From the NCBI RefSeq assembly GCF_900116645.1, contig NZ_FPBO01000026.1, forward strand, positions 1 through 64,000: DNA of 64,000 bases. The letters are read 5' to 3'. A program made the translations under genes and the position numbers. Position 1 is the stretch's first letter. The number at the start of each line of letters is the position of its first letter. Below the pieces are notes generated by a model. The model had not been told where the DNA came from, ran no database searches, and worked only from the letters and a program-made list of their open reading frames with translations. Shown piece after piece: positions 1-64,000 of this stretch. This DNA is from Pseudoduganella namucuonensis (lineage in GTDB: Bacteria; Pseudomonadota; Gammaproteobacteria; Burkholderiales; Burkholderiaceae_D).

Positions 1-675
1 GACCCGGACCAGGACGCCAAGCCCTACATGCAGGACCTGACGGTCGAACTGAAGGACACCGACAAGATGCTGCTGGACGCGCTGCAGCGCATCAAGTCCG
101 ACGTCGACGACTCGCTGGCGCTGCGCCGCTCGTGCCGCGAAGGCGTGTGCGGTTCGGACGCGATGAACATCAACGGCAAGAACGGCCTGGCCTGCACCAC
201 CAACCTGAACGAGCTGAGCGAGCCGATCGTGCTGCGTCCGCTGCCCGGCCTGCCGGTGATCCGCGACCTGATCGTCGACATGACGCAGTTCTTCAAGCAG
301 TACGATTCGATCAAGCCGTTCCTGATCAACGACTCGATCCCGCCGGAGAAGGAACGCCTGCAGTCGCCGGCCGAGCGCGAGGAGCTCGACGGCCTGTACG
401 AATGCATCCTGTGCGCCTGCTGCTCGACCTCGTGCCCGTCGTTCTGGTGGAACCCGGACAAGTTCGTCGGCCCGGCCGGCCTGCTGCAAGCCTACCGCTT
501 CATCGCCGACTCGCGCGACGAGGCCACCGGCGCGCGCCTGGACAACCTGGAGGACCCGTACCGCCTGTTCCGCTGCCACTCGATCATGAACTGCGTCGAC
601 GTTTGCCCGAAAGGTCTGAACCCGAACAAGGCGATCGGCAAGATCAAGGAATTGATGGTCCGCCGCGCGATCTGA
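1..675 (+). CDS. sdhB: Succinate dehydrogenase iron-sulfur subunit (5' partial)
   Basis: SdhB carries electrons from the flavoprotein SdhA to membrane quinone in complex II. The frame is open from the first base, so the start lies outside the window; 224 codons remain of a usual 230-240. All three cluster-binding regions are visible: the [2Fe-2S] motif [10 protein letters not shown] with a later Cys in GKNGLAC, the [4Fe-4S] motif [12 protein letters not shown], and the [3Fe-4S] region [14 protein letters not shown]. The stop codon is one base before the sdhE start, so the two genes are surely co-transcribed. The rest of the sdh operon should lie to the left. Identification is secure. Confidence 0.98.
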
Positions 676-676
676 C

Positions 677-958
677 ATGAGCGACACGACCAAGCCTGCG
701 CATCAGGCAGACCCCGCCAACCGTGCCCGCCTGCGCTGGCGCGCGCGCCGCGGTCTGCTGGAAAACGACATCATACTGACGCGTTTTCTCGATGCGCACG
801 AAACCGAATTGACCGACGAGGAAGTGGACGCGCTCACGCGGCTGCTGGACTTGTCGGACAATGCGCTGATGGATCTGGTGCTGGCTCGCTCGGAGCCGGA
901 GGGCGAGGTCGATCTGCCGCATGTGCGCGCACTGCTGCAACGCTTGCGCCTAGCGTAA
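677..958 (+). CDS. sdhE: FAD assembly factor SdhE (YgfY/Sdh5 family)
   Basis: This small cytoplasmic protein (93 aa) is known in its family to promote covalent attachment of FAD to SdhA. The diagnostic RGxxE motif is present (RRGLLEND), within a short all-helical protein of the usual 80-100 aa. ATG was chosen because it follows the sdhB stop by one base. Its position between sdhB and gltA is the common betaproteobacterial arrangement and supports the assignment. Confidence 0.93.
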
Positions 959-964
959 AAGACG

Positions 965-982
965 CCGGCCCGAGCGGGCCGG
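965..982 (+). terminator. Hairpin between sdhE and gltA
   Basis: A perfect 7-bp GC stem (CCGGCCC / GGGCCGG, 4-base loop) begins 7 bases after the sdhE stop. No T-run follows directly; a tract of eight or more T occurs only about 30 bases later. It could be a weak terminator, a processing or stability hairpin, or partial attenuation before gltA. Confidence 0.4.
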
Positions 983-1049
983 TTCCTTGCGCCGCTGGAA
1001 AGTTTTTAGTTTTTTTTTATTAGCTGCATCTCTCCCAAAGGACGAGCCC

Positions 1050-2351
1050 ATGAACACCTCTGACACCAAAGCTACACTGTCGTTCTCCGACGGCAGCCCA
1101 TCGGTTGAAATGCCGATCTACAAAGGCACGGTCGGTCCGGACGTCATCGACATCCGCAAACTGTACGGCGCCACCGGCAAGTTCACCTACGACCCGGGCT
1201 TCATGTCCACCGCCGCGTGCAACTCGTCGATCACCTACATCGACGGCGACAAGGGCGAGCTGCAGTACCGCGGCTACCCGATCGAGCAACTGGCCGTGAA
1301 CGCCGACTTCATGGAATCGTGCTACCTGCTGCTGAACGGCGAACTGCCGAACAAGGCCGAGAAGGCCAAGTTCGTGGAAACCGTCACCAAGCACACCATG
1401 GTGCACGAGCAGATGCAGTTCTTCTTCCGCGGTTTCCGTCGCGACGCGCACCCGATGTCGGTGCTGGTCGGCACCGTCGGCGCGCTGGCCTCGTTCTACC
1501 ACGACTCGCTGGACATCAACGACCCGCACCACCGCGAAGTGTCGGCCATCCGCCTGATCGCCAAGATGCCGACCCTGGTCGCCATGGCCTACAAGTACTC
1601 GGTCGGCCAGCCGTTCGTGTACCCGCGCAACGACCTGTCGTACAGCGCCAACTTCATGCGCATGATGTTCGGCAACCCGTGCGAGGAATACAAGGTCAAC
1701 GACGTGCTGGTGCGCGCGCTGGACCGCATCCTGATCCTGCACGCGGACCACGAGCAGAACGCGTCGACCTCGACCGTGCGTCTGGCCGGTTCCTCGGGCG
1801 CCAACCCGTTCGCCTGTATCGCGGCCGGCATCGCCTGCCTGTGGGGCCCCGCCCACGGCGGCGCGAACGAAGCGGCGCTGACCATGCTGAAGGAAATCGG
1901 CTCGGTCGAAAACATCCCCGCCTTCATCGCCCAGGTGAAAGACAAGAACTCCGGCGTCAAGCTGATGGGCTTCGGTCACCGCGTGTACAAGAACTTCGAC
2001 CCGCGCGCCAAGCTGATGCGCGAAACCTGCCACGAGGTGCTGGAAGAGCTGGGCCTGCAGGACGACCCGCTGTTCAAGCTGGCGATGGAACTGGAAAAGA
2101 TCGCGCTGAACGACGAGTACTTCGTGTCGCGCAAGCTGTACCCGAACGTCGACTTCTACTCGGGCATCGTGCAATCGGCGCTGGGCATTCCGGTGTCGCT
2201 GTTCACCGGTATCTTCGCCATGGCCCGCACCATCGGCTGGATCGCCCAGTGGAACGAGATGATCGCCGATCCGGAACAGAAGATCGGCCGTCCGCGCCAG
2301 CTGTTCGTCGGCGCCACCGCCCGCGACGTGCCGCCGCTGGACAAGCGTTAA
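1050..2351 (+). CDS. gltA: Citrate synthase
   Basis: Type II (hexameric, NADH-sensitive class) citrate synthase of 433 aa that condenses oxaloacetate and acetyl-CoA at the entry of the TCA cycle. Catalytic landmarks are visible: [10 protein letters not shown] (first active-site His), [14 protein letters not shown] (second His and the Arg region) and PNVDFYSG (catalytic Asp). The open frame extends upstream to 987, but I start at 1050: this ATG is preceded by AAAGGACG and gives the family-typical N-terminus. It lies 91 bases downstream of sdhE and is closed by a strong terminator at 2373-2401. Confidence 0.98.
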
Positions 2352-2372
2352 TCGACGCCCGCCCCCGGCAAT

Positions 2373-2401
2373 AAAAAAGCGAGCTTCGGCTCGCTTTTTT
2401 T
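2373..2401. terminator. Bidirectional intrinsic terminator after gltA
   Basis: GCGAGC-TTCG-GCTCGC is a 6-bp stem with a stable UUCG tetraloop, flanked by six A on the left and seven T on the right. It therefore reads as an intrinsic terminator on both strands. It separates gltA from the convergent diguanylate cyclase/phosphodiesterase gene that ends at 2413. Confidence 0.93.
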
Positions 2402-2412
2402 ATCGGCCCGGC

Positions 2413-4482
2413 TCAATGCCGCCGGCCGCCCAGCCAGCGCTCCAGCGCGGGGCCATCCAGCGGCTGGCTCACGTAATGGCCCTGCATGCTGGCGCAGCCG
2501 TGCGCGGCCAGGAAGTCGCGCTGGGCCTGGGTTTCGACGCCGGTCGCCACCACCTCGATGTTGAGGTTCTGGCCGATGTCCAGCATGGTCTTGGCCAGCG
2601 CGCCGCTGTGCCCCAGCGGGCAGATCTCGCGCACCGAGGCGGACGACATCTTCAGGTGGTCGATCGCCAGCGCGCGCAGGCACTTCAGGTTGGAGACGCC
2701 GCCGCCGAACTCGTCCAGCGAGAGCCGCAGCCCCATCTTGTGCATGCGGGCGCTGAGCCGCTGGGCCTGGTCTGGGTCGTGCAGCAGTTGCGCCTCGCGC
2801 ATTTCCAGCTCCACGCAGTTCGGGTCCACCCGGTGCTGCGCCAGCCGTTCGGCGATGTAGGGCAGGTAGTCGCGCTGGCTGAATTCGCGGCGCGAGGCGT
2901 TGATGGAGACCGGCACGCCGGGGTAGCCCAGCTCCGACAGGCGCGTGATCAGGCCGCAGGCCTCCTCCAGCACGCGCCGCCCCAGCGGCACGATCAGGCC
3001 GTTCTCCTCGGCGTCCGGCAGGAAGGCGCCGGGCAGCAGTTCGCCCAGCTGCGGGTGGCGCCAGCGCAGCAGCGCCTCCAGTCCCAGCAGCCTGCCGGTG
3101 GCCACGCAGACGTTGGGCTGGTACATCAGGTAGATCTGGTCGCGCGATAGGGCGTCCCGCAACGCCTGCTCCAGGTTTTGCCGGGCCTCGGCCGAGGCGG
3201 CCATTTCCGGCGAGTAGAAGTGCACCGCGTGGCTGCCGCCCTTCTTGCCCTCGTACATGGCGGCGTCGGCCGCGCACAGCATCTGGCTGAAGGTGTCGCC
3301 GTCGCTGGGATAGATCGCCACGCCCATGCTGGCGCCGACGGTGATGTTGCAGTGGCCGATGTCGAGCTCCTCGGCCAGCGCGGCGCGGATGCGGCCGATC
3401 ATGGCCAAGGTGAAGCGCAGCGAGGGCTGGTCGCTCAGCACCAGCACGAACTCGTCGCCGCCCAGCCGCGCCACCGTGTCGGTGTCGCGCACGGCCGAAC
3501 GCAGCCGGTGGCCGACGCCGGCCAGCACCCGGTCGCCCGCCTCGTGGCCCATGGTGTCGTTGATGTGCTTGAACTTGTTCAAGTCCATCAGGATCACCGC
3601 CACCCGCCGCCCGCTGCGCCTGGCGGCCAGCATGGCCTGCTCCATCCGGTCGCGCAGCAGCGTGCGGTTGGCCAGGCCGGTCAGCGCGTCGTGCGTGACC
3701 TGGTGTTCCAGCTGCGCGGTGCGTTGCTTGAGCTCGGTGATGTCCTCCAGGATGCCGATGAAATGGGTGGTCTGCCCCTGGCCGTCCCGCACCGGCGTCA
3801 CGGCCAGGTGGTTCCAGAACTGCTCGCCGTTCTTGCGCTGGGTGCGCATCACCACGGTGATCGGGCGGTGCTCGGCGATCGCCGCCGCCAGTTGCTCGCG
3901 CTGTTCGTGGTCGAGGTCCTCGGCGTCCATGAAGCGCGAGTCGCGCCCCACCACGTCGTCGTGGCTGTAGCCGGTGATGCGCTCGAACGCCGGGTTCACG
4001 TATTCGATGGGATTGTCGACGCCATCGCAGCGGGTGATGACGATGCCGTTGCTGGCCGCGTGCAGCGCGCGCTCGCGCAGCGCCAGGGCGGCGCTCTGGC
4101 GCGAATCGCCGGGCAGGTCGATGGCGTTGCCCAGCAGGTAGCGCCGCTGGCCCGCCAGCAGGCAGGCGCCGAAGAAGATGTAGGGGACGCGCTGGCCGTC
4201 CACCTGCAGGTGGGCGCGCAATTCGACGTGCTCATGGTCCTCGAGCACGCTGCAGAAGGCGCGCGCCACGGCCAGCCGTTCGTCCGGCGGAAACAGCTCC
4301 AGCATGTGGACCGCGCGCAGGCGGTCGCCTTCCAGCCCGGTGGCGCGTTCGACCTGCTCGTTCCAAAGTATGAAGTGCCCCGCCTCATCCAGGACGTAGA
4401 ACGCGCCGCTCAGCAGGTTCATCACGTCCCTCAGCTGCGAGGCCCCGACCTCGCTGGCCGGGTCCTGTTCCCCGTCTTTCAT
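2413..4482 (-). CDS. PAS-PAS-GGDEF-EAL protein with a degenerate EAL site
   Basis: A cytoplasmic c-di-GMP signalling protein of 689 aa with no transmembrane segment. Order: PAS 1 (about 18-125), PAS/PAC 2 (about 135-255), GGDEF (about 260-425) and EAL (about 435-685). The cyclase site is intact (GGDEF 341-345) and has the inhibitory I-site RxxD at 332-335. The EAL domain keeps E469-A-L, N528, E563, D590, K611 and Q667. However, the second Asp of the DDFG loop is Glu (E591), and the AEGVE glutamate, the proposed general base in RocR-type enzymes, is Thr (T647). I infer a cyclase with an inactive or regulatory EAL domain. It is a close paralogue of the gene at 6922-9042. The start has AGGGG upstream. 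Confidence 0.93.
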   Translation of the reverse strand: MKDGEQDPASEVGASQLRDVMNLLSGAFYVLDEAGHFILWNEQVERATGLEGDRLRAVHMLELFPPDERLAVARAFCSVLEDHEHVELRAHLQVDGQRVPYIFFGACLLAGQRRYLLGNAIDLPGDSRQSAALALRERALHAASNGIVITRCDGVDNPIEYVNPAFERITGYSHDDVVGRDSRFMDAEDLDHEQREQLAAAIAEHRPITVVMRTQRKNGEQFWNHLAVTPVRDGQGQTTHFIGILEDITELKQRTAQLEHQVTHDALTGLANRTLLRDRMEQAMLAARRSGRRVAVILMDLNKFKHINDTMGHEAGDRVLAGVGHRLRSAVRDTDTVARLGGDEFVLVLSDQPSLRFTLAMIGRIRAALAEELDIGHCNITVGASMGVAIYPSDGDTFSQMLCAADAAMYEGKKGGSHAVHFYSPEMAASAEARQNLEQALRDALSRDQIYLMYQPNVCVATGRLLGLEALLRWRHPQLGELLPGAFLPDAEENGLIVPLGRRVLEEACGLITRLSELGYPGVPVSINASRREFSQRDYLPYIAERLAQHRVDPNCVELEMREAQLLHDPDQAQRLSARMHKMGLRLSLDEFGGGVSNLKCLRALAIDHLKMSSASVREICPLGHSGALAKTMLDIGQNLNIEVVATGVETQAQRDFLAAHGCASMQGHYVSQPLDGPALERWLGGRRH

Positions 4483-4621
4483 ATCCGCCCCTGTGCATCT
4501 AATAGTTATGGCCCGGACGTCGCGGCGATGGTTGTCGCGCTTGTTCAGGACATACTAGTTTAATAACAGTGACGAATCCATGTCGCCCGCTTGAACGCGC
4601 CGGGCGCCACTTGGCGGGTGA

Positions 4622-5563
4622 TCAGGCGGCCAGGAAGCGCGCCACCTCGTCGGCGGTGGGGGGATTGCAGCCGTCGCGCATGGCGTTCAGGCTGGCGGTG
4701 GCCACGGCGTAGCGCGCGGCCCGTTCCAGCACCGCCAAGTCCGCCTTGTCCAGGGCGGACGGCGTCAGCGCGCCCGAATGTTCCAGGCTGACGACCAGGC
4801 CGGCCAGGAAGCAGTCGCCGCAGCCGACCGTGTCCGCCACCGGCAGGTCCGCCGGCGTGCCGACCCGCACCGTGCCCTGGCGCGACAGCAGCACGGCGCC
4901 TTCCGCGCCCAGCGTCAGCGCCACCAGGCCCACGCCCGGCAGGTCCAGCAGGGCGCGGGCGGCGTCCTCCGGGGGCACGCCGGTGTAGCCCAGGTGTTCC
5001 AGGTCCTCCTCGCTGACCTTGATCAGGTGGGCGCGGGCCAAGGCGCGGCGCACGCCGGCGGCGTAGCGGTCCAGGTCGCGGCAGGCCAGCGGCCGCATAT
5101 TGGCGTCCACCGCGATCAGCGCGTCGGCGCCGGCCGCGCTGGTCATCACGGCCAGGGTGTTGTCCAGGTCGTCCGGCACCAGCGCCAGCGCGCCGGTCTG
5201 GAACACGCGCATGGCCGCCGGCTGCGCGGCGCTGGCCCGTTCGGGCGCGATGTCGCGGTCGGCCACGGCCTCGCGGTGGAAGGTGTAGCTGGGCGAGCCG
5301 CCGGCGTCCAGGGTGACCACGGCCAGCGACGTGGGGCGGGTGCTGCGCTCCGGGCTGCCCAGGCGCACGCCGGCGTCCGCCAGCATGCGGGCGAAACCGT
5401 CGCCGAAGCTGTCGTCGGACAGCGGGTTCAGGTAGGTGGCCGCCTTGCCCTGGCGCGCCACGGCCACCGTGAAGTTGCAGACCGCGCCGCCCAGCACCGC
5501 GCTGAAGCGTCCGTCGGCCTTCTGGATCATGTCGACGAGGGCTTCGCCATAGGTCACTACCAT
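4622..5563 (-). CDS. PfkB-family carbohydrate kinase, probably fructokinase
   Basis: A ribokinase-fold sugar kinase (313 aa) that would phosphorylate a hexose using ATP in the cytoplasm. Both PfkB signatures are visible: the N-terminal GGAVCNFTVAVARQG (about 25-39) and the C-terminal DTVGCGDCFLAG with catalytic base D250. I start at the ATG at 5563, which has GGAG six bases upstream; a TTG 12 bases further up overlaps that Shine-Dalgarno and is unlikely. It is divergent from the ROK regulator at 5696 and shares its operator region. Substrate is inferred: fructose is the usual one for this subgroup with a ROK neighbour, but other ketoses or 2-keto-3-deoxygluconate cannot be excluded. No transporter is adjacent. 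Confidence 0.88.
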   Translation of the reverse strand: MVVTYGEALVDMIQKADGRFSAVLGGAVCNFTVAVARQGKAATYLNPLSDDSFGDGFARMLADAGVRLGSPERSTRPTSLAVVTLDAGGSPSYTFHREAVADRDIAPERASAAQPAAMRVFQTGALALVPDDLDNTLAVMTSAAGADALIAVDANMRPLACRDLDRYAAGVRRALARAHLIKVSEEDLEHLGYTGVPPEDAARALLDLPGVGLVALTLGAEGAVLLSRQGTVRVGTPADLPVADTVGCGDCFLAGLVVSLEHSGALTPSALDKADLAVLERAARYAVATASLNAMRDGCNPPTADEVARFLAA

Positions 5564-5610
5564 TGCTGTCTCCAAAGATGTTCGGGTGTGGGCTCGACTA
5601 TAAGTTCGGT

Positions 5611-5642
5611 CGATTAATAAATCAAGAAGTTTTATTTAATCG
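5611..5642. promoter_or_regulatory. Putative ROK-regulator operator dyad
   Basis: An AT-rich inverted repeat (CGATTAATAAA, 9-base spacer, TTTATTTAATCG) differing by one base of indel between arms. It lies between the divergent sugar kinase (start 5563) and ROK regulator (start 5696) in otherwise GC-rich DNA. Its position fits an operator that controls both genes. The binding protein is inferred from neighbourhood only. Confidence 0.65.
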
Positions 5643-5695
5643 GCGTGGCGCGCCCGGCGATTGCCAGCGCGGCGGCGATCGGGCAGACTGCCGCC

Positions 5696-6916
5696 ATGCA
5701 AAACCATCCCGCCCCCGACGACAGCCTGCGCCCGCGCGGCTCCAACCAGACCGGCATGCGCCAGTTCAACGAGCGCGTGGTGTTGCAGGCCATCCGCCTG
5801 AACGGCAGCCTGCCGAAGGCGGACCTGGCGCGGCTGACCACGCTCAGCACGCAAACCGTGTCGCTGATCATCAACCGCCTGTTCGACGACGGCCTGGTGG
5901 TCAAGCGCGCGCCGCTGCGCGGCAAGATCGGCCAGCCCTCGGTGCCGATCGCGCTCAACCCGGACGGCGCCTACGCCATCGGCGTCAAGATAGGGCGGCG
6001 CAGCCTGGACGTGCTGCTGCTCGACTTCACCGGCGCGGTGCGCGCGCGCCACTCGCAGGCCTACCGCTTCCCCGACCCGGAGCTGGTGTTCGAGGCCATC
6101 GCCGCGCAAGTGGGCGCGATGCGCGCCGCGCTGTCGGCGGAGGCGCGCGGACGCATCCACGGCATCGGCGTGGCGGCGCCGCTGTCGCTGGGCAGCTGGC
6201 AGGAGTTGATGGGCGTGGCCCCGGACGAGGCGGACCGCTGGAACCGGCTCGACATCGCGCGCCGCATCGAGGCCGGCACCGGCCTGCCGGTGATGTTCGC
6301 CAAGGACACCGCCGCCGCCTGCGTGGCAGAACTGGTGGCGGGCAGGGGACGCAGCGTCAAGAGCTTCCTGTATCTGTTCGTCGACACCTTCATCGGCGGC
6401 GGCCTGGTCATCGACAGCAATCTGTACGCGGGCATGAACGGCAACGCCGGCGCGGTCGGCTCGCTGCCGGTGGGCGTGGCCGGGCCGGGGCGGGCGGCGC
6501 CGCCGCAGCTGCTGTCGGCCGCCTCGCTGCTGGGGCTGGAGCGCATGTTCGAGCAGGCCGGGCTGGACCCGGCCGCCGCCTACGACGAGCGCGCCATGCA
6601 GGGGGCGTGGGCGGCGCACAGCCTGCGCTGGGCCGGGCACGCGGCGGCCGGCGTCGCCATGGCCGTCGCCAGCGCCAGCTGCATGCTCGATCCGGAGGGC
6701 GTGATCATCGACGGCTCGTGCAGCCGCGCGCTGCTGGAGCGCCTGATGGCGGACGTGTCGGCCGCGCTGGGACGCTACGACTGGGAGGGCGTGCAGCGGC
6801 CCCAGGTGCTGGCCGGGACCATAGGCTCGGACGCCCGCGCGCTGGGCGGCGCGCTGCTGCCGCTGTACGCCAATTTCGCGCCGGACCGGGACGTGTTCCT
6901 CAAGCTGGAGGACTGA
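5696..6916 (+). CDS. ROK-family transcriptional regulator
   Basis: A 406-aa repressor-type protein: N-terminal winged HTH (about residues 20-70, with LPKADLARLTTLSTQTVSLIINRL) followed by an actin-like ROK sugar-sensing domain. The GSNQTGMRQFNERVVL lead-in is typical of NagC/Mlc-like regulators. The frame continues up to a GTG at 5645, but ATG at 5696 gives the normal length; no good Shine-Dalgarno supports either. I do not see the canonical ROK zinc cluster (CxCGxxxC) or its His; that segment reads GNAGAVGSLPVG, so the sensor may be metal-free. Divergence from the sugar kinase suggests it represses that gene in response to its substrate. Confidence 0.9.
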   Translation: MQNHPAPDDSLRPRGSNQTGMRQFNERVVLQAIRLNGSLPKADLARLTTLSTQTVSLIINRLFDDGLVVKRAPLRGKIGQPSVPIALNPDGAYAIGVKIGRRSLDVLLLDFTGAVRARHSQAYRFPDPELVFEAIAAQVGAMRAALSAEARGRIHGIGVAAPLSLGSWQELMGVAPDEADRWNRLDIARRIEAGTGLPVMFAKDTAAACVAELVAGRGRSVKSFLYLFVDTFIGGGLVIDSNLYAGMNGNAGAVGSLPVGVAGPGRAAPPQLLSAASLLGLERMFEQAGLDPAAAYDERAMQGAWAAHSLRWAGHAAAGVAMAVASASCMLDPEGVIIDGSCSRALLERLMADVSAALGRYDWEGVQRPQVLAGTIGSDARALGGALLPLYANFAPDRDVFLKLED

Positions 6917-6921
6917 GGCGT

Positions 6922-9042
6922 TCAGCTCCTCATGGCGCCGTGTCCCGGGGCCGCCGCCAGCAAATGCTCCAGCGCCGGCTGGGTGAGCGGGGCGCTGAAG
7001 ATGTGGCCCTGGGCCTGGTCGCAGCCGTATGCGATCAGCAGGTCGCGCTGGGCCTCGGTCTCCACGCCCTCGGCGATGACTTCGATGCTCATGTTGTGGG
7101 CGATGTCGATCAGCGTCTTGGCCAGTTGCTTGCCGGTGCCGGCCTGGGAGCCGATTTCGCGGATGGAGGCGCGCGTCAGCTTCAGGTGCTGGATCGGCAT
7201 GCTTTGCAGATAGACCAGGTTGCTGGCGCCGGCGCCGAAATCGTCGACCGCCAGCCGGATGCCCAGGTCCCTGGCGGCCAGGGCCACCTCGCGGCACAGG
7301 TGGGGATTGCGCGTCAGGTGCTCCTCGCGCAGCTCCAGCTCGAAATTGCGCGGCGCGATGCCGTACTTGCGCAGTGTGTTGCCGACGTTGGCGATGTAAT
7401 TGTCCTGGATGAACTCGCGGTAGGAGGCGTTCACCGACAGCGGCAGCTCGCCGTGGCCCAGCGCGGCCAGGCGCTGCAGCGCGGCGCAGGCGTGCTCCAG
7501 CGCCCAGCGCCCCAGCGGCACGATCAGGCCGTTCTCCTCGGCGTCGCCGAGGAAGGCCGTGGGCAGCAGCACGCCCAGCTCCGGATGGCGCCAGCGCAGC
7601 AGCGCCTCGACGCCCACCACGGCGCCGCTGCGCAGCGACCACTTGGGCTGGTACAGCATGAACAGTTCGTTGTCCGCCAGCGCGTGGCGCATGTCGCATT
7701 CCAGCTTTTGCCTGGCCTCCGTGCTGGAGCGCATGTCGGCGGAGAAAAAGTGCACCTCCTTGTCGGTGCTGGTCTTGGCGTGGTACATCGCCACGTCGGC
7801 CGCGCGCACCAGGTCGAAGGCGGTGACGCCGTCGTGCGGGAATATGCTCACGCCCATGCTGGCGCCGACCGCGATGTCCTTGCCGTCGAACACCATGGGC
7901 TTGCCCATGGCGGCGCACAGGCGGTCCACCATGCGCAGCGTGAAGCGCAGCGAGGGTTGGTCCGCCAGCACCAGCACGAACTCGTCGCCGCTCAGGCGGG
8001 CCACCGTGTCGCTTTCGCGCACCGCCGACTGCAGGCGGCGCGCGGCCATCTTCAGCACTTCGTCGCCGGCCTCGTGGCCCAGCGTGTCGTTGATCTGCTT
8101 GAACTTGTTCAGGTCGACCAGGATGATGGCCACCAGCGTCTTGTTGCGCTGGGCCGTGTGCAGCGCCTGCTCCAGCCGGTCCCACAGCAGGTTGCGGTTG
8201 GCCAGGCCGGTCAGCGGATCGTGGTTGACCTCGTGCTCCAGGTGGGAGGTGCGCTGCTTGAGCGCGGTCACGTCGTTGATGACGCCGATGAAGTGCGTCA
8301 CCTCGCCGCTCTCGGCGCGCACCGGGGTGATGGCCAGGTCGTTCCAGAACAATTCGCCGTTCTTGCGCCGGTTGCGGAACACCACGTTGATTTCGCGCCG
8401 CTCGCGGATGGCCTCGCGCAACTGGCCGCGCTCGACCTCGTCCAGGCCGGGCGCGGCCATGAAGCGCGAGTCGAGGCCGATGGCCTCGGCGGCGGTGTAG
8501 CCGGTGATCTGCTCGAACGCCGGATTGACGTATTCGATCGGATTGTTGACGCCGTCGCAGCGCGTGATGACGATGCCGTTGCTGGTGGCGTGCAGCGCCC
8601 GGTCGCGCAGGCGCAGCGCCTTCTCGTCCGCGCGGCGCCGCGAGATGTCCATGCCCATGCAGAAAATATAATATTTGCCCTCGCAGGCGAAGCGGCTGGC
8701 TGAGAACAGATAGGGCGTGGCGTGGCCGTCCTTGGCCACCAGGTCCGCCTCCAGCTGGACCTCGGCGTCCCGCTGCAGCACCTCCTGCATTTTCCGCAGC
8801 AGCAGGTCGTGGTCGCGCGGCCGGAACACGTCCGTCACGTGGCAGACCAGCAGTTCCTCCGCGCTCATCTGGGAGGTTTCCTCGACACGCTTGTTCCACA
8901 GCATCAGGCTTCCGGCGCTGTTGATGACGCAGAAGTTGTGGCTACCCAGGGAGGTCAACGATTTCAGCGCCACTTCGCTGATCAACTCGCGTTCGCCGCA
9001 CAGGTCCGAGGTGTCGGCTTGGTTGATGGGATGGACAGGCAT
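6922..9042 (-). CDS. PAS-PAS-GGDEF-EAL protein with an intact EAL site
   Basis: A 706-aa soluble c-di-GMP signalling protein of the same architecture as 2413-4482: PAS 1 (about 25-135), PAS/PAC 2 (about 145-265), GGDEF (about 270-435), EAL (about 445-700). All EAL catalytic positions are intact: E479-A-L, N538, E573, D600-D601, K621, E658 and Q678. The cyclase motif is SGDEF (351-355) rather than GGDEF, with an I-site RxxD at 342-345. SGDEF may or may not retain activity, so I infer mainly phosphodiesterase function. It converges on the ROK gene with five bases between stops. GGGAG precedes the start. Confidence 0.93.
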   Translation of the reverse strand: MPVHPINQADTSDLCGERELISEVALKSLTSLGSHNFCVINSAGSLMLWNKRVEETSQMSAEELLVCHVTDVFRPRDHDLLLRKMQEVLQRDAEVQLEADLVAKDGHATPYLFSASRFACEGKYYIFCMGMDISRRRADEKALRLRDRALHATSNGIVITRCDGVNNPIEYVNPAFEQITGYTAAEAIGLDSRFMAAPGLDEVERGQLREAIRERREINVVFRNRRKNGELFWNDLAITPVRAESGEVTHFIGVINDVTALKQRTSHLEHEVNHDPLTGLANRNLLWDRLEQALHTAQRNKTLVAIILVDLNKFKQINDTLGHEAGDEVLKMAARRLQSAVRESDTVARLSGDEFVLVLADQPSLRFTLRMVDRLCAAMGKPMVFDGKDIAVGASMGVSIFPHDGVTAFDLVRAADVAMYHAKTSTDKEVHFFSADMRSSTEARQKLECDMRHALADNELFMLYQPKWSLRSGAVVGVEALLRWRHPELGVLLPTAFLGDAEENGLIVPLGRWALEHACAALQRLAALGHGELPLSVNASYREFIQDNYIANVGNTLRKYGIAPRNFELELREEHLTRNPHLCREVALAARDLGIRLAVDDFGAGASNLVYLQSMPIQHLKLTRASIREIGSQAGTGKQLAKTLIDIAHNMSIEVIAEGVETEAQRDLLIAYGCDQAQGHIFSAPLTQPALEHLLAAAPGHGAMRS

Positions 9043-9112
9043 GCCGGACTCCCGAGTGTGTTCGATACCCGGATAGACAGCTGGGGTACTTGGACGTTCG
9101 GCCGGGCGCGGC

Positions 9113-9493
9113 TTATTTTTCCCGGTCCAGCAGGGCCTGGATTTCCTCGCGTTCCTTCTTCGTCACGTGGCCGCCGCGCAGCGCCGCCAGCACCAGCGCC
9201 TTGCCGGAGCCGGAGAAGGCCTTCTGGATCAAGTCCTTCAGCAGACTGGTCTGCACCGACTCCTGTTCCTGCACCGGCGCGTAGACGTGGGCGCGCTGGC
9301 TCTCGTCCCTGCTCAGCAGGCCCTTGGTGTGCATCACCTGCAGCAGGCGCAGCACGGTGGCGTAGTTCATGTCCGGGCGCGACTCCAGCGCGGCGGCGTG
9401 CACCTGCTTGGCGGTGGACGGTCCCAGCGCGAACAGCAGGCGCAGCATTTCCAGTTCGGAGGCGGTCGGTTTGGGCGGGGCGGAGGTGGTCAT
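9113..9493 (-). CDS. BlaI/MecI/CopY-family repressor
   Basis: A 126-aa winged-helix regulator with the family pattern SELEMLRLLFALGPSTAKQVHAA and NYATVLRLLQVMHTKGLLSRDE (recognition-helix region about 43-62). The C-terminal half (about 75-126) should dimerise. BlaI-type proteins normally sit beside a BlaR1-like M56 peptidase that cleaves them; none is present here, so the inducing mechanism is unknown. It is divergent from the GH20 gene (271-base gap) and lies 70 bases upstream of the EAL gene on the same strand, which it might co-control. The start has no Shine-Dalgarno; see the overlapping promoter. Confidence 0.85.
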   Translation of the reverse strand: MTTSAPPKPTASELEMLRLLFALGPSTAKQVHAAALESRPDMNYATVLRLLQVMHTKGLLSRDESQRAHVYAPVQEQESVQTSLLKDLIQKAFSGSGKALVLAALRGGHVTKKEREEIQALLDREK

Positions 9494-9498
9494 GGAAC

Positions 9499-9528
9499 TA
9501 GAATAAAATATCTAGATCATCTTGTCTA
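9499..9528 (-). promoter_or_regulatory. Promoter with two tandem BlaI-type operators, possibly leaderless
   Basis: Two inverted repeats of identical geometry, TAGA-N8-TCTA, lie at 9499-9514 and 9513-9528, offset by 14 bases. On the minus strand they overlap a plausible sigma-70 promoter: TAGACA (9528-9523), 17-base spacer, TATTCT (9505-9500). The ATG of the BlaI-type gene begins seven bases after the -10 box, so transcription would start at or next to the start codon. This suggests an autoregulated leaderless mRNA. Confidence 0.6.
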
Positions 9529-9764
9529 CTGCGGCGCCGGCTTTTTTGTAAAGTTTTGTTAGCCGTTTGCCCTCCGCGCGTCCTAGTACACGGTAAGTAA
9601 ATGTAAGCGCTTCGCCTGCCCGGTCTAGGAAAAATTCTTTTGAATTCAATCTGTTATGGATTTCGGTATGGTGCCGGTCAGCCATTGGTTAGCCGCGGCG
9701 CGTGGTGATAGCATGCAGGCGCGCCGCACTGGCCCAGTGGCGGCGGCACTTCTAAGGACACGCA

Positions 9765-12347
9765 ATGCAACCGTGCAGTAACCTCGCCTTCGCGCTGAGC
9801 GCGCTCGCCATCGCCATCAAGCTCGCCCCGGCCGCCATGGCCGCCACGCCCCCGCCTCTGGCCATCCCCGCCGTCGCCGTCAAGGCCGGCGCAAGCGCGT
9901 TGCAAGTGCGCTGGGAGTCGGGGGCGCGGGAGGCACGCTTCGTCATCACCAATCCGGACAGCAAGCCGCTGCCGCCGGCCGGCTGGGCTATCTACTTCAA
10001 TTCCATGGCCGGCATCGAGACGGGAGCGCTGGACGGCGGCCTCGCGCTGGAACAGGTCGGCGGCGCCTTGTACCGCCTGCGTCCGGGCGCGGGTTTTCCC
10101 GGCGTCGCTCCCGGGCAGGCATTGACGGTCGCCTACCGCCACACGGACGTGCTGAACCGGATATCGAAGGCGCCCACCGGGCCGTATCTGGTGTTCGACG
10201 ACGCGTCGGCGACAGGGCTCGCCATCGGCGACTACCAGGCCGGCATGCCTGGCGCGGTTCCGGGCGCGGCGCCGACGCCGCAAGCGATCTACCAGCGCAA
10301 CGCGCTGGCCGATGACTTGCCCGCCGGCGCGCTGCCACCCATCTTCCCGACGCCGCGGTCGCTGGCGCCGCACGGCGGGCAATTGCGCGTGGCCGCGATG
10401 CCGCGCGTGACGGCGCCGTCTTCGCTCATCAACGAGGCCGCGCTGGCGCACGCCATCTTCCGGCGCCATTTTTCCGCGAATGCCGGCGGCGCCGCTGCCG
10501 CAAACGTCGCCAACGCCAACGCCAACGCGGCCAGTGCCGCCAGTGCCGCGAGCGGTCCTCCGCTGCGACTGGAGTTGCGGCCCATCGCCGGCCCGAGCTC
10601 GCCGGAAGCTTATGAGTTGCGCGTCGATCCCGTCGCCGGCATCGCCATCGCCGGCAACACGGCGGCGGGCGTCGCCATGGGCTTGCAGTCGCTGCGCGAC
10701 CTGCTGCCGGTCGAGGCGAGCGCCGCCTTCGACCTGCCTGCGCTGGCCGTCAGTGATGCGCCGCGCTTTCCCCACCGCGGCCTGCTGCTGGATGTGAGCC
10801 GCAATTTCCAGCGCAAGGAAACGGTGTTCAGGCTGCTGGACCAGATGGCCCGCTACAAGCTCAACACCTTGCATTTCCACCTGACCGACGACGAGGGCTG
10901 GCGCATCGAGATCGCCGGCATCCCGGAGCTGACCGCCATCGGCGCTCGTCGCGGCCACGAGTCCGGACCGGTGGCCACGCGGCTGGAGCCGGCTTACGGT
11001 TCCGGTTCCGGCGTGGACGACCCGCATGGCGGCGGCTACTACACGCGCGCCGACTACATCGAGATCCTGCGCTACGCCGCCGCGCGCCACATCGACGTGA
11101 TCCCGGAGATCGAAATGCCGGGCCACGCGCGCGCCGCCGTCAAGGCCATGGAGGCGCGCCACCGGCGCCTGGAAAAAAGCCGGCCCGCCGAGGCGCGCCG
11201 CTACCTGCTCAGCGACGCGGACGACCGGTCCGTCTACAAGTCGCCCCAGCTGTACACGGACCACGTGATGAACCCGGGGCTTGAGTCGACTTTCACCTTC
11301 ATCGAACGGGTGGTGGCCGAGGTGGCGGCGCTGCACAAGCGGGCCGGCGTGCCGCTGAAGACCATGCACGTGGGCGGCGACGAGTTGCCCGATGGGGCAT
11401 GGGAAAAGTCGCCCCGCGCCGCCGCGCTGATGAAGCGGCGGAACATCGATTCGACGGCCGGGCTGTGGGACTATTTCTATGACCGTGTCGCCACCATCCT
11501 GCGCAAGCGGGGCCTGGGCGCCTCGGGTTGGGAGGAGATGGGGGCGCGCAAGGTCATGGCGGGAGGCAAGGCCAAGCTGATACCGAACCCGGTGTTCAGC
11601 CGGCGCGGCTTCCAGCTCTACGTGTGGAACAACACCGAGGGCGCCGAGGATCTCGCCTATCGCCTGGCCAACGGCGGCTACGACGTGGTGCTGGCGCCCG
11701 TCACCAACCTGTATTTCGACATGGCCCACAACGCCAGCGCCGAGGAGCCGGGCGTGGACTGGAACGGACCGGTCGAACTCGATCGCGTGTACGACTTCAT
11801 CCCCTACGATTACCTGAGGAACGCCGATATCGACCCGGCCCGCAAGCTGGGCAAGGAGGGCCTGGGCGACGACGGCCGGCGCCGCATCCGCGGCCTCGAA
11901 GGCACGCTGTTCACCGAGACCGTGCGCGACCCGGCCCTGATCGATTACCTGACCATGCCGCGCATGCTGGCCCTGGCCGAGCGCGCATGGGCTGCCGACC
12001 CGGCCTGGGCCACCGAGCCCGATGGCGCCAAGGCCAAGGTACTGCACCGCGCCGCGTGGAGCGGCTTCGTCAACGCGCTGGGCAAGCGCGTGCTGCCGCG
12101 CCTGGACCTGGAGGACGGCGGCGTGCGCTACCGCATCGCGCCGCCCGGCCTGATGATCGAGGGTGGCCGCGTGATGGCCAACCACCAGCTCCCCGGCCTG
12201 GCGCTGCGCTACACCACCGACGGCAGCGACCCGACCATGGCCAGTGCGCTGGTCAGCGGACCGATCTCCGAGCACGGCGCCATCGCGGTGGCCGCCTTCG
12301 ACCGCAACGGGCGGCGTGGCTGGGTGTCCCGCATCGACCACCCCTGA
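9765..12347 (+). CDS. Secreted beta-N-acetylhexosaminidase (GH20, chitobiase type)
   Basis: An 860-aa exported enzyme that removes terminal N-acetylhexosamine, typically from chitobiose or murein-derived sugars. Order: signal peptide (about 1-26), chitobiase-type carbohydrate-binding N-domain (about 40-165), GH20b domain (about 185-325), GH20 barrel (about 335-730) and a C-terminal Ig-like chitobiase domain (about 780-860). The substrate-assisted catalytic pair D539-E540 lies in HVGGDE; PEIEMPGHARA and FHLTDDEGWR are family hallmarks. An Ala/Asn-rich stretch (about 238-263) looks like a linker insertion. AAGGA precedes the start. No sugar transporter or nag genes are adjacent. It is divergent from the BlaI-type repressor. 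Confidence 0.93.
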   Translation: MQPCSNLAFALSALAIAIKLAPAAMAATPPPLAIPAVAVKAGASALQVRWESGAREARFVITNPDSKPLPPAGWAIYFNSMAGIETGALDGGLALEQVGGALYRLRPGAGFPGVAPGQALTVAYRHTDVLNRISKAPTGPYLVFDDASATGLAIGDYQAGMPGAVPGAAPTPQAIYQRNALADDLPAGALPPIFPTPRSLAPHGGQLRVAAMPRVTAPSSLINEAALAHAIFRRHFSANAGGAAAANVANANANAASAASAASGPPLRLELRPIAGPSSPEAYELRVDPVAGIAIAGNTAAGVAMGLQSLRDLLPVEASAAFDLPALAVSDAPRFPHRGLLLDVSRNFQRKETVFRLLDQMARYKLNTLHFHLTDDEGWRIEIAGIPELTAIGARRGHESGPVATRLEPAYGSGSGVDDPHGGGYYTRADYIEILRYAAARHIDVIPEIEMPGHARAAVKAMEARHRRLEKSRPAEARRYLLSDADDRSVYKSPQLYTDHVMNPGLESTFTFIERVVAEVAALHKRAGVPLKTMHVGGDELPDGAWEKSPRAAALMKRRNIDSTAGLWDYFYDRVATILRKRGLGASGWEEMGARKVMAGGKAKLIPNPVFSRRGFQLYVWNNTEGAEDLAYRLANGGYDVVLAPVTNLYFDMAHNASAEEPGVDWNGPVELDRVYDFIPYDYLRNADIDPARKLGKEGLGDDGRRRIRGLEGTLFTETVRDPALIDYLTMPRMLALAERAWAADPAWATEPDGAKAKVLHRAAWSGFVNALGKRVLPRLDLEDGGVRYRIAPPGLMIEGGRVMANHQLPGLALRYTTDGSDPTMASALVSGPISEHGAIAVAAFDRNGRRGWVSRIDHP

Positions 12348-12375
12348 CCGGGCGGGGGCGGCCGCCGGCCCGGTT

Positions 12376-13722
12376 CTAGGCGGCTCCCGGGCCGGCGCCC
12401 GTTTGCCTTAGCCGTCCAAGCTGAGATTCGATGACGCCGAACAGCGGCCGGGATTGGTGGTCGGACTGGCGGCATGCGCTCGCCAGGCCTTGAAGCTGCT
12501 CCAGAACGGGCAGGGACGCGGCTGGCGCGTCGCAGCGTTCGAGCAGCTCGTCCAGCAAGTGGCCGAAGGCGCGCACTTCGAGCCGCTCCAGTTGCGCGGC
12601 GTGCGGCGCGGCCGGATCGTAGAAGGAGGCGGCGCCGAAGTCGCCCAGCAGCGCGCGGCCCCGGCCGCAGTGCAGGATGTTGTGGCCGTACAGGTCGCCA
12701 TGCATGATGCCGCGCCGGTGCAGGTGGCCGGCGGCCGAGGCGATGCCATGGGCGATGGCCAGCATGGCGTCCAGCTCGAAGCGTTTGGCGGGCGGGTAGA
12801 CGTCGCGCGTGCAGCTGTCCAGGCTGGGCGGTCCCGCGAGATTGCCGAACGCCGGATCGATCAGCGACATCACCAGGCCGTGCGTGCCGGCCGGATGACC
12901 ATGGACCCGGGCCCGCACCGGGATCAGGTTGGGATGCGCACCGGCGCCGACGCAGGCCGCCATTTCGCTTTGCGGCGAACCGTCGCTGGTCACGTCGCCC
13001 TTGAACAGCTTGACGGCCACGGGCCGCGCGCTTTCGGCGTGGCGGTGCCGCGCCTGGTGGATGACGCCGGACGCGCCTTCGCCCAGTTGATGCTGGATCG
13101 CCAGGTCGTCCCAGGCGATGCTGTCGATGGGCGTGTCCGCCACCGCGGTGGCCTCGCGGGGAGCGCTGAAGGGATTGCCGGCGTAGGCCAGCCAGGCCAG
13201 GCGCGGCATCGCGGCGAGCCAGGATGGTAGTTCGGTCAGACGGTTGGCGGCGATGCGCAGCAGTTCGAGCCGCGAGCAGGCTGCCAGTTCCTCGGGCAGG
13301 GCGCGCAGGCGGTTACCGGCGAGCATCAGCTTTTGCAGCTGGGCGCAATCGCCGATGGCGGCGGGCAGCGTTTCGAGTTCGTTGCCGGTGAGGATAAGCC
13401 AGCGCAGCTTGGCGGGCAGCGAGCGGTCCGGCACGTGGTGGATGCGGTTGGCCTTGAAGCCGACCATGCTTAACTCGGGGCAGGCGCCCAGCGCTTTTGG
13501 CAGTTCGATGAACTGGTTATCGGAGCAGAACAGGATGCGCAGCTTGGCCAGCCGGGGCAGGTCGTCCGGCAGCGTGGACAGCGCGTTGCCGGACAGGTCC
13601 AGGATTTCCAGCGTGTCGGCCAGGTCGAAGATCTCGCGCGGGAATTCGGTCAGGCCGCAGGCCAGCCGCAGGCGTGTGGCGCCGGCCAGTTCTCCGGCGC
13701 GTAGCTGTTCGAGGGTGTGCAT
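12376..13722 (-). CDS. Leucine-rich-repeat protein kinase (Ser/Thr type)
   Basis: A 448-aa protein joining about seven leucine-rich repeats (residues 10-185, units such as LEILDLSGNALSTLP) to a eukaryotic-type kinase domain (about 205-440). Kinase landmarks: glycine loop GEGASG (213-218), K238 in VAVKLF, E253, catalytic loop HGDLYGHN (D343, N348; HGD in place of HRD) and DFG (361-363). The site looks active. There is no signal peptide or membrane segment, so it is probably cytoplasmic. The frame stays open 100 codons upstream, but that part is low-quality sequence; the ATG at 13722 gives the N-terminus I expect for this family. Its substrate is unknown. It converges on the GH20 gene. Confidence 0.87.
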   Translation of the reverse strand: MHTLEQLRAGELAGATRLRLACGLTEFPREIFDLADTLEILDLSGNALSTLPDDLPRLAKLRILFCSDNQFIELPKALGACPELSMVGFKANRIHHVPDRSLPAKLRWLILTGNELETLPAAIGDCAQLQKLMLAGNRLRALPEELAACSRLELLRIAANRLTELPSWLAAMPRLAWLAYAGNPFSAPREATAVADTPIDSIAWDDLAIQHQLGEGASGVIHQARHRHAESARPVAVKLFKGDVTSDGSPQSEMAACVGAGAHPNLIPVRARVHGHPAGTHGLVMSLIDPAFGNLAGPPSLDSCTRDVYPPAKRFELDAMLAIAHGIASAAGHLHRRGIMHGDLYGHNILHCGRGRALLGDFGAASFYDPAAPHAAQLERLEVRAFGHLLDELLERCDAPAASLPVLEQLQGLASACRQSDHQSRPLFGVIESQLGRLRQTGAGPGAA

Positions 13723-14208
13723 TGGTGGTGGTGGGAGGAGCGCGAAAGCGCAGAGTTTACCATTCGTGGCTTCGGGCCGCGCCGCACGCCGTTGAGCATC
13801 CCAGGCACCCCGGTCGCGACGACGCGTTTGCTCACTGCAGATGGGCGTCCGGGAAGTCCCGGTTGGGAAATTCCGGCTGATGTGCCGGGCGTTCAGGTAG
13901 AGGGACTGGGGCGCATCCGCGTTGGAGGGCGGCGTTGCACACAGGCCAGTTGCAACCCGGCGGCACTTCAACAGATGAGGAAATGGCCGCGCAAAGCCGG
14001 TTTGGACGCGTGGCCGATGCACTTCGACGCCGAAGATGATAGTGGAACGTTGACTTCGCGCCGCATCACCTTACAATTCCATTAACAAACGCCGCTGGTG
14101 CGGTCAGTTCAATACGGTTTATCCGCCGCCAATAGCGCTTGGGAGAGTTGACTGTTAACGGGGCGGCCGATCAACACTATTCGTTAGGCCCCTTAGGGGG
14201 CGATCGAG
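13723..14208. other. Intergenic stretch without a convincing gene
   Basis: About 490 bases between the LRR-kinase start and the DUF6602-like gene. A 122-codon plus-strand frame and a 100-codon upstream extension of the kinase frame are both open, but neither has a plausible protein sequence. Base composition falls towards the right, into the lower-GC patch. A short palindrome (CCCCTTAGGGG) lies just before the next start. I see no tRNA, attachment site or recombinase remnant here. Confidence 0.6.
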
Positions 14209-14994
14209 ATGACCATTGAAGCTTCAATTCAAGCTGCTGAGGCCTCGCTCATGAAGGCACTGGAGTCAAAACGCTCAGCCATAGACGATAGGACAGGCAA
14301 AGGAAGTGCAACCGAACTGATCATTGAGCGAGATTTGCTCCTTCCACATCTCCCTCCGCATCTGCGCTGCGGAAAGGGGGCCGTCGTGCAGACATCGGCG
14401 CCAGCGGTGCAGTCACCTGCCATTGATCGAGTGATTAGTGATCCCTCCGCAGCGTCACCCCTTCTCTATGACGATGCGCATTCCATCTTTCCGATCGAGG
14501 CGGTCTGCGGTCTTGTCGAGATAACCATGCACTTAGATGCTTCAAAGCTTCGGGGGGACATAGAGCGTATGGTGCCGGTGAAGGCCATGCGAACGCGTCG
14601 ATATCTCAAGCCCATACCGGGCAGCAAGACCAAGACTGAACGTATTCCGCGCGAAGCAATATCTCCGCGTAGCTTCATCATTGGGCTTCCAGCCGATCCA
14701 AATTGGAAGGCCAAGACTATTGCCGCCGTGTTGCGCTCGATACAGATGGATTTGGGAGCACCCACCCACGTGCACGGTCTGTACGCGCTGGGCGTTGGCT
14801 TCTTCGAAACCGTAGGCGTCGATTCCGACGCCGAGCGCATGTATCGCGTCCGTGGTTGGCTTGGCCCGGATCGTCTATTTCGCTTTACAACCTCTCTGCG
14901 GCAATCGTTCGATCGGTGGCAAAGCCTGCCAACCGGCTGGAGTGCGGACCTTCAAGGGTATGTCAATGGCAGCAGTAGTATCCTGGCAGAGTAG
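14209..14994 (+). CDS. DUF6602-like protein, nuclease-fold-like, possibly foreign
   Basis: A 261-aa protein of unknown function whose first 140 residues follow the pattern I recall for DUF6602: KGSATELIIERDLLLPHLP, then a G-rich turn (CGKGAVV), then SPAIDRVISD, then PIEAVCGLVEIT. That Glu...Asp...Glu-x-Lys order resembles PD-(D/E)XK nucleases, but the final Lys is Thr here (VEIT), so catalysis is doubtful. No signal peptide or membrane helix is seen. Base composition and codon use are clearly less GC-rich than in flanking genes, suggesting horizontal transfer. The start has only a weak GAG. It is followed 35 bases later by the broken HTH gene, probably in one operon. Confidence 0.6.
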   Translation: MTIEASIQAAEASLMKALESKRSAIDDRTGKGSATELIIERDLLLPHLPPHLRCGKGAVVQTSAPAVQSPAIDRVISDPSAASPLLYDDAHSIFPIEAVCGLVEITMHLDASKLRGDIERMVPVKAMRTRRYLKPIPGSKTKTERIPREAISPRSFIIGLPADPNWKAKTIAAVLRSIQMDLGAPTHVHGLYALGVGFFETVGVDSDAERMYRVRGWLGPDRLFRFTTSLRQSFDRWQSLPTGWSADLQGYVNGSSSILAE

Positions 14995-15029
14995 CGCGAA
15001 GTGAAAGCAATTCGAGAGGAAATTGAAAA

Positions 15030-15334
15030 ATGACGAAGCGCGTTCGGCCCCAAGCGGTGTCCGCAGGCGAGGCTTTGGGGCGCAAGCTGTTACAGTCTGT
15101 GCGCGAGATGAAAGCGGGGCAAGCCGCGCGTGTCACGACGGTGGAGCTGAACGAAGTCGCGGAAGCGCGTCGGAGCACAGGTCTATCCCAGGCCCAGTTC
15201 GCTGAGATCCTGTGCATTTCCAAGCGTACTTTGCAGGAATGGGAGCAAGGGCGCCGCGCACCGTAGGCGCGGCGCAAGCGCTCATACGCATCGCCAAACG
15301 TCATCCTGAAGTCCTTCTTGAAACGATCGGCTAA
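15030..15334 (+). pseudogene. HigA/NadS-like HTH antitoxin-type regulator, frameshifted
   Basis: The first 78 codons encode an Xre-type HTH protein (RRSTGLSQAQFAEILCISKRTLQEWEQGRRAP) ending at TAG 15264-15266. The expected C-terminus of this family continues in another frame from 15266: GAAQALIRIAKRHPEVLL, ending at TAA 15332-15334. One missing base near 15264 (ccgt-aggc, expected ccgtcaggc) explains both. The intact protein would be about 102 aa. GAGAGGA precedes the ATG. Relatives are usually antitoxins beside a HigB/RelE-type toxin; none is visible here, only the DUF6602-like gene upstream. A sequencing error is possible. The truncated 78-aa form keeps the HTH and could still bind DNA. Confidence 0.75.
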
Positions 15335-15425
15335 CTCGCCATTGCAACGGATGCCTGTCGGCGCCGCTGAAATGACGAGGATAGCGGCCAAGCCCCAATA
15401 GGGCTCGACGCCGATTACCACTTTC

Positions 15426-16280
15426 CTACCACTTCATCTCGCCCTTCGCCACCTTGGCGCTGAGCTGCAGCGCGCTTTCCAGGCCGGCGGCGGGATGGGC
15501 TGCCTTCATCGCGGCGGCCAGCGCCGCGGAATCGGCGGCTTTCGCGGTCTCGGCCTCGAACTGGCGCACGTAGTTGGCCGTGTAGGCGATACTGTCCGGC
15601 GTGAACGCGGCGCCGGGCTGGAAGTGGCCGGGCACCACCGTCACCGGCTTCAGCGCGGCCACGCGGTCCAGCGTGGACAGCCATTGGCGGCGCGATTCCG
15701 CGCTCTGCGTGTCGGCCATCCACACGTGCAGGCCCTGGAACAGCACCACGCCACCGGCCACCGCCTTGATGGACGGGATCCACACGAAGGTGCGGTCGCG
15801 GTCCGGCCCCTCGATCTTCAGCTTTTCACCCTCCAGCGTGATCTCGTCGCCGGCCAGCGCCTGCGGCATGACGATCTTTTGCGGCGCGTTCTCCTTCAGG
15901 ATCGGCCCCCAGTGCGCCACCTTGGCGGCGGCCTTCTTCTCCATCGCGGCCACGGTGCCCGGCGTGGCGACGATGCGCGCTTCCGGGAAGGCGGCCTGGA
16001 TCACGTCCAGCCCGAAATAGAAGTCCGGGTCGCCGTGGCTGACGTAGACGGTGGTCAGGCGCTTGCCGCTGGCGCGTATCAGTTGCACCAGTTTTTGCGC
16101 TTCGCCGCGCGAGAACTGGGCGTCGATCAGCACCGCGTCCTTGTCGCCCTTCACCAGCACCGAGGCGACCGGGAAGATGGCGGCTTCGCCGGGGTTGAAC
16201 ACTTCCAGCGTCAGCGGCGCGGCGAGGGAGGTGGCGGCGGCGGCGGTGGCGACCGCGGCGGCGATGGCTTGCTTGATCAT
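15426..16280 (-). CDS. Secreted MBL-fold protein with altered metal motif
   Basis: A 284-aa metallo-beta-lactamase-fold protein with a signal peptide (about 1-20, LAAP cleavage region), so probably periplasmic. The canonical HxHxDH metal motif is replaced by SHGDPDFYFG (H82, D84, D86, F87), while a later PGH region (VVPGHFQPG) is kept. Hydrolase activity is therefore uncertain. I start at ATG 16280 with GGAG upstream; an upstream frame extension to 16367 would destroy the signal peptide. It is divergent from the LysR gene, which probably controls it. Substrate unknown. Confidence 0.82.
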   Translation of the reverse strand: MIKQAIAAAVATAAAATSLAAPLTLEVFNPGEAAIFPVASVLVKGDKDAVLIDAQFSRGEAQKLVQLIRASGKRLTTVYVSHGDPDFYFGLDVIQAAFPEARIVATPGTVAAMEKKAAAKVAHWGPILKENAPQKIVMPQALAGDEITLEGEKLKIEGPDRDRTFVWIPSIKAVAGGVVLFQGLHVWMADTQSAESRRQWLSTLDRVAALKPVTVVPGHFQPGAAFTPDSIAYTANYVRQFEAETAKAADSAALAAAMKAAHPAAGLESALQLSAKVAKGEMKW

Positions 16281-16349
16281 GGTGTTGGCTCCGGTTGATG
16301 TGATGGAGGCAGTGTAGGCCCGCGCATTCGTTTGAAAAACAGTGTAAAT

Positions 16350-16366
16350 TGCAATGGTTAATTGCA
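16350..16366. promoter_or_regulatory. LysR-type operator dyad
   Basis: A perfect inverted repeat, TGCAAT-GGTTA-ATTGCA, lies 13 bases upstream of the LysR start and about 70 bases from the divergent MBL-fold start. Position and symmetry fit a LysR-type regulatory site controlling both genes; binding is inferred. Confidence 0.6.
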
Positions 16367-16378
16367 TGGATCGAATGA

Positions 16379-17296
16379 ATGGACAGGCTCACGGCGGCAA
16401 AGGTGTTTCGCGAGATCGCGGAGCGGGGCAGCATGATCGCCGCCGCCGAGGCGCTGGACATGTCGCGCGCCATGGTCACGCGCTACCTGGCGGAGATGGA
16501 GGAGTGGTGCGGCGTGCGCCTGCTGCACCGGACCACGCGCCGCGTCAGCCTGACGGCGGCGGGCGAGCAGACCCTGGCGCGCTGCCGCGAAATGCTGGCG
16601 ATGGCGGACGACATGGTGGCCGCCGGCCAGGCCGATCCGCTGGCGCCGCACGGCCTGCTGCGCGTGGCCAGTTCCCATTCGCTGGCGCAGACCGCGCTGG
16701 CCGGCGCGGTGGCGGCCTTCCTGCTGCGCCATCCGCGCGTCAGCATCGACCTGCAGGTCGACAACCGCGCCGTCAACCTGGTCGAGCAGCGCATCGACCT
16801 GGCCGTGCGCATCACCAACGAGCTCGATCCCGGCCTGATCGCGCGCCGCCTGGGTGATTGCGACTCGGTGGTGGTGGCGGCCCCGGCCTACCTGGAGCGG
16901 CGCGGCGCGCCGCGGACGGCGGCCGAGCTGGCGGGCCACAACTGCCTCACCTACAGCTATTTCGGCAAGAGCGTGTGGCGCTTCGCTTGGGAGGGGGAGT
17001 CGGTCCAGGTGCCGGTGGGCGGCAACCTGTCGGCCAACGAATCGATGGCGCTGCTGGCGGCGGCGGTGGAGGGCGCGGGCGTCGCGCTGCAGCCGCGCTT
17101 CGCGGCCGCGCCGCTGCTGGCGGACGGCAAACTGGTGGAATTGCTGCCCGACCATCGCCCGCAGCAGATGGGCATTTACGGCATCTACAGCTCGCGCGAG
17201 CACATGCCGCCGGCGCTGCGCGCCATGCTGGACCATTTGCTGGACTGGTTCGCCAGCGACCCCGGCTGGCTTTCCGCCAGCCATGGCAATTATTAA
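16379..17296 (+). CDS. LysR-family transcriptional regulator
   Basis: A 305-aa regulator with an N-terminal winged HTH (about 1-60: FREIAERGSMIAAAEALDMSRAMVTRYLAEMEEWCGVRLLHRTTRRVSLTAAG spans the motif) and a periplasmic-binding-protein-like effector domain (about 90-300). The subgroup resembles AphB/CrgA-like regulators. It is divergent from the MBL-fold gene with a shared palindrome between them, the standard LysR layout. The effector is unknown. The ATG at 16379 gives the family-typical N-terminus. Confidence 0.92.
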   Translation: MDRLTAAKVFREIAERGSMIAAAEALDMSRAMVTRYLAEMEEWCGVRLLHRTTRRVSLTAAGEQTLARCREMLAMADDMVAAGQADPLAPHGLLRVASSHSLAQTALAGAVAAFLLRHPRVSIDLQVDNRAVNLVEQRIDLAVRITNELDPGLIARRLGDCDSVVVAAPAYLERRGAPRTAAELAGHNCLTYSYFGKSVWRFAWEGESVQVPVGGNLSANESMALLAAAVEGAGVALQPRFAAAPLLADGKLVELLPDHRPQQMGIYGIYSSREHMPPALRAMLDHLLDWFASDPGWLSASHGNY

Positions 17297-17306
17297 AGCG
17301 ACATGC

Positions 17307-17375
17307 TTGACACGCCGGAAACCCGCATATTTTCTTGCAATTTGATTGTCCGGACTCAACACAGCGTGCTATCCT
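17307..17375 (+). promoter_or_regulatory. Candidate odhA promoter region
   Basis: A perfect -35 box TTGACA (17307-17312) is followed at 15 bases by TATTTT (17328-17333), a short spacing. A second candidate is TTGTCC (17346-17351), an 18-base spacer and TATCCT (17370-17375). Either would give a long leader before the odhA start at 17525. Not decided. Confidence 0.35.
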
Positions 17376-17524
17376 ACGTGACCGTTTTTGAACACCATTT
17401 GTAAAGTTTCAGTAAAAGAGTCCTTCCCCACAACTTGATGTGCAATCCGCTAACCGGTCAGGCCGTGTCGCGGAAGGTTAGATTAACCCGCTAATCTCGC
17501 GAAGCGCGAAGAAAGGTGAGCAAT

Positions 17525-20380
17525 ATGATGCAACAACAATCGTCCAACTCCTATTTGTTTGGCGGAAATGCACCGTACGTTGAAGAGCTGTACGAGGCGT
17601 ATCTCGACAATCCAGGTTCCGTGCCAGACAACTGGCGCTCGTATTTCGACGCCATGCAGCACGTGCCGGCCGTCGATGGCACCAACAAGCCCGACGTCGC
17701 CCACGCCTCCGTCATCGCCTCCTTCGCCGAACGCGCGAAAGCCGGCCCGATCCGCACCGTGGTCGCCTCCGCCGACGCCGAGATGGGCCGCAAACGCGTC
17801 GCCGCCACCCAGCTGATCGCCGCCTACCGCTACCTGGGTTCCCGCTGGGCCAACCTGGACCCGCTGCAGCGCCAGGAACGTCCCGCCATTCCGGAACTGG
17901 AACCATCGTTCTACGGCTTCACCGACGCCGACCTGGACACCGTTTTCAACATCAGCAACACCTACTTCGGTCCCGAGACCGCGTCCCTGCGCGACCTGAC
18001 CAACTTCCTGCGCGACACCTACACCCGTTCGATCGGCGCGGAATACATGTACATCTCCGACCCGGCCGAAAAGCGCTGGCTGCAGGAGCGCCTGGAGTCG
18101 ATCCGCTCGACCCCGAACTTCACGGCGGAAAAGAAAAAACACATCCTGGACCGCCTGACCGCGGCCGAGGGCCTGGAGCGCTACCTCCACACCAAATACG
18201 TCGGCCAGAAGCGCTTCTCGCTGGAAGGCGGCGAAACGTTCATCGCCTCGATCGACGAGATCATCCAGCGCGCCGGTGAAAAAGGCGTGCAGGAAATCGT
18301 CATCGGCATGGCCCACCGCGGCCGCCTGAACGTGCTGGTCAACACCCTGGGCAAGTCGCCCAAGGAACTGTTCGAGGAATTCGAAGGCAAGCACGGCGAC
18401 GACTTGCCGGCCGGCGACGTGAAATACCACCAGGGCTTCTCGTCCGACATCTCCACCGCGGGCGGCCCGGTCCACCTGTCGCTGGCGTTCAACCCGTCGC
18501 ACCTGGAAATCGTCAACCCCGTGGTCGAGGGTTCGGTCAAGGCGCGCATGGACCGCCGCGGCGACGCGCTGGGCGCGCAAGTGCTGCCTATCCTGGTGCA
18601 CGGCGACGCCGCCTTCGCCGGCCAGGGCGTCGTGATGGAAACGCTGAACCTGGCGCAGACCCGCGGCTACGGCACGGGCGGCACGGTGCACATCGTGATC
18701 AACAACCAGATCGGCTTCACCACCTCCGACCCGCGCGACGCGCGTTCGACCATCTACTGCTCCGACGTCGTCAAGATGATCGAGGCGCCGGTGCTGCACG
18801 TGAACGCCGACGATCCCGAAGCCGTGGTGCTGGCCTCGCAAATCGCGATGGATTACCGCCTGCAGTTCCAGAAGGACATCGTCGTCGACATCATTTGCTA
18901 CCGCAAACTGGGCCACAACGAGCAGGACACGCCCGCTCTGACCCAGCCGCTGATGTACAAGAAGATCGCCCAGCACCCAGGCACCCGCAAGCTGTACGCG
19001 GACAAGCTGGTGGCGCAAGGCGTGATCGGCGCCGATGGCGGCGACCAGATGGTGGCCGCCTTCCGCGACGCCATGGACGCCGGCAAGCACACCGTCGATC
19101 CGGTGATCTCCAACTTCAAGAACAAGTACGCGGTCGACTGGCTGCCGTTCCTGAACCGCAAGTGGACCGACTCGGCCGACACCGCCGTGCCGATGACCGA
19201 ACTGAAACGCCTGGCCACCCGCATCACCACCGTGCCGGAAGGCTTCAAGGTGCACTCGCTGGTCGAGAAGGTGCTGGGCGACCGCGCCGCCATGGGCCGC
19301 GGCGAACTGAACCTGGACTGGGGCATGGGCGAACACCTGGCCTACGCCTCGCTGGCCGCCTCCGGCTACGCCGTGCGCCTGACCGGCCAGGACGCCGGCC
19401 GCGGCACCTTCGTGCACCGCCACGCCGTGCTGCACGACCAGAACCGCGAGCGTTGGGACGCCGGCACCTACGTGCCGCTGCAGAACATCTCCGAAGGCCA
19501 GGCGCCGTTCACCGTGATCGACTCCGTGCTGTCCGAAGAGGCGGTGCTGGGCTTCGAATACGGCTACTCGACCGCCGAGCCGAACACGCTGACGATCTGG
19601 GAAGCCCAGTTCGGCGACTTCGTCAACGGCGCCCAGGTTGTCATCGACCAGTTCATCAGCTCCGGCGAAGTGAAGTGGGGCCGCGCCTCCGGCCTGGTCA
19701 TGATGCTGCCGCACGGTTACGAAGGCCAGGGTCCCGAGCACTCGTCCGCGCGTCCCGAGCGTTTCCTGCAGCTGTGCGCCGACAACAACATGCAAGTGGT
19801 GCAGCCGACCACCGCCGCCCAGATCTTCCACCTGCTGCGCCGCCAGATGGTGCGCCAGTTCCGCAAGCCGCTGGTCATCCTGACCCCGAAATCGCTGCTG
19901 CGCAACAAGGACGCGGGTTCCGCCCTGGGCGAACTGGCCAAGGGCGCGTTCCAGACCGTGATCGGCGAAGTGGACGACAAGATCGACGCCAAGAAGGTCA
20001 AGCGCGTGGTGGCCTGCTCCGGCAAGGTGTACTACGACCTGGTCAACGCCCGCAAGACGCGCGGCCAGACCGATACCGCCATCGTCCGTGTCGAACAGCT
20101 GTATCCCTTCCCGCACAAGTCGTTCACCGCCGAACTGAAGAAGTTCCCGAACGCGACGGAAGTGGTGTGGGCGCAGGATGAGCCGCAGAATCAGGGCCCA
20201 TGGTTCCAGATCCAGCACAACCTCTTCGAGTCCATGGAAGCCGGCCAGCGCCTGGCGTACGCCGGCCGTCCGGCCTCCGCGTCGCCCGCCGTCGGTTACT
20301 ACGACAAGCACTACGCCCAGCAAAAAGACCTGCTGGAAACGGCGTTCTCGAAGCTGAAGGGCTTCATCCTGACGAAATAA
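17525..20380 (+). CDS. sucA: 2-oxoglutarate dehydrogenase E1 component
   Basis: Thiamin-diphosphate-dependent E1 (951 aa, normal length) that decarboxylates 2-oxoglutarate and passes the succinyl group to the E2 lipoyl arm. The N-terminus NSYLFGGNAPYVEELYEAYLDNP is the short E1o lead that docks E2. TDP/active-site regions include IGMAHRGRLNVLVN, NNQIGFTTSDPRDARST and GHNEQDTP. A GTG at 17516 is in frame, but ATG at 17525 has AAAGGTGAG upstream. A hairpin lies between it and odhB; lpd follows after a small PspC gene. Confidence 0.98.
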   Translation: MMQQQSSNSYLFGGNAPYVEELYEAYLDNPGSVPDNWRSYFDAMQHVPAVDGTNKPDVAHASVIASFAERAKAGPIRTVVASADAEMGRKRVAATQLIAAYRYLGSRWANLDPLQRQERPAIPELEPSFYGFTDADLDTVFNISNTYFGPETASLRDLTNFLRDTYTRSIGAEYMYISDPAEKRWLQERLESIRSTPNFTAEKKKHILDRLTAAEGLERYLHTKYVGQKRFSLEGGETFIASIDEIIQRAGEKGVQEIVIGMAHRGRLNVLVNTLGKSPKELFEEFEGKHGDDLPAGDVKYHQGFSSDISTAGGPVHLSLAFNPSHLEIVNPVVEGSVKARMDRRGDALGAQVLPILVHGDAAFAGQGVVMETLNLAQTRGYGTGGTVHIVINNQIGFTTSDPRDARSTIYCSDVVKMIEAPVLHVNADDPEAVVLASQIAMDYRLQFQKDIVVDIICYRKLGHNEQDTPALTQPLMYKKIAQHPGTRKLYADKLVAQGVIGADGGDQMVAAFRDAMDAGKHTVDPVISNFKNKYAVDWLPFLNRKWTDSADTAVPMTELKRLATRITTVPEGFKVHSLVEKVLGDRAAMGRGELNLDWGMGEHLAYASLAASGYAVRLTGQDAGRGTFVHRHAVLHDQNRERWDAGTYVPLQNISEGQAPFTVIDSVLSEEAVLGFEYGYSTAEPNTLTIWEAQFGDFVNGAQVVIDQFISSGEVKWGRASGLVMMLPHGYEGQGPEHSSARPERFLQLCADNNMQVVQPTTAAQIFHLLRRQMVRQFRKPLVILTPKSLLRNKDAGSALGELAKGAFQTVIGEVDDKIDAKKVKRVVACSGKVYYDLVNARKTRGQTDTAIVRVEQLYPFPHKSFTAELKKFPNATEVVWAQDEPQNQGPWFQIQHNLFESMEAGQRLAYAGRPASASPAVGYYDKHYAQQKDLLETAFSKLKGFILTK

Positions 20381-20430
20381 GTCAAGGGCGCCGCGCGGGT
20401 CGCGCGGCTCCTCACCAAATAGATCAGCAC

Positions 20431-20457
20431 CGGCTCCGCCCGCGATGGGCGGAGCCG
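20431..20457 (+). promoter_or_regulatory. Strong intercistronic hairpin between odhA and odhB
   Basis: A perfect 11-bp stem (CGGCTCCGCCC / GGGCGGAGCCG, loop GCGAT) sits about 50 bases after the odhA stop and 29 bases before the odhB start. No T-run follows, so it is more likely an mRNA-processing or stability element, or a partial terminator, than a full stop. Confidence 0.6.
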
Positions 20458-20486
20458 CATAAAAATACAAGTTACGGAGTTTTTTC

Positions 20487-21740
20487 ATGGCACAAATCGA
20501 AGTTAAAGTACCCCAGCTGTCCGAATCCGTCGCCGAAGCGACCCTGTTGTCCTGGCATAAAAAAGTCGGCGAGGCCGTGGCCCGCGACGAGAACATGATC
20601 GACATCGAAACCGACAAGGTCGTGCTGGAACTGCCAGCGCCGGCCGCCGGCGTTGTCGTGCAAATCATTGAAGCGGACGGCGCCACCGTGGTCGCCGGCC
20701 AAGTCATCGCCATCATCGACACGGAAGGCTCGGCGCATGCGCCGAGCGCCGGCGCCGCGCCATCGGCACCAGCCGCCGCCGCCGCTCCGGCAGCAGCTCC
20801 AGCCGCCGCCACCGGTGGTTCCAAAGGCGACGTGGCCATGCCGGCCGCCGCCAAGATCCTGTCCGAAGCCGGCCTGTCCGCCTCGAACGTTGCCGGTTCC
20901 GGCAAAGACGGCCGCGTGACCAAGGGCGACGCCCTGGCCGCCGCCTCCGCGCCGAAACCCGCGGCACCGGCACCGCTGGCGCCAGCCGCCGCCAAGCCCG
21001 CGCTGCAGAAAGTGGCCGCGCCTAGCGTGAACCTGGGCGAGCGTCCGGAAGAGCGCGTGCCGATGAGCCGCCTGCGCGCGCGTATCGCCGAGCGCCTGCT
21101 GGAATCGCAATCGACCAACGCCATCCTGACCACGTTCAACGAAGTGAACATGCAGCCGGTCATCGACCTGCGCAACAAGTACAAGGACAAGTTCGAGAAA
21201 GAGCACGGCGTGAAGCTGGGCTTCATGTCCTTCTTCGTCAAGGCCGCCGTCGCCGCGCTGAAAAAGTACCCGATCATCAACGCCTCGGTTGACGGCAACG
21301 ACATCGTCTACCACGGCTACTTCGACATCGGCATCGCCGTGGGCTCCCCACGCGGCCTGGTGGTGCCCATCCTGCGCAACGCGGACCAGATGAGCATCGC
21401 CGACATCGAGAAGAAGATCGGCGAATTCGGCGCCAAGGCCAAGGAAGGCAAGCTGACCCTGGAAGACCTGACCGGCGGCACCTTCTCGATCTCGAACGGC
21501 GGCACCTTCGGCTCCATGCTGTCGACCCCGATCATCAACCCGCCGCAGTCGGCCATCCTGGGCGTGCACGCGACCAAGGACCGCGCGGTCGTCGAAAACG
21601 GCCAGATCGTGGTCCGTCCGATGAACTACCTGGCCATGTCCTATGACCACCGCATCATCGACGGCCGCGAAGCCGTGCTGGGCCTGGTGGCCATGAAGGA
21701 AGCGCTGGAAGATCCGGCGCGCCTGCTGCTGGACCTGTAA
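20487..21740 (+). CDS. sucB: 2-oxoglutarate dehydrogenase E2 (dihydrolipoyl succinyltransferase)
   Basis: E2 core of the 2-oxoglutarate dehydrogenase complex, 417 aa. Order: one lipoyl domain (about 1-77; lipoylated K44 in ETDKVVLE), an Ala/Pro-rich linker, the E1/E3-binding domain (about 110-150, [27 protein letters not shown] region), a second linker and the catalytic domain (about 190-417) with the catalytic motif [17 protein letters not shown] precedes the ATG. It is between odhA and lpd, as expected for this complex. Confidence 0.98.
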
Positions 21741-21766
21741 TTCGGCCAAAAACCCAAGCGAGGGCC

Positions 21767-21793
21767 GGGGTCGGACCCAGTGGGTCCGACCCC
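21767..21793. repeat. GGGGTC/GACCCC palindromic element, copy 1
   Basis: A perfect 12-bp inverted repeat (GGGGTCGGACCC / GGGTCCGACCCC, loop AGT), 27 bases after the odhB stop. Related palindromes occur at 30108, 37558 and 61504. It can also form a strong mRNA 3'-end hairpin. Confidence 0.75.
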
Positions 21794-21824
21794 AGATTCG
21801 CCTCTGGTTTTAATGAGAGGTGTC

Positions 21825-22157
21825 ATGAGCGTCTCCGATGAAATCAAGCGGCTCCACGAGCTGCACCAGGCCGGCGCGCTGACGGACGACGAGTTCGCCC
21901 GCGCCAAGCAGAAGCTGCTGGACACGGCCGAGGCGCCGAAGTACGGCGGCCCGTCCGACGACCTCGCCAGCGAGTTCAACCGCTTCCGCCGTTCGCGCGC
22001 CGACCGCTGGCTGGGCGGCGTGTGCGGCGGGCTGGGCAAGGTGTCCGGCATGGAGTCCTGGATCTGGCGCCTGGTGTTCGCGCTGTTCACGATTTCCTTC
22101 GGCTTCGGCCTCGTGATCTACCTCTTACTTTGGATCTTCGTCCCGGACGAATCTTGA
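21825..22157 (+). CDS. SHOCT-PspC domain membrane protein
   Basis: A 110-aa small protein with an N-terminal SHOCT-like helix pair (about 3-32: DEIKRLHELHQAGALTDDEF region) and a C-terminal PspC domain (about 52-108) with RWLGGVCGGLG and one strong membrane segment ending in IYLLLWIFVP. PspC proteins are inner-membrane stress sensors; here no other psp gene is near, so the role is open. ATG 21825 has GAGAGGTG upstream. It lies between odhB and lpd, 15 bases before the lpd start, so it is probably in the odh operon. Confidence 0.85.
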   Translation: MSVSDEIKRLHELHQAGALTDDEFARAKQKLLDTAEAPKYGGPSDDLASEFNRFRRSRADRWLGGVCGGLGKVSGMESWIWRLVFALFTISFGFGLVIYLLLWIFVPDES

Positions 22158-22172
22158 TTGGAAATACCACAC

Positions 22173-23606
<1,434 letters not shown>

Positions 23607-23608
23607 GC

Positions 23609-23724
23609 GTAGGGCGGAGTAGCGCAACGCGCTATTCCGCCGGCGTACCGATAGCCCGTCCCGCGGATGCAGCCCAGGCCTGCACGCATTGGCGGAATAG
23701 CGCATGCGCGCTACTCCGCCCTAC
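23609..23724. repeat. GTAGGGCGG element, copy 1 (two inverted REP-like units)
   Basis: A 116-base element with ends GTAGGGCGGAGTAGCGC and GCGCTACTCCGCCCTAC, three bases after the lpd stop. Each half is itself a hairpin: GGCGGAGTAGCGC/GCGCTATTCCGCC at the left and GGCGGAATAGCGC/GCGCTACTCCGCC at the right. It resembles a bacterial interspersed mosaic/REP-type element. Related copies are at 26792 and 55068. Confidence 0.85.
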
Positions 23725-23725
23725 G

Positions 23726-23748
23726 AAAGCCGGCCCTGTCCGGCTTTT
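23726..23748 (+). terminator. Intrinsic terminator after lpd
   Basis: Stem AAAGCCGG / CCGGCTTT with a 6-base loop, then TTTTGTTGTTT. It lies just after the repeat element and 20 bases before zapE, so it probably ends the odh-lpd transcript. Confidence 0.7.
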
Positions 23749-23767
23749 GTTGTTTAGAGCGACAATT

Positions 23768-24865
23768 ATGAACGTCCAAGAGTTCTACCAGCACGCGCTG
23801 ACCCAGCGCGATTTCAAGGCCGACGCGGCGCAGCGCCGCGCGGTCGACCGCCTCCAGCTCTGCTACGACCAGTGGGTGGAGTACAAGGGCCAGCGCTCGA
23901 ACAGCTTCAAGCGCTTCATCAACCGTCCGGACGTGCCCAAGGGCGTCTACATGTGGGGCGGGGTGGGGCGCGGCAAGTCCTTCCTGATGGACAGCTTCTA
24001 TTCCGTGGTGCCGCTGGTGCGCAAGACGCGCGTGCACTTCCACGAATTCATGCGCGACATCCACCGCCAGCTCGACGAGCTCAAAGGCGTGGCCAATCCG
24101 CTGCAGGAGGTGGCGCGCCGCGTGGCCCGCAAATACCGCTTGATCTGCTTCGACGAGTTCCACATCTCCGACGTGGCCGACGCCATGATCATGTACAACC
24201 TGCTGTCGGCGCTGTTCGACAACGGCGTGTCCTTCATCATGACCTCGAACTACGACCCGGAACTGCTGTACCCGGACGGCCTGCACCGCGACCGCATCCT
24301 GCCCACCATCGCGCTGCTGAAGGCGAAGATGGACGTGATGAACGTGGACGCCGGCGTCGACTACCGGGGCCGCGCGCTGGAGCAGGTCGATTCCTACTAC
24401 ACGCCGCTGGGCGCGGCCACCGACGAGTCGCTGCGCCAGGCCTACGCGCGCATCGCCGAGACCGCCGACGAGGACCCGCGCGTGATGATCGAGAGCCGCG
24501 AGATCCGCGCGCTGCGCCGCGCCGGCTCCATCATCTGGTTCGATTTCCACACGCTGTGCGGCGGCCCCCGCTCGCAAAACGACTACCTGGAAATCGCCAG
24601 CCGCTTCCATACGGTTATACTGTCCGGCATACCGATGATGTCGGCCGCCATGTCGTCCGAGGCACGCCGCTTCACCTGGCTGATTGATGTGTTCTATGAC
24701 CAGAAGGTCAAGCTCCTGATGTCGGCCGAGGTGGAGCCGGAGGAGCTCTACACGACGGGCATGCTGGCCAACGAGTTTCATCGCACCGTGTCGCGCATTG
24801 TGGAAATGCAGTCGCGCGACTATATGGACAAGGAGCAGCGCGGAGTAGCCGAAGCGCTGTCCTGA
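23768..24865 (+). CDS. zapE: Cell division ATPase ZapE (AFG1-like)
   Basis: A 365-aa AAA+-type P-loop ATPase of the AFG1/ZapE family, reported in E. coli to act on FtsZ rings under stress. Walker A is GGVGRGKS (64-71); Walker B is LICFDEFH. Other family signatures are YMWGGVGRGKSFLMD, VHFHEFM and TSNYDPELLYPDGLHRDR. Length is normal. It is followed 13 bases later by the coiled-coil secreted protein gene. Confidence 0.93.
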   Translation: MNVQEFYQHALTQRDFKADAAQRRAVDRLQLCYDQWVEYKGQRSNSFKRFINRPDVPKGVYMWGGVGRGKSFLMDSFYSVVPLVRKTRVHFHEFMRDIHRQLDELKGVANPLQEVARRVARKYRLICFDEFHISDVADAMIMYNLLSALFDNGVSFIMTSNYDPELLYPDGLHRDRILPTIALLKAKMDVMNVDAGVDYRGRALEQVDSYYTPLGAATDESLRQAYARIAETADEDPRVMIESREIRALRRAGSIIWFDFHTLCGGPRSQNDYLEIASRFHTVILSGIPMMSAAMSSEARRFTWLIDVFYDQKVKLLMSAEVEPEELYTTGMLANEFHRTVSRIVEMQSRDYMDKEQRGVAEALS

Positions 24866-24878
24866 TGACAGGATAAAC

Positions 24879-25610
24879 ATGGCAAAGCATGACAAGCGCG
24901 TGGCGTGCGCGATGATGGTCGCCGCGCTGGCAACCTTGGCGGGTATGGCCCAGGCCCAGAACATGGGCCAGGCGCCGCTGCTGGAACCGGTGGTGCCGCG
25001 CACGCACTCGGTGGAGCAGGCCGACGCGAAATTGAAGGAAGTGGAGCAGGCGCGCGCCGCGGTCGGCGCCGAATACGCGGCCAGCGAAGAGGTCTGCAAC
25101 ACCCGCTTCTTCGTCAACCACTGCCTGGACCAGGCCAAGGAAAAGCGCCGCGCGGCGCTGTCCGGCCTGCGCGCGATCGAAGTGGAGGCGAGCCGCTTCA
25201 AGCGCCAGCACGCGGTGGAGCAGCGCGACCGCGAACTGGCCGATCGCCTGAAGAAGGACGAGGAGGAACTGGCGCGCCGCGCCGCCGCGCCGCAGCCGGC
25301 GCGCGCCGAGCGCGAACCGGCCAAGCCGGCCGCCAAGCCCGGTCCCACCCTGGACCAGCGCCAGGCGGCGTACGAGGCCAAGGTGAAGCGCCAGCAGGAG
25401 AAGGACGCCGCCGAGGCCGGCCTGCGCGCGCAGAACGTGGCCGAGTTCGAGAAGAAGAAGGCCGACTCCGAGCGCCGCCAGGCGCAGGTGGCCGAGAAGA
25501 AGCTGGCCCGCGAGGAGAAGGCGCGCAAGCGCGCCGCCGAGGCGGAAGCCGCGGCCAAGGCGTCCGCCGCGAAGGCGGAGGCGGCGGCCGCCAAGGAGCG
25601 CGGCAAATAA
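24879..25610 (+). CDS. Exported Lys/Ala/Glu-rich coiled-coil protein, unknown function
   Basis: A 243-aa protein with a signal peptide (about 1-26, cleavage after AMAQA), two Cys near the N-terminus (C73 in EEVCNTRFF and C82 in NHCLDQ, perhaps a disulfide) and a long charged helical region (about 85-243) with heavy Lys/Arg/Glu/Ala content, predicted coiled coil. Its stop overlaps the next start by one base (TAATG), so it is translationally coupled to the hydroxylase gene. I do not recognise a named family; proteins of this appearance recur in Oxalobacteraceae as hypothetical proteins. Confidence 0.75.
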   Translation: MAKHDKRVACAMMVAALATLAGMAQAQNMGQAPLLEPVVPRTHSVEQADAKLKEVEQARAAVGAEYAASEEVCNTRFFVNHCLDQAKEKRRAALSGLRAIEVEASRFKRQHAVEQRDRELADRLKKDEEELARRAAAPQPARAEREPAKPAAKPGPTLDQRQAAYEAKVKRQQEKDAAEAGLRAQNVAEFEKKKADSERRQAQVAEKKLAREEKARKRAAEAEAAAKASAAKAEAAAAKERGK

Positions 25611-26791
25611 TGGCCGGCCTGTCCGCCAACGAGGCGCGCCAGCTGGCGCAATCGGCGTTCGCCGCCTTGCGGAACGGCCAGACGGAACAGGCCAGGCGGC
25701 AGTTCGAGCGGCTGGTGGCGGGCGGCGTGGCCGAGGCCTCGGTGTTCATCGGCCTGGCCTACGCCTGCGCCTCGCTGTCCGACCGCGCCTCCGCGCACAG
25801 CGCCGCGGACCGCGCGCTGGCGCTGGAGCCGTCCGGCCTGCAGGTGCTGATGCTGAAGGGGGACTTGCTGCACGCCGAGGCCGACGGCCAGGCCGCCGCC
25901 GCCTATTACCGCGCCGCGCTGCGCGCCGCGCCCGATCCGTCGCGGCTGTCGCCCAACCTGCGCAATGAGCTCAAGCGCGCGCAGGACATGATCGCGCACT
26001 ACGCCGGCAAGTTCGAATCCTTCCTGGTGACCGAGCTGGAAAAGGCCGGCTTCGACGAGCGGCGCGACGCGCGCTTCGCGCAGTCGCTGGAGCTGATGCT
26101 GGGGAAGAAGGAGATCTATCCGCAGCAGCCGCGCGCCTATTATTTCCCCGGCCTGCCGCTGATCCAGTACTTCGACAACACGCGCTACCCGTGGCTGAAG
26201 CCGCTGGAGGACGCGACCGACGACATCCGCGCCGAGCTGCTGCGCATCCTGGAGGAGGACGCGGGCGCGTTCCAGCCCTATGTGCAGGGCGACCCGGACC
26301 GGCCCAAGGTGAACCAGGGGCCGATGCTGAACAATCCCGCCTGGAGCGCCTTCTTCCTGTGGAAGAACGGCGAGCCGGTGCCGGAGAACATGGCGCGCTG
26401 CCCGAGGACCATGGCCGCGCTGGAGGGCGTGCCCAAGCCGCACGTGCCGGGGCGCACGCCGTCCATGCTGTTTTCGCTGCTGCGTCCGGGCGCGCACATC
26501 CCGGCGCACCACGGCATGCTGAACACGCGCATGATAGGCCACCTGCCGCTGATCGTCCCGCCCGGCTGCGCGCTGCGGGTGGGCAACGAGACGCGCGAAT
26601 GGAAGGTGGGGCAGGCCTGGCTGTTCGACGACAGCATCGAGCACGAGGCCTGGAACAACAGCGCCGAGACGCGCGTGATCCTGCTGTTCGAGGCCTGGCG
26701 CGAGGAGATTTCGGAGCGCGAGCGGCAACTGGTGTCGGCCATGCTGGCGTCGATCGACGCCTACGGCGGCAAGAAGGCGGACTGGGATTAA
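25610..26791 (+). CDS. TPR-containing aspartyl/asparaginyl beta-hydroxylase
   Basis: A 393-aa cytoplasmic protein: TPR-like repeats (about 5-125) and an Asp/Asn/Pro hydroxylase domain (about 160-370) of the Fe(II)/2-oxoglutarate type. Iron ligands are recognisable by comparison with AspH: H300 in PAHHGMLN and H345 in DDSIEHEAWN, with R355 in ETRVILLFE as the likely 2-oxoglutarate-binding Arg. The protein substrate is unknown; the TPR part may recruit it. It is translationally coupled to the coiled-coil protein upstream and is followed at once by a GTAGGGCGG repeat. Confidence 0.88.
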   Translation: MAGLSANEARQLAQSAFAALRNGQTEQARRQFERLVAGGVAEASVFIGLAYACASLSDRASAHSAADRALALEPSGLQVLMLKGDLLHAEADGQAAAAYYRAALRAAPDPSRLSPNLRNELKRAQDMIAHYAGKFESFLVTELEKAGFDERRDARFAQSLELMLGKKEIYPQQPRAYYFPGLPLIQYFDNTRYPWLKPLEDATDDIRAELLRILEEDAGAFQPYVQGDPDRPKVNQGPMLNNPAWSAFFLWKNGEPVPENMARCPRTMAALEGVPKPHVPGRTPSMLFSLLRPGAHIPAHHGMLNTRMIGHLPLIVPPGCALRVGNETREWKVGQAWLFDDSIEHEAWNNSAETRVILLFEAWREEISERERQLVSAMLASIDAYGGKKADWD

Positions 26792-26883
26792 GTAGGGCGG
26801 AGTAGCGCATCGCGCTATTCCGCCGGATGCGCGCGGGTCCGCCGGCATCCGGCGGACTGCGCCTTCGGCTTACTCCGCCCTAC
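26792..26883. repeat. GTAGGGCGG element, copy 2
   Basis: A 92-base element starting one base after the hydroxylase stop, with ends GTAGGGCGGAGTAGCGC and TACTCCGCCCTAC. It fills nearly the whole gap between two convergent genes, so it may act as a bidirectional transcript end. The left unit matches copy 1 almost exactly; the inner part differs. Confidence 0.85.
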
Positions 26884-26887
26884 ATGG

Positions 26888-27688
26888 CTATACCGCCTTG
26901 TCCATCTTCTGCACCACGTAGGTCGGCGCCTCCTTGGGCGGCGCCACCAGCTTGATGATGGCCATGGTGCAGTTGTCGCCCTTGCCCTTGGCGCGTTCCA
27001 TGGCCTTGGTGATCAGCCGCTCGGACGCCTGCCGCGGCGTGCCGCGCGCCACGGCGGCGGCCAGTTCGGCGTCGGTGAAGTATTGCCACAGGCCGTCCGA
27101 GCACAGCAGGAAGGCGTCGCCCGGCTGCAGGTTCTCGTGCACGCCGATGGTCACGAAGGGCTGCTTTTGCCGGTTGCCCAGCACATTGTTCAGCATGCGC
27201 GTGCTGCGGTGTTTTTGCGCCGCCTCCAGCGGCAGCTTGTCCACGTTCACCAGGTAATCGACGTAGGCGCTGTTGTTGCTGCGCATGGCGCAGTGTTCGT
27301 TGGTAAAACGATACAGGCGCGACTCGCCCACGTGGGTCCAGATGGCCTGGCCCTGCGGCGTCAGCACCAGCAGCACCAGCGTCGATTGCGGCTCGCTGTT
27401 GACGGCGGGGTTCATCACGATCACGTCGTGCGCCTCCTGCGCTATGCTGCGCAGCAACTCCTTGAGGCGGGGCAGGCTGGCGCTGTCGCCGGCGCGGTAT
27501 TCGTCGAACAGGTGCTTGCTGGTGTGCAGCACCTGCTCGGCGGCGACGGACGAGCCCATGCCGTCGGCCAGCACGGCCATCACGTAGCCGGGCGCGCGCG
27601 CCGCCGTGTACAGCGCGGCGCGGTCCGTTTGCTGGGGCCGGCTGCCCAGGTGCTGGGCGGTGCCGGCTTCGATTTTGTATGTGCTCAT
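26888..27688 (-). CDS. PP2C-type Ser/Thr protein phosphatase
   Basis: A 266-aa single-domain, soluble PPM-family phosphatase. Metal-binding motifs are visible: Asp in the N-terminal QQTDRAA, VLADGMGSS (DGMG), LCSDGLWQYFTDAEL (SDG) and GKGDNCTMAIIKL (GDN). It should dephosphorylate Ser/Thr phosphoproteins using Mn/Mg. No kinase is adjacent; the LRR-kinase at 12376 is the only Ser/Thr-type kinase in the window and any link is speculative. It converges on the hydroxylase gene. Confidence 0.92.
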   Translation of the reverse strand: MSTYKIEAGTAQHLGSRPQQTDRAALYTAARAPGYVMAVLADGMGSSVAAEQVLHTSKHLFDEYRAGDSASLPRLKELLRSIAQEAHDVIVMNPAVNSEPQSTLVLLVLTPQGQAIWTHVGESRLYRFTNEHCAMRSNNSAYVDYLVNVDKLPLEAAQKHRSTRMLNNVLGNRQKQPFVTIGVHENLQPGDAFLLCSDGLWQYFTDAELAAAVARGTPRQASERLITKAMERAKGKGDNCTMAIIKLVAPPKEAPTYVVQKMDKAV

Positions 27689-27810
27689 GGGGTCAAGCTA
27701 GCCTGCTTCTGTGCGCTGAGTTAAACTATGCACTGGTAAACAGTTTTGTTGCAAGCGTGCAGTTGTTGACCATGCGAAACTGTTGGCAAAATAACAGAAA
27801 CTGGGATCCA

Positions 27811-28011
27811 ATGACAGACGTAGAAGAAATCAAGCGCCGTATCATCGAGCTCGACGTGGAACACCGCGATCTGGACGCCGTGATTGAAATGCTGACGCTG
27901 GATGGCCATCATGATCAATTGCAACTGCGTCGCCTGAAGAAACGGAAGTTGCAATTGAAAGACTATATCACCCTGCTGAAAATGCAGCTGGTTCCGGACG
28001 TTCCCGCCTGA
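27811..28011 (+). CDS. YdcH/DUF465 small helical protein
   Basis: A 66-aa protein with the family pattern EHRDLDAVIEML...DQLQLRRLKKRKLQLKDYI, a short two-helix coiled hairpin. Function in the family is unknown. The frame is open upstream to 27679, but that part is not protein-like; ATG 27811 gives the standard length. It lies 28 bases before the helicase gene and may be co-transcribed with it. Confidence 0.85.
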   Translation: MTDVEEIKRRIIELDVEHRDLDAVIEMLTLDGHHDQLQLRRLKKRKLQLKDYITLLKMQLVPDVPA

Positions 28012-28039
28012 GCGCGTCCCCGCCCCACCTTAGCTTATT

Positions 28040-30076
28040 TTGACCGATCCCCAACTCACGCCCTCGGCGCCCGCCGACAGCGGCGAACCCCAACTTCCTC
28101 CTGGCAAACACGATGCCGAGATCGACCGCTTGTTCGGTCCCGGCGGGCCGCTGAGTCCGGCGGTGGGGGGCTTTCGCCCGCGCAAATCGCAAACCGAGAT
28201 GGCGAAGGCCATCGCCAACGCGATCGCGGAGCAGAGCACGCTGATCGCCGAGGCGGGCACGGGCACCGGCAAGACCTTCGCCTACCTGGTCCCGGCGCTG
28301 CTGTGGGGCGGCAAGACCATCGTCTCCACCGGCACCAAGAACCTGCAGGACCAGCTGTTCCTGCGCGACATCCCCACCGTGCGCGCCGCGCTGCAGGCGC
28401 CGGTCTCGGTGGCGCTGCTGAAGGGGCGCGGCAACTACGTGTGCCACTACCACCTGGAGCGCACGCTGCAGAACGGCCGCATGACCTCGCGCGAGGACGT
28501 CGGCCACCTGCGCGAGATCTCCCGCTTCCTGAAAATGACCAGCTCCGGCGACAAGGCCGAGCTGGCGCGCGTGCCGGAAAACGCGCTGATCTGGAACCTG
28601 GTCACCTCCACCCGCGACAACTGCATGGGCGCCGAGTGCCAGTATTACCAGGACTGCTTCGTGATGAAGGCGCGCAAGGAGGCGCAGCAGGCGGACGTGG
28701 TGGTGGTCAACCACCACCTGTTCTTCGCCGACGTGGCGCTGAAGGACACCGGCGTGGCCGAGCTGCTGCCGTCGGCCAACACCATCATCTTCGACGAGGC
28801 GCACCAGCTGCCGGACACGGCGACGCTGTTCTTCGGCGACACCTTCTCCACCTCCCAGGTGCTGGAGCTGTGCCGCGACGTGCTGGCCGAGGGCCTGTCC
28901 CACGCGCGCGACGGCGCCGACTGGGGCAAGACCGTGACGGTGGTGGAAAAGGCGGCGCGCGACCTGCGCCTGACCTTCCCGCAAGACATCGTGCGCCTGT
29001 CGCTGCCGCAGATCGCCCCGTCCAGCGAGTTCTTCCCCGCGCTGGAAACCCTGAAGGACGAGCTGGACGGCCTGATCGCCGTGCTCGACAAGCAGGCCGA
29101 GCGCGCCGAGACCCTGGAGCAGTGCCGCGTGCGCGCCACCGAGCTGGCGCAGCAGCTGCGCGACTGGAAATTCGATCCCAAGGCCAAGGTGGCCAAGGGC
29201 GAGGAGGCGGTGTTCTGGGTGGAGGCCTACACCAGTTCGCTGCAGCTGCACAAGACGCCGCTGTCGATCGCGCCCATCTTCAACGGCCAGCGCGAGGGCG
29301 TGCCGCGCAGCTGGATCTTCACCTCCGCGACCCTGGCGGTGAAGAACGACTTCAAGCACTTCGCCGAGCAGATGGGGCTGGCCGGCGAACCGGCGCGCAC
29401 CTGGCCCAGCCCGTTCAACTACGAGCAGCAGGGCATCCTGTACGTGCCGACCGGCCTGCCGGACCCGAACTCCATGGGCTACACGGACGCCGTGCTGGAC
29501 GCGGCGCTGCCGGTGATCGAGGCCTCGGGCGGGCGCGCTTTCCTGCTGTGCACGACCCTGCGCGCGGTGAAGCGCGCGGCCGAGCGCCTGCGCGACGAGT
29601 TCGAGAAGCGCGGCCTGCCGTATCCGCTGTTCGTGCAGGGCGACAAGGGGCGCACCGAGTTGCTGGACCAGTTCCGCAAGTCCGGCAACGGCGTGCTGAT
29701 CGGCAGCCAGAGCTTCTGGGAGGGCGTGGACGTGCGGGGCGAGGCCTTGTCGCTGGTGATCATCGACAAGCTGCCGTTCGCGCCGCCGGACGACCCGGTG
29801 CTGGCCGCGCGCATCGAGGTGATGGAAAAGCAGGGCATGAACGGTTTCATGCACCACACGCTGCCGGAGGCCATCATCAACCTCAAGCAGGGCGCCGGCC
29901 GCCTGATCCGCGACGAGGGCGACCGCGGCGTGCTGATGCTGTGCGACCCGCGCGTCATCAGCAAGCCCTACGGCCGCCGCATCTGGCAAAGCCTGCCGCC
30001 GTTCAAGCGCACCCGCGAGGCGGCCGAGGTGATCGCCTTCTTCCAGGGCGAAGCCGCCGCCCCCGAATCGACCTGA
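28040..30076 (+). CDS. XPD/DinG-type ATP-dependent DNA helicase (YoaA-like)
   Basis: A 678-aa superfamily 2 iron-sulfur helicase, 5'-3' polarity in known relatives, acting in replication and repair. Walker A is GTGTGKT (73-79); DEAH box is 252-255. The four [4Fe-4S] cysteines are C135, C195, C200 and C206. The C-terminal motif QGAGRLIRDEGDRG is motif VI. The start is a TTG at 28040 without an evident Shine-Dalgarno; no in-frame ATG occurs until residue 54, too far in. Whether it is better called DinG or YoaA cannot be settled here; the lack of an exonuclease domain and the length favour YoaA. Confidence 0.9.
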   Translation: MTDPQLTPSAPADSGEPQLPPGKHDAEIDRLFGPGGPLSPAVGGFRPRKSQTEMAKAIANAIAEQSTLIAEAGTGTGKTFAYLVPALLWGGKTIVSTGTKNLQDQLFLRDIPTVRAALQAPVSVALLKGRGNYVCHYHLERTLQNGRMTSREDVGHLREISRFLKMTSSGDKAELARVPENALIWNLVTSTRDNCMGAECQYYQDCFVMKARKEAQQADVVVVNHHLFFADVALKDTGVAELLPSANTIIFDEAHQLPDTATLFFGDTFSTSQVLELCRDVLAEGLSHARDGADWGKTVTVVEKAARDLRLTFPQDIVRLSLPQIAPSSEFFPALETLKDELDGLIAVLDKQAERAETLEQCRVRATELAQQLRDWKFDPKAKVAKGEEAVFWVEAYTSSLQLHKTPLSIAPIFNGQREGVPRSWIFTSATLAVKNDFKHFAEQMGLAGEPARTWPSPFNYEQQGILYVPTGLPDPNSMGYTDAVLDAALPVIEASGGRAFLLCTTLRAVKRAAERLRDEFEKRGLPYPLFVQGDKGRTELLDQFRKSGNGVLIGSQSFWEGVDVRGEALSLVIIDKLPFAPPDDPVLAARIEVMEKQGMNGFMHHTLPEAIINLKQGAGRLIRDEGDRGVLMLCDPRVISKPYGRRIWQSLPPFKRTREAAEVIAFFQGEAAAPEST

Positions 30077-30107
30077 GCCGCCGCCCAACCGGCGTCAGCA
30101 GCCTTTC

Positions 30108-30120
30108 GGGGTCAGACCCC
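30108..30120. repeat. GGGGTC/GACCCC palindromic element, copy 2
   Basis: GGGGTCAGACCCC, 32 bases after the helicase stop. It is bracketed by a 14-base direct repeat, CCCAACCGGCGTCA, at 30084-30097 and 30118-30131. The second repeat copy overlaps the palindrome end by three bases. Confidence 0.65.
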
Positions 30121-30150
30121 AACCGGCGTCAACAATGGCGTGGCGCCGCG

Positions 30151-30168
30151 CGCCGCTCGAAAGCGGCG
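30151..30168. terminator. GC hairpin between convergent helicase and oxidoreductase genes
   Basis: A perfect 7-bp stem CGCCGCT-CGAA-AGCGGCG, ten bases from the oxidoreductase stop. There is no T-run on either side, so any terminator role is weak; a REP-like or stability role is possible. Confidence 0.35.
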
Positions 30169-30177
30169 TTCGCTGCG

Positions 30178-31158
30178 TCAGCGCTGCGGCTGGATCACGA
30201 CCTTGCCGGTGACCTTGCGGGCGGCCATGTCGTTCAGCGCCTGCGGGGTCTCGGCCAGCGCGTAGCGGGCGGAGATGTGGGGGCGGATCTTGCCTTCGGC
30301 CATCCAGCCCAGCAGTTGCATCATGCCGGCCAGGTTGGCTTTCGGCTCGCGCTTGGCGTATTCGCCCCAGAACACGCCGACCAGCGACGCGCCCTTCAGC
30401 AGCGCCAGGTTGAGCGGCAATTTCGGGATCTCGCCGTTGGCGAAACCCACCACCAGGTAGCGCCCGCGCCAGGCGATCGAACGGAACGCCGCCTCGGCGT
30501 AGTCGCCGCCCACCGGGTCGTAGACCACGTCCGGTCCCTTGCCGCCGGTGAGGGCCTTGATCGCCTCGCGCAGGTCTTGCGTGCCGTAGTTGATCAGCTC
30601 GTCCGCGCCGTGCTCCTTGCACACGGCCAGCTTCTCGTCGGTGGAGGCGGCCGCGATCACGCGCGCGCCCAGCGCCTTGCCGATCTCGATCGCCGCCAGT
30701 CCCACGCCGCCCGCCGCGCCCAGCACCAGCATGGTTTCGCCGGCCTTCAAGGCCGCGCGGTCCACCACCGCGTGGTGCGAGGTGCCGTAGGTGAGGGTGA
30801 TGGCGGCGGCCGTGTCGAAGTCCATGCCCGGCGGCATCGGCATCAGCGCCTGCACCGGCACCGCCAGCTGCTGCGCGAAGGCGCCGTGCGCGGAGAACGC
30901 GATCACCTTGTCGCCCGGCTTGAAGGCCGTCACGCCGTCGCCCACCGCGCGCACGACGCCGGCCACCTCGTTGCCCGGGGTGAACGGCAGCTCGGGCTTG
31001 TACTGGTACTTGCCCTGGATGATCAACACGTCCGGGAAGTTCACGCCGGCCGCCTGCACGTCCAGCACCACGTGGCCCGGCGCGGCGACCGGGTCCGGCA
31101 ATTCCTCCACGGCCAGGGTGTCGGGCAGGCCCCAGGCTTTGCATACGATGGCTTTCAT
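30178..31158 (-). CDS. Zinc-independent NADPH:quinone oxidoreductase (MDR family)
   Basis: A 326-aa medium-chain reductase of the quinone oxidoreductase type. The N-terminal GroES-like domain has GVNFPDVLIIQGKYQ and PFTPGNEVAG; the Rossmann domain has LGAAGGVGLAAIEIGKALGA. The zinc-ligand pattern of alcohol dehydrogenases is absent. It should reduce quinones or enoyl/enone substrates with NADPH. AAGGAGACCT stands right before the ATG. A TetR-type dyad lies about 27 bases upstream of its start. Confidence 0.9.
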   Translation of the reverse strand: MKAIVCKAWGLPDTLAVEELPDPVAAPGHVVLDVQAAGVNFPDVLIIQGKYQYKPELPFTPGNEVAGVVRAVGDGVTAFKPGDKVIAFSAHGAFAQQLAVPVQALMPMPPGMDFDTAAAITLTYGTSHHAVVDRAALKAGETMLVLGAAGGVGLAAIEIGKALGARVIAAASTDEKLAVCKEHGADELINYGTQDLREAIKALTGGKGPDVVYDPVGGDYAEAAFRSIAWRGRYLVVGFANGEIPKLPLNLALLKGASLVGVFWGEYAKREPKANLAGMMQLLGWMAEGKIRPHISARYALAETPQALNDMAARKVTGKVVIQPQR

Positions 31159-31184
31159 AGGTCTCCTTGATTGTTGTTAAAAAT

Positions 31185-31200
31185 TAGCACGTGCGTTCTA
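31185..31200. promoter_or_regulatory. TetR-type operator dyad upstream of the quinone oxidoreductase
   Basis: TAGCACG-TG-CGTTCTA, a 16-base dyad with one mismatched pair, contains the palindrome GCACGTGC. It lies in the divergent gap, 27 bases from the oxidoreductase start and 106 bases from the TIR start, so it most likely controls the oxidoreductase. No TetR gene is in the window. Confidence 0.5.
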
Positions 31201-31305
31201 TTTTACCCCGGTTCGGGCCCTTGTGTCCGATTGAGAATTCGCAAAGGCGACTGTGGCGCGGTGACTACAGTGAAAACGAGGGCATGCATACGATCGGGGG
31301 TTGCC

Positions 31306-31911
31306 ATGGGCATCCGCTACGGCTGTTTCTTCAGTTACGCGCACGGGCAGCACGCTTACATGAGCAAGTTCAAGAACGATCTTGCGGACGCGCTGCGGTG
31401 TTACCTGGAGCCGCATTTCGACAACGAAAGCGAGCTGTTCGTCGACACCGAACAACTGGGCGGCGGCGACGACCTGGACCGCCGCATCGCGCTGGCGCTG
31501 TGCGAAAGCGTCTGCATGATCATGATCTACACCCCCAAGTACGAGGCGCACGCCTACACGCGTCGCGAGTTCGCCGCCATGCAGCTGATCGAGGAGGAGC
31601 GGCGCGCCTGGTATCCGCTGCCCAGCCACCTGATCATCCCCGTCATCATGACGCGCCATCCGCTGTGCCTGCCGCCGCAGATCACCAATCCCGGCATGTA
31701 CGTCGATTTTTCGCGCTACACGCTGGCCACCGGCGACCTGAAGACCAATCCGGACTTCCTGCCCGACATCGAGAAGATCGTGCAGCGCATCGCGGCCCAC
31801 TACCACTACCTGAAACACTGCATCCCGCCAGGCCACGATTGCAGCCGCTTCGTGCTGCCGCCGATACCGGAAGTCTGGCGCGCCGAGCCGCCTCCCCATT
31901 TTCCCCGTTAA
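31306..31911 (+). CDS. TIR-like domain protein
   Basis: A 201-aa protein, nearly all one TIR-type domain. Box 1 is YGCFFSYAHG (5-14). The BB-loop region is LFVDTEQLGGGDD (44-56), then an aliphatic strand CMIMIYTPKY (70-79) and YTRREF (84-89), where E88 occupies the place of the NADase catalytic Glu of many bacterial TIRs. Activity as a nucleotide hydrolase is therefore possible but unproved. The closest overall look is to TIR-like proteins such as FxsC of FxSxx-COOH clusters. ATG 31306 has a G-rich Shine-Dalgarno. The ParA-TPR gene starts 13 bases after the stop, a clear two-gene operon. Confidence 0.8.
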   Translation: MGIRYGCFFSYAHGQHAYMSKFKNDLADALRCYLEPHFDNESELFVDTEQLGGGDDLDRRIALALCESVCMIMIYTPKYEAHAYTRREFAAMQLIEEERRAWYPLPSHLIIPVIMTRHPLCLPPQITNPGMYVDFSRYTLATGDLKTNPDFLPDIEKIVQRIAAHYHYLKHCIPPGHDCSRFVLPPIPEVWRAEPPPHFPR

Positions 31912-31924
31912 AAAAAGGTGCATC

Positions 31925-33844
31925 ATGGACCACCCGCAACCGCATTTGCCGGCGCTCGCCACGCCCGGAGACGTTATCACATTTCATTCCCACAAGGGCG
32001 GCGCCGGGCGCAGCACCGCCCTGGCCAACATCGGCCTGCTGCTGGCCGGGCGCGACCACGCGACGCGGCCGGTGCTGATGATCGACTGGGACCTCGACGC
32101 GCCCGGCCTGCACCAGTATTTCCAGGCCGGCGACGACGGTCCCGGCGTGCTGGAGTTCTTCCTGGCTTGCCGCGAGCAGTTGCGCCGGCGCCGCCGCCGT
32201 CCGGGCGAGGACAAGGAGGGCCAGGACGGCGCCGAGCTGGCCAGGCAGGTGCTGGCGGCCGTGGGCTGGGAGCGTTACGTGGTGCGGGTGGACCCGGGCC
32301 GGCCGCTGTACCTGATGCGCGCCGGCCGGCAGGACAGCGGCTACGCCGAGCGGCTGGCCGGCCTGGACTGGGAGTCGCTGTTCCTGTCCTGCCCGGCCCT
32401 GTTCCGCTGCTTCTCGGAGTTGCTGGCGCGCCACTTCCGCCACGTGCTGGTCGACGCGCGCAGCGGCCGGGGCGATTGCGCCGGCATCTGCACCGTCCTG
32501 CTGCCGACCCGGCTGGTGCTGCTGTTCGAGGCCAGCCGCCAGAACCTGGACGGGCTGCAGGCGCTGGTGCTGCGCGCCACCACCTACCGCCGCAGCCACG
32601 AGGAGGAGCAGCGCCCGCTGCTGGTGTATCCGCTGCCGGCCCGGCTGGACCTGGAGGACGCGGCCAGGCGCGCGCAATGCCGCCACGGCGAGGCCGGCTA
32701 CCAGCCGGCGTTTGAGCGCGTGCTGGGCGAGGCCTACGGCCTGACCCGGGTGTCGCTGGACAGCTATTTCGACGAGGTGCAGCTGCCGCAGACGCGCGCC
32801 CTGGCCTACGGCGAGCAGTTGCCGGCCCGCGACGAGCCGCTGGCCGACCGCCTGTCCGCCACGCGCGGCTACGAGTCGCTGCTGCTGTGGCTGGAGGACG
32901 GCCATCCGCCCTGGCGTTCGCGCGCCGAGATGCCGCTGCTGCGGGCGGTCGAGCGCGCGCGGAGCGAACTGGACGACGGCAATGCGCGCCGCCTGCTGCT
33001 GGCGCGCGAGCTGTACCGGCTGGGCGAACTGCACCGCGAGGAGGGGCGTCCGCTGCCGGCCATGCTGAGCTTCCGCGAAAGCGTGGAACTGCACGCCAAG
33101 GCGCTGGGCGAGGAGCATCTGGACACCGTGTCGGCCAAGGCGCAACTGGCCGGATTGCTGCTGGGCCAGGGCCGGATGGACGAGGCGCGCCTGCTGCTGC
33201 GCTGCGTGGTCGAGACGCGCGCCAGGCTGCTGGGCGCCGAGCACGCGGACGTGCTGGAGGCGCGCGCGGCCCAGGCCCGCGCCTTGGCCGGGCAGGGCCA
33301 TTTCGCCGCCGCGCTGGCGCGCCAGGAGGAGGTGCTGCGGGTGCTGCTGAGGCGCTGGGGCCGGGACCATCCCATGACCCTGGACGGCATCGCCGCGCGC
33401 GCGGCCATGCTGTACCAGGCGGGCGAACTGGAGCCGGCGCGCCAGGCGCAGGAACAGGTGCTGGCGGCGCGCGTCCGGCTGCTGGGCGCCGGCCACGCCG
33501 CCACGCTGGAGGCCGGCGAGGCGCTGGCGCGCACCCTGGCGCGCATGGAGCGGGACGACGGCCCGCTGGAGGCCGGCATGCCGCCCTCCCAGGGGACGGA
33601 GCCCGCGCCGCGCCGCGTGTCCGGCGTGCAGCAGGAGCCTGGACACTACGGCGCGGGGCAGGGCGCGGAGCACGCCGTCCCGCCCCGGCGCGCCTACGGC
33701 GCCTGGCCCTACGCCGCGCAGGCGCAACCGGCGCCGCGGGAGGAGCAGGCGGCCAACGTGTTTTCGCTGTGGAACGTCCGCCTCGCGCCCCAAGAGCCGG
33801 ACGCCGCGCCGGCGCCGGACGGGGAGCGCGCCGAACTGCCCTGA
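31925..33844 (+). CDS. ParA/MinD-like ATPase fused to kinesin-light-chain-type TPRs
   Basis: A 639-aa soluble protein. The N-terminal half (about 15-325) is a deviant Walker A ATPase: HKGGAGRS has the signature K24, but the usual P-loop Lys is R29. DWDLDAPGLH (54-63) and HVLVDARSG (173-181) mark the other nucleotide motifs. The C-terminal part (about 350-545) has TPRs with an LGxxH(x)DT pattern at about 394, 436, 478 and 520, an exact 42-residue period as in kinesin light chain. The last 95 residues are Pro/Ala-rich and disordered. AAGGTG precedes the ATG. The layout resembles FxsT-type proteins, but no radical SAM or precursor gene is near. I infer that it senses or positions and controls the TIR protein. 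Confidence 0.8.
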   Translation: MDHPQPHLPALATPGDVITFHSHKGGAGRSTALANIGLLLAGRDHATRPVLMIDWDLDAPGLHQYFQAGDDGPGVLEFFLACREQLRRRRRRPGEDKEGQDGAELARQVLAAVGWERYVVRVDPGRPLYLMRAGRQDSGYAERLAGLDWESLFLSCPALFRCFSELLARHFRHVLVDARSGRGDCAGICTVLLPTRLVLLFEASRQNLDGLQALVLRATTYRRSHEEEQRPLLVYPLPARLDLEDAARRAQCRHGEAGYQPAFERVLGEAYGLTRVSLDSYFDEVQLPQTRALAYGEQLPARDEPLADRLSATRGYESLLLWLEDGHPPWRSRAEMPLLRAVERARSELDDGNARRLLLARELYRLGELHREEGRPLPAMLSFRESVELHAKALGEEHLDTVSAKAQLAGLLLGQGRMDEARLLLRCVVETRARLLGAEHADVLEARAAQARALAGQGHFAAALARQEEVLRVLLRRWGRDHPMTLDGIAARAAMLYQAGELEPARQAQEQVLAARVRLLGAGHAATLEAGEALARTLARMERDDGPLEAGMPPSQGTEPAPRRVSGVQQEPGHYGAGQGAEHAVPPRRAYGAWPYAAQAQPAPREEQAANVFSLWNVRLAPQEPDAAPAPDGERAELP

Positions 33845-33940
33845 GCATGCGGCGGGGCCCGTCTCCCCGCCCGAAATTTATCTGCTGCAACGGCTTTGGC
33901 CATGCGCTGGAGCCCCGTTGCTTCAGGTAAAATCGCTGCC

Positions 33941-34678
33941 ATGCGTATCCTAATTAGTAACGACGACGGTTATCTGGCGCCCGGCATCACCGCCCTGGCC
34001 GACGCGCTGGCGGCCATCGCCGACATCATCGTGGTGGCGCCCGAGGGCAACCGTTCCGGGGCCTCGAATTCGCTGTCGCTGGACCGCCCGCTGTCGGTGC
34101 AGCGCGCCCCGAATGGTTTTTATTTTGTCAACGGAACCCCCACCGACTGCGTGCACATCGCGCTGACCGGCATGCTGACCGAGAAGCCCGACCTGGTGGT
34201 GTCGGGCATCAACAACGGCCCCAACATGGGGGACGACACGCTGTACTCCGGCACGGTGGCGGCCGCCACCGAGGGTTATCTGTTCGGCATCCCCGCCATC
34301 GCCTTCTCGCAGGGCGCCTTCGGCTGGGAGCACATCGACGACGCGGCCAAGGTCGCGCGCGACATCGTGCAGCGCCATTTCGACACCCTGCCGCGGCCGT
34401 ACCTGCTGAACGTCAACATCCCGAACCGGCCGTACGCCGCCATGGGGCCGCTGGCGGCCACGCGGCTGGGCAAGCGCCACCAGTCCGAGCCGGTGATCCG
34501 CTCGCACGACCCGCGTGGCCGCGAGATCTTCTGGATCGGCCCGCCCGGCGCCTGCAAGGACGCCGGCGAGGGCACCGATTTCCACGCCGTGTCCCAGGGC
34601 TGCGTGTCGCTGACGCCGCTGCAGATCGACCTCACCCACCGCACCCAGCTCGAGACGCTGGCAAAAGGCCTGGCATGA
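33941..34678 (+). CDS. surE: 5'/3'-nucleotidase SurE
   Basis: A 245-aa metal-dependent stationary-phase survival nucleotidase acting on nucleoside monophosphates. The metal site is at the N-terminus (ISNDDGY, D8-D9) with [12 protein letters not shown] and [20 protein letters not shown]. Its last four bases overlap the pcm start (ATGA). A TAAAAT -10-like box ends eight bases before the ATG, so initiation close to the start codon is possible. It heads the surE-pcm-nlpD-rpoS cluster. Confidence 0.96.
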
Positions 34679-35547
34679 CCGACAAGAACCGCACCTTCCC
34701 GCTGCCGCTGTCGTCCGTGGTGGACAAGCCGCAGAAAAAGCAGCCCGTGTTCTCGCCCGTGGCCACGCCGCAGACGGCGACGCAGAACGCGCGCAGCGCG
34801 GCGCAGGGCGGTTACCAGGCGGTGCGCCAGGCGCCGGCGGCGCCGTCGCGCCTGCACAGCCACGCGCTGGAGCGGGCCCAGCCGGTGCCGGCCGCGGCGC
34901 CGCGCCAGAACCCGCTGGTGTCGGACGCGGTGCGCCGCGCCATGGTGGCGCGGGTGGCCAGGCAGGGCGTGAAGGACACGGTGGTGCTGGGCGCGCTGGA
35001 GGCGGTGCCGCGCCACATGTTCATGGACGAGGCGCTGGCCTCCCAGGCCTACATCGACGCCTCGCTGCCGATCGGCCACCACCAGACCATTTCCCAGCCC
35101 TATATCGTGGCGCGCATGATCGAGGTGATGCGCAACGGCGGCCAGCTGCGCCGGGTGCTGGAGATCGGCACCGGCTGCGGCTACCAGGCGGCGGTGCTGT
35201 CCTGCCTGGCGCAGGAGGTGTATTCGATCGAGCGCATCAAGCCGCTGCACGAGCTGGCCAAGGCCAATTTGCGCCCCTTGCGGGTGGCGAACCTGCGTTT
35301 GCACTACGGAGATGGTATGCTAGGCCTGCCGCAGGCTGCCCCGTTCGATGGCATCATCCTGGCGGCGGCCGGCATGGAGGTCCCGCCGGCGCTGCTGGAA
35401 CAGCTGGCCGTGGGCGGCCGGCTGGTGGCCCCGGTGGGCGCGCGCACCCAGCATTTGCAGCTGGTGACGCGCCTGGGCAAGGCGGAGTGGGCCAGCCAGA
35501 CGCTGGAAGACTGCCATTTCGTGCCATTGCGCCCTGGAACCGTCTGA
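34675..35547 (+). CDS. pcm: Protein-L-isoaspartate O-methyltransferase with N-terminal extension
   Basis: A 290-aa repair enzyme that methylates isoaspartyl residues with S-adenosylmethionine. The catalytic domain begins near residue 80 and has the SAM motif [16 protein letters not shown] (161-176) and the PCMT signature [16 protein letters not shown]. The first 80 residues are a Pro/Ala/Gln-rich extension not present in the about 210-aa classical enzymes; extended forms are seen in related betaproteobacteria. It is translationally coupled to surE by a 4-base overlap. Confidence 0.94.
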
Positions 35548-35575
35548 ATCCGGCGAAGAAGATCAAATTTTAAGA

Positions 35576-36523
35576 ATGAGTATGGTTAAGAAGAGTTCCC
35601 TTTTATTATTGAGCGTCATCATGGCCTTGCTGAGTGCCTGCACCAGCACTCCCATCCAGGCGCCGGTCGTCGACCGCACGACCGCGCCCGCCCCGGTCAC
35701 CGTCAAACCCGCGTCGCCCAGCGACGACGCGCGCCGCGAACGCGACGAGCGCGGCCTGTACACGGTGAAAAAGGGCGACACCCTGATCAATATCGCGCTC
35801 GAGCACGGCCAGAACTACCGCGACCTGGCGGCCTGGAACAACCTGGCCAACCCGAACGACATCAAGGTGGACCAGGTGCTGCGCGTGCTGCCGCCCGAGG
35901 CCGGCAACGGCGTGCAGATCGGCGCCGTGCAGACCCCGAGCACCATCGAGAAAACCCCGCCGGTGCCGAAGAAAACCGGCCCGCGCGGCGACAAGAAGCC
36001 GTACACCGAGGGCGCGCTGGCCGAGCTGCAGCGTCCCGAGGGCGCCGAGGGCAACGGCAAGCCGGAGCGCGGCGAGCGCGCGCCGACCCAGGTGGCGTCG
36101 ATCGCGCCGGCGCCGGCCCCGGCGGCGCCGGCCATGCAACTGAGCGCCGAGGACCGCGAGCTGAGCTGGATCTGGCCGTCCGAGGGGCGCGTGGTCGCCA
36201 CCTTCGACGAGGGCAAGAACAAGGGCATCGACATCGCCGGCAAGCCGGGCCAGCAAGTGATGGCGGCCGGCGCGGGAAAAGTGATGTATGCCGGTAGCGG
36301 CATCCGAGGTTATGGTAATCTCGTCATTGTGAAGCACAGTAATAGTCTGTTGTCAGCCTATGCCCATAACCGGGCCATCCTGGTGAAGGAGGGCCAAAGC
36401 GTAAGCAAGGGCCAGCTGATCGCAGAAATGGGGGATTCCGACACCGACGCCGTCAAGCTGCACTTTGAAATCAGGCAGCAGGGCAAGCCGGTCGATCCAT
36501 CAAAGTTCCTGCCTAACCGCTAG
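35576..36523 (+). CDS. nlpD: NlpD-like lipoprotein, LysM and LytM domains
   Basis: A 315-aa outer-membrane lipoprotein that activates cell-wall amidases during division. The lipobox is L19-S-A-C22. A LysM domain follows (about 61-106, YTVKKGDTLINIALEHG), then a Pro-rich linker and a C-terminal M23/LytM domain (about 200-312). The LytM metal site is degenerate: the first His region reads GKNKGIDIAG where active enzymes have HxGxD, as expected of amidase activators. In many proteobacteria the main rpoS promoter lies inside this gene. Confidence 0.93.
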   Translation: MSMVKKSSLLLLSVIMALLSACTSTPIQAPVVDRTTAPAPVTVKPASPSDDARRERDERGLYTVKKGDTLINIALEHGQNYRDLAAWNNLANPNDIKVDQVLRVLPPEAGNGVQIGAVQTPSTIEKTPPVPKKTGPRGDKKPYTEGALAELQRPEGAEGNGKPERGERAPTQVASIAPAPAPAAPAMQLSAEDRELSWIWPSEGRVVATFDEGKNKGIDIAGKPGQQVMAAGAGKVMYAGSGIRGYGNLVIVKHSNSLLSAYAHNRAILVKEGQSVSKGQLIAEMGDSDTDAVKLHFEIRQQGKPVDPSKFLPNR

Positions 36524-36536
36524 CTAGCCAGAGCCC

Positions 36537-37538
36537 ATGACACACTCGCCGCACGACCGACTGGATGACGACTCGCCTGAGGACTTCCCGGACGAGCAGA
36601 GCGACGATGTCGGCGGCGAAGGCATCGACGGCGAGACGGTCGCCGAGGTCGCGACGGTGCTGGAAAGCGTCGACGAACTGAAAAAGGTGCTGGCGGCCGA
36701 ACTGTCCACCGACACCACCCAGCATTACCTGAACCAGATCGGCACCCGGCCGCTGTTGACGGCGGCGCAGGAGGTGCACTTCGCCACCCTGGCCAAGGCG
36801 GGCGACTTCAGCGCCCGCCAGACCATGATCGAGCACAACCTGCGGCTGGTGGTGTCGATCGCCAAGCACTACATCAACCGCGGCGTGGTGCTGCTCGACA
36901 TGATCGAGGAGGGCAACATCGGCCTGATGCGCGCCATCGACAAGTTCGAGCCCGAGCGCGGTTTCCGTTTCTCGACCTACGCCACCTGGTGGATACGCCA
37001 GAGCATCGAGCGCGCCATCATGAACCAGGCGCGCACGGTGCGCCTGCCGGTGCACATGGTGCGCGAGCTGAACCAGATCCTGCGCGGAAAATACCACTTG
37101 GAGGCGCAGCACCACAACGGCAAGGACGCCACCGCCGAGGACATCGCGGAACTGGTGGGGCGGCCGGTGGAGGAGGTGCAGGACATCCTGGCGCTGTCCG
37201 AGCACGCCACCTCGCTGGACGCGCCGCTGGACAACGACCCCCAGTCCTCGCTGATGGACATGCTGCCCGGCGACAGCGAGGACAGCCCGGACGCCCGCGC
37301 CGAGCACCACGAGATGACGGTGCTGGTGCGCGACTGGCTGACCAAGCTGCCGGACAAGCAGCGCATCGTCATCATGCGCCGTTTCGGGCTGGACAACGAC
37401 GATCCGGCCACGCTGGAGACGCTGGCCGAGGAAATGGGCGTCACGCGCGAGCGGGTGCGGCAGATCCAGCAGGAGGCGCTGGTCAAGCTCAAGCGCGCCA
37501 TGGCCGCCCGCGGCGTGGTGCGCGACTCGCTGCTGTAA
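36537..37538 (+). CDS. rpoS: RNA polymerase sigma factor RpoS
   Basis: The stationary-phase/general-stress sigma factor, 333 aa. Region 1.2 is [18 protein letters not shown]; region 2 includes [29 protein letters not shown] and [15 protein letters not shown]; region 4.2 is [23 protein letters not shown]-like ([19 protein letters not shown]). An acidic N-terminus (about 1-45) is typical of betaproteobacterial RpoS. It starts 13 bases after nlpD. Confidence 0.97.
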
Positions 37539-37557
37539 TCAAAACCCACCGCAAATT

Positions 37558-37588
37558 CCGGGGTCAGACCGGACGGGGCTGACCCCGG
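37558..37588. repeat. GGGGTC/GACCCC palindromic element, copy 3
   Basis: An inverted repeat CCGGGGTCAG / CTGACCCCGG with an 11-base loop, 20 bases after the rpoS stop. It belongs to the same family as the elements at 21767, 30108 and 61504, and may define the 3' end of the rpoS transcript. Confidence 0.7.
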
Positions 37589-37662
37589 CCCTTCGCTCCT
37601 GGTTTTCGGCGCGCGGCATCTGCTATCATATCGCCCTCCCGTAAGCTCCCCTTTTACCCGCC

Positions 37663-39054
37663 ATGCAAGACAACACCATCGAAATCAAATCGCTCGACAT
37701 GGACGCCCGCGGCGTCGGCCACATCGAAAACGAAGACGGTACGCCGGGCAAGGTGGTGTTCGTCGAAGGCGCGCTGCCGGGCGAGCGCGTGAGCTTCGAA
37801 ACCTTCAAGAAAAAGAAGAACTGGGAAGCGGCCCGCATGACCGCGCTGCACAAGGAATCGTCCATGCGCGTGAAGCCGAAATGCGTGCATTTCGACTACT
37901 GCGGCGGCTGCTCGATGCAGCACCTGGAGCCGAGCGCGCAGGTGGCCATCAAGCAGCGCGTGCTGGAGGACAACCTCTGGCACCTCTCCAAGGTCAAGCC
38001 GGCCAACATGATGCGCCCGATGTACGGCCCGACCTGGGGCTACCGCTACCGCGCCCGCCTGTCCGCGCGCTGGGTGGCCAAGAAGAACACGGTGCTGGTG
38101 GGCTTCCACGAAAAGAAATCGGTGTTCGTGGCCGACATCCAGAGCTGCCAGATCCTGCCGCCGCACGTGTCGGACATGCTGATGCCGCTGCGCGCGCTGA
38201 TCGGCTCCCTGAGCCTGTACGACAAGGTGCCGCAGATCGAACTGGCCATCGGCGAGGACTTGACGGTGCTGGTGATGCGCAACATGGAGGCGCTGAAGGC
38301 GGACGACGAGGCCAAGCTGAAGGCCTTCGCGGACCAATACAAGATTCAATGGTGGCTGCAGCCCAAGGGGCCGGACACCGCCCACCCGTTCTACCCGCTC
38401 GATAAAGAGCTTCATTACCTGCTGCCGGAGTTCGGCGTGCGCATGCCGTTCAAGCCGGTCGACTTCACGCAGGTGAACCACCACATCAACCGCTCGCTGG
38501 TCGGCAAGGCGCTGCGCCTGCTGGACGTGCAAAAGGACGACCGCGTGGCCGACCTGTTCTGCGGCCTGGGCAACTTCACGCTGCCGCTGGCGACGCAGGC
38601 GCGCGAGGTGGTGGGCATCGAGGGCAGCACCTCGCTGACCGAGCGCGCGCTGGCCAACGCCAAGGTCAATGGCGTGTCCGGGAAAACCACCTTCATGACG
38701 CGCAACCTGTTCGAGGTCACCGGGGACGATCTGGTCGCCCTCGGCAAATTCGACCGCATGCTGATCGACCCGCCGCGCGACGGCGCGATGGCGCTGTCGC
38801 TGGCGCTGGCCGAACTCAAACGCACCAATCCCGCGCTGCTGCCCAAGCGCATCGTGTACGTCTCGTGCAGCCCGTCCACGCTGGCGCGCGACGCCGGCGT
38901 GCTGGTGCACCTGTGCGGCTACCGGCTGAACCAGGCCGGCGTGGTCAACATGTTCCCGCACACCTCGCACGTGGAATCGATGGCCGTGTTCGACCTCGAC
39001 CCGGACGCAAAGGTCAGCAAGCTGGCCGACGGCCGCGACGACGAGAGCCTGTAA
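37663..39054 (+). CDS. rlmD: 23S rRNA (uracil-1939-C5)-methyltransferase RlmD
   Basis: A 463-aa SAM-dependent RNA methyltransferase. Order: TRAM domain (about 1-60), iron-sulfur cluster cysteines (CVHFDYCGGC at about 74-83 plus the Cys in QSCQILPP) and a Rossmann methyltransferase domain with DLFCGLGNFTLPLA. The catalytic Cys is in YVSCSPSTLARD. Location right after rpoS is common in betaproteobacteria. ATG 37663 gives the normal N-terminus. Confidence 0.95.
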   Translation: MQDNTIEIKSLDMDARGVGHIENEDGTPGKVVFVEGALPGERVSFETFKKKKNWEAARMTALHKESSMRVKPKCVHFDYCGGCSMQHLEPSAQVAIKQRVLEDNLWHLSKVKPANMMRPMYGPTWGYRYRARLSARWVAKKNTVLVGFHEKKSVFVADIQSCQILPPHVSDMLMPLRALIGSLSLYDKVPQIELAIGEDLTVLVMRNMEALKADDEAKLKAFADQYKIQWWLQPKGPDTAHPFYPLDKELHYLLPEFGVRMPFKPVDFTQVNHHINRSLVGKALRLLDVQKDDRVADLFCGLGNFTLPLATQAREVVGIEGSTSLTERALANAKVNGVSGKTTFMTRNLFEVTGDDLVALGKFDRMLIDPPRDGAMALSLALAELKRTNPALLPKRIVYVSCSPSTLARDAGVLVHLCGYRLNQAGVVNMFPHTSHVESMAVFDLDPDAKVSKLADGRDDESL

Positions 39055-39185
39055 CTCCAGGAAGGCAAGCGTCGCCGCCGCGAGACGGCGCGCCGACCGC
39101 GGATGTTCCGCGCATGCCCCGCGCATTGACACGGGTTGCGGTATTTGCAACACTGGCTGTTCACTTCGAACAGCCAGGAGCCGGT

Positions 39186-42100
39186 ATGCGCAACTTGTCC
39201 AAGCTTGTGAGCCTGATGTGCCTTGGCTTGCTGCCCGCCGGGTTGCCGGCGGCGGCGCAGACCGTGGTCGAGGCCTTCACGCCCGACGGCGCGGTCAAGC
39301 AGGTGAGGCAGGCGCAGGCCAGGTTCAGCGGCCAGGTGGTCCCCTTCGGCGACCTGCGGCTGACCGATCCCTTCGACGTCGATTGCGCCGGCAAGGGCAA
39401 GGGGCGCTGGGTCGACGGCCGCAACTGGGTCTACGACTTCGATCATGACCTGCCCGCCGGCCTGGCCTGCCGCTTCACCTTGAAACCGGACTTGAAGGAC
39501 ATCGCGGGCAAGCCGCTGGAGGGCGCGCGCGAGGCCCGCTTCAACACCGGCGGCCCCTCCATCCGGCGCAGCCTGCCCCACGAGGGCGCGCAGATCGACG
39601 AGCGGCAAGTCTTCCTGCTGGCGCTGGACGCCGCGCCGCGCGCGGAGACGGTGGCGGCCCACGCCTGGTGCCGCGCCGACGGCATCAACGAGCGCATACC
39701 GGTGCGCGTGCTGTCCGGCGCGGAACGCGAGCAGGCGCTGGCCGCGCGCAGGGGATATGCCGATGGCGTGCTGGCGGCCTTCCACGCCGCGCAAGGAGGC
39801 AAATGGGAGCGCAACAAGCCGTTCACCGACGCGCGCCTGGCCGGCCAGCCGCTGGTGGCGCTGCAGTGCAAGCGCAACCTGCCGGCGGGCGCCAAGGTGT
39901 CGCTGGTGTGGGGCGCGGCCATCGCCGCCTCCAGCGGCCTGGCCAACGAGGAGGACCAGGCGCTGGCCTACACCGTGCGGCCCGAGTTCACCGCCGCTTT
40001 CAGCTGCGAGCGCGCCACGCGCAAGGGCCCGTGCCTGCCGATCACGCCCATGCGCCTGAACTTCAACTCGCCGGTGCGCGCCGCCGACGCGCGCGCGGCC
40101 GTGCTGACGGGGCCGGGCGGCAAGCGCTGGCAGGCATCCATACCCGCGCCCTCCGGCGGCGAGCCCGCGCCCGAACATGTGCAGGGCGTGACCTTCGACG
40201 GCCCCTTCCCTGAAAACGCGCGCTTCCGCCTGTCGCTGCCGGCCGGCTTGAAGGACGACGCCGGCCGTGCGCTGCTGAACGCGGCCAACTTCCCGCTGGC
40301 GGTGCAGACCGGCGAACAGCCGCCGCTGGTCAAGTTCCCGGCCCGCTTCGGCATCATCGAGGCGCGTGGAGACCGCCTGCTTCCGGTCACGGTGCGCAAT
40401 GTGGAGGCGGGCATCGCGGCGCGCATGGCCCCCGCCAGCGGCGGCATGCTGCGCGTGGATGACCAGGACCAGAGCGTGATGCAATGGCTGCGCCGCATGA
40501 GCAATCCGAAGATGGAGTCCGGCTGGCTGCCCGGCGAGCAATGGCGGCTGCAGGACTCGCTGCTATCGGGCCGGGACGCGCCTGCGGCGCAGCGCTTCAC
40601 GCTGCCCAAGCCGGGCGGGCGCAAGGCCTTCGAGGTGATCGGCATCCCGCTGCGCAAGCCCGGCTTCTATGTGGTGGAACTGGCCAGTCCCAGGCTGGGC
40701 CGGGGCCTGGGGCAGCCCGCCAATTCGCAAACCGCCTATGTCAGCGCGGCGGCGCTGGTCACCAACATGGTGGCGCACTTCAAGCATGGCGCCGAGTCCT
40801 CGCTGGTGTGGGTGACGTCGCTCGACAAGGGACAGCCGGTGCCGAACGCGCAGGTGGCGGTGCGCAACTGCAAAGGCGCGCTGCTGTGGCAAGGGAAGAC
40901 CGACGCCAGCGGCGTGGCGAACATCCGCCAGGAACTGGACGGCGGCCAGTGCCACTACAACGAAGGCTACTTCGTCACCGCCCGCAGCGGCGGCGACATG
41001 ACGTTCACGGTGTCGAACTGGAACCAGGGCATAGAAACCTGGCGCTTCGGCGTGCCGACCGAGAACCACAAGGCCCCCAACCTGATGGCCACGACGGTGT
41101 TCGACCGCACGCTGCTGCGCGCCGGCGAGACGGTGCACATGAAGCACTTCGCGCGCCGCCACACGTCTTCCGGCATCGGGTACGCGTCCGGCGCGGCGGA
41201 CTGGCTGTCCAAGTCCACCACGCTGCTCGTCACCCACGAGGGCAGCGACCAGAAATACGAACTGCCGCTGGCCTGGGGCGCGGGCGGCATCGCCGAGAAC
41301 ACCTGGGCCATCCCGGCGGACGCGAAGCAGGGCTGGTACGCGGTCTCGGTGGGCAGCGTGGAGCTGGGCCGCTTCCGCGTCGAGCAGTTCCGCGTGCCCA
41401 CCATGAAGGCGCTGCTGCAGGGACCCGCCACGCCCGCCGTGCGGCCCGCCGAACTGCCGGTCACGGTGCAGCTCAGCTACCTGTCCGGCGGCGGCGCGTC
41501 CGGCGCGGCGGTCAAGCTGCGCACGCTGCTCGAGGGGCGTGGCGTCGGCTTCGACGACTACGACGACTTCAGCTTCAGCGCCGGCGACGTCAAGGCGGGC
41601 AAGGAGGGCGCGCGGCAATACGGCGACGACGGCGACGACGGCGAGTTCGAGGGCGACGGCGAGGAGGGCGAGGCCGCCGCCGCGGCGGCGGACGGCGCGG
41701 CGCGCGGCCCGGTCAAGACGCGCACCGTCACGCTCGATCACAACGGCGGCGCGCGCGTCGTCATCGACCAACTGCCCCGGCTGGACACGCCGCAGGACCT
41801 GGTGGCCGAGATGTCCTACCAGGACGCCAACGGCGAGACCCTGTCCTCGTCCACCCGCATTCCGTTGTGGCCCTCGCGCCACGTGATCGGCATCAAGCCG
41901 GACAGCTGGGTGCTGAGCAAGGACGCGCTGAAGTTCCAGGTCGCCGTGCTCGACGTGCGCGGCAAACCGGTGGCCGGCGCGCCGGTGACGGTGGACTTCT
42001 TCCAGCGCCTGCACTATTCGCACCGCCGGCGCCTGATCGGCGGCTTCTACGCCTACGAGAACAGCAGCGAGATCAAGCAGCTGGGCCTCGCCTGCGAGGG

Positions 42101-44936
42101 CGCCACCGACGCCAAGGGCCTGCTGCTGTGCAGCGCCAAGGCGCCCGCCTCCGGCAACCTGATCCTGCGCGCGAAAACGCGGGACCGGAACGACAACGAA
42201 GCCATCACCCACCGCGAAACCTGGGTGGCCGATGGCGAGGACTGGTGGTTCAAGGCCAGCGACGACGACCGCGTCGACCTGCTGCCCGAGCGCAAGCGCT
42301 ACGAGCCGGGCGAAAGCGCCACCTTCCAGTTGCGCATGCCGTTCCGCGAGGCCACCGCGCTGGTGACGGTGGAGCGGGAGGGCATACTGGACACCTATGT
42401 GCGGCCGCTGTCCGGCGGCGCGCCCGTGTTCACCATCCCCATCAAGCCGAACTACGGTCCCAACGTGTATGTCTCGGCCATGGTGGTGCGGGGACGCGTG
42501 GCGGGCGTGCAGCCCACCGCGCTGGTCGACCTGGGCAAGCCCGCCTACAAGATGGGCCTCGCGCAACTGCGCGTGGGCTGGGCCGCGCACGAGCTGAAAG
42601 TGCAGCTCAAGACCGACCGCGAAGTCTACAAGGTGCGCGACAAGGCGCAGGTGAGGGTGAAGGTCACGCGCGCCGACGGCACGCCCGCGCCGGCCGGCGC
42701 CGAGGTCGCGCTGGCGGCGGTGGACGCCGGCCTGCTGGAACTGATGCCCAACACAAGCTGGGACCTGCTGGAAGCCATGATGCAGCAGCGCAGCCTGCAG
42801 GTGGAAACTGCCACCGCGCAGATGCAGGTGGTGGGCAAGCGCCACTTCGGCCGCAAGGCCGTCGCGCACGGCGGTGGCGGCGGCAAAGGGGGAGGGCGGG
42901 AACTGTTCGAGACGCTGCTGTTCTGGAAGGCCCGCGTGAAGCTGGACGCGCAGGGCGAGGCCAGCGTGCAGGTGCCGCTCAACGACTCGCTGACGGCGTT
43001 CCGCATCGTCGCCATCGGCAGCGCCAACGCCGACCTGTTCGGCACCGGCCGCGTGGACATCCGCAGCTCGCAGGACTTGATGCTGCTGTCCGGCCTGCCC
43101 GCGCTGGTGCGCGAGGGCGACCGCTTCCACGCCGGCTTCACGCTGCGCAACACGACGGAGGGGGCGCTGAACGTGGAGCTGGGCGGCAAGGCCGGCGCCA
43201 GGGAGTTGCCGAAGCAAAGCGTGTCCATCGGCCCCGGGCAGGCGCGGGAAGTGGGCTGGGAGCACCAGGTGCCGGCCGGCGTCACCGAGCTGGCGTGGGA
43301 CGTCAGCGCCCGCGTCCTGGGCGCCGGCGGCGCCGCCGCGGCGGGCGGGCCGGATGCCGCCGCCGACCGCGTCAAGGTCAAGCAGGCGGTGAAGGCGGCC
43401 GTGCCGGTGCGCACCGTGCAGGCCACGCTGCTGCAGCTGGACAAGCCGCAAACCATGTCCGTGCAGGCCCCGGCGGACGCCCTGCCGGGCCGGGGCGGCG
43501 TGCGCACCCTGTTCAGCGCGCGGCTGGGCGGCGAACTGCCGGGCGTGCGCGACCATATGCTGGCCTATCCCTACACCTGTTTCGAGCAAAAGACCTCCCG
43601 CGCGCTGGCGCTGCGCGACGAGGAGGGCTGGACCCGGCTGGCCGGCCAGATCCCCGCCTACCTGGACGGCGACGGCCTGCTGAAATACTTCCCCGTCATG
43701 GAGATGGGCAGCGACAGCCTGACCGCCTACGTGCTGTCGGCCGTGCGGGAAGCCGGCTATCCGATACCGGAGCACCTGAAAATCCGCATGGAGGACGCCT
43801 TGCTCGGTTTCGTGCAGGGCCGCATCCTGCGCGGTTCGCCGCTCGCCACGGCCGACCTGGCGGTGCGCAAACTGGCCGCGCTGGAAGCGCTGTCGCGTTC
43901 CGGCCGCGTGACGGAGGCCGAACTGCAATCGTTCACGCTGGAGCCCAATCTGTGGCCCACCTCCGCCGTCATCGACTGGTACTTGATCCTGCGGCGCACC
44001 GACAAGCTGGAACAGCGCAAGCAGCGGCTGGCGCGGGCGGAGCAGATCCTCAAATCGCGGCTCACCATGTTCGGCACCACGATGGGCTTCTCCACCGAGC
44101 GCACCGACAACTGGTGGTGGCTGATGGCGTCCGCCGACGGCAACGCCAACCGCCTGCTGCTGGCCATGATGGACAACCCCGCCTGGAAGGACGACATGGG
44201 CCGGCTGGTGCGCGGCGCGCTGGGCCGGCAGCGCAAGGGCCACTGGGACACCACGGTCGCCAACGCCTGGGGCGTGCTGGCCATGGACAAGTTCACCGCC
44301 GCGTTCGAGCGCGAGCCCGTGTCGGGCAGCGCGACCGCGTCCATCGGCGGCGCCGCCAAAAGCGTCGCCCTGGACGCCGACACCACCAGCGGCAGCGCGC
44401 TGCTGCCGTGGCCGCGCGGCGCGTCCGACCTCACGCTCAAGCACGCGGGCGGCGGCAAGCCCTGGGCCACGGTGCAAAGCCTGGCCGCGATCCCGCTCAA
44501 GGCGCCGATCCAATCCGGCTACCGGATCGTCAAGACCATCACCCCGGTCGAGCAGAAAGCGAAGGACGCCTGGTCGCGCGGCGACGCCTACCGCGTGCGG
44601 CTGGACCTGGAGGCGCAAAGCGACATGACCTGGGTGGTGGTGGACGACCCCATCCCCGCCAGCGCCTCCGTGCTCGGCACCGGCTTCGGCACCGACTCGA
44701 CACTGCTGACGGCCGGGGAGGCGGGCGGCGGCCGGGTCTGGCCCACCTACCAGGAGCGCACGTTCGACGCCTACCGCAGCTACTACGAATACGTCCCCAA
44801 GGGAAAATGGCGCATCGAATACACGGTCCGCCTCAACAACGCCGGCCAATTCCAGCTGCCGCCCACGCGCGTCGAAGCCATGTACAGCCCCGACGCCTAC
44901 GGCGAAGCCCCCAACCCCGCCGTCACCGTCAAATGA
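39186..44936 (+). CDS. Bacterial alpha-2-macroglobulin with thioester motif
   Basis: A 1916-aa exported protease-trap protein. The signal peptide is about 1-25 (ending PAAAQT) and I see no lipobox, so it is probably soluble periplasmic, unlike the E. coli lipoprotein YfhM. The thioester motif C1465-F-E-Q1468 is intact in YPYTCFEQKTSR, followed by the helical thioester domain and a C-terminal macroglobulin/receptor-like domain. An acidic Ala-rich insertion (about 811-840) and a Gly/Lys-rich loop (about 1232-1239) are unusual and may lie in the bait region. The frame is open upstream to 38865, but AGGAG before ATG 39186 decides the start. The pbpC start overlaps its stop (ATGA). Confidence 0.93.
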   Translation: MRNLSKLVSLMCLGLLPAGLPAAAQTVVEAFTPDGAVKQVRQAQARFSGQVVPFGDLRLTDPFDVDCAGKGKGRWVDGRNWVYDFDHDLPAGLACRFTLKPDLKDIAGKPLEGAREARFNTGGPSIRRSLPHEGAQIDERQVFLLALDAAPRAETVAAHAWCRADGINERIPVRVLSGAEREQALAARRGYADGVLAAFHAAQGGKWERNKPFTDARLAGQPLVALQCKRNLPAGAKVSLVWGAAIAASSGLANEEDQALAYTVRPEFTAAFSCERATRKGPCLPITPMRLNFNSPVRAADARAAVLTGPGGKRWQASIPAPSGGEPAPEHVQGVTFDGPFPENARFRLSLPAGLKDDAGRALLNAANFPLAVQTGEQPPLVKFPARFGIIEARGDRLLPVTVRNVEAGIAARMAPASGGMLRVDDQDQSVMQWLRRMSNPKMESGWLPGEQWRLQDSLLSGRDAPAAQRFTLPKPGGRKAFEVIGIPLRKPGFYVVELASPRLGRGLGQPANSQTAYVSAAALVTNMVAHFKHGAESSLVWVTSLDKGQPVPNAQVAVRNCKGALLWQGKTDASGVANIRQELDGGQCHYNEGYFVTARSGGDMTFTVSNWNQGIETWRFGVPTENHKAPNLMATTVFDRTLLRAGETVHMKHFARRHTSSGIGYASGAADWLSKSTTLLVTHEGSDQKYELPLAWGAGGIAENTWAIPADAKQGWYAVSVGSVELGRFRVEQFRVPTMKALLQGPATPAVRPAELPVTVQLSYLSGGGASGAAVKLRTLLEGRGVGFDDYDDFSFSAGDVKAGKEGARQYGDDGDDGEFEGDGEEGEAAAAAADGAARGPVKTRTVTLDHNGGARVVIDQLPRLDTPQDLVAEMSYQDANGETLSSSTRIPLWPSRHVIGIKPDSWVLSKDALKFQVAVLDVRGKPVAGAPVTVDFFQRLHYSHRRRLIGGFYAYENSSEIKQLGLACEGATDAKGLLLCSAKAPASGNLILRAKTRDRNDNEAITHRETWVADGEDWWFKASDDDRVDLLPERKRYEPGESATFQLRMPFREATALVTVEREGILDTYVRPLSGGAPVFTIPIKPNYGPNVYVSAMVVRGRVAGVQPTALVDLGKPAYKMGLAQLRVGWAAHELKVQLKTDREVYKVRDKAQVRVKVTRADGTPAPAGAEVALAAVDAGLLELMPNTSWDLLEAMMQQRSLQVETATAQMQVVGKRHFGRKAVAHGGGGGKGGGRELFETLLFWKARVKLDAQGEASVQVPLNDSLTAFRIVAIGSANADLFGTGRVDIRSSQDLMLLSGLPALVREGDRFHAGFTLRNTTEGALNVELGGKAGARELPKQSVSIGPGQAREVGWEHQVPAGVTELAWDVSARVLGAGGAAAAGGPDAAADRVKVKQAVKAAVPVRTVQATLLQLDKPQTMSVQAPADALPGRGGVRTLFSARLGGELPGVRDHMLAYPYTCFEQKTSRALALRDEEGWTRLAGQIPAYLDGDGLLKYFPVMEMGSDSLTAYVLSAVREAGYPIPEHLKIRMEDALLGFVQGRILRGSPLATADLAVRKLAALEALSRSGRVTEAELQSFTLEPNLWPTSAVIDWYLILRRTDKLEQRKQRLARAEQILKSRLTMFGTTMGFSTERTDNWWWLMASADGNANRLLLAMMDNPAWKDDMGRLVRGALGRQRKGHWDTTVANAWGVLAMDKFTAAFEREPVSGSATASIGGAAKSVALDADTTSGSALLPWPRGASDLTLKHAGGGKPWATVQSLAAIPLKAPIQSGYRIVKTITPVEQKAKDAWSRGDAYRVRLDLEAQSDMTWVVVDDPIPASASVLGTGFGTDSTLLTAGEAGGGRVWPTYQERTFDAYRSYYEYVPKGKWRIEYTVRLNNAGQFQLPPTRVEAMYSPDAYGEAPNPAVTVK

Positions 44937-47152
44937 CCCGAAAAGTTACCCCCGCCACATCGGTGTCAGGCGCGACATTCGGACACGAGCCCGGCCGTGG
45001 CGCGCCGCGCGCCTCGCCGGCGGGATCCGCCGGCGCCTGGCGGCGGCCGGGGAGCGCGCGGCTGGTCGCAGCCACGATGCTGCTGGCCTGCGCGGCCGCG
45101 GCGGAGTCCGCCGCGGCATACGCCGCCGTGCCCTCCTACGAGCAGGTGCGCGCCGCCCACCGCGCCTCCGATTCCATGCTGCTGGACCGCCACGGCGCCC
45201 CCATCCAGTCCCTGCGCATCGACATGGCCGCGCGCCGCCTGTCCTGGGTGCGGCTGGACGACATCTCGCCCAGCCTGGGCGCCGCCGTCATGCAGGCCGA
45301 GGACCAGCGCTTCCTTCAGCACGACGGGGTCGACCTCGCCGCGCTCGGCCAGGCCGCCTGGGACAACCTGTTCCGCCGCCGCCCGCGCGGCGCCTCCACC
45401 CTCACCATGCAACTGGCCGCCCGGCTGGACCCCGCGCTCAGGCCCGGCTCCACCGGCCGCGACTGGTCGCAAAAATGGGACCAGATCAAGGCCGCGAAAG
45501 AATTGGACGAGGCCTGGACCAAGCCGCAGATCCTCGAAGCCTACCTGAACCTCGTCACCTTCCGCGGCGAGCTGCAAGGCGTGGGCGCCGCCGCGCGCAC
45601 CTTGTTCGGCAAGGCGCCGTCCGGCCTGAACCTGGCCGAGTCGGCCATCCTGGCCAGCCTGCTGCGCGCCCCCGGCGCCGCGCCCGGGCTGGTGGCGCGC
45701 CGCGCCTGCGCGCTGGCCAGGGAGCTGCGCGCGCCCTGCGACCGCATCGACCAGCTGGCCGACAACGCCTTCGCCCGCTCCGCCGCCATGCAGGCGCTGG
45801 CGCCCGCGCCGCACGCCGCGCAACAGCTGCTGAAGTCCCCGGCCAAGGAGGTCCGCAGCACGCTGGACGCCGCCCTGCAGCGCCACGCCCAGGCCGCGCT
45901 GCGCCAGCAGATCATGGCGCTGCGCGCGCGCAATGTGCAGGACGGGGCGGTGGTGGTGCTGGACAACGCCAGCGGCGACATCCTCGCCTACGTCGGCAAC
46001 GCCGGCGGCACCGAGGTCGACGGCGTGGCCGCGCCGCGCCAGGCCGGCTCCACGCTCAAGCCCTTCCTGTACGCGCTGGCGCTGGAACGCGGACAGCTCA
46101 CCGCCGCCTCGCTGCTGGACGACACGGCGGTAGACATCCCGACCGCCTCCGGCCTGTACATCCCGCAAAACTACGACCGCGAATTCAAGGGCTACGTCAG
46201 CACCCGCACCAGCCTGGCCAGCTCCCTCAACGTGCCCGCCGTGCGGACCTTGCAAATGGTGGGCCTGGAGCGCTTCCACGAGCGCCTGCGCCGGCTGGGC
46301 ATGGAGAGCCTGACCGAACCGGCCGACTTCTACGGCTATTCGATCGCGCTCGGCTCGGCCGACGTCACGCTGCTGGAACTGGCCAACGCCTACCGCGCGC
46401 TGGCCAACGGCGGCATGATGGGCGCGGTGACGCTGCGGCCGCGCGCGCCGGAGGATAAGCGGCGTGTGATGGACGCGCGCGCCGCCTTCATCGTGGGCGA
46501 CATCCTGGCCGACCGCGCCGCGCGCGCCCCGACCTTCGGCCTGAAGAACGAACTGGCCGCCACCTTTTGGGCCGCCGTGAAAACCGGCACCAGCAAGGAC
46601 ATGCGCGACAACTGGTGCATGGGTTACAGCGACCGCTACACGGTGGGCGTCTGGGTCGGCAATTTCGATGGCGGGGCGATGTGGGACGTGTCCGGCGTGA
46701 CCGGCGCGGCCCCGGTCTGGCGCGAGGTCATGGACTATCTGCACCGGGACCGGCCCGGCCGGGCGCCCGCCGCGCCGGCGGGCGTGGTGAAGCGGGAGGT
46801 GACGTGGCAGCCGGCGGTCGAGCCGCCGCGCGCGGAATGGTTCATCGCCGGCACCGAGAGCGACCGGATCGAGCTGGTGGACGACGGCCGCCGCGCGCCC
46901 AGGATACTGTACCCGGCCGACGCCACCATCATCGCCATCGATCCCGACATCCCGGACGCGCGGCAGCGCGTGTTCTTCCAGGCGCAGGCGGGACACGGAT
47001 TGCGCTGGCGGCTGGACGGCGAGGATATCGGCCCGGCCGCCGAGCGCCATGGCTGGCGGCCGTCGCCGGGCGCGCACGAGCTGGCGCTGGTGGACGCGGA
47101 CGCGCGGCCGTTGGCCGTCGCGCGCTTCCAGGTGCGCGGTGGCGCGCCATGA
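44933..47152 (+). CDS. pbpC: Penicillin-binding protein 1C
   Basis: A 739-aa bifunctional peptidoglycan synthase. The N-terminus has a basic leader and one membrane anchor (about 40-63). The glycosyltransferase domain (about 75-260) has the catalytic EDQRFLQHDGVD and RGASTLTMQLA. The transpeptidase domain has S373-T-L-K (nucleophile), S431-L-N433 and K550-T-G. A C-terminal PBP1C domain (about 645-739) follows. The ATG overlaps the alpha-2-macroglobulin stop by four bases, so the two are translationally coupled. That pairing is known from E. coli (yfhM-pbpC) and suggests defence or repair of a breached envelope. Confidence 0.95.
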   Translation: MTRKVTPATSVSGATFGHEPGRGAPRASPAGSAGAWRRPGSARLVAATMLLACAAAAESAAAYAAVPSYEQVRAAHRASDSMLLDRHGAPIQSLRIDMAARRLSWVRLDDISPSLGAAVMQAEDQRFLQHDGVDLAALGQAAWDNLFRRRPRGASTLTMQLAARLDPALRPGSTGRDWSQKWDQIKAAKELDEAWTKPQILEAYLNLVTFRGELQGVGAAARTLFGKAPSGLNLAESAILASLLRAPGAAPGLVARRACALARELRAPCDRIDQLADNAFARSAAMQALAPAPHAAQQLLKSPAKEVRSTLDAALQRHAQAALRQQIMALRARNVQDGAVVVLDNASGDILAYVGNAGGTEVDGVAAPRQAGSTLKPFLYALALERGQLTAASLLDDTAVDIPTASGLYIPQNYDREFKGYVSTRTSLASSLNVPAVRTLQMVGLERFHERLRRLGMESLTEPADFYGYSIALGSADVTLLELANAYRALANGGMMGAVTLRPRAPEDKRRVMDARAAFIVGDILADRAARAPTFGLKNELAATFWAAVKTGTSKDMRDNWCMGYSDRYTVGVWVGNFDGGAMWDVSGVTGAAPVWREVMDYLHRDRPGRAPAAPAGVVKREVTWQPAVEPPRAEWFIAGTESDRIELVDDGRRAPRILYPADATIIAIDPDIPDARQRVFFQAQAGHGLRWRLDGEDIGPAAERHGWRPSPGAHELALVDADARPLAVARFQVRGGAP

Positions 47153-47179
47153 AAAAAGCCGGCGAAAGCCGGCTTTTTT
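47152..47179. terminator. Bidirectional intrinsic terminator between pbpC and the BI-1 gene
   Basis: AAAAAAGCCGGC-GAAA-GCCGGCTTTTTT is a 6-bp GC stem with a GAAA tetraloop flanked by A and T runs, so it works for both converging genes. The A-run begins at the last base of the pbpC stop. Confidence 0.93.
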
Positions 47180-47199
47180 GCTTGGAGCGGGGCGGCGCG

Positions 47200-47880
47200 T
47201 CAGTCGCGGTCGCCGCCCAGGCCCAGCAGCGACAGCAGCGCGCTGAAGATGTTGTACACGTTCAGGTACAGGGCCAGCGTGGCGCTGATGTAGTTGGTTT
47301 CGCCGCCGTTCACGATCTGCTGCACGTCATACAGGATGTAGGCGGAGAAGATGGCGATCACCAGCACCGAGATCGCGATGTGCAGCGCCGGCATCTGGAA
47401 GTAGATGTTGGCCAGGCTGGCCAGCAGCACCACGATCACGCCCGCGAACAGCCATTTGCCCATCGCCGAGAAGTCGCGCTTGGACACGGTGGCCACGCTG
47501 GCCAGCGTCGCGAACACGGCCGCCGTGCCGCCGAAGGCCATCATGATCAGCGAGCCGCCGTTGGAGAATCCCAGGGTGCGCGTCAGCAGCGGCGTCAGCA
47601 TCAGGCCCATGAAGAAGGTGAAGCCCAGCAGCAGGCCCACGCCCACGCCGCTGTTCTTGTTCTTTTCGATACCCCAGATGAAGCCCCAGGCCACCGCCAG
47701 GAACAGGAAGAAACCGATGAAGCCGCGGGGGATCGGCACGCCGAACGCGACGCCGGCGGCCGCGCCCAGCACGGTCGGGATCATCGAAATCGCCAGCAAC
47801 CAGTAGGTGTTGCGCAGCACGTTGTGGCGCACCACCTGACGGCTGCCCGCCAGGTCGTAGGTCTTCTGCATGTTAACCAT
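47200..47880 (-). CDS. Bax inhibitor-1/YccA family membrane protein
   Basis: A 226-aa polytopic inner-membrane protein with about seven hydrophobic segments and the family pattern YILYDVQQIVNGGETNYISATLALYLNVYNIFSALL near the C-terminus (with the conserved Asp pair region). Homologues act as ion channels or as YccA-type modulators of FtsH proteolysis. A perfect GGAGG stands seven bases before the ATG. Note that the FtsH modulators hflK and hflC are also in this window, about 12 kb away. Confidence 0.93.
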   Translation of the reverse strand: MVNMQKTYDLAGSRQVVRHNVLRNTYWLLAISMIPTVLGAAAGVAFGVPIPRGFIGFFLFLAVAWGFIWGIEKNKNSGVGVGLLLGFTFFMGLMLTPLLTRTLGFSNGGSLIMMAFGGTAAVFATLASVATVSKRDFSAMGKWLFAGVIVVLLASLANIYFQMPALHIAISVLVIAIFSAYILYDVQQIVNGGETNYISATLALYLNVYNIFSALLSLLGLGGDRD

Positions 47881-48066
47881 AAAGCCTCCAAATAAGTGAA
47901 TTGCGGATTACCGCTTGTTAAAAGCATAGCATGTCCTGGCGGCAGGGGGAGAAAAACGGCTTAAAGGGGGCTTAAACGGGCCTGCGGAGGGCTGGAAACG
48001 GGGCGAAAACCGGACCGGGAAGCGTGCCCGGCCACGGAATATCCGGTCGCGCGGGGTGTTCTATGG

Positions 48067-48090
48067 TAAAATCAAGGGTTGATTGAATCA
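48067..48090 (+). promoter_or_regulatory. Candidate ndk promoter element and small palindrome
   Basis: A -10-like TAAAAT at 48067-48072 in an AT-rich stretch, followed by the palindrome TGATTGAATCA at 48080-48090. No clear -35 box is seen. The leader to the ndk ATG would be about 50 bases and contains GGAG. Confidence 0.3.
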
Positions 48091-48131
48091 TCAATTTTGT
48101 TTTAAACCTTTCTTTTTATTGGAGTTTTTCA

Positions 48132-48557
48132 ATGGCAATCGAACGCACCCTGTCGATCATCAAACCAGACGCAGTCGCTAAAAACGTTATCGGCCAAATC
48201 TACAGCCGCTTCGAAGGCGCTGGCCTGAAGGTCATCGCCGCGCGCATGGTGCAACTGTCCCGTGCGGAAGCCGAAGGCTTCTACGCCGTTCACGCCGCCC
48301 GTCCATTCTTCAAGGATCTGGTCGACTTCATGATCTCCGGTCCCGTGATGATCCAGGTTCTGGAAGGCGAAGGCGCCATCCTGAAAAACCGCGACCTGAT
48401 GGGCGCGACCGATCCTAAGAAAGCGGAAAAAGGCACCATTCGCGCCGACTTCGCCGACTCGATCGACGCGAACGCCGTGCACGGTTCGGACGCCGCCGAA
48501 ACCGCCGCTGTGGAAATCGCCTACTACTTCCCAGCACTGAACGTGTACTCCCGTTAA
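48132..48557 (+). CDS. ndk: Nucleoside diphosphate kinase
   Basis: A 141-aa enzyme that equalises nucleoside triphosphate pools by phosphotransfer from ATP. The phosphorylated His is H117 in [12 protein letters not shown], and K11 in IIKPDAV is also conserved. Length is normal. GGAG precedes the ATG. It heads the conserved ndk-rlmN-pilF-rodZ-ispG-hisS run and is followed by a hairpin with a T-run. Confidence 0.98.
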
Positions 48558-48599
48558 TCTTCGGATCAACGCGGCACACTGTATGACGTAGTACCTGTG

Positions 48600-48631
48600 G
48601 CCCCGGCGTCGTCCGGGGCGCAGTCTTTTTT
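48600..48631 (+). terminator. Probable terminator after ndk
   Basis: Stem GCCCCGG / CCGGGGC with a 6-base loop, then six bases, then TTTTTT. The T-run is slightly displaced, so termination may be partial, allowing read-through into rlmN 20 bases later. Confidence 0.6.
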
Positions 48632-48651
48632 GAAATGATTCGAGCAAGATT

Positions 48652-49823
<1,172 letters not shown>

Positions 49824-49824
<1 letters not shown>

Positions 49825-50672
49825 TGCCCGTGACAGTCCGCCGCAGCCTGCGCCGCCTGGCCGCCTTCGGGGCGGCCTGCGCCGGCGCGGCCGGCGTGCT
49901 GGCCGGACTGTTGGCCGGCTGCGCCTCCGGCACGGCCGAGCCGGGCAACAGCGGCAGGGCGGAGCTGGCCACGGCGTCGGACCAGACGGCGGCGCAAAAG
50001 CGCGCCGAGATCCGGCTGCAGCTGGCCATCGGCTATTACCAGCAGGGCCAGTTGCCGGTCGCGCTGGACGAGGTGAAGAAGGCCATCGCCGCCGATCCGG
50101 ACAACGCCGACGGCTACGGCGTGCGGGCCCTGATCTACATGGGCATGGGCGAGCGCGAACTGGCCGAGGACAACTTCGTGCGCGCCATGAAACTGGCGCC
50201 GCGCAATCCGGAGATCAGCAACAACTACGGTTCCTTCCTGTGCAGCACCGGCCGGGTGGCCGAGTCGTTCAAGCATTTCGACGCTGCGCTGGCGAACACC
50301 AGCTACCAGTCGCCCGCCAACGCGTACAACAACGCGGGCGGTTGCGCCATGAAGCAAAAGGATTACGACACGGCCGAGAAGTATTTACTGCCGGCCTTGA
50401 AGACGGCGCCGGACGTGCCGGCGACCAACGCCAATCTGGCGCGGATCTACTACGAGCGGCGCGATTATGCACGCGCCGGTTTTTTCATTACCCGGCTGAG
50501 CAAAGTCGCCAAAGCCGACAGCCTCGCGGCTGACGTGCTGTGGCTTGCAATAAGGGTGCAGCATAAACTGGGCGACAAGGGCGCGGAATCGGGCTGGGCG
50601 ACGCAATTGCGGCGCCACCATTCCGCCTCGCCGGAATATGCTGCCTATCAACGTGGGGCGTTTGATGAGTGA
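49824..50672 (+). CDS. pilF: Type IV pilus biogenesis lipoprotein PilF/PilW
   Basis: A 282-aa outer-membrane lipoprotein pilotin that helps the secretin PilQ assemble. The lipobox is LLAGC (C33), after a basic leader. TPRs run from about 65 to 260 (QLAIGYYQQGQLPVALDEVKKAI and similar units). It sits between rlmN and rodZ as in Neisseria, Pseudomonas and many betaproteobacteria. Overlaps of one base with rlmN and eight with rodZ indicate translational coupling. Confidence 0.93.
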
Positions 50673-51684
50673 CACAGGTACACCTATGAATTCTGAGTGG
50701 GCGCAGCAGCCTGAAAAACAGTCCGGCCCGGGCGCGCCCGGCGCGCAGCTGGCGGCCCAGCGCGAGGCGATGGGGCTGACCGTGGACCAGATCGCCGACC
50801 AGCTGAAGCTGGCGCCGCGCCAGGTGGCGGCGCTGGAGGCGGGCGACTACGCGTCGCTGCCCAACATGGCCGTCACGCGCGGTTTCGTGCGCGCCTACGC
50901 CAAGGTGGTGAAGCTGGACGCGGCACCGCTGGTGGCGATGATCGAGGTCAATCCCATCGCCGGCCACGAGCATCCGCCCGCGCGCCGCGAACGGATTTCC
51001 GCGACCTTCTCCGAGTCGCGCTTCCCGCAATTGACCGAGCGCTCGTCCAAGCCCACCGGCTGGATCATGGGCGCGGCGGTGGCCGCCGTGGTGGCGGCCG
51101 CGTTCGCCGCCTGGCATCTGGATTTGTTCCCGAACATCAAGCCGGGCCAAGCCACCGCCCCCGCCGCGCCCGCCGTGGCGACGGTGCCGGTGGACCCGGC
51201 CGCCGCGGGCGCCGCGTCCGCGCCGCTGCAGTCGCCCAACGTGCCGCTGATCTCGGTGCCGCCGCCGGCCGACGCCTCCGGCGCGCCCGCCGGCGCCGGC
51301 ACGCCGGTCGCCGGTGTGGGCGCGCCAGCCGCGGGCGCCGCGCCCGGCACGGTTCCGGCCGCGCCGGCGAACGCCGTCCCCGCCGCGCCGGCGGTGGCCG
51401 CGCCGGCCCAGGCCGCGCCGGCCGCCGCGCAGCCCGCGCCGGCAGCCGCCGCCACGCTGGTGCTGAAGGTGAGCGAGGATTCGTGGGTGGAAATCAAGCG
51501 TCCCGGCAAGCCGGCGCTGATCTCGCGCCTGGTCAAGGCCGGCAGCACGGAGACCTTCGAGATCACCGACCCGGCCCTGCTGGTCGTCGGCAAGCCCACC
51601 GGCGTGCAGGCGACGCTGCGCGGCGCGCCGCTGCCGCTGCCGCCGGTGGCGGGCGGTACAATCTCGCGCGTGAACATCCAGTAA
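50665..51684 (+). CDS. rodZ: RodZ-like cytoskeletal membrane protein
   Basis: A 339-aa single-pass inner-membrane protein that links MreB to the cell-wall elongation machinery. The N-terminal Xre-type HTH domain (about 26-92: LAAQREAMGLTVDQIADQLKLAPRQVAALE region) is cytoplasmic. A membrane segment is at about 131-151, followed by a long Ala/Pro-rich periplasmic linker (about 160-255) and a C-terminal DUF4115 domain (about 258-335, SEDSWVEIKRPGKPALISRLV region). The start is ATG 50665, overlapping pilF; ATG 50686 is an alternative. Confidence 0.9.
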   Translation: MSDTGTPMNSEWAQQPEKQSGPGAPGAQLAAQREAMGLTVDQIADQLKLAPRQVAALEAGDYASLPNMAVTRGFVRAYAKVVKLDAAPLVAMIEVNPIAGHEHPPARRERISATFSESRFPQLTERSSKPTGWIMGAAVAAVVAAAFAAWHLDLFPNIKPGQATAPAAPAVATVPVDPAAAGAASAPLQSPNVPLISVPPPADASGAPAGAGTPVAGVGAPAAGAAPGTVPAAPANAVPAAPAVAAPAQAAPAAAQPAPAAAATLVLKVSEDSWVEIKRPGKPALISRLVKAGSTETFEITDPALLVVGKPTGVQATLRGAPLPLPPVAGGTISRVNIQ

Positions 51685-51729
51685 GCATCCGATCAGCAGC
51701 CCATCACCAGTTAGATAGCAACAGCAGCC

Positions 51730-52989
51730 ATGACTTCGAACACCGCGATTCCATCCGGCCCGCTGGGCCGCCACGGCACGCGCCGCGTGCTGATCGCCCA
51801 CGGCGACCGTAAAATCTGGGTTGGCGGCGACGCGCCCATCGTGGTGCAGTCGATGACCAACACCGACACCGCCGACGCGGTCGGCACGGCGATCCAGATC
51901 AAGGAGCTGGCGCGCGCCGGTTCCGAACTGGTGCGCCTGACGGTGGACCGTCCGGAGGCCGCCGCCGCCGTGCCCTACATCCGCGACCAGCTGGACAAGA
52001 TGGGCGTGGACGTGCCGCTGGTGGGCGATTTCCATTACAACGGCCACACGCTGCTGACCGACTATCCGGACTGCGCCGCCGCGCTGTCCAAGTACCGCAT
52101 CAACCCGGGCAACGTGGGCAAGGGCGCCAAGCGCGACACCCAGTTCGCCCAGATGATCGAAGTGGCGATGCGGCACGACAAGCCGGTGCGCATCGGCGTC
52201 AACTGGGGCAGCCTGGACCAGGCGCTGCTGGCGCGCATCATGGACGAGAACGCGGCGCGCGCGCAGCCCTGGAGCGCGCAGGCGGTGATGTACGAGGCGC
52301 TGATCACGTCGGCCATCGAGAACGCCGTGCGCGCCGAGGAGCTGGGCATGGGGCGCGACAAGATCATCCTGTCGTGCAAGGTGTCGGGCGTGCAGGACCT
52401 GGTGGCCGTGTACCGCGAGCTGGCCAGGCGCTGCGACTATCCGCTGCACCTGGGCCTGACCGAGGCCGGCATGGGCAGCAAGGGCATCGTGGCCTCGACG
52501 GCGGCGCTGTCGGTGCTGCTGCAGGAGGGCATCGGCGACACCATCCGCATCTCGCTGACGCCGGAACCGGGCGGCGACCGCACCAAGGAAGTCGTGGTCG
52601 GCCAGGAGATCCTGCAGACCATGGGCCTGCGCAAGTTCACGCCGATGGTGATCGCGTGCCCGGGCTGCGGCCGCACCACGTCGACCACCTTCCAGGAGCT
52701 GGCGGACGACATCCAGACCTATCTGCGCGATTCCATGCCGGAGTGGAAGCAGTCCTACCCGGGCGTGGAGGCGATGAACGTGGCGGTGATGGGCTGCATC
52801 GTCAACGGCCCGGGTGAATCGAAGCACGCCAACATCGGCATCAGCCTGCCGGGCACCGGCGAATCGCCGGCCGCGCCGGTGTTCGTCGACGGCCAGAAAT
52901 TCGCCACCCTGCGCGGCGACCGCATTGTCGAGGAGTTCCAGGCCATCGTCCTGGATTACGTTAAGAAGAATTACGGTAAAGCGAATTAA
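51730..52989 (+). CDS. ispG: 4-hydroxy-3-methylbut-2-enyl diphosphate synthase
   Basis: A 419-aa iron-sulfur enzyme of the methylerythritol phosphate isoprenoid pathway. It converts methylerythritol cyclodiphosphate to HMBPP. The cluster cysteines are in [10 protein letters not shown] and [17 protein letters not shown]. Length and N-terminal pattern fit the bacterial type. It is in the run rodZ-ispG-hisS, which is widely conserved. Confidence 0.97.
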
Positions 52990-52997
52990 GCCAAACT

Positions 52998-54347
52998 ATG
53001 TCTGAAAATAAGAAAATTACTGGTGTTAAGGGAATGAACGACCTGCTGCCGCAGGACGCCCACCTGTGGGAACTGTTCGAGAACACCGCGCAATCGGTCG
53101 TGCAAGCCTATGGCTTCCAGCAGATCCGCACCCCCATCGTGGAGGAGACCCGCCTGTTCGCGCGCGCCATCGGCGCCGTGACCGACATCGTCGAGAAGGA
53201 AATGTATTCCTTCACCGATTCGATGAACGGCGACCAGCTGACGTTGCGCCCCGAGGGCACGGCCGGCGTGGTGCGCTCGGTGATCGAGCACAATCTGGTC
53301 TATGAAGGTCCGAAGCGCCTGTGGTACAAGGGTCAGATGTTCCGCCACGAGCGTCCGCAGCGCGGCCGCTACCGCCAGTTCCACCAGTTCGGCTGCGAGG
53401 CCGTCGGCTTCACCGGTCCGGACGTGGACGCGGAAATGATCATGATGTGCCGCCGCCTGTGGGACGACCTGGGCCTGGACAAGATCCGCCTGGAGCTGAA
53501 CTCCATCGGCGACGCCAGCGAGCGCGCCGCCCACCGCGTGGAGCTGATCAAGTACTTCGAGGCGCACGCCGACCAGCTGGACGCCGAGGCCCAGCGCCGC
53601 CTGCACAGCAACCCGCTGCGCATCCTGGACACCAAGAACCCCGCCATGCAGGAACTGGTGACCAACGCGCCCAAGCTGCTGGACTACCTGGGCGAGGCCT
53701 CGCTGGCGCACTTCAACGGCGTGCAGAAGATCCTGAACCACAACAACATCCCGTTCAAGATCAACCCGCGCCTGGTGCGCGGCCTGGACTACTACAACCG
53801 CACCGTGTTCGAATGGGTGACGGACGAACTGGGCGCGCAGGGCACCGTGTGCGCCGGCGGCCGTTACGACCCGTTGATCGAGACCTTCGGCGGCAAGCCG
53901 ACGCCCGCCGTCGGCTTCGCGATGGGCATCGAGCGCCTGGTCGAGCTGATGAAGACGGCCGGCGAGCCGGCCCCCGGCAACCAGTGCGACGTGTACCTGG
54001 TGCACCAGGGCGAGGCGGCCCAACTGCAAGCCTTCGTGCTGGGCGAGCGCCTGCGCGACGCCGGCCTGGACGTGGTCATGCACTGCGCCGCGCCGACCGG
54101 CGCCGGCAGCTTCAAGTCGCAGATGAAGAAGGCCGACGGCAGCGGCGCGTCGTTCGCCGTCATCATCGGCGAGGACGAGGTGGCGAACCACACGGCCAAC
54201 GTCAAGGCGATGCGCGACGAAGCGGGCGAGAGCCAGCAGTCCACCGTGCCCTTCGACGGCGTGGTGGACTTCATCGTCGACCACATCACCGATGGCGGGG
54301 AAGAGCACCACCACTTCCACGTCCACGACGAGAACTGCAAACACTAA
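52998..54347 (+). CDS. hisS: Histidyl-tRNA synthetase with His-rich tail
   Basis: A 449-aa class II aminoacyl-tRNA synthetase. Motif 2 is around [19 protein letters not shown], the His-specific signature is [15 protein letters not shown], motif 3 is GFAMGIERL, and the C-terminal anticodon-binding domain begins near residue 330. The final residues [15 protein letters not shown] are an extra His/Cys-rich tail beyond the normal end of the enzyme, which may bind metal ions. It is eight bases after ispG. A paralogous regulatory subunit, hisZ, is at 61737. Confidence 0.97.
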
Positions 54348-54386
54348 TCACCGACACACCGATCAACCTTAACCACGCGATTACTC

Positions 54387-55046
54387 ATGGCATACGATCT
54401 CGAAGAACAAGAACAACTCGCTTCCCTCAAGGCCTGGTGGGCAAAGTACGGCAACGTGACATCCTGGGTCCTCATCGCGGGCCTGGCGGCGTACTCCGGC
54501 TGGAACGGCTGGAAGTACTATGAGCGCGAGCAGGCCGCCAAGGCCTCGGCGCTGTACGACGAGGTGCAGACCGCGCTGGCGTCCAAGGACGCCGCCAAGA
54601 TCCAGCGCGCCACGGCCGACATGCAAAGCCGCTTCGCCAGCACCGCCTACGCCTCGATGACGGCCTTCGCCGCCGCCAAGCAGGCCTTCGAGGCCAACGA
54701 TCTGAAAACCGCCAAGACCCAGCTGCAATGGGTGGTCGAGCATGGCAACGAGGAGCACAAGGCGCTGGCGCGCATCCGCCTGGCCGGCGTGCTGCTGGAC
54801 GAGAAAGCCTACGACGAGGCGCTGAAGGTGCTGGCCGTCGAGACGCCGGCGCAATTCGCCAGCGCCGTCGCCGACCGCAAGGGCGACGTGCTGGCCGCGC
54901 AGAACAAGCTGGCCGAGGCGCGCGCCGCCTACACCGCCGCGCTGAACGCGAGCGACAAGAAGAACCCGGGCCGCCAGCTGATCCAGATCAAGCTGGAGGC
55001 GATCGGCGGCACCGCGCCGGCCGAGCAGCCCAAGGGCGCCGCTTAA
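54387..55046 (+). CDS. yfgM: YfgM-like ancillary SecYEG translocon protein
   Basis: A 219-aa single-pass inner-membrane protein. A short cytoplasmic N-terminus (DLEEQEQLASLKAWWAKYGN) is followed by one membrane helix (about 24-42) and a periplasmic TPR domain. In E. coli YfgM partners with the chaperone PpiD at the translocon. Position between hisS and bamB is the standard context. It is followed by a GTAGGGCGG repeat. Confidence 0.92.
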   Translation: MAYDLEEQEQLASLKAWWAKYGNVTSWVLIAGLAAYSGWNGWKYYEREQAAKASALYDEVQTALASKDAAKIQRATADMQSRFASTAYASMTAFAAAKQAFEANDLKTAKTQLQWVVEHGNEEHKALARIRLAGVLLDEKAYDEALKVLAVETPAQFASAVADRKGDVLAAQNKLAEARAAYTAALNASDKKNPGRQLIQIKLEAIGGTAPAEQPKGAA

Positions 55047-55067
55047 GGCCATTGGCTTTGGCATAGG

Positions 55068-55147
55068 GTAGGGCGGGGCGGTTCGGCCCGCCGGAGCCGC
55101 CGGGACGCATGCGTGCGGCGGACTAGCCTTCGGCTACTCCGCCCTAC
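55068..55147. repeat. GTAGGGCGG element, copy 3 (diverged)
   Basis: An 80-base element with ends GTAGGGCGGGGCGG and GGCTACTCCGCCCTAC, 22 bases after the yfgM stop. The left unit is more diverged than in copies 1 and 2; the right end matches. It interrupts the otherwise tight yfgM-bamB spacing. Confidence 0.8.
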
Positions 55148-55186
55148 GCTGGGTTCTGGTTCGGGTTAATACACGTAAGGATTTTT

Positions 55187-56344
55187 ATGCGCATCACCGG
55201 AAAAGTATTTGGCGTGAGCCTGCTGGCGCTGGCCGCGGGCTGCAGCTCCCTGAGCTCCCTGAATCCGTTCGCCGCGGAAGAAAAAAACAAGCCCGCCCCG
55301 CTGGTGGAGCTGAAGGGCAGCATCGCCGTCAAGACCGCCTGGAAGTACTCGGTCGGCAAGTCCGGCGCCTATTCGTTCTCGCCCGCGCTGGCCGGCAACA
55401 GCCTGTTCGTGGCCGACGCCGACGGCAACGTGGCGCGCCTGGACGCGGCCACCGGCAAGGAGCAGTGGCGCGTCAAGGCCGGCTCCGACCTGACCGCCGG
55501 CGTGGGCGCCAGCCCCAACGGCCAGCTGGTCGTGGTGGGCGGCGTCAAGGGCAACGTCATCGCCTTCGACGGCAACGGCAAGCAACTGTGGAAGTCGCAG
55601 GCCTCCAGCGAGGTGCTGTCCTCGCCGGTGGCGGCCGACGACGTGGTCATCGTGCGCAGCGTGGACAACCGCGTGACCGCCTACGAGGCCAAAACGGGGG
55701 CCAAGCGCTGGACGGTGCTGCGCACCACGCCGGCCCTGACCCTGCGCAACGCGCCCGGCATGGTCATCGCCGGCGGCAACGTGTACGTGGGCCAGCCCGG
55801 CGGCAAGCTGCTGGCGCTGACCCTGGCGGCCGGCGTGCCGCGCTTCGAGGTGTCGGTGGGCGAGCCCAAGGGCGCCACCGAGCTGGAACGCGTGGCCGAC
55901 GTGGCCGGCACCCCGGCGGTGTTCGACAAGGACGTGTGCGCCGTGACCTACCAGGGCCGGGCGGGCTGCTTCGACCTGGCCACCGGCGCGGCGCGCTGGA
56001 CCAAGCCGACCTCGTCCGACGTGGGCGTGGGCATCGACCAGCGCTTCGTGTTCGTCGCCGACGAGCAGGGCGCGGTGTCCGCCTACAGCCGCGAGGGCGG
56101 CCAGAGCGCGTGGAAGAACGACAAGCTGGCTTACCGCCGCCTGTCCACGCCGGCCTCGTTCGGCCGCGCCGTGGCGGTGGGCGACCTGCAGGGCCATGTG
56201 CACCTGCTGTCGCGCGAAGACGGCGCACTTATAGGTCGGGTCTCCACCGACGGCACGCCGATCGTATCGGTGCCGGTGGTGGCGGGCTCGAATTTGATTT
56301 TCCAAACCCAATCAGGGACTGTGACCGCAATCGCGGTCGAGTAA
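55187..56344 (+). CDS. bamB: Outer-membrane protein assembly factor BamB
   Basis: A 385-aa lipoprotein of the BAM complex that helps insert beta-barrel proteins. The lipobox is LAAGC (C19). The rest is an eight-bladed PQQ-type beta-propeller with blades such as [17 protein letters not shown] and [21 protein letters not shown] precedes the ATG. It is directly followed by der, the usual order. Confidence 0.96.
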
Positions 56345-56352
56345 GAAGAATA

Positions 56353-57696
56353 ATGAAGCCGGTAATAGCACTCGTAGGTCGCCCCAATGTGGGGAAATCG
56401 ACCTTATTCAATCGTCTGACACGCTCGCGCGACGCGCTGGTGGCGGACATGCCTGGCCTGACGCGCGATCGCCATTATGGCGAGGGCCGCGTCGGCGAAC
56501 GTCCCTTCCTGGTGGTCGACACCGGCGGTTTCGAGCCGGTGGCCAAGGAAGGCATCATGTTCCAGATGGCGCTGCAGACCAAGCAGGCCGTGGCCGAGGC
56601 GGACGTGGTGGTGTTCCTGGTGGACGGCCGCCAGGGCCTGACCCCGCACGACAAGACCATCACCGACTTCCTGCGCAAGACCGGCCGTCCGGTCATGCTG
56701 GTGGTGAACAAGTCGGAGGGCATGCGCTACACGGCCGTGGTGTCCGACTTCTACGAGCTGGGCATGGGCGATCCCTACGTGATCTCCGCCGCCCACGGCG
56801 ACGGCGTGCACGACCTGGTGAACGAGGCGCTGGACCTGGCCTTCAAGCAGCGTCCCGAGGACGAGGAGGAGCTGCAGCCGGAGCAGAAGGGCGTCAAGAT
56901 CGCGCTGGTGGGCCGCCCCAACGTCGGCAAGTCCACCTTGATCAACACCCTGCTGGGCGAGGAGCGCGTGATCGCCTTCGACATGCCCGGCACCACGCGC
57001 GACTCGATCGAGATCCCGTTCGAGCGCGACGGCAAGCAGTACACGCTGATCGACACGGCCGGCATCCGCCGCCGCGGCAAGGTGTTCGAGGCGATCGAGA
57101 AGTTCTCGGTGGTGAAAACGCTGCAGTCGATCTCCGAGGCCAACGTGGTGGTGCTGATGCTGGACGCGCAGCAGGACATCTCCGAGCAGGACGCCCACAT
57201 CGCCGGCTTCGTGCTGGAGACCGGCCGCGCGCTGGTGGTGGCCGTCAACAAGTGGGACGGCCTGCAGTCGGACGACCGCGACGAGATCAAGATCGACCTG
57301 GACCGCAAGCTGGACTTCCTGTCCTTCGCCAAGATGCACTTCATCTCGGCGCTGAAGGCCGCCGGCATCGGCCCGCTGATGAAGTCCGTGGACCAGGCCT
57401 ACGCGGCCGCCATGGCCAACCTGACCACGCCCAAGCTGACCCGCGCGCTGCAGGAGGCGGTGGAGAAGCAGGAACCCAAGCGCAAGGGCTCGATGCGGCC
57501 GAAGATGCGCTACGCGCACCAGGGCGGCATGAATCCGCCGATTATCGTTATCCACGGCAATTCCCTGGACGCCATCACCGACCCGTATAAACGCTATCTG
57601 GAAAAGCATTTCCGCGACACGTTTAATCTGGTGGGCACGCCTTTGCGTATCGAATTGCGGACCGGTAAGAATCCGTTCGATAAGCGCGAGAAATAA
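56353..57696 (+). CDS. der: Ribosome-biogenesis GTPase Der (EngA)
   Basis: A 447-aa essential GTPase with two tandem G domains, needed for maturation of the 50S subunit. G1 motifs are [12 protein letters not shown] (about 9-20) and [12 protein letters not shown] (about 192-203); each domain has DTGG/DTAG and NKS/NKWD motifs. The C-terminal KH-like domain (about 360-447) contacts rRNA. It starts eight bases after the bamB stop. Confidence 0.97.
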
Positions 57697-57867
57697 TCAC
57701 GATAATTAGCAGAAAATAATGTAAGCCGTGCACGTCTCGCACTGCACAAAAAGCAAAAACAGGTTACAGTAGCTTGGAAGCATTATTCTCCCGTAGAGAG
57801 TGGTGCTTGGCACTTGAAAAACCGCGAGTCGCCTCCATTCTTATACAACAACATCATCGGAGCTGTT

Positions 57868-58104
57868 ATGAGCAACAAAGGGCAATTGTTACAAGACCCA
57901 TTCCTGAACGCGCTGCGCAAGGAACACGTACCGGTCTCGATCTATCTGGTCAACGGCATCAAGCTGCAGGGCCATATCGAATCGTTCGACCAGTATGTCG
58001 TCCTGCTGCGCAACACCGTCACGCAGATGGTGTACAAGCACGCCATTTCCACGGTGGTGCCGGCCCGCGCGGTCAATCTGAACATTGATTCCGAGGCGGA
58101 ATAA
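57868..58104 (+). CDS. hfq: RNA chaperone Hfq
   Basis: A 78-aa Sm-like hexameric RNA chaperone for sRNA-mRNA pairing. The Sm1 motif region is [22 protein letters not shown] and Sm2 contains [12 protein letters not shown]. The short C-terminus ends INIDSEAE-like (NLNIDSEAE), typical of betaproteobacteria. GGAG precedes the ATG at 57868; the frame opening at 57814 is not the start. It begins the hfq-hflX-hflK-hflC cluster. The 171-base gap after der should hold its promoter, but no clear boxes were found. Confidence 0.98.
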
Positions 58105-58143
58105 AGCGTTGAGCTTTCGCCTCCCAACCTGCCTGACCGTCGT

Positions 58144-59316
<1,173 letters not shown>

Positions 59317-59317
59317 T

Positions 59318-60616
59318 ATGCCTTTTTCCTCCATAAAGAAAAAAATAGGCTTGAAGCTGACCCTGAACGATCCCCGCTGGGGCCCGGACAAGGACAACAA
59401 CAAGCAGGCCCAAGAAGGCAAGAAACCCGGCGAGGGCGGCCCCCCCGACCTCGACCAGCTGTGGCGCGACTTCAACCAGCGCCTGAACGGCCTGTTCGGC
59501 AACAAGAACCGCAACGGCGGCAACGGTTCCGGCGGCGGCGGCAATGGCGGCGGCGACATGCGCGGCGCGGGCATCACGGCCGGCGCGGTGGGCGCGATCG
59601 CGGCGCTGGTGTGGCTGGCCAGCGGCGCCTTCATCGTGCAGGAGGGCCAGACCGGCGTGGTGTTCACGTTCGGCAAGGTCAGCCACACGACCCCGGCCGG
59701 CTTCAACTGGCGCTGGCCCTACCCGTTCCAGAGCGACGAGACGGTCAACGTGTCGCAGGTGCGCACCGTCGAGGTGGGCTACCGCACCAACGTCAAGAAC
59801 AAGCAGGCGCGCGAATCGCTGATGCTGACCGACGACGAGAACATCATCGACATCCAGTTCGCGGTGCAGTACCGCCTGAAGGACCCGGTGGCCTGGATCA
59901 TCAACAACAGCGACCCGCAGGAAACCGTGCGCCAGGTGGCCGAGACGTCGATCCGCGAGATCGTCGGCAAGAGCAAGATGGACTTCGTGCTGTACGAGGG
60001 CCGCGAGAAGGTGGCCTACGAGACCCAGCAGCTGATGCAGCAGATCCTGGACCGCTACGCGTCCGGCGCGCAGATCACCAACGTGACCATGCAGGGCGTG
60101 CAGCCTCCGGAGCAGGTGCAGGCGGCGTTCGACGACGCCGTCAAGGCCGGCCAGGACCGCGAGCGCCTGAAGAACGAGGGCCAGGCCTACGCCAACGACG
60201 TGGTGCCGAAGGCGCGCGGCGCCGCGGCGCGCCTGTTGCAGGAGGCCGAGGCCTACCGCTCGATGGTGGTGGAGAACGCGGAGGGTAACGCCGCCCGCTT
60301 CAAATCCGTGCTGACCGAATACCAGAAGGCGCCGGCCGTCACGCGCGACCGCATGTACCTGGACACCATGCAGCAGATCTTCACCAGCACCAGCAAGGTG
60401 ATGGTGGACTCCAAGTCCGGCAGCAACCTGCTGTACCTGCCGATGGACAAGCTGATCGCCCAGGCCGCGGCCAGCGACGCGGCGACCCGCGCCAACGCCG
60501 CGCCGCCGCCGCCCACCGCCGTGATGCTGCCGAACGAGGGCCTGCCCTCGGTCGACATCGCCCGTCCCCGCGACAGCCGCTCGCGCGAATCCTCACGTGA
60601 CCGGGAGAGCCGTTAA
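59318..60616 (+). CDS. hflK: FtsH protease modulator HflK
   Basis: A 432-aa SPFH-domain inner-membrane protein; with HflC it forms a cage round FtsH and limits its access to membrane substrates. A Gly/Asn-rich N-terminal part (about 60-80) precedes one membrane helix (about 84-106), then the SPFH domain (about 107-290) and a helical C-terminal part. The last residues are Ser/Arg/Asp-rich. Its stop overlaps the hflC start by one base (TAATG). Confidence 0.96.
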   Translation: MPFSSIKKKIGLKLTLNDPRWGPDKDNNKQAQEGKKPGEGGPPDLDQLWRDFNQRLNGLFGNKNRNGGNGSGGGGNGGGDMRGAGITAGAVGAIAALVWLASGAFIVQEGQTGVVFTFGKVSHTTPAGFNWRWPYPFQSDETVNVSQVRTVEVGYRTNVKNKQARESLMLTDDENIIDIQFAVQYRLKDPVAWIINNSDPQETVRQVAETSIREIVGKSKMDFVLYEGREKVAYETQQLMQQILDRYASGAQITNVTMQGVQPPEQVQAAFDDAVKAGQDRERLKNEGQAYANDVVPKARGAAARLLQEAEAYRSMVVENAEGNAARFKSVLTEYQKAPAVTRDRMYLDTMQQIFTSTSKVMVDSKSGSNLLYLPMDKLIAQAAASDAATRANAAPPPPTAVMLPNEGLPSVDIARPRDSRSRESSRDRESR

Positions 60617-61494
60617 TGAACCGCATAGTAACCATCCTGGTGACGGGCTTCATCGCCCTGATGCTGCTGTCCTCCACCGTGTTCCTGGTCGACCAGCGCC
60701 GCTACGCCATCGTGTTCGCGCTGGGCGAGGTCAAGCAGGTGATCAGCACCCCGGGCCTGCACTTCAAGCTGCCGCCGCCGTTCCAGAACGTGTTGTACCT
60801 GGACAAGCGCATCATGACCATGGACTCGGCCGACGCCGACCGTTTCATCACGGCCGAGAAGATGAACATCCTGATCGACTCGTTCGTCAAATGGCGCATC
60901 GCCGAGCCCAAGCTGTACTTCGTCTCCTTCGGCGGCGACGAGACCCGGGCGCGCGACCGCATGTCGCAGATCGTCAAGGCGGCGCTGAACGACGAGATCA
61001 CCAAGCGCACCGTGCGCGAAGTGATCTCGGGCCAGCGCGGCAAGGTGATGGAGTCCATCGTCACCAAGGTGATCACCGAGTCCAAGCAGATCGGCGTCGA
61101 GATCATCGACGTGCGCCTCAAGCGCGTGGACTATGTCGAGCAGATCAACAACTCCGTGTACGAGCGCATGAAGGCCGAGCGCAGCCGCGTGGCCAACGAG
61201 CTGCGTTCGACCGGTTCGGCCGACTCGGAGAAGATCCGCGCCGACGCCGACCGCCAGCGCACCGTGGTGCTGGCCGAGGCCTACCGCGAGGCGGAGACCA
61301 TCCGCGGCCAGGGCGACGGCAAGGCCAGCCAAATCTACGCCGAGGCCTTCGGCCGCAACCCGGAGTTCTACAAGTTCTACCGCAGCCTGGACGCCTACCG
61401 CAACTCGTTCAAGAGCAAGGGCGACGTGATGGTGGTGGACCCGAACTCGGACTTCTTCAAGTACTTCAAGAACCCCGGCAGCGGCGGCAAGTAA
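60616..61494 (+). CDS. hflC: FtsH protease modulator HflC
   Basis: A 292-aa SPFH-family partner of HflK. One N-terminal membrane anchor (about 4-24) precedes the SPFH domain (about 22-190) and a coiled helical region (about 190-265, with RTVVLAEAYREAETIRGQGDGKA-type repeats). Translationally coupled to hflK by TAATG. A palindromic element begins 10 bases after its stop. Confidence 0.96.
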   Translation: MNRIVTILVTGFIALMLLSSTVFLVDQRRYAIVFALGEVKQVISTPGLHFKLPPPFQNVLYLDKRIMTMDSADADRFITAEKMNILIDSFVKWRIAEPKLYFVSFGGDETRARDRMSQIVKAALNDEITKRTVREVISGQRGKVMESIVTKVITESKQIGVEIIDVRLKRVDYVEQINNSVYERMKAERSRVANELRSTGSADSEKIRADADRQRTVVLAEAYREAETIRGQGDGKASQIYAEAFGRNPEFYKFYRSLDAYRNSFKSKGDVMVVDPNSDFFKYFKNPGSGGK

Positions 61495-61503
61495 TTCAAA
61501 ACC

Positions 61504-61569
61504 GGGGACAGACCCGCGTTCCGCGTCGCAAATCCAAGTGTTGGCTCGTGGCGCGGAGGGTCTGTCCCC
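61504..61569. repeat. GGGGACAGACCC palindromic element, copy 4
   Basis: Perfect 12-base arms, GGGGACAGACCC (61504-61515) and GGGTCTGTCCCC (61558-61569), separated by 42 bases. It is a longer-spaced relative of the elements at 21767, 30108 and 37558, ten bases after the hflC stop. It may end the hfl transcript. Confidence 0.7.
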
Positions 61570-61646
61570 TGTGCCACGGGTTGGGTTTTCCACCCTCCGC
61601 CCCCGTCTTTTCGTTGGCACTTATTCCATCAAACCGCATTTTCGCG

Positions 61647-61652
61647 TAAAAT
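61647..61652 (+). promoter_or_regulatory. Candidate -10 box upstream of hisZ
   Basis: TAAAAT in the context GCGTAAAATATG, 84 bases before the hisZ ATG. The base 17 positions upstream is only a weak -35 match (TTCCAT). The same GTAAAAT string occurs upstream of ndk and surE. Confidence 0.25.
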
Positions 61653-61736
61653 ATGCGGTTCGGCCCTCCGATTGCCGCATGCGTCCCCTGAAGACGCATA
61701 GACGATATCTCAACTACACCGTTTCCGGTTTTCTCC

Positions 61737-64000
<2,264 letters not shown>

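Follow-up and report, generated by a model that had tools for sequence, protein, structure and literature searches.

A TIR gene and its KGGVGR-type ATPase-TPR partner at a core locus of one Oxalobacteraceae clade

The two genes and their products

The window, as the whole analysed stretch of 64,000 nucleotides is called here, carries a two-gene unit flanked by qor at one end and by surE-pcm-nlpD-rpoS at the other. Both open reading frames, their coordinates and the short gap between them had been given in the original prediction, and re-reading of the frames led to the same result, with the stop of the TIR gene at 31911 and the ATG of the partner gene at 31925, leaving a spacer of 13 bases. 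The following features were assigned:

30181..31158, minus strand: flanking gene for a PIG3-like quinone oxidoreductase, qor (NCBIfam)
31230..31245, plus strand: window copy, with 2 mismatches, of the dyad TTTGCGNNNNCGCAAA, 5' of the TIR gene (upstream regions of relatives)
31266..31271, plus strand: -10-like hexamer TACAGT, 3' of the dyad (by-eye comparison)
31306..31911, plus strand: TIR-domain protein, 201 aa, E88 at the NADase glutamate position (ORF, profiles, alignment, model)
31925..33844, plus strand: KGGVGR-variant MinD/ParA-like NTPase with TPRs, 639 aa (ORF, Pfam and NCBIfam profiles)
31994..32014, plus strand: P-loop variant KGGAGRS, residues 24-30 of the partner (sequence, alignment of relatives)
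33104..33550, plus strand: TPR block with a 42-residue period, landmarks at residues 394, 436, 478 and 520 (profiles, repeat spacing)
33941..34675, plus strand: flanking gene surE, followed by pcm, nlpD and rpoS (NCBIfam)

The flanks proposed earlier were recovered with NCBIfam, which identified the SurE, Pcm and RpoS products and gave matches below the cut-off for the qor product (PIG3-like, 265 bits against 296.8) and the NlpD-like product (211 bits against 311). A gene for a YoaA/DinG-type helicase precedes qor (NCBIfam).

The first protein of the unit matches the Pfam family TIR_2 (PF13676) with 37.5 bits at a gathering cut-off of 28. Its structure model, built from 30 input sequences and of moderate confidence (pLDDT 80.9), was compared with solved structures; the best match was the SPARTA TIR (Z 13.3, rmsd 2.8, 135 residues aligned), AbTir was matched with Z 11.8, and among the matches listed all chains are TIR-bearing. 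The claim of a glutamate at the NADase position also stood: residue 88 is Glu, sits in helix 83-100 of the model as expected of the helix C glutamate, and is paired with the Glu of solved bacterial TIRs in sequence matches that are weak (E 0.56-0.97 among the matches listed, 0.56-0.88 for the three alignments shown). All 64 aligned TIRs (the window and 63 loci, with row L094 left out) have this Glu, and D47, G53-D56, R86 and R87 are likewise invariant. PADLOC models gave only partial matches (PDC-S66, E 0.0016; Aga_TIR, E 0.0048). As judged from sequence and model, the TIR fold and the catalytic-type Glu fit a NAD-using TIR, and fold and Glu position appear to be common to the locus TIR and the TIR NADase effectors SPARTA TIR-APAZ and AbTir, from which it differs in its partner and its genomic behaviour.

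Many TIRs act by assembly, and the locus TIR could likewise be non-enzymatic, serving a core regulatory complex as adaptor or scaffold, with E88 kept for structure. The usual Trp ahead of the Glu is replaced by Tyr84 (Tyr in 63 of 64 TIRs), and conservation is strong over the full length of the protein, including its C-terminal tail, both of which would suit such a role. However, E88, R86, R87 and D47 do not vary and NAD-active TIRs are among the closest folds, and we consider a non-enzymatic TIR improbable.

The partner protein scores 100.8 bits against a cut-off of 90 with NCBIfam AAA_KGGVGR (NF047398), a domain of ATPases of bacterial conflict systems in which the loop likewise keeps the one Lys and has Arg in place of the other. 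The P-loop KGGAGRS, with the signature K24 kept and the canonical Lys replaced by Arg29, had been described correctly, and the score above the cut-off places this variant in a catalogued family. ParA and MinD models remain far under their cut-offs, and the second P-loop lysine (GK[S/T]) of canonical partition ATPases is absent. MinD/ParA-like domains that are predicted to be inactive have been described in such conflict systems (PMC7159879). The PADLOC candidate PDC-M28B matches the ATPase head in part (E 2.1e-13). At least four TPRs with an exact period of 42 residues had been expected, and the landmarks listed above agree with this, as do four stretches of TPR_10; TPR_12 is matched as well (Pfam). 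For the whole-chain model (pLDDT 80.0, residues 549-639 under 50), TPR proteins, with kinesin light chains first, are among the matches listed, and the same holds by sequence.

A TIR-like protein and a TPR protein also occur together as FxsC and FxsT in the FxSxx-COOH systems of actinobacteria, a comparison that the original prediction had drawn. Their models match the two locus proteins in part, but far below the curated cut-offs (37 against 130 and 72.6 against 300), and by these models the locus proteins are not members. The precursor peptide is missing, as had been noted: the 64-kb window contains 0 ORFs of 20-120 aa (ATG, GTG or TTG start) that end in FxSxx. A relic of an FxSxx system was rejected on the basis of the curated cut-offs and this peptide scan.

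Distribution, descent and constraint

The genome survey comprised 294 genomes of the GTDB family from 44 genera, including that of the window. The TIR profile matches 96 of them, all within five genera (26/26, 5/5, 26/26, 17/17 and 22/26), with one match per genome except for one split case. There was no match in the remaining 194 family genomes, and none at E 0.001 in 273 other genomes across the class, for which the number of candidates scored in each genome was capped in a first pass. The 64 named loci of close relatives belong to Duganella, Pseudoduganella, Rugamonas, Massilia and other Oxalobacteraceae; the genus names are taken from these loci and the counts per genus from the survey, and the two are not cross-matched.

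The KGGVGR partner lies beside the TIR gene in 95 of the 96 TIR-bearing genomes, read by hand from match positions (85 from one search and 10 of the 11 others from a second), with TIR and partner at two contig ends in G268 and broken frames in the 48% complete assembly G292. The co-conservation presumed for the two genes is thus confirmed, and they form a real unit. Across the 100 genomes of the five genera, 95 have both genes, one has the TIR alone and four have neither. These four belong to the fifth genus, and the site is closed in them, as it is in two outgroup genomes (genera g27 and g34). Near-complete co-presence and joint absence mean that the pair comes and goes together, but rarely goes.

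The tight two-gene operon and the joint absence in four genomes would be compatible with a toxin-antitoxin-like pair, in which the ATPase-TPR protein restrains a TIR toxin. The TIR-only genome (G298) argues against this: it keeps an intact, full 201-aa TIR directly before surE without any partner match, which disfavours a strict toxin-antitoxin system. Since a plasmid copy of the TIR is missing too, we regard such a pair as highly improbable.

The order TIR-partner-surE is kept in the 60 loci that hold the partner and reach surE, and the gap between TIR and partner is 30 bases or less in 60 of 63 loci; at the opposite end, some loci yielded no oxidoreductase or no helicase. In pairwise comparison, TIR distances correlate with those of DinG (r = 0.88), Pcm (0.89), SurE (0.78) and the partner (0.84), with L042, L049, L074, L091 and L094 left out of the comparison. 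Because site and order are kept and divergence tracks the flanking genes, the locus belongs to the core genome and has descended vertically; it is not a mobile island. No TIR copies were found on plasmids, phages or viral contigs, and together with distribution and synteny this led us to reject a mobile defence island. A patchy anti-phage cassette was accordingly not supported, as the TIR is present in 96 of the 100 five-genus genomes and at the same site in the loci read.

Selection was compared on a set of 50 of the 253 eligible close pairs, in which each locus was used at most 2 times and fewer pairs were available for some genes. Median dN/dS amounts to 0.046 for the TIR (50 pairs), 0.168 for the ATPase domain (50) and 0.277 for the TPR part (42), and among the flanks 0.043 for DinG (44), 0.079 for SurE (48), 0.079 for the oxidoreductase (35) and 0.128 for Pcm (48). 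The TIR is therefore under housekeeping-level constraint, whereas the partner is not.

Decay of the partner and its relatives elsewhere

The P-loop of the partner differs from KGGxGR[S/T] in 21 of the 63 loci with a partner, a count that includes L042, altered in the first Lys only. Degenerate forms are, for example, RGGAGCT, QEGCGRS, RDDGSRS, ESGTARS and EGGPARN. On a quick flanking-gene tree of the 58 of 64 loci with complete data (L093, for instance, has no pcm in its locus), the P-loop state changes 4 times, at least 3 of these changes being forced by the starred branches. Purifying selection persists in the degenerate ATPase domains, with a median dN/dS of 0.248 (15 pairs) compared with 0.171 for intact ones (227 pairs); in these same-state close pairs, from which L049, L074 and L091 were left out, the TIR medians are 0.065 and 0.079, slightly above the 0.046 of the main pair set. 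In another subclade, the motif is intact and the TPRs are absent (six loci, partner of 346-350 aa), and the operon persists; the partner of L090 is short too. In L094 (Rugamonas), a natural in-frame deletion has left the beginning of the TIR fused to the TPR part.

Since the P-loop decays repeatedly and the TPRs are lost in a subclade, the common core of the module is TIR plus MinD-like fold, and neither ATP hydrolysis nor the TPR repeats would appear to be indispensable. The same two observations make it doubtful that the partner is an active ATPase motor. Universal presence without variability had been set against the prediction from the outset; the first half of this was found, presence being near-universal in the clade, but not the second, as the partner varies strongly.

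Outside the clade, KGGVGR or similar heads carry TIR, NACHT plus Mrr nuclease, EAD10 plus STAND-like ATPase, ORC-CDC6-like or TPR parts, and some KGGVGR genes lie near TIR, UvrD, caspase, HEPN or MqsA-like genes; these relatives look like accessory conflict systems. The proposal that the ATPase-TPR protein senses and the TIR acts is reasonable because such heads are combined with TIR, NACHT-nuclease or EAD10-STAND domains elsewhere. The TIR-fused head is a Sinorhizobium plasmid protein, the TIR of which has no BLASTP similarity to the locus TIR. The profile of the locus TIR family found no match in 13 loci around other Burkholderiaceae KGGVGR genes, and a scan of ten neighbour proteins of other KGGVGR genes revealed no TIR. 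Judged by these loci and neighbours, the combination of TIR and KGGVGR does not hold generally. Without the TIR, relatives of the partner were found on 18 plasmid records, with less than 60% identity and none covering 80% of the partner. These and the other Burkholderiaceae examples seen are sporadic, whereas here the domain belongs to a single core locus, the TIR is encoded by a gene of its own and the P-loop decays further. The locus reads as an accessory-type KGGVGR conflict module that has settled into the core genome. In the open-access literature, no text match was found for KGGVGR, nor for TIR-TPR with MinD-like/ParA-like and anti-phage.

These relationships bring an anti-phage abortive-infection pair into consideration, in which the TPR protein would sense an infection product and free the TIR NADase to deplete NAD+, much as TIR defence systems elsewhere do, the pair having become fixed in the core genome. 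The TIR hallmarks (fold, invariant E88), the company that KGGVGR proteins keep elsewhere, the partial match to PDC-M28B, the plasmid-borne relatives of the partner and the TPR part as the fastest evolving part would all suit this. On the other hand, the locus is near-universal, vertically inherited and present as one profile match per genome with the one split exception, no copy of the TIR was found on plasmids, phages or viral contigs, and the operon persists in the subclade without TPRs. Near-universality and vertical descent weaken the defence reading, although a core gene can still be immune, and we consider an abortive-infection pair unlikely, if worth keeping in view.

Promoter dyad, quorum sensing and proposed function

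Upstream of the TIR start, the dyad is perfect in 20 of 65 regions and has at most one mismatch in 39 of 65, as opposed to 0 of 1300 and 0.4%, respectively, in the shuffled control; these values refer to the best of three spacings in 200 bp and to mononucleotide shuffles, with related loci counted separately. In most relatives, a -10-like TAGAGT or TACAGT, judged by eye, follows the dyad. At the site in the window, a consensus promoter scanner found no promoter on the plus strand. A whole-genome search in ten genomes of the genus gave a perfect copy at the TIR promoter in six, and in two of these (G017 and G018) it is the sole copy of the genome. In the other genomes, the number of perfect copies ranges from 0 to 7: G015 has a single one and G028 six, none of them at the TIR promoter, and a perfect dyad is absent from G000 and G026. 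Two copies are present in one of the three genomes searched from other families. The dyad is thus not specific to the TIR promoter in every genome.

A link to quorum sensing comes from Janthinobacterium sp. HH01, where Table 3 of PMC5080296 gives Jab_2c19720, a 'TIR domain containing protein', with a log-fold change of -2.29 in the autoinducer-synthase mutant. It is assigned there to the core genome except in J. sp. Marseille, as a core-genome TIR gene like that of the locus, and is marked with the JAI-1 motif; in this table of quorum-sensing dependent genes it appears as an entry without function, and no adjoining TPR/ATPase gene is listed. The T6SS cluster of HH01 comprises Jab_2c19030-19160 (PMC3566124). 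In 15 of 40 genus genomes, the T6SS VipB gene lies 61-87 kb from the TIR gene; among the seven that are single-contig, it is within 87 kb in four, distant in two and was not found in one. Since the locus TIR is present in 39 of the 40 genomes, other TIR_2 matches occur in 18, and the VipB spacing resembles that of the HH01 T6SS, Jab_2c19720 is probably this TIR gene.

The exact published JAI-1 motif occurs in 2 of 65 TIR upstream regions, with 0.43 expected, and was therefore rejected as the control site of the TIR promoter, though it does precede the synthase gene in 7 of 8 loci. In layout, the TIR dyad resembles the JAI-1 motif, but its half-sites differ. In 12 of the 40 genus genomes, including that of the window, no CqsA/JqsA-type synthase scores over the cut-off. 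Given this and the rarity of the exact motif, the quorum link cannot hold everywhere.

The explanation we prefer, at roughly even probability, is a two-gene module in which a NAD-consuming TIR enzyme is controlled by a scaffold or sensor without ATP hydrolysis, as a core locus in one Oxalobacteraceae clade. In such a module, the TIR protein would consume NAD+, by hydrolysis or by forming a cyclic-ADPR-type signal, as its sequence and model suggest. The KGGVGR-TPR protein would bind the TIR and set when it is active, mainly as a scaffold or sensor; ATP hydrolysis is unlikely to be needed because the P-loop is gone in some relatives. Expression of the module is presumably regulated, and at least one species may turn the TIR gene on near high cell density, because RNA-seq lists what is probably the same gene as quorum-sensing activated. 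The output could be a NAD-based signal or a self-limiting response, with phage infection as one possible trigger. More tentatively, an immune-type TIR/pseudo-ATPase module may have been captured once by the ancestor of the clade and domesticated into a core, density-regulated switch for NAD signalling, in which the P-loop protein persists as a nucleotide-free sensor and a rare promoter dyad serves as its own control site.

Accessory defence systems account for most of what is known about bacterial TIRs, and the locus offers a natural setting in which to examine TIR signalling beyond mobile immunity: its TIR shows housekeeping-level constraint, occurs in nearly all genomes sampled from five genera and stands next to a partner with a repeatedly decaying ATPase motif. 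This natural variation also suggests that a KGGVGR partner can do without ATP hydrolysis. Soil and water bacteria belong to the clade, one of them with a published quorum-sensing mutant. As a pair inherited at one site, what looks like an ordinary immune module may be a core cell-signalling switch.

TIR genes outside the TIR-partner locus

Matches to the TIR_2 profile (PF13676) at places other than the TIR-partner locus were found in 18 of the 40 genus genomes. The window's own genome encodes a second TIR_2 protein (G000:C18:4780-5106, given as genome, contig and positions), and in genome G011 five TIR_2 matches lie within about 5.3 kb, away from the locus (G011:C2:281126-286409), in what is apparently a cluster of TIR genes.

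Deletion and fusion forms

In Rugamonas apoptosis, an in-frame natural deletion joins the N-terminus of the TIR protein to the TPR end of its partner (locus L094, from position 6001 onward), and the fused product is without the catalytic-type glutamate. On a plasmid of Sinorhizobium chiapasense, a KGGVGR head and a TIR domain form one fused protein (L214:4995-7199), whose gene shares its region with two more TIR genes and a UvrD-helicase gene. Elsewhere, KGGVGR heads are fused to an ORC-CDC6-like region scoring 363 bits (L162:1749-4718) or to an Mrr nuclease and a NACHT domain (L163:191-2767).

MqsA-antitoxin-like neighbours and the JAI-1 motif

An MqsA-antitoxin-like gene directly precedes the KGGVGR-type gene at L155:1915-4371, where the MqsA match is below the Pfam cut-off, and those in the plasmid loci L216 and L220; these pairs possibly represent a separate system. 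Upstream of the CqsA/JqsA-type autoinducer synthase gene, the published JAI-1 motif takes the form TTGAT-N4-ATCAA in six of eight loci (L207, L208 and L210-L213), which is the shape of an FNR-type box.
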